A DNA stretch of 8,526 nucleotides from JBHIBR01 sp046759145 [NCBI: Nitrospinota bacterium] (GTDB taxonomy: Bacteria; UBA8248): the NCBI GenBank assembly GCA_046759145.1, contig JBHIBR010000056.1, positions 1-8,526 of the forward strand, read 5' to 3'. Below are positions 1 through 8,526 of the stretch, in pieces. Each line of letters starts with the position of its first letter. Position 1 is the first letter of the stretch. A program made the translations under genes and the position numbers. Under the pieces are notes generated by a model. That model saw only the letters and a program-made list of their open reading frames with translations, had not been told where the DNA came from and did not search any database.

Positions 1-180
1 CAGCTCTTCCCTCGCCTTCGGGTCGCGCAGCGTGCGGGCGAGCTGCTCGATCTGCGCCGCGGAAGGAGGGACCGCGGGCGCGGGAGGCTGTGCGGCCGCC
101 GGTGGAGGCGCCGCGGCCGCCAACCAGACCACGAATAGCCCGAGGGCAACGCCTTGCATCTTTGCTCGCATCCTGGGCAT
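1..180 (-). CDS. Secreted/membrane protein N-terminus, possibly MscS-type mechanosensitive channel (partial)
   Basis: This gene starts at 180 and runs off the left edge; only 60 codons are visible, with no stop. The ATG is preceded by AGGAG (187-191) at a 6-base spacing, which decides the start. The N-terminus MPRMRAKMQGVALGLFVV is followed by a small-residue hydrophobic stretch and a likely signal peptidase site after AAA (about residue 30, before QPP). After a Pro/Ala-rich linker comes QIEQLARTLRDPKAREEL. That short element resembles the segment just after the signal peptide in many large MscS-family channels, where a 'TLxDPxARxxL' pattern is common. I infer a periplasmic-entry membrane protein. 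The exported N-terminus is well supported, but the channel assignment rests on about 20 residues and is tentative. It diverges from the rightward cluster that begins at 407. Confidence 0.6.
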   Translation of the reverse strand, partial: MPRMRAKMQGVALGLFVVWLAAAAPPPAAAQPPAPAVPPSAAQIEQLARTLRDPKAREEL

Positions 181-223
181 GGCTATCTCCTCTCAGCAGA
201 GCCCTTCACCATCGCAGTAGAGG

Positions 224-232
224 TTTTTAGCA
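224..232 (-). promoter_or_regulatory. Candidate extended -10 promoter for the leftward edge gene
   Basis: On the minus strand this reads TGCTAAAAA, an extended -10 (TGn plus a hexamer matching TATAAT at four of six positions). It would place the transcription start about 37 bases upstream of the ATG at 180. No good -35 lies 17 bases upstream, so this is a weak prediction. Confidence 0.25.
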
Positions 233-320
233 ACAATCGCCGACACAGCCCACCCCCAATGCGCTGACCGAGCTCAACGTGAGGCCCGATCGGGCTCTCC
301 CGGCCGCGCGGGCAGGGCCG

Positions 321-349
321 TTGACCCGCCTCGGGGCATCCCGTACCCT
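321..349 (+). promoter_or_regulatory. Candidate sigma-70 promoter for the GNAT-like/HD gene pair
   Basis: TTGACC (321-326, five of six to TTGACA) is followed by a 17-base spacer and TACCCT (344-349, only three of six to TATAAT). It sits about 50 bases before the SD of the gene at 407, in the divergent gap 181-406, which shows no other gene. The -35 and spacing are good but the -10 is poor. Confidence 0.3.
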
Positions 350-406
350 CTCAGCATACTGCGCAGTGGCCTCGGGGGGAGGGGCGTTCCGGGTGGAGGG
401 AGCGCG

Positions 407-733
407 ATGGCTGAGGAGCTCTACCCGAAATTCAGCCGGGAAGGATACGAGCGTCGCTACCGACCGGTGCGCGAGGCCACGGGGGCGCGGGGTCTGGACG
501 CCCTGGTGGAAGCGGCCCTCGCCCGGTGGGAGGAGGAGGGAGTCGCCAAGGCTATCACCTTCATCTCCCGGGGCAACCGCCCCTCCTGGGCGCTCTTCGA
601 GAGCCTGGGATTTGCTCCCGAGCGTGTGCGCCGCTTCCCCTATTGCCTCGAGTACCTCTGCCCGTGGGGGAAACACCTCACCCTGACCCTCCAGAGCCCC
701 GCCCGGGTCCGCGCCCGACTTCTCCCACGTTAG
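407..733 (+). CDS. Small GNAT-like protein (C-terminal half of an acetyltransferase fold)
   Basis: This is a 108-residue protein with ATG at 407 and a good SD (GGAGGG, 395-400, 6-base spacing). Residues about 27-70 look like the second half of a GCN5-related N-acetyltransferase. A helix (LDALVEAALARWEEEGV) is followed by a strand and then NRPSWALFESLGF, the pattern seen where GNATs have 'N.PA..LYE.LGF'. The usual N-terminal strands are missing, since a full GNAT domain is about 140-160 residues. The acetyl-CoA loop (normally R/QxxGxG/A) is degenerate here as ARGLDAL. Translating the same frame upstream of 407 does not restore the missing half. It may be a remnant, a minimal GNAT-derived protein, or unrelated. 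Its stop codon is part of the SD of the next gene, so the two are probably translated together. Confidence 0.6.
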   Translation: MAEELYPKFSREGYERRYRPVREATGARGLDALVEAALARWEEEGVAKAITFISRGNRPSWALFESLGFAPERVRRFPYCLEYLCPWGKHLTLTLQSPARVRARLLPR

Positions 734-738
734 GAGGA
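731..738 (+). promoter_or_regulatory. SD overlapping the upstream stop codon (translational coupling)
   Basis: The stop codon TAG (731-733) of the GNAT-like gene is embedded in TAGGAGGA, a near-perfect SD located 7 bases before the ATG at 746. Ribosomes finishing the first gene would end exactly on the initiation site of the second, which points to coupled translation. Confidence 0.7.
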
Positions 739-745
739 ACACGCC

Positions 746-1327
746 ATGGCCATCCGCGTTGACCGGCAAACCATCCGAGCGCTCCTGCCCGAGGTGGACC
801 TCATCCAGGACCGCGTCCTGGCCGAGGCCGTGCTCGACATCTGGGTGGAGGTGGCGGCCGAATGCCCCTGGGAGCGCCTGGAGGATGTCCCCAAAAACAC
901 CACGGACGAGAAAGACCGCCCCCTCCTCACCCACGTGCGCGGGGTCACCCGCATGGCCGTCGCCCTGGCCCAAGTGGCGGAGGAGCTTTATGGATTGCGG
1001 GTGAACCGCGACCATCTGGTCGCCGCGTGCCTCCTCCACGACGCAAGCAAGCCGCTGGAGTACGCTCCCGGGGAGGACCGACAGCCGGCCAAGAGCCACC
1101 TGGGCAAGTCGCTCCAACACGGGGTATACGCTGCCCACAAGATCCTCCAGAAGCGGCTCCCCCTCGACCTGGCCCACCTGGTGGTGACCCACACCCACGA
1201 GAGTAACGTCCGCACCGAGACCGTCGAGGGGGCGCTCCTTTTCTATGCCGATTTCGCCGACACCGACGTCCACCTCTGTCGGCGGGGCCGCAAGCCCTTC
1301 GTGGCCCGCTGGCACCTGCCGGGCTGA
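746..1327 (+). CDS. HD-domain phosphohydrolase
   Basis: This 193-residue soluble protein carries the metal-binding pattern of the HD superfamily. His63 (LTHVRG) is followed by the His98-Asp99 doublet in CLLHDASKPLEY, then His125, His149/His151 (VVTHTHES) and Asp169/Asp172 (YADFADTD). The order H-HD-H-H-D is typical of HD proteins that bind one or two divalent metals and hydrolyse phosphate esters, often of nucleotides. No GYP motif and no synthetase or nucleotidyltransferase domain is present, so it is neither a cyclic-di-GMP HD-GYP enzyme nor a full Rel protein. The length equals a single HD domain with a short helical N-terminus. The start follows a strong SD overlapping the previous stop. 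The substrate cannot be read from the sequence, and the GNAT-like neighbour gives little help. Confidence 0.88.
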   Translation: MAIRVDRQTIRALLPEVDLIQDRVLAEAVLDIWVEVAAECPWERLEDVPKNTTDEKDRPLLTHVRGVTRMAVALAQVAEELYGLRVNRDHLVAACLLHDASKPLEYAPGEDRQPAKSHLGKSLQHGVYAAHKILQKRLPLDLAHLVVTHTHESNVRTETVEGALLFYADFADTDVHLCRRGRKPFVARWHLPG

Positions 1328-1374
1328 GGGGGCGGGGTTGCGACCCCCCCGCCCATCTGTTAAGGGTGCAACCC
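1328..1374 (+). terminator. GC-rich hairpins after the HD gene, possible terminator or attenuator
   Basis: Directly after the stop codon, GGGCGGGG (1330-1337) can pair with CCCCGCCC (1347-1354). A tighter alternative is GGGGT/ACCCC (1334-1338 with 1343-1347) around a TGCG loop. A second pairing is possible between GGGTTGC (1335-1341) and GCAACCC (1368-1374). The tract after the first stem (ATCTGTTAA) is too poor in T for a confident intrinsic terminator. The alternative pairings are mutually exclusive. Confidence 0.35.
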
Positions 1375-1412
1375 GGGGGCGGCAATTTCCTGACGGGCGG
1401 AGGAGAGAGACG

Positions 1413-2198
1413 ATGGAGTATGAGGACATCCTTTTCGAGGTCAGGGACGGGGCGGCCTGGGTGACCATCAACCGCCCCGAGAAGCTCAACGCCTTCCGCC
1501 AGAAGACGCTCTACGAGCTCATCGACGCCTTCGAGCGGGTGGACGCCGACCCGGCCGTCGGCGTGGCCGTCCTCCGGGGCGCGGGCGAGCGGGCCTTCAG
1601 CTCGGGCGGCGAGATCCAGGCCATGCGGGACCTGGAATTCGCCACGGGCCACGTGTGGAACAACCTCATGATCCGCATCGCCCACACCATACGCAACTGC
1701 GGCAAACCGGCGATCGCCGCCGTGCGGGGCTGGTGCATGGGCGGGGGCAACGAGCTCCAGCTCTTCTGCGACCTGTGCATGGCCACAGAGGATGCCATCT
1801 TCGGCCAGACGGGCGCGCGGGTGGGGGCCTGCCCGGTGATGGGGGCCACCCAGTACCTCCCCCACCTCATCGGCCAGCGGAAGGCGCGGGAGATGATCTT
1901 CCTCTGCGAGCGCTACACGGCCCGCGAGGCGCTGGAGATGGGGCTCATCAACAAGGTGGTCCCCAACGACAAGCTGGAGGAGGAGGTGGAGAAGTGGTGC
2001 CGGCGCATCCTGAGCCTCTGCCCCCTCACCCTGCGCTACACCAAGACCTCCCTCAACTTCGAGGGCGATCAGCTCTACGCCTCTTGGCTCCACGGGAGCG
2101 AGCTCCTGAACGTCATCTGGAACAGCGAGCAGTGCAAGGAGGGGATGAACGCCTTCCTCGAGAAGCGCGAGCCGGACTTCAGCCGCTTCCTCCGCTAG
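1413..2198 (+). CDS. Enoyl-CoA hydratase/isomerase (crotonase) family protein, MenB/BadI-like tail
   Basis: This 261-residue protein has a full-length crotonase fold acting on a CoA thioester. The open frame extends upstream to 1245, but GGAGGAG (1399-1405) before the ATG at 1413 and the family-typical N-terminus set the start. Oxyanion-hole elements are SSGGEI (63-68) and CMGGGNE (108-114). Glu114 matches the first catalytic Glu of enoyl-CoA hydratase. The second Glu is replaced by Gly134 in FGQTGARVG, as in MenB, where this Gly holds a bicarbonate. The next loop (ACPVMGATQYL) is hydratase-like, with Pro141 where MenB and BadI have Asp. The C-terminus (GMNAFLEKREPDFSRF) matches the MenB/BadI tail. 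It therefore mixes subfamily signatures, and the exact reaction (hydration, ring cleavage or isomerisation) is not assignable. Nine cysteines is a high count. A DoxX gene follows 21 bases downstream. Confidence 0.92.
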   Translation: MEYEDILFEVRDGAAWVTINRPEKLNAFRQKTLYELIDAFERVDADPAVGVAVLRGAGERAFSSGGEIQAMRDLEFATGHVWNNLMIRIAHTIRNCGKPAIAAVRGWCMGGGNELQLFCDLCMATEDAIFGQTGARVGACPVMGATQYLPHLIGQRKAREMIFLCERYTAREALEMGLINKVVPNDKLEEEVEKWCRRILSLCPLTLRYTKTSLNFEGDQLYASWLHGSELLNVIWNSEQCKEGMNAFLEKREPDFSRFLR

Positions 2199-2219
2199 CG
2201 GGGCGGGAGGTGACGGCCC

Positions 2220-2633
2220 ATGAAGAGTGAGAGGCACGGCCGCTTCCGCGACTGGGGCCCCACGTTGCTAAGGCTGACGCTGGGGGCGGTCTTCCTCGCT
2301 CACGGGGGACTCAAGCTCGCCGACTTCGGGGGGACGACCGCCATGGTGGCCCGCTACGGGATCCCCTTCCCCGCCCTGGGTAACGCCCTCTCCATGCTCG
2401 CCGAGCTGGGCGGCGGGATCCTTTTCCTCCTGGGACTCTGGATCCGGTGGGCGGCCATCCCGCTGACGGTCAGCCTCCTGGTGGTCCCCTCCGCCGTCCA
2501 CTGGCCCTGGGGTTTGTTCATCCAGGAGGCGGGTTACGAGTACGTCCTGGCCCACCTCGTCGCCATCGCGGCCCTTTCTCTCATGGGCCCCGGGCGGCTG
2601 AGCCTGGAGGGGCGCCTCGGCCGGAGGAGATAG
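2220..2633 (+). CDS. DoxX family inner-membrane protein
   Basis: This 137-residue protein has four predicted membrane helices (about residues 14-30, 55-74, 77-92 and 107-123). The family signs are an early LRLTLGAVFLAHGGLKL, then FGIP-like RYGIPFPAL, then AELGGGILFLLGL, and a fourth helix after GYEYVLAHLV. DoxX relatives are small membrane proteins, a few linked to thiosulfate:quinone oxidoreductase or to redox stress, but most have no known role. The start ATG follows GGAGGTGA (2206-2213) at 6 bases. The gene lies between the crotonase and the repressor genes with short gaps, so co-transcription is likely. Nothing in the sequence links it to thiosulfate oxidation specifically. Confidence 0.9.
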   Translation: MKSERHGRFRDWGPTLLRLTLGAVFLAHGGLKLADFGGTTAMVARYGIPFPALGNALSMLAELGGGILFLLGLWIRWAAIPLTVSLLVVPSAVHWPWGLFIQEAGYEYVLAHLVAIAALSLMGPGRLSLEGRLGRRR

Positions 2634-2668
2634 CTCCTCGCCGGCCGGACGCAGGGAGAGAACTGGCC

Positions 2669-3451
2669 ATGCCCATCGGACCCACCCTGCGCAAGCTCCG
2701 CAAAGAGCGCTCCCTCGGCCTCCCGGAACTCGCCCGCCGCGCGGGCCTCGAGGCGGAGGAGCTCCGCCGCATCGAGGAGGGGCGTGGGGACCCTCCCCTC
2801 TCCCTCCTCGAGCGGCTGGCGGGGGCGCTCGGGGTGAGCCCCGCCGAGCTCTTCGGCCCGCCCGCGCCCGCCGTCCCTCTCCGGGAGGTCCGCCTCCTGG
2901 CGCGGCGGCCGGGGACCTTCCGGGAGGGGGAGTTCCTGGCCGTGCCCGTCGTCTCGGGGGAGGTGGCGGCCGGCAACGCCCGCATCGTGGACGAATCGGT
3001 GGAGGGGTGGGCGCTGCTCCCCCACGCGGAGCTTCGCCGCTCGGGCCGCAACCTGGTGGCGGTCCAGGTCCAGGGCAACAGCATGGAACCCGATATCCCC
3101 GACGGGGCCATCGTGGTGGTGGACCGCGACGAGCGCGCCCTCGCCCGGGAGGGCATCTACGCCCTGCGGGACCCCGAGGGGGGCTGCACGGTGAAGCGCG
3201 CGGAGTCGCTGGGGAGCCACCTGGCCGTCATCCCCTCCAACCGCAAGGAGCACGCAATCGAGTTCTGGCCCATCGAGCGGGGCAAGACGGCGGGGGACTA
3301 CGTCGTGGGCCGGGTGGTGTGGATGGGGGTGAACCTCCTCGTGCAGGCACAGTTCGTCCGGGAGCAGAAGGCCCGCTACGAGCTCCAGGCCCGCGCCGAG
3401 GCCGCCCAGGAGAGGAAGCGAAGGCGGAAGAAGCTGGAGGAGGAGTTCTGA
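2669..3451 (+). CDS. Xre-family repressor with LexA/CI-like S24 self-cleavage domain
   Basis: This 260-residue protein joins an N-terminal Xre helix-turn-helix (about 5-62) to a peptidase S24 domain (about 90-225). The start ATG follows GGGAGAG (2654-2660); the open frame continues upstream but without family similarity. Self-cleavage features are visible: an Ala101-Gly102 pair in SGEVAAGNARI, matching the LexA cleavage loop (VAAGEP), then Ser138 in VQGNSMEP and Lys176 in CTVKRAES. The Ala-to-Ser distance (37) and Ser-to-Lys distance (38) are close to LexA (35 and 37). In LexA and lambda CI this dyad cuts the repressor when RecA filaments form. The end is a charged, Arg/Lys/Glu-rich helix (231-260) that LexA lacks. 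I infer a stress-inactivated repressor. No phage genes are nearby and no operator was recognised. It converges with the leftward operon across 10 bases. Confidence 0.9.
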   Translation: MPIGPTLRKLRKERSLGLPELARRAGLEAEELRRIEEGRGDPPLSLLERLAGALGVSPAELFGPPAPAVPLREVRLLARRPGTFREGEFLAVPVVSGEVAAGNARIVDESVEGWALLPHAELRRSGRNLVAVQVQGNSMEPDIPDGAIVVVDRDERALAREGIYALRDPEGGCTVKRAESLGSHLAVIPSNRKEHAIEFWPIERGKTAGDYVVGRVVWMGVNLLVQAQFVREQKARYELQARAEAAQERKRRRKKLEEEF

Positions 3452-3461
3452 AGGCGGCCCC

Positions 3462-3830
3462 CTAGCCCAGGAAGATGCCGAAGACCCAGAGGCCGTACGC
3501 GAAAGACGCCAGGCCGAAGAGGACGAACAGGGGCGTCAGAGTCCGCCTGCCCCGCTCGCCGACGCCGAGGTCCACGCACGCCTTCCGGAGCCCATAGAGC
3601 CCGTGATAGATGGCCAGGGCGAGGGCGCCGATGTCGATGACCCGCAGCACCGGGTTCCTCACCAGGTCCTCGAACCGCAGGGGCCAGGCGATGAAGTAAT
3701 GCAGGTAGAGGAAGTGGGCTCCGAGGAAGAGGATGAGGAGCACGCCCGCGAACCGGTGGGCGTGCCAGGCCCAGTATTCCCGCAGCCGCAAGGTGTCGCT
3801 CAAGCGCGCCGGGCGAGCCTCCGCCGTCAT
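3462..3830 (-). CDS. SdhC/SdhD-like cytochrome b membrane anchor
   Basis: This 122-residue protein has three predicted membrane helices (about 26-47, 62-82 and 98-120). It belongs to the succinate dehydrogenase/fumarate reductase anchor superfamily. A histidine-rich first helix (WAWHAHRFAG, then His39 and His44) is followed by IYHGLYGLRKACVDLG (His76), which is the 'H..xG.R....D' motif near heme and quinone in these anchors. It would bring electrons between the iron-sulfur subunits and the quinone pool in the membrane. The ATG overlaps the stop of the upstream gene as ATGA (3827-3830), and an AAGGGGG tract precedes it. It is the last gene of the operon and ends 10 bases from the convergent repressor gene. 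Whether it or its partner holds heme ligands cannot be settled from sequence alone. Confidence 0.85.
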   Translation of the reverse strand: MTAEARPARLSDTLRLREYWAWHAHRFAGVLLILFLGAHFLYLHYFIAWPLRFEDLVRNPVLRVIDIGALALAIYHGLYGLRKACVDLGVGERGRRTLTPLFVLFGLASFAYGLWVFGIFLG

Positions 3831-4612
3831 CCCCCCACCCCCTTGGCCGCCGCCAGAAAGACCGGGGCGCTCGCAACCATGGCCACCACCGCGGCGGCCA
3901 CCGAGACCCAGAAGAGGACCTTCGTGTTCATCCGCCAGGGGCTGTCCACCAGGATGAGGCGCACCCCGTTGAGGGCGTGGAAGACGAAGATCCCCAGCAG
4001 GAGCAGGTCGCCCACGAGGAAAACCGGATGGGTGAAATAGGCCATCAGCCGGTTGAACTCTTCCTCCCCCGCCCGGGCGGTGCCCACAGCCCAGAGATGG
4101 ACGAAGAGGTAGATGGCCAGCAGCCAGCCCGTCACCCGGTGGAGCTGCCAGGCCCACATCCCCAGCTCCCACTGGGCGGGACTGCCCGCGCTGCCGGTGA
4201 GCCGCTCCCAGAAAGTCCTGGGGGGCTGCGCCCGCTCGGGCGCGTGCCAGGTTTCGGGGGGAGGCGGCGGGGCCACCGCCCCGGGGTAGATGCGGGTCGG
4301 GCCCGTCCCCCGGAGGGCGGCGATGGCCATGGAGCGGATGGGGATCTCGTGCGGGCAGGTCTCCTCGCAGCGGAAGCAGCTCACACAATCCAGCACCTTG
4401 GCCTGGGCCGCCTCCAGCAGCCGGTCGATGGGGTCCCGCTCGTCGAAGCCCTCCCGAGCCATGCGGACGAAGATCATGGGGCCGGCGTAGCCCTCCACCT
4501 TCCCGAAGGCGGGGCAGACGCCCTGGCAGAGCATGCACTCGGCGCATTCCTCCATCACCTTGATGGGCTCGACCCCCGCCGGCTTCATGCGGACGGGCGT
4601 GGGCTCACTCAT
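3827..4612 (-). CDS. Fusion of SdhB C-terminal/HdrC-like two-cluster ferredoxin domain with SdhC-like cytochrome b
   Basis: This 261-residue protein has two parts. Residues 1-105 form a ferredoxin domain with two complete CxxCxxCxxxCP motifs: Cys23, 26, 29, 33 and Cys76, 79, 82, 86. It corresponds to the C-terminal half of SdhB/FrdB or to HdrC/GlpC-type domains. A linker with five consecutive prolines (about 115-119) leads to a three-helix membrane anchor (about 154-177, 196-222, 231-256) with LHRVTG (His158), His172 and HALNGVRLILVD (His212), the SdhC-type heme/quinone signature. In ordinary complexes the clusters sit in SdhB and the anchor is a separate protein. The start overlaps the previous gene by 8 bases, but an own SD (4623-4629) supports separate initiation. 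The second motif has Cys79 where SdhB has Ile/Val, so two [4Fe-4S] clusters are predicted. It probably joins the neighbouring subunits to pass electrons to or from quinone. Confidence 0.88.
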   Translation of the reverse strand: MSEPTPVRMKPAGVEPIKVMEECAECMLCQGVCPAFGKVEGYAGPMIFVRMAREGFDERDPIDRLLEAAQAKVLDCVSCFRCEETCPHEIPIRSMAIAALRGTGPTRIYPGAVAPPPPPETWHAPERAQPPRTFWERLTGSAGSPAQWELGMWAWQLHRVTGWLLAIYLFVHLWAVGTARAGEEEFNRLMAYFTHPVFLVGDLLLLGIFVFHALNGVRLILVDSPWRMNTKVLFWVSVAAAVVAMVASAPVFLAAAKGVGG

Positions 4613-4997
4613 GGCCGCCGAGCTCCTCCGCGATGGGGCTCCGGAAGCCTCCCAGGCCCCAGAGCTTCTCGAGCTGCGGGCGGCTGTCGGTCACCAGGTC
4701 GCGGACCACGGGCAGTGCCGACATGGGCTCCACCGTTATCTCCTTTTCCTCCTCTTTCACCGAGCGCATGCAGAAGAGGCTGGGCTGGCCGTCCACCTCG
4801 ACGCAACAGGTGCCGCACTGGCGGGTGCGGCACTCGTAGCGGAAGGCCAGGCTCCCGTCGCAGTGCTCGTAGATGTACTCGAGGGCATCCCCCACCACCA
4901 TCCCCTCCTGGCGGGGGACCTCGAAGGTGTCGTACCGTGGCTCTCGGTCCCGGGTGGGGTCGAAACGGTAGACGCGCACGCGGAGCCTCTCGCTCAT
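4605..4997 (-). CDS. Stand-alone SdhB N-terminal-type [2Fe-2S] ferredoxin subunit
   Basis: This 130-residue protein matches only the N-terminal half of SdhB/FrdB. It begins with a ubiquitin-like ferredoxin fold (VRVYRFDPTRD) and carries the plant-type cluster motif Cys56-x4-Cys61-x2-Cys64-x11-Cys76 (CRTRQCGTC, then LFC). It continues through the segment after the cluster (VEPMSALPVVRDLVTD) and ends in the linker, before any [4Fe-4S] cysteines; standard SdhB is about 240 residues. The missing half is encoded by the next gene. The start lies 1 base after the flavoprotein stop (TGAGATG), with a GAGGG tract upstream. It should accept electrons from, or give them to, the FAD of the flavoprotein and hand them to the [4Fe-4S] clusters of the fusion protein. 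Confidence 0.9.
   Translation of the reverse strand: MSERLRVRVYRFDPTRDREPRYDTFEVPRQEGMVVGDALEYIYEHCDGSLAFRYECRTRQCGTCCVEVDGQPSLFCMRSVKEEEKEITVEPMSALPVVRDLVTDSRPQLEKLWGLGGFRSPIAEELGGHE
4623..4629 (-). promoter_or_regulatory. SD deciding the start of the iron-sulfur/cytochrome b fusion gene
   Basis: On the minus strand this reads GGAGGAG, 10 bases before the ATG at 4612, inside the last codons of the [2Fe-2S] gene. It shows that the second gene has its own initiation site. The split of SdhB is therefore probably real and not a sequencing frameshift inside one gene. Confidence 0.6.
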
Positions 4998-4998
4998 C

Positions 4999-6717
4999 TC
5001 ACACCCTCGCCACCTTGCGGGGGTCCACCTCGGTGAGCTCGACGGGCTTCTTGCTCAGGTGGATCTTGCCGTCCTTCAGCTCCACCAGGGTGTGACACAG
5101 CCACCCCTCGTCGTTCTGCGCGGGGAAGTCCGTGCGGTAGTGGTTGCCCCGGCTCTCCTCCCGGAAGAGGGCAGAGCGCACCACCACCTCGGCCAGATGC
5201 AGCATCATGGGCACCTCGTTGGCCTCCACCCACTCGTAGTTGTACGGGCGGGTGTCGCTGGTGACCATGAGGTCCCGCGCCTCGTCCTGGAGCTGGAGGA
5301 TGCCCTCCAGGCACCTCCTGAGGCCCTCCCCGCTGCGGGCCACGCAGCAGTGGTCCCACATGAGCTGCTGGAGGCGCCGCTTCAAGGGGCGGGGTCGCAC
5401 CCCCCGGTTCTTGCAGCGGAGCCGCTCCAGGCGCTCCAGCTCCTCCTCCACCACCCCGGGGGCGGGCTCGGGAGAGGGGCGCTCGCGCGCGGCTTCTGTC
5501 GCCTTCTCCCCCGCGCGCTTGCCGTAGACCTGGATCTCGATGAGGCTGTTGCCCCCCAGCCGGTTCGCCCCGTGGATGTTCCCCGACACCTCCCCGCAGG
5601 CGAACAGCCCCGGCACCCCGGTGCAGCACCACTCGTCGATCTCGATCCCGCCGCACATGTAAAGGGCCGAGGGGGCCGCCTCGAAGGGCTCCTTGTAGGT
5701 GGCTCTCTTGATGCCGTAGAAATCCCGCAGCAGCCTCCAGCGGTGGCGCAGCTTGTGCGGCTGGTAGAGGCCCTTGGCGGGGTCGCAGCGGGTGGTGTCG
5801 ACGTAAGCGCCCCCATGGGGCGAGCCCCGACCGGCCTGCACCTCGAGGTAGATCCCCCGGGCCGCTATGTCCCGGGTGGTGAACTCGAAGCGCTCCGGGT
5901 CGTAGCGCTCCATGAAACGCTCCCCCCGGGAGTTGTAGAAACGGACCTCGACGCCGTAGCTTCCCGCCTCGCCCAGGGTCATCCCCTCGATGAAGGAGGG
6001 ATAGAGGTAGGTGAGGGGGATGAACTGGAGGAACTCCATGTCCACCAGCTTCACCCCCAGGGGCATGGCCAGGGCGAAGCCGTCCCCGGAGGCGTTGCGG
6101 GTGTTGGCCGTCCGCTTCCACAGGCGGCCCACGGCCCCCGTGGCCAAGACCACCGACTTGGCCAGCGCCACCCGGCAGGCCCCCGAGACCACGTCAAAGC
6201 CCATCGCCCCGCAGCAGGCGCCCTCGCGGTCGGCCAACAGGCGCGTCACCATGAGCTGGTCGCTGATCCCCACCGCCCGGCGGTGAGCCTCATCGCGGAC
6301 GATGCGCATGAGCCGGTCGTTGCGGCCCACCTCCACCCCCCGGGGGACGGTGTAGCCGCCCAAGCGGCGCAAGTCGTAAGAGTTGGCGTCCGCCCGGTAG
6401 AAGGCCCCCCCGAAGCCCTCGAGGTCCAGGATGCGCTCCTTGGCCTCGCTCACCAGCACGCGCACGAGGGGCTGGTTGTTGAGGAAGTAGCCTCCCTTGA
6501 CGGTGTCCATGAAGTGGAGGTCTTCGCTGTCCTCGGGGGAGAAGGAGGCCTGGTGGATGCCCCCCGAGACGGCGGTCGAGCCCCCCGGTAAGGGGCTCTT
6601 GGACCACAGCAGGGTGCGGGCCCCCCGGCCGCTGGCCTCGACCGCAGCCCTAAGGCCCGCGTTGCCGCCCCCGATGACCAGCACGTCGCAGGCCGTCACC
6701 TCGGCTTCGAGCGGCAC
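4999..6717 (-). CDS. SdhA/FrdA-like FAD-dependent flavoprotein with altered active site
   Basis: This 572-residue protein has the length and order of SdhA/FrdA: Rossmann FAD motif DVLVIGGGNAG (11-21), DTVKGG (71-76), VVLATGAVGRL (189-199), RGERFMERY (264-272), TTRDIAARG (280-288), FACGEVSG..HGANRLGGNSL (372-392) and a C-terminal SRGNHYRTDFP..ND (522-536). Arg282 and Arg386 match catalytic/substrate arginines of E. coli SdhA (Arg286, Arg399). Three key residues differ. The flavin-linking His of 'SHTV' is absent (GGSTAVSGGI), the substrate His of QFHPTG is Ile233 (QFIPLT), and the His of HYMMGG is Leu352 (LYMCGG). FAD is therefore probably non-covalent and the substrate may not be succinate or fumarate. 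The start is GTG, 1 base after the lipoprotein stop, with GAGGGG (6725-6730) at 7 bases. It is the cytoplasmic-type catalytic subunit of the operon's complex. Confidence 0.9.
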   Translation of the reverse strand: MPLEAEVTACDVLVIGGGNAGLRAAVEASGRGARTLLWSKSPLPGGSTAVSGGIHQASFSPEDSEDLHFMDTVKGGYFLNNQPLVRVLVSEAKERILDLEGFGGAFYRADANSYDLRRLGGYTVPRGVEVGRNDRLMRIVRDEAHRRAVGISDQLMVTRLLADREGACCGAMGFDVVSGACRVALAKSVVLATGAVGRLWKRTANTRNASGDGFALAMPLGVKLVDMEFLQFIPLTYLYPSFIEGMTLGEAGSYGVEVRFYNSRGERFMERYDPERFEFTTRDIAARGIYLEVQAGRGSPHGGAYVDTTRCDPAKGLYQPHKLRHRWRLLRDFYGIKRATYKEPFEAAPSALYMCGGIEIDEWCCTGVPGLFACGEVSGNIHGANRLGGNSLIEIQVYGKRAGEKATEAARERPSPEPAPGVVEEELERLERLRCKNRGVRPRPLKRRLQQLMWDHCCVARSGEGLRRCLEGILQLQDEARDLMVTSDTRPYNYEWVEANEVPMMLHLAEVVVRSALFREESRGNHYRTDFPAQNDEGWLCHTLVELKDGKIHLSKKPVELTEVDPRKVARV

Positions 6718-6718
6718 A

Positions 6719-7066
6719 CTAGCGCCCCTCTTTTCCGGCCACCCGAGGCGGCGCGGCCTCTCGGGCCACGCCGCGGGGCTTCAGCTCCAGGAACACCCGT
6801 CCGCTCCTCTGGGTGAGGACGAACCGGACGGGCTCGTAGCCCTCTTTTTCCACGACTACGGTGAAGCTATCCACCACGAGCTCCCTCTCGCGCTCGCTGA
6901 AGACCCTCCGCGGGATCAGCAGGGGTGTGGTGCCCAACCTGTGCTCGCCCAGCCGGACCACAGCGCCCGGGGGCTTCGTCACCACCTCCACGCCCGGCGG
7001 GAGGAACTCCTCCATGCAGCCCCCGAGGAGAAGCAGGCCCAGCGCCCACCCTGCCGACCGCCTCAC
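6719..7066 (-). CDS. PEGA-domain lipoprotein
   Basis: This is a 115-residue protein from a GTG start. Its N-terminus MRRSAGWALGLLLLGGC is a compact lipoprotein signal with a lipobox (LGGC), so Cys17 would be lipidated; the next residue is Met, not Asp. The mature part (about 26-97) is a PEGA domain with PPGAVVRLGEHRLGTTPL, a central strand region and GYEPVRFVL, closing with VFLELKP. PEGA domains are small beta modules in surface or cell-envelope proteins, with no enzymatic role known. The start was chosen for the GGAGG (7077-7081) upstream and the fit of the signal peptide. ATG 7090 or GTG 7099 in the same frame are possible but have weaker SDs. It is the first gene of the operon, and its last codons hold the SD of the flavoprotein gene. 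Its role in the complex is unknown. Confidence 0.82.
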   Translation of the reverse strand: MRRSAGWALGLLLLGGCMEEFLPPGVEVVTKPPGAVVRLGEHRLGTTPLLIPRRVFSERERELVVDSFTVVVEKEGYEPVRFVLTQRSGRVFLELKPRGVAREAAPPRVAGKEGR

Positions 7067-7110
7067 CCCTGCTCTTCCTCCCCACAGCATCTCTTCCACG
7101 ACCCCCAGCC

Positions 7111-7139
7111 CCTATACACCATCGCGCCCGTCCCGCCAA
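7111..7139 (-). promoter_or_regulatory. Candidate sigma-70 promoter of the flavoprotein/cytochrome b operon
   Basis: On the minus strand TTGGCG (7139-7134, four of six to TTGACA) is followed by exactly 17 bases and TATAGG (7116-7111, four of six to TATAAT). The start of transcription would fall near 7104, about 38 bases before the GTG at 7066. That leaves room for the SD and argues against the GTG at 7099. Confidence 0.45.
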
Positions 7140-7150
7140 TACCGGAGAGA

Positions 7151-7164
7151 TAATTCCTAAATTA
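7151..7164. repeat. AT-rich inverted repeat upstream of the operon promoter
   Basis: TAATT (7151-7155) and AATTA (7160-7164) form perfect 5-base arms around CCTA. The block is conspicuously AT-rich for this window and is centred about 53 bases upstream of the predicted transcription start. It could be a regulator site or UP-like element, but the short arms leave chance possible. Confidence 0.3.
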
Positions 7165-7171
7165 CACCGCC

Positions 7172-7187
7172 TCGCCTCCCTAGGCGA
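7172..7187. repeat. Short inverted repeat (6-base arms, 4-base loop)
   Basis: TCGCCT (7172-7177) and AGGCGA (7182-7187) pair perfectly around CCCT. It lies between the leftward propeller gene and the next operon. No T-tract follows on either strand, so it is not a clear intrinsic terminator by itself. Confidence 0.3.
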
Positions 7188-7193
7188 TCTCCC

Positions 7194-7246
7194 CCAGATG
7201 GCTAAAGAAAAAGGTCGGCTCCTCGCCCGGCCCCCCCGCCATCTGG
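7194..7246. repeat. 9-base perfect inverted repeat, widely spaced
   Basis: CCAGATGGC (7194-7202) and GCCATCTGG (7238-7246) are exact reverse complements separated by 35 bases, a spacing close to three to four helical turns. The intervening stretch contains the only run rich in A in this gap. As RNA it would be a long-loop stem; as DNA it could be paired half-sites. No protein is recognised for it. Confidence 0.4.
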
Positions 7247-7280
7247 CGCGCCCTAGCTCGAAAGCCCCGCGGGCCATCCC

Positions 7281-8489
7281 TCACGGGAGCGTGCAGCGGA
7301 GGATGTGGAGGCCGTGGTTTTTGTCCGTCAGGTAGATGAACCCGCGGGAGTCCACCAGCACGTCCTCGCTCTGGACCACCAGGGTCTCGGGCAAAGGGCC
7401 CCGGCGCTCGGCGGGGTCGGGAGGGAGGTACCAGGCCACTTCCCGCGGGTGATGGGGATTGCCGATGTCGTAGATCCGAAGGCCGGCGTTGAAATAGGTC
7501 AAATAGACCCGGTCCTCGCGGTCTTCCAGGTGGGGCTGCCCCTGGGGATGGTGCTGGTTGTGGGGCCCGAAGCGGCCGCCCCGCTCGGCGAAGCTCCGGT
7601 AGGGCGCACCCGGCGGCGGCTCCGGCACGGGTAGGAAGGAGAGGACGCGCGGCTTCTTCTCGTCGCGGATGTCCACGAGCGCGGCGTAGTTCATCGGCTC
7701 CTCCGCCCGCTCGCGGATGGCCTCGCTGTTGACCACCGCAAGGCCCAACTTCGGCTTGGGCACCACCGTGTGGGTCCCGATGGAGGTGCCGAGGGCGGGG
7801 CTGAAGGTGAGGCGGGAGACCAGGCGAGGGAGCGAGGGGTCGGAGATGTCCAGGACGATCATCCCCCCCTCCATGTAGCTAAGGTAGGCCCGCTGCCCCA
7901 GGGCGTAGGCCGGCCCGTGAAGGCCGACCCGCGGGAAGGAGGGGCTCCCTCCCCCGGCCTCCCACTGCTCGGGCAGCCACCAGCGTCCCACCTCGACGGG
8001 GCGCTCCGGGTCGGCGATGTCCACAATCCGGTAGATGTTCCCCCGAAAGCCCGGAGCGCCCCCGGCGCAGTGGACGTAGCGGCCGCCGTCGTAATGGTTG
8101 CGGTGGGTGCCCGAGGCGCCCGTCCGCCAGTGGCCGAGGCGACGGGGACGGGCGGGCTCCGCTACATCCCAGATGTAGATGCCCTCCTCATGGGGTCCCT
8201 CGGGGTCGCCCCCCCAGCCGGGCGGGATGCGCTCAAGCGAGGTGATCATCTTCCCGTCAGCCACCTGCACCTGGAGGGTCCAGGTGTTGGGGGGGCCGGG
8301 GAGGAACTCAAGAAGCTCGGGCCGCGCCGGGTCGGTGACCTCGACCACCGACCAGCCGGGCGTCCAGAAGTGGGCGAGGTAGAGATACCACCGCCCTTCC
8401 ACCACCTGGAGGGCCATCTTGAAGGCGGGCCTGGCCTCGAGGTCGTGATAGGCAACGAGGTCTACGTTGTGGCTGTAGGCGGGTTTCAC
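7281..8489 (-). CDS. LVIVD-repeat beta-propeller protein (5' end possibly beyond the edge)
   Basis: This protein has 402 residues from a GTG at 8489. At least six copies of the LVIVD-type repeat are visible, each a strand, then a D(I/V)xDPxxP turn, then another strand: VVEVTDPARP (48-57), IYIWDVAEPARP (104-115), YRIVDIADPERP (153-164), MIVLDISDPSLP (210-221), ALVDIRDEKKP (270-280) and RIYDIGNPHHP (338-348). A final partial repeat is LHILR. This predicts a six- or seven-bladed propeller. Histidines cluster in loops, above all GPHNQHHPQGQPH (308-320), with others at HDL (15), NHYD (132) and His191/240, which might bind metal. The GTG has no SD, and the frame stays open to the right edge without another start codon, so the true start may lie outside. 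No signal peptide is visible. The family function is unknown. Confidence 0.85.
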   Translation of the reverse strand: MKPAYSHNVDLVAYHDLEARPAFKMALQVVEGRWYLYLAHFWTPGWSVVEVTDPARPELLEFLPGPPNTWTLQVQVADGKMITSLERIPPGWGGDPEGPHEEGIYIWDVAEPARPRRLGHWRTGASGTHRNHYDGGRYVHCAGGAPGFRGNIYRIVDIADPERPVEVGRWWLPEQWEAGGGSPSFPRVGLHGPAYALGQRAYLSYMEGGMIVLDISDPSLPRLVSRLTFSPALGTSIGTHTVVPKPKLGLAVVNSEAIRERAEEPMNYAALVDIRDEKKPRVLSFLPVPEPPPGAPYRSFAERGGRFGPHNQHHPQGQPHLEDREDRVYLTYFNAGLRIYDIGNPHHPREVAWYLPPDPAERRGPLPETLVVQSEDVLVDSRGFIYLTDKNHGLHILRCTLP

Positions 8490-8526
8490 CGGAGGGGGTC
8501 TATTTGTGCCGGTTGCGGGCCGCGCG

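Follow-up and report, generated by a model that had tools for sequence, protein, structure and literature searches.

A complex II-type gene cluster with a divided SdhB and an SdhC-type anchor fused to the distal iron–sulfur domain, in a Nitrospinota bacterium

In one contig of a Nitrospinota bacterium, four tightly packed genes on the minus strand encode an SdhA-like flavoprotein, a [2Fe–2S] protein, a fusion protein and a second membrane anchor. The [2Fe–2S] protein corresponds to the N-terminal half of SdhB standing alone, whereas the C-terminal half of SdhB is fused to an SdhC-type anchor, an arrangement that we judge to be a novel variation on the complex II architecture. We put at roughly two in three the probability that the products of the four genes form a single quinone-linked oxidoreductase in the membrane, belonging to the complex II superfamily; its distal clusters would be tethered to the anchor, and its substrate would most likely be neither succinate nor fumarate. 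All findings are based on this contig, of which the whole stretch analysed (8,526 nucleotides) is referred to as the window.

The flavoprotein gene (positions 4999–6717, minus strand as for all features below; 572 residues, GTG start) matches FAD_binding_2 (E = 6.8e-61) and Succ_DH_flav_C (E = 5.4e-35). It is followed by the genes for the [2Fe–2S] protein (4605–4997; 130 residues; Fer2_3, E = 3e-30), the fusion (3827–4612; 261 residues), which carries Fer4_8 and Sdh_cyt in one open reading frame (ORF), and the second anchor (3462–3830; 122 residues), which is SdhD-like by its Sdh_cyt match (E = 3.5e-8) and by alignment with Escherichia coli SdhD. The domains follow one another in operon order, and neighbouring genes overlap or sit one base apart, the overlap between the fusion and second-anchor genes being ATGA. 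Directly upstream of the flavoprotein gene, a PEGA-domain lipoprotein-like gene (6719–7099; PEGA, E = 2.1e-5), with one base between its stop and the flavoprotein GTG, is probably the first gene of the operon. The window also contains an enoyl-CoA hydratase gene, for which scans of 76 and 386 genomes gave a match of 61% at best; the contig with this match also has a PEGA match (39% over 79 residues), too weak to point to a particular organism.

The initial annotation had proposed, for positions 3827–4997, that SdhB is split and its cluster domain fused to the anchor, and the ORFs at 4997–4605 and 4612–3827, their domains and their coherent frame agree with this. The Fer2_3 match spans residues 7–106 of the [2Fe–2S] protein, with cluster cysteines C56, C61, C64 and C76, and the ORF stops shortly past the domain; TIGR00384 is matched over profile positions 1–107 of 222 (97.7 bits, cut-off 88). 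The fusion-gene start and the [2Fe–2S]-gene stop lie within the 8-nucleotide overlap ATGAGTGA (4605–4612), and a Shine–Dalgarno-like GGAGGAG (4623–4629) is found 10 nucleotides ahead of the fusion-gene ATG. Codon usage places the frame switch 5 nucleotides past this ATG, which is the stop of the first gene, and frame 0 is best in 18 of 18 sub-windows of the fusion gene.

A sequencing or assembly frameshift within a continuous SdhB–SdhC fusion could give a similar picture: RDLVTD and the first cluster cysteine are 48 residues apart across both genes and 42 apart in SdhB and FrdB of E. coli, which means that the two genes together cover SdhB without a gap, and a single copy of the species was at hand for comparison. 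However, the stop, the ATG and GGAGGAG coincide, codon usage switches at the same place, and simulated frameshifts in nine window genes (the [2Fe–2S] and fusion genes included) reproduced the arrangement, defined as a stop within 12 nucleotides, an adjacent ATG and a 5-nucleotide Shine–Dalgarno sequence, at only 8 of 3614 placements (0.2%); an artefact is therefore unlikely. A similar overlap joins the third gene to the fourth, and the anchor fusion would stand even if a frameshift, to which we give a slim chance, had occurred. Gene decay is countered by the intact frames and by codon use resembling that of the rest of the window.

The state of SdhB elsewhere was assessed in the best 80 of 158 relatives (184 stretches) from a scan of genome_contigs with the flavoprotein motif FACGEV[ST]G, which reaches only relatives keeping the motif and misses those with another residue there. 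An ORF matching the [2Fe–2S] protein is present in 54 of these 80 loci; both SdhB halves are on one ORF in 52 of the 54, and the [2Fe–2S] half stands alone in the other 2. A continuous SdhB, which the initial annotation had named as a sign of a frameshift if seen in relatives, is thus the usual state among these distant ones; the searches found no close relative.

The fusion protein consists of a two-cluster ferredoxin-like domain (residues 11–101; 4310–4582), recognized by its cysteine motifs and its match to the C-terminal half of SdhB, a linker of about 43 residues with a PPPPP stretch (residues 102–144; 4181–4309), delimited in the predicted structure, and a three-helix SdhC-type membrane domain (residues 145–258; 3839–4180), recognized by Sdh_cyt, its helices and alignment with E. 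coli SdhC. The first cluster motif, CAECMLCQGVCP, contains C23, C26, C29 and C33, and the second, CVSCFRCEETCP, contains C76, C79, C82 and C86. Fer4_8 is matched with E = 3.7e-8 (34.2 bits, cut-off 27), Sdh_cyt (PF01127) with E = 1.3e-18 over residues 147–243, and TIGR02970 with 70.7 bits (cut-off 52.3). In the predicted structure, whose confidence is intermediate (mean pLDDT 69.3, pTM 0.39), residues 1–118 resemble residues 120–240 of 7d6v_B, the C-terminal half of an SdhB (Z 10.6, rmsd 3.6, 111 residues aligned), and the membrane part forms helices 145–179, 196–221 and 227–258. The match of the anchor part to SdhC (2wdq_C) is weak (Z 4.9, rmsd 5.5, 83 aligned), and its identity as SdhC rests on Pfam and NCBIfam. 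That the distal clusters are attached to the anchor, as had been suggested, is borne out by Pfam, NCBIfam, the reading frame and the structural match, which place two iron–sulfur clusters in covalent linkage with an SdhC-type anchor.

Since the second motif carries four cysteines, its cluster is expected to be [4Fe–4S], not [3Fe–4S]; in alignment, the fourth cysteine sits at a valine position of FrdB. The residue mutated in a conversion of [3Fe–4S] to [4Fe–4S] is reportedly Val207. Such a conversion through mutagenesis is cited among the references of PMC10238741.

The tether had also been proposed to fix the distance from [4Fe–4S] to quinone, and here the model does not support the proposal. 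Linker residues 105–129 have pLDDT values below 50 and are predicted to be disordered, so that the linker, largely disordered as modelled, would tether the domains but hardly fix any distance; this would need docking with the separate [2Fe–2S] protein and the flavoprotein, through which distances would be set as in ordinary complexes. The tether would be only partial if translation could also begin within the fusion gene, at Met152, and yield the SdhC-type domain on its own; a GGGAG stretch lies shortly ahead of this ATG. However, W148 and G151, common to other SdhC proteins, precede Met152, so that the shorter product would lose part of the domain, and the only other in-frame start listed for residues 101–153, a GTG at 113, has no clear ribosome site; we regard separate synthesis as very unlikely.

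PF01127 matches both anchors, and His212 of the fusion and His76 of the SdhD-like anchor align with the heme-ligand histidines of E. coli SdhC and SdhD. The positions of SdhC Ser27 and SdhD Tyr83, residues around the quinone site, are occupied by Gln and Leu, and because these residues differ from those of E. coli, quinone binding by the window anchors is not secured. In the proposed complex, electrons would enter at the FAD of the flavoprotein and pass to the [2Fe–2S] cluster of the stand-alone protein, then through the two [4Fe–4S] clusters in the N-terminal domain of the fusion, and finally to a heme b/quinone site at the interface of the SdhD-like anchor with the SdhC-type domain of the fusion. 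The flexible linker, by covalently tying the SdhB C-terminal clusters to the anchor, would guarantee one iron–sulfur domain per anchor and hold that domain at the membrane.

The flavoprotein model (pLDDT 88.7) has E. coli FrdA (1kf6_A) as its best fold match (Z 54.4, rmsd 2.1, 543 aligned). By alignment, and in E. coli SdhA numbering, substrate-binding His242 (FrdA His232) is replaced by Ile233 (6019–6021), where QFHPTG has become QFIPLT, and substrate-binding His354 (FrdA His355) by Leu352 (5662–5664); the position of the substrate-site threonine likewise holds a different residue. The proton-donor arginine (Arg286) is retained as Arg282 (5872–5874) and the carboxylate-binding arginine (Arg399) as Arg386 (5560–5562). 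FAD-linking His45 is absent, the aligned residue being Gly or Ser, depending on the alignment. The substrate site of FrdA comprises His232, His355, Arg390 and Arg287, according to PMC10238741. As both dicarboxylate-gripping histidines and the covalent-FAD histidine have been lost, the flavoprotein is probably not a succinate or fumarate enzyme and would act on another compound, perhaps a more hydrophobic one. In urocanate reductase, a change at the His232 position by itself accompanies a different substrate, as described in PMC7921117.

The protein might instead belong to an ordinary, if rearranged, fumarate reductase or succinate dehydrogenase, with binding of the same substrate rebuilt by other residues; the whole fold, both arginines, Succ_DH_flav_C and all iron–sulfur and heme motifs are present. 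Loss of the FAD-linking histidine by itself means little, as it is found in just 8 of the 80 aligned loci (the best 80 of 158 relatives, counting as gaps L047, L062 and L064, which have no residue at this site). Absence of His242 from 15 of the same 80 aligned distant relatives shows that this residue, too, varies across the superfamily. By contrast, His354 is kept in all 80 of the best 80 of 158 genome_contigs relatives, as well as in all 13 additional loci examined, and the window flavoprotein has changed both histidines together with the threonine position; we therefore consider an ordinary enzyme unlikely. Of the rearranged quinone-linked complex initially envisaged, membership of the complex II superfamily stands, and a succinate:quinone or fumarate reductase role has become doubtful, the counterparts of His242, His354 and His45 being missing. 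Weighing against the proposed reading, the flavoprotein sits by itself on a long branch of the tree (1.87), which no starred set encloses. More tentatively, and at a little less than even odds, the cluster may represent a so far undescribed oxidoreductase built from complex II parts, with a split SdhB, anchor-fused distal clusters, an active site not made for C4-dicarboxylates and a superfamily lineage of its own.

Compared with complex II (E. coli SdhCDAB and FrdABCD; Mycobacterium smegmatis Sdh1, class F, and Sdh2, class A), the window proteins share the flavoprotein fold, both SdhB halves and Sdh_cyt anchors with heme-ligand histidines, and in the PDB the flavoprotein and the [2Fe–2S] protein have M. 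smegmatis Sdh1 as their best sequence match, whereas the fusion has subunit C of Sdh2. In complex II, however, [2Fe–2S], [4Fe–4S] and [3Fe–4S] clusters are carried on one SdhB, whereas SdhB of the window is two chains, with the C-terminal half fused to SdhC and a second motif of four cysteines, and its flavoprotein keeps both arginines without the substrate and FAD-linking histidines. A resemblance to TfrAB, the thiol:fumarate reductase of methanogens, shows in NF004900, which at 443.6 bits (cut-off 718) is what the flavoprotein matches best in NCBIfam, and in NF004898, the second-best for the fusion, although only positions 3–106 ([2Fe–2S] protein) and 122–215 (fusion) of the 488 in NF004898 are matched. 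TfrB is one chain with a C-terminal HdrB-like CCG domain; no CCG domain was matched in the four window proteins by Pfam at E up to 0.01, and the anchors are instead of cytochrome b type. The nearest archaeal flavoproteins found likewise lack the FAD-linking histidine, whereas the archaeal relatives L001–L003, unlike the window flavoprotein, keep the substrate histidines.

Within the searches made, the claim that the domain order is undescribed holds for the fusion, which none of them returned, but not for its elements. A split of SdhB is known in Euglenozoa (PMC2663770), and a ferredoxin–cytochrome b combination occurs in QmoC. In Euglenozoa, SdhB is divided into SdhB-n and SdhB-c between the [2Fe–2S] and two-cluster domains with the cluster cysteines kept, and both halves are mitochondrial proteins encoded by nuclear genes, on separate chromosomes in trypanosomatids (PMC2663770; PMC3155505). 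SdhB-n has extensions, and the accessible part of the 2009 paper describes no membrane-anchor fusion; its authors did not find such a split outside Euglenozoa (PMC2663770). The window SdhB is also divided between its domains with cluster ligands kept, but its C-terminal half is anchor-fused and the genes are adjacent and overlapping. An archaeal fusion and fission survey records for complex II, in its accessible text, only an SdhA fission, regarded as an artefact of assembly (PMC11237513). The likeness to QmoC concerns only the general layout, an N-terminal ferredoxin-like domain for two [4Fe–4S] clusters that is linked to a membrane-embedded cytochrome b. In the window, Sdh_cyt and an SdhA-like partner take the place of an HdrE/NarI-type membrane part and HdrA-like partners; Pfam matched no membrane-domain family other than Sdh_cyt in the window proteins. 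The membrane part of QmoC is also of NarI type. In PMC10504309, QmoC is described as combining an HdrC part with a membrane module that carries heme and recurs in HdrE; the accessible text of PMC2702500 gives no account of this layout. In a Pseudomonas locus (L066), as in the window, an SdhA-like flavoprotein (FAD_binding_2) neighbours a separate [2Fe–2S] protein of 128 residues (Fer2_3) that resembles the N-terminal half of SdhB, but this locus has no match to the fusion or the SdhD-like protein, and His354 is kept.

Searches with the fusion protein returned no second example. Among the matches listed from 638 genome scans, repeats included (sets of 13 and 198 genomes at E 1e-3; 386, 8, 3, 7 and 5 at 1e-22 to 1e-25; 18 at 1e-14), none combined the cluster motif with the anchor, at thresholds that a very diverged fusion could escape. 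Matches in two loci begin before the anchor (L095, query residues 90–238; L081, 110–252), with no in-frame cluster motif ahead of SdhC. In genome_contigs, 34 stretches matched the fusion pattern and none was a relative; in viral_contigs, one stretch matched and was no relative; and the plasmid search gave matches to one half only (3 records). The nearest flavoprotein among the best 80 of 158 relatives is 42% identical, the nearest ones being archaeal, and flavoprotein searches of 382 genomes at E 1e-105 (one match listed) and 386 at 1e-100 (four listed) gave 38% identity for all five. Because close relatives were out of reach, these empty searches say little about rarity. No SdhB–SdhC fusion appeared among the papers listed in searches of the open-licence PMC literature, which leaves most subscription papers outside and does not prove absence.

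If real, the arrangement would provide, as far as the searches show, a split SdhB observed for the first time in a bacterium and a first instance of an SdhB C-terminal half fused to SdhC. As a natural experiment, it would bear on two questions: whether the first two clusters of complex II have to be covalently linked, and whether tying the last clusters covalently to the anchor alters electron transfer. The SdhA superfamily would also gain a membrane-bound, quinone-linked member with another substrate, comparable to urocanate reductase among its soluble members.

Four consecutive genes on the reverse strand of the window, with overlaps or a one-base gap at their junctions, encode a 572-residue SdhA-like flavoprotein (6717–4999; FAD_binding_2, E=6.8e-61; Succ_DH_flav_C, E=5.4e-35), a 130-residue protein (4997–4605), a 261-residue fusion protein (4612–3827) and a 122-residue second Sdh_cyt anchor (3830–3462; E=3.5e-8, below the TIGR02970 cut-off). 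The 130-residue protein is the SdhB [2Fe-2S] domain alone (Fer2_3, E=3e-30; TIGR00384 positions 1–107 of 222). In the fusion, an N-terminal part with two CxxCxxCxxxCP motifs (Fer4_8, E=3.7e-8) is joined by a linker containing five prolines to a C-terminal SdhC-type anchor (Sdh_cyt, E=1.3e-18; above the TIGR02970 cut-off). Domain matches and open reading frame (ORF) positions thus confirm the initial annotation, which had described a split SdhB with its cluster half fused to an anchor at positions 3827–4997.

A single base separates the flavoprotein gene from the end of a small upstream gene for a PEGA-domain lipoprotein-like product (7099–6719, reverse strand), which probably belongs to the same operon. 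This product has a lipobox-like LLGGC motif, and the one-base spacing suggests that the complex and an exported lipoprotein may be expressed together. Past the second-anchor gene, the opposite strand encodes an XRE/S24 regulator, DoxX, an enoyl-CoA hydratase and an HD-domain protein. The enoyl-CoA hydratase/isomerase (1413–2198, forward strand) has its best match, at 61%, in another genome (G484, L112:3249–4010). A match to PEGA (39% over 79 residues) lies near it in that genome and, as in the window, is encoded on the other strand, which hints weakly at a common neighbourhood.

The boundary between the SdhB halves argues for a genuine gene junction rather than a frameshift error. The stop of the [2Fe-2S] gene overlaps the start of the fusion gene in ATGAGTGA, with GGAGGAG located 10 nt upstream of the fusion ATG, and the fusion and second-anchor genes overlap in like style (ATGA). 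Codon usage, trained on six other window genes, placed the frame change 5 nt past the fusion ATG, at the [2Fe-2S] gene stop; changes at least 10 nt upstream of the ATG were penalised by over 4 log units, and those at +14 and +17 nt by 4.3 and 3.9 log units, respectively, the downstream fall-off being less even. As a control, 3614 combinations of frameshift position and shift were simulated across nine window genes, including the [2Fe-2S] and fusion genes; these created a stop within 12 nt in 154 cases, a stop with a nearby ATG start in 64, and a stop, an ATG and a 5-nt Shine–Dalgarno sequence in 8 (0.2%). The annotated frame was the best in 18 of 18 windows along the fusion gene, linker included. 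No part of SdhB is missing at the split: the stretch from RDLVTD to the first cluster cysteine, read across both genes, spans 48 residues, compared with 42 for SdhB and FrdB of E. coli. The codon-usage switch at the stop, the rarity of such a junction among simulated frameshifts and the consistent frame of the fusion gene support the annotated arrangement, which we take as real from this one sequence and which only a second could prove.

The cluster ligands are preserved in both halves: C56, C61, C64 and C76 in the [2Fe-2S] protein, and C23/C26/C29/C33 and C76/C79/C82/C86 in the fusion. The second motif of E. coli FrdB, CTFVGYCSEVCP, has a valine in place of C79, a position that in FrdB decides between a [3Fe-4S] and a [4Fe-4S] cluster; a study cited in PMC10238741 reportedly achieved such a conversion by mutagenesis. 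With C79 at this position, the fusion would be expected to carry two [4Fe-4S] clusters. The heme-ligand histidines of SdhC and SdhD in E. coli have aligned counterparts in His212 of the fusion and His76 of the SdhD-like protein, and at the quinone site the SdhC arginine is kept and the SdhC serine and SdhD tyrosine are changed in the alignment.

The AlphaFold model of the fusion (mean pLDDT 69.3, pTM 0.39) was built from 38 sequences; because the other 37 are SdhB-like fragments reaching no further than residue 138, the anchor was folded without relatives. The model comprises a ferredoxin-like domain with helices between residues 11 and 101, a linker whose residues 105–129 have pLDDT below 50, and three long helices (residues 145–179, 196–221 and 227–258). 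A structure search matched its N-terminal part to the C-terminal half of SdhB chains (residues 120–240 of 7d6v_B, Z 10.6, rmsd 3.6, 111 aligned; residues 123–238 of 1nek_B, Z 9.5, rmsd 3.0, 107 aligned). For the flavoprotein, 34 sequences gave a good model (pLDDT 88.7, pTM 0.92), whose nearest structural match is FrdA of E. coli (1kf6_A; Z 54.4, rmsd 2.1, 543 aligned).

The flavoprotein was aligned with E. coli SdhA, FrdA and NadB and the best 80 of 158 related loci (E. coli SdhA numbering). It has Ile at His242 and Leu at His354 and lacks the FAD-linking His45, but keeps Arg286 and Arg399. Among these 80 loci, His354 and Arg399 occur in all 80, Arg286 in 72 (Lys in 8), His242 in 65 (absent from 15) and His45 in 8. 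Lack of His45 is therefore common among them, and the window flavoprotein is the only one observed without His354. His242 and His354 are both present in 13 of 13 further loci in a second alignment, and the result for the window flavoprotein was the same there and in pairwise alignments to solved structures. The equivalent FrdA residues His232 and His355, together with Arg390, are described as substrate-binding, with Arg287 as the proton donor, and covalent FAD attachment as raising the flavin potential and being needed for succinate oxidation (PMC10238741). In urocanate reductase, as described in PMC7921117, tyrosine replaces the first of these histidines and the second is retained; the window flavoprotein lacks both. 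With moderate confidence, its substrate would be other than succinate or fumarate; confidence is only moderate, since the role of the lost histidines could have passed to other residues.

No protein found exceeds 42% identity to the flavoprotein, which forms a single long branch of the tree with no starred set enclosing it. Of the best 80 of 158 loci, 54 carry an ORF that matches the [2Fe-2S] protein, and in 52 of these 54 it also matches the Fe–S half of the fusion, so SdhB is continuous there. The nearest flavoproteins, archaeal (L002 and L003, 41–42% identity), showed no SdhB-like ORF within the flanks examined; the L002 genome has matches to the Fe–S half on other contigs. In the remaining two of the 54, both from Pseudomonas, the [2Fe-2S] protein stands alone: in L066 (5680–7924; Pseudomonas sp. 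7P_10.2_Bac1), as in L065, an SdhA-like flavoprotein is directly followed by a 128-residue Fer2_3 protein, adjoining genes that resemble, by eye only, substrate-binding proteins of sulfonate-type transporters. The SdhB N-terminal half apparently works there without a two-cluster half. On Methylobacterium nodulans plasmid pMNOD01 (L118), a complex II-like cluster (iron–sulfur protein, two anchors and FAD-binding protein) adjoins two fumarate hydratase genes and an amidohydrolase gene; its flavoprotein and a similar one on Cupriavidus necator pBB1 (L119) lack the FAD-linking histidine and keep the substrate histidines. The SdhC half of the fusion has its nearest counterparts in ordinary SdhC proteins encoded beside SdhD and SdhA (45% in genomes G567 and G302). 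No fusion match extended into the anchor in the best 80 of 158 loci, and whole-genome searches with the fusion protein did not find it among the genomes searched, an absence that weighs little.

The SdhB split is known from Euglenozoa mitochondria (PMC2663770; PMC3155505), and in QmoC an HdrC part is joined to a heme-bearing membrane module (PMC10504309); the window shares the first feature with the former and the Fe–S–membrane joint with the latter. The combination on this single contig, an Sdh_cyt-anchor fusion with an adjacent stand-alone SdhB N-terminal half and a flavoprotein lacking the substrate histidines, was not found elsewhere in the genomes or literature searched. The layout is like that of complex II, but assignment as SQR or QFR was rejected because its defining features, a one-chain SdhB and the dicarboxylate histidines, are missing.

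On the simplest reading, the four proteins would form one quinone-linked complex with the usual cofactor order, in which the covalent joint between clusters 1 and 2 is cut and a new one links clusters 2 and 3 to the anchor. Such a fusion is topologically easy, because the E. coli SdhB C terminus and SdhC N terminus both lie on the cytoplasmic side. The initial interpretation is partly supported: the analysis bears out a rearranged complex II relative with distal clusters joined to the anchor, but does not support the proposal that the tether fixes the [4Fe-4S]-to-quinone distance, because the linker is predicted to be largely disordered. The model instead suggests that the tether would secure stoichiometry and membrane attachment.
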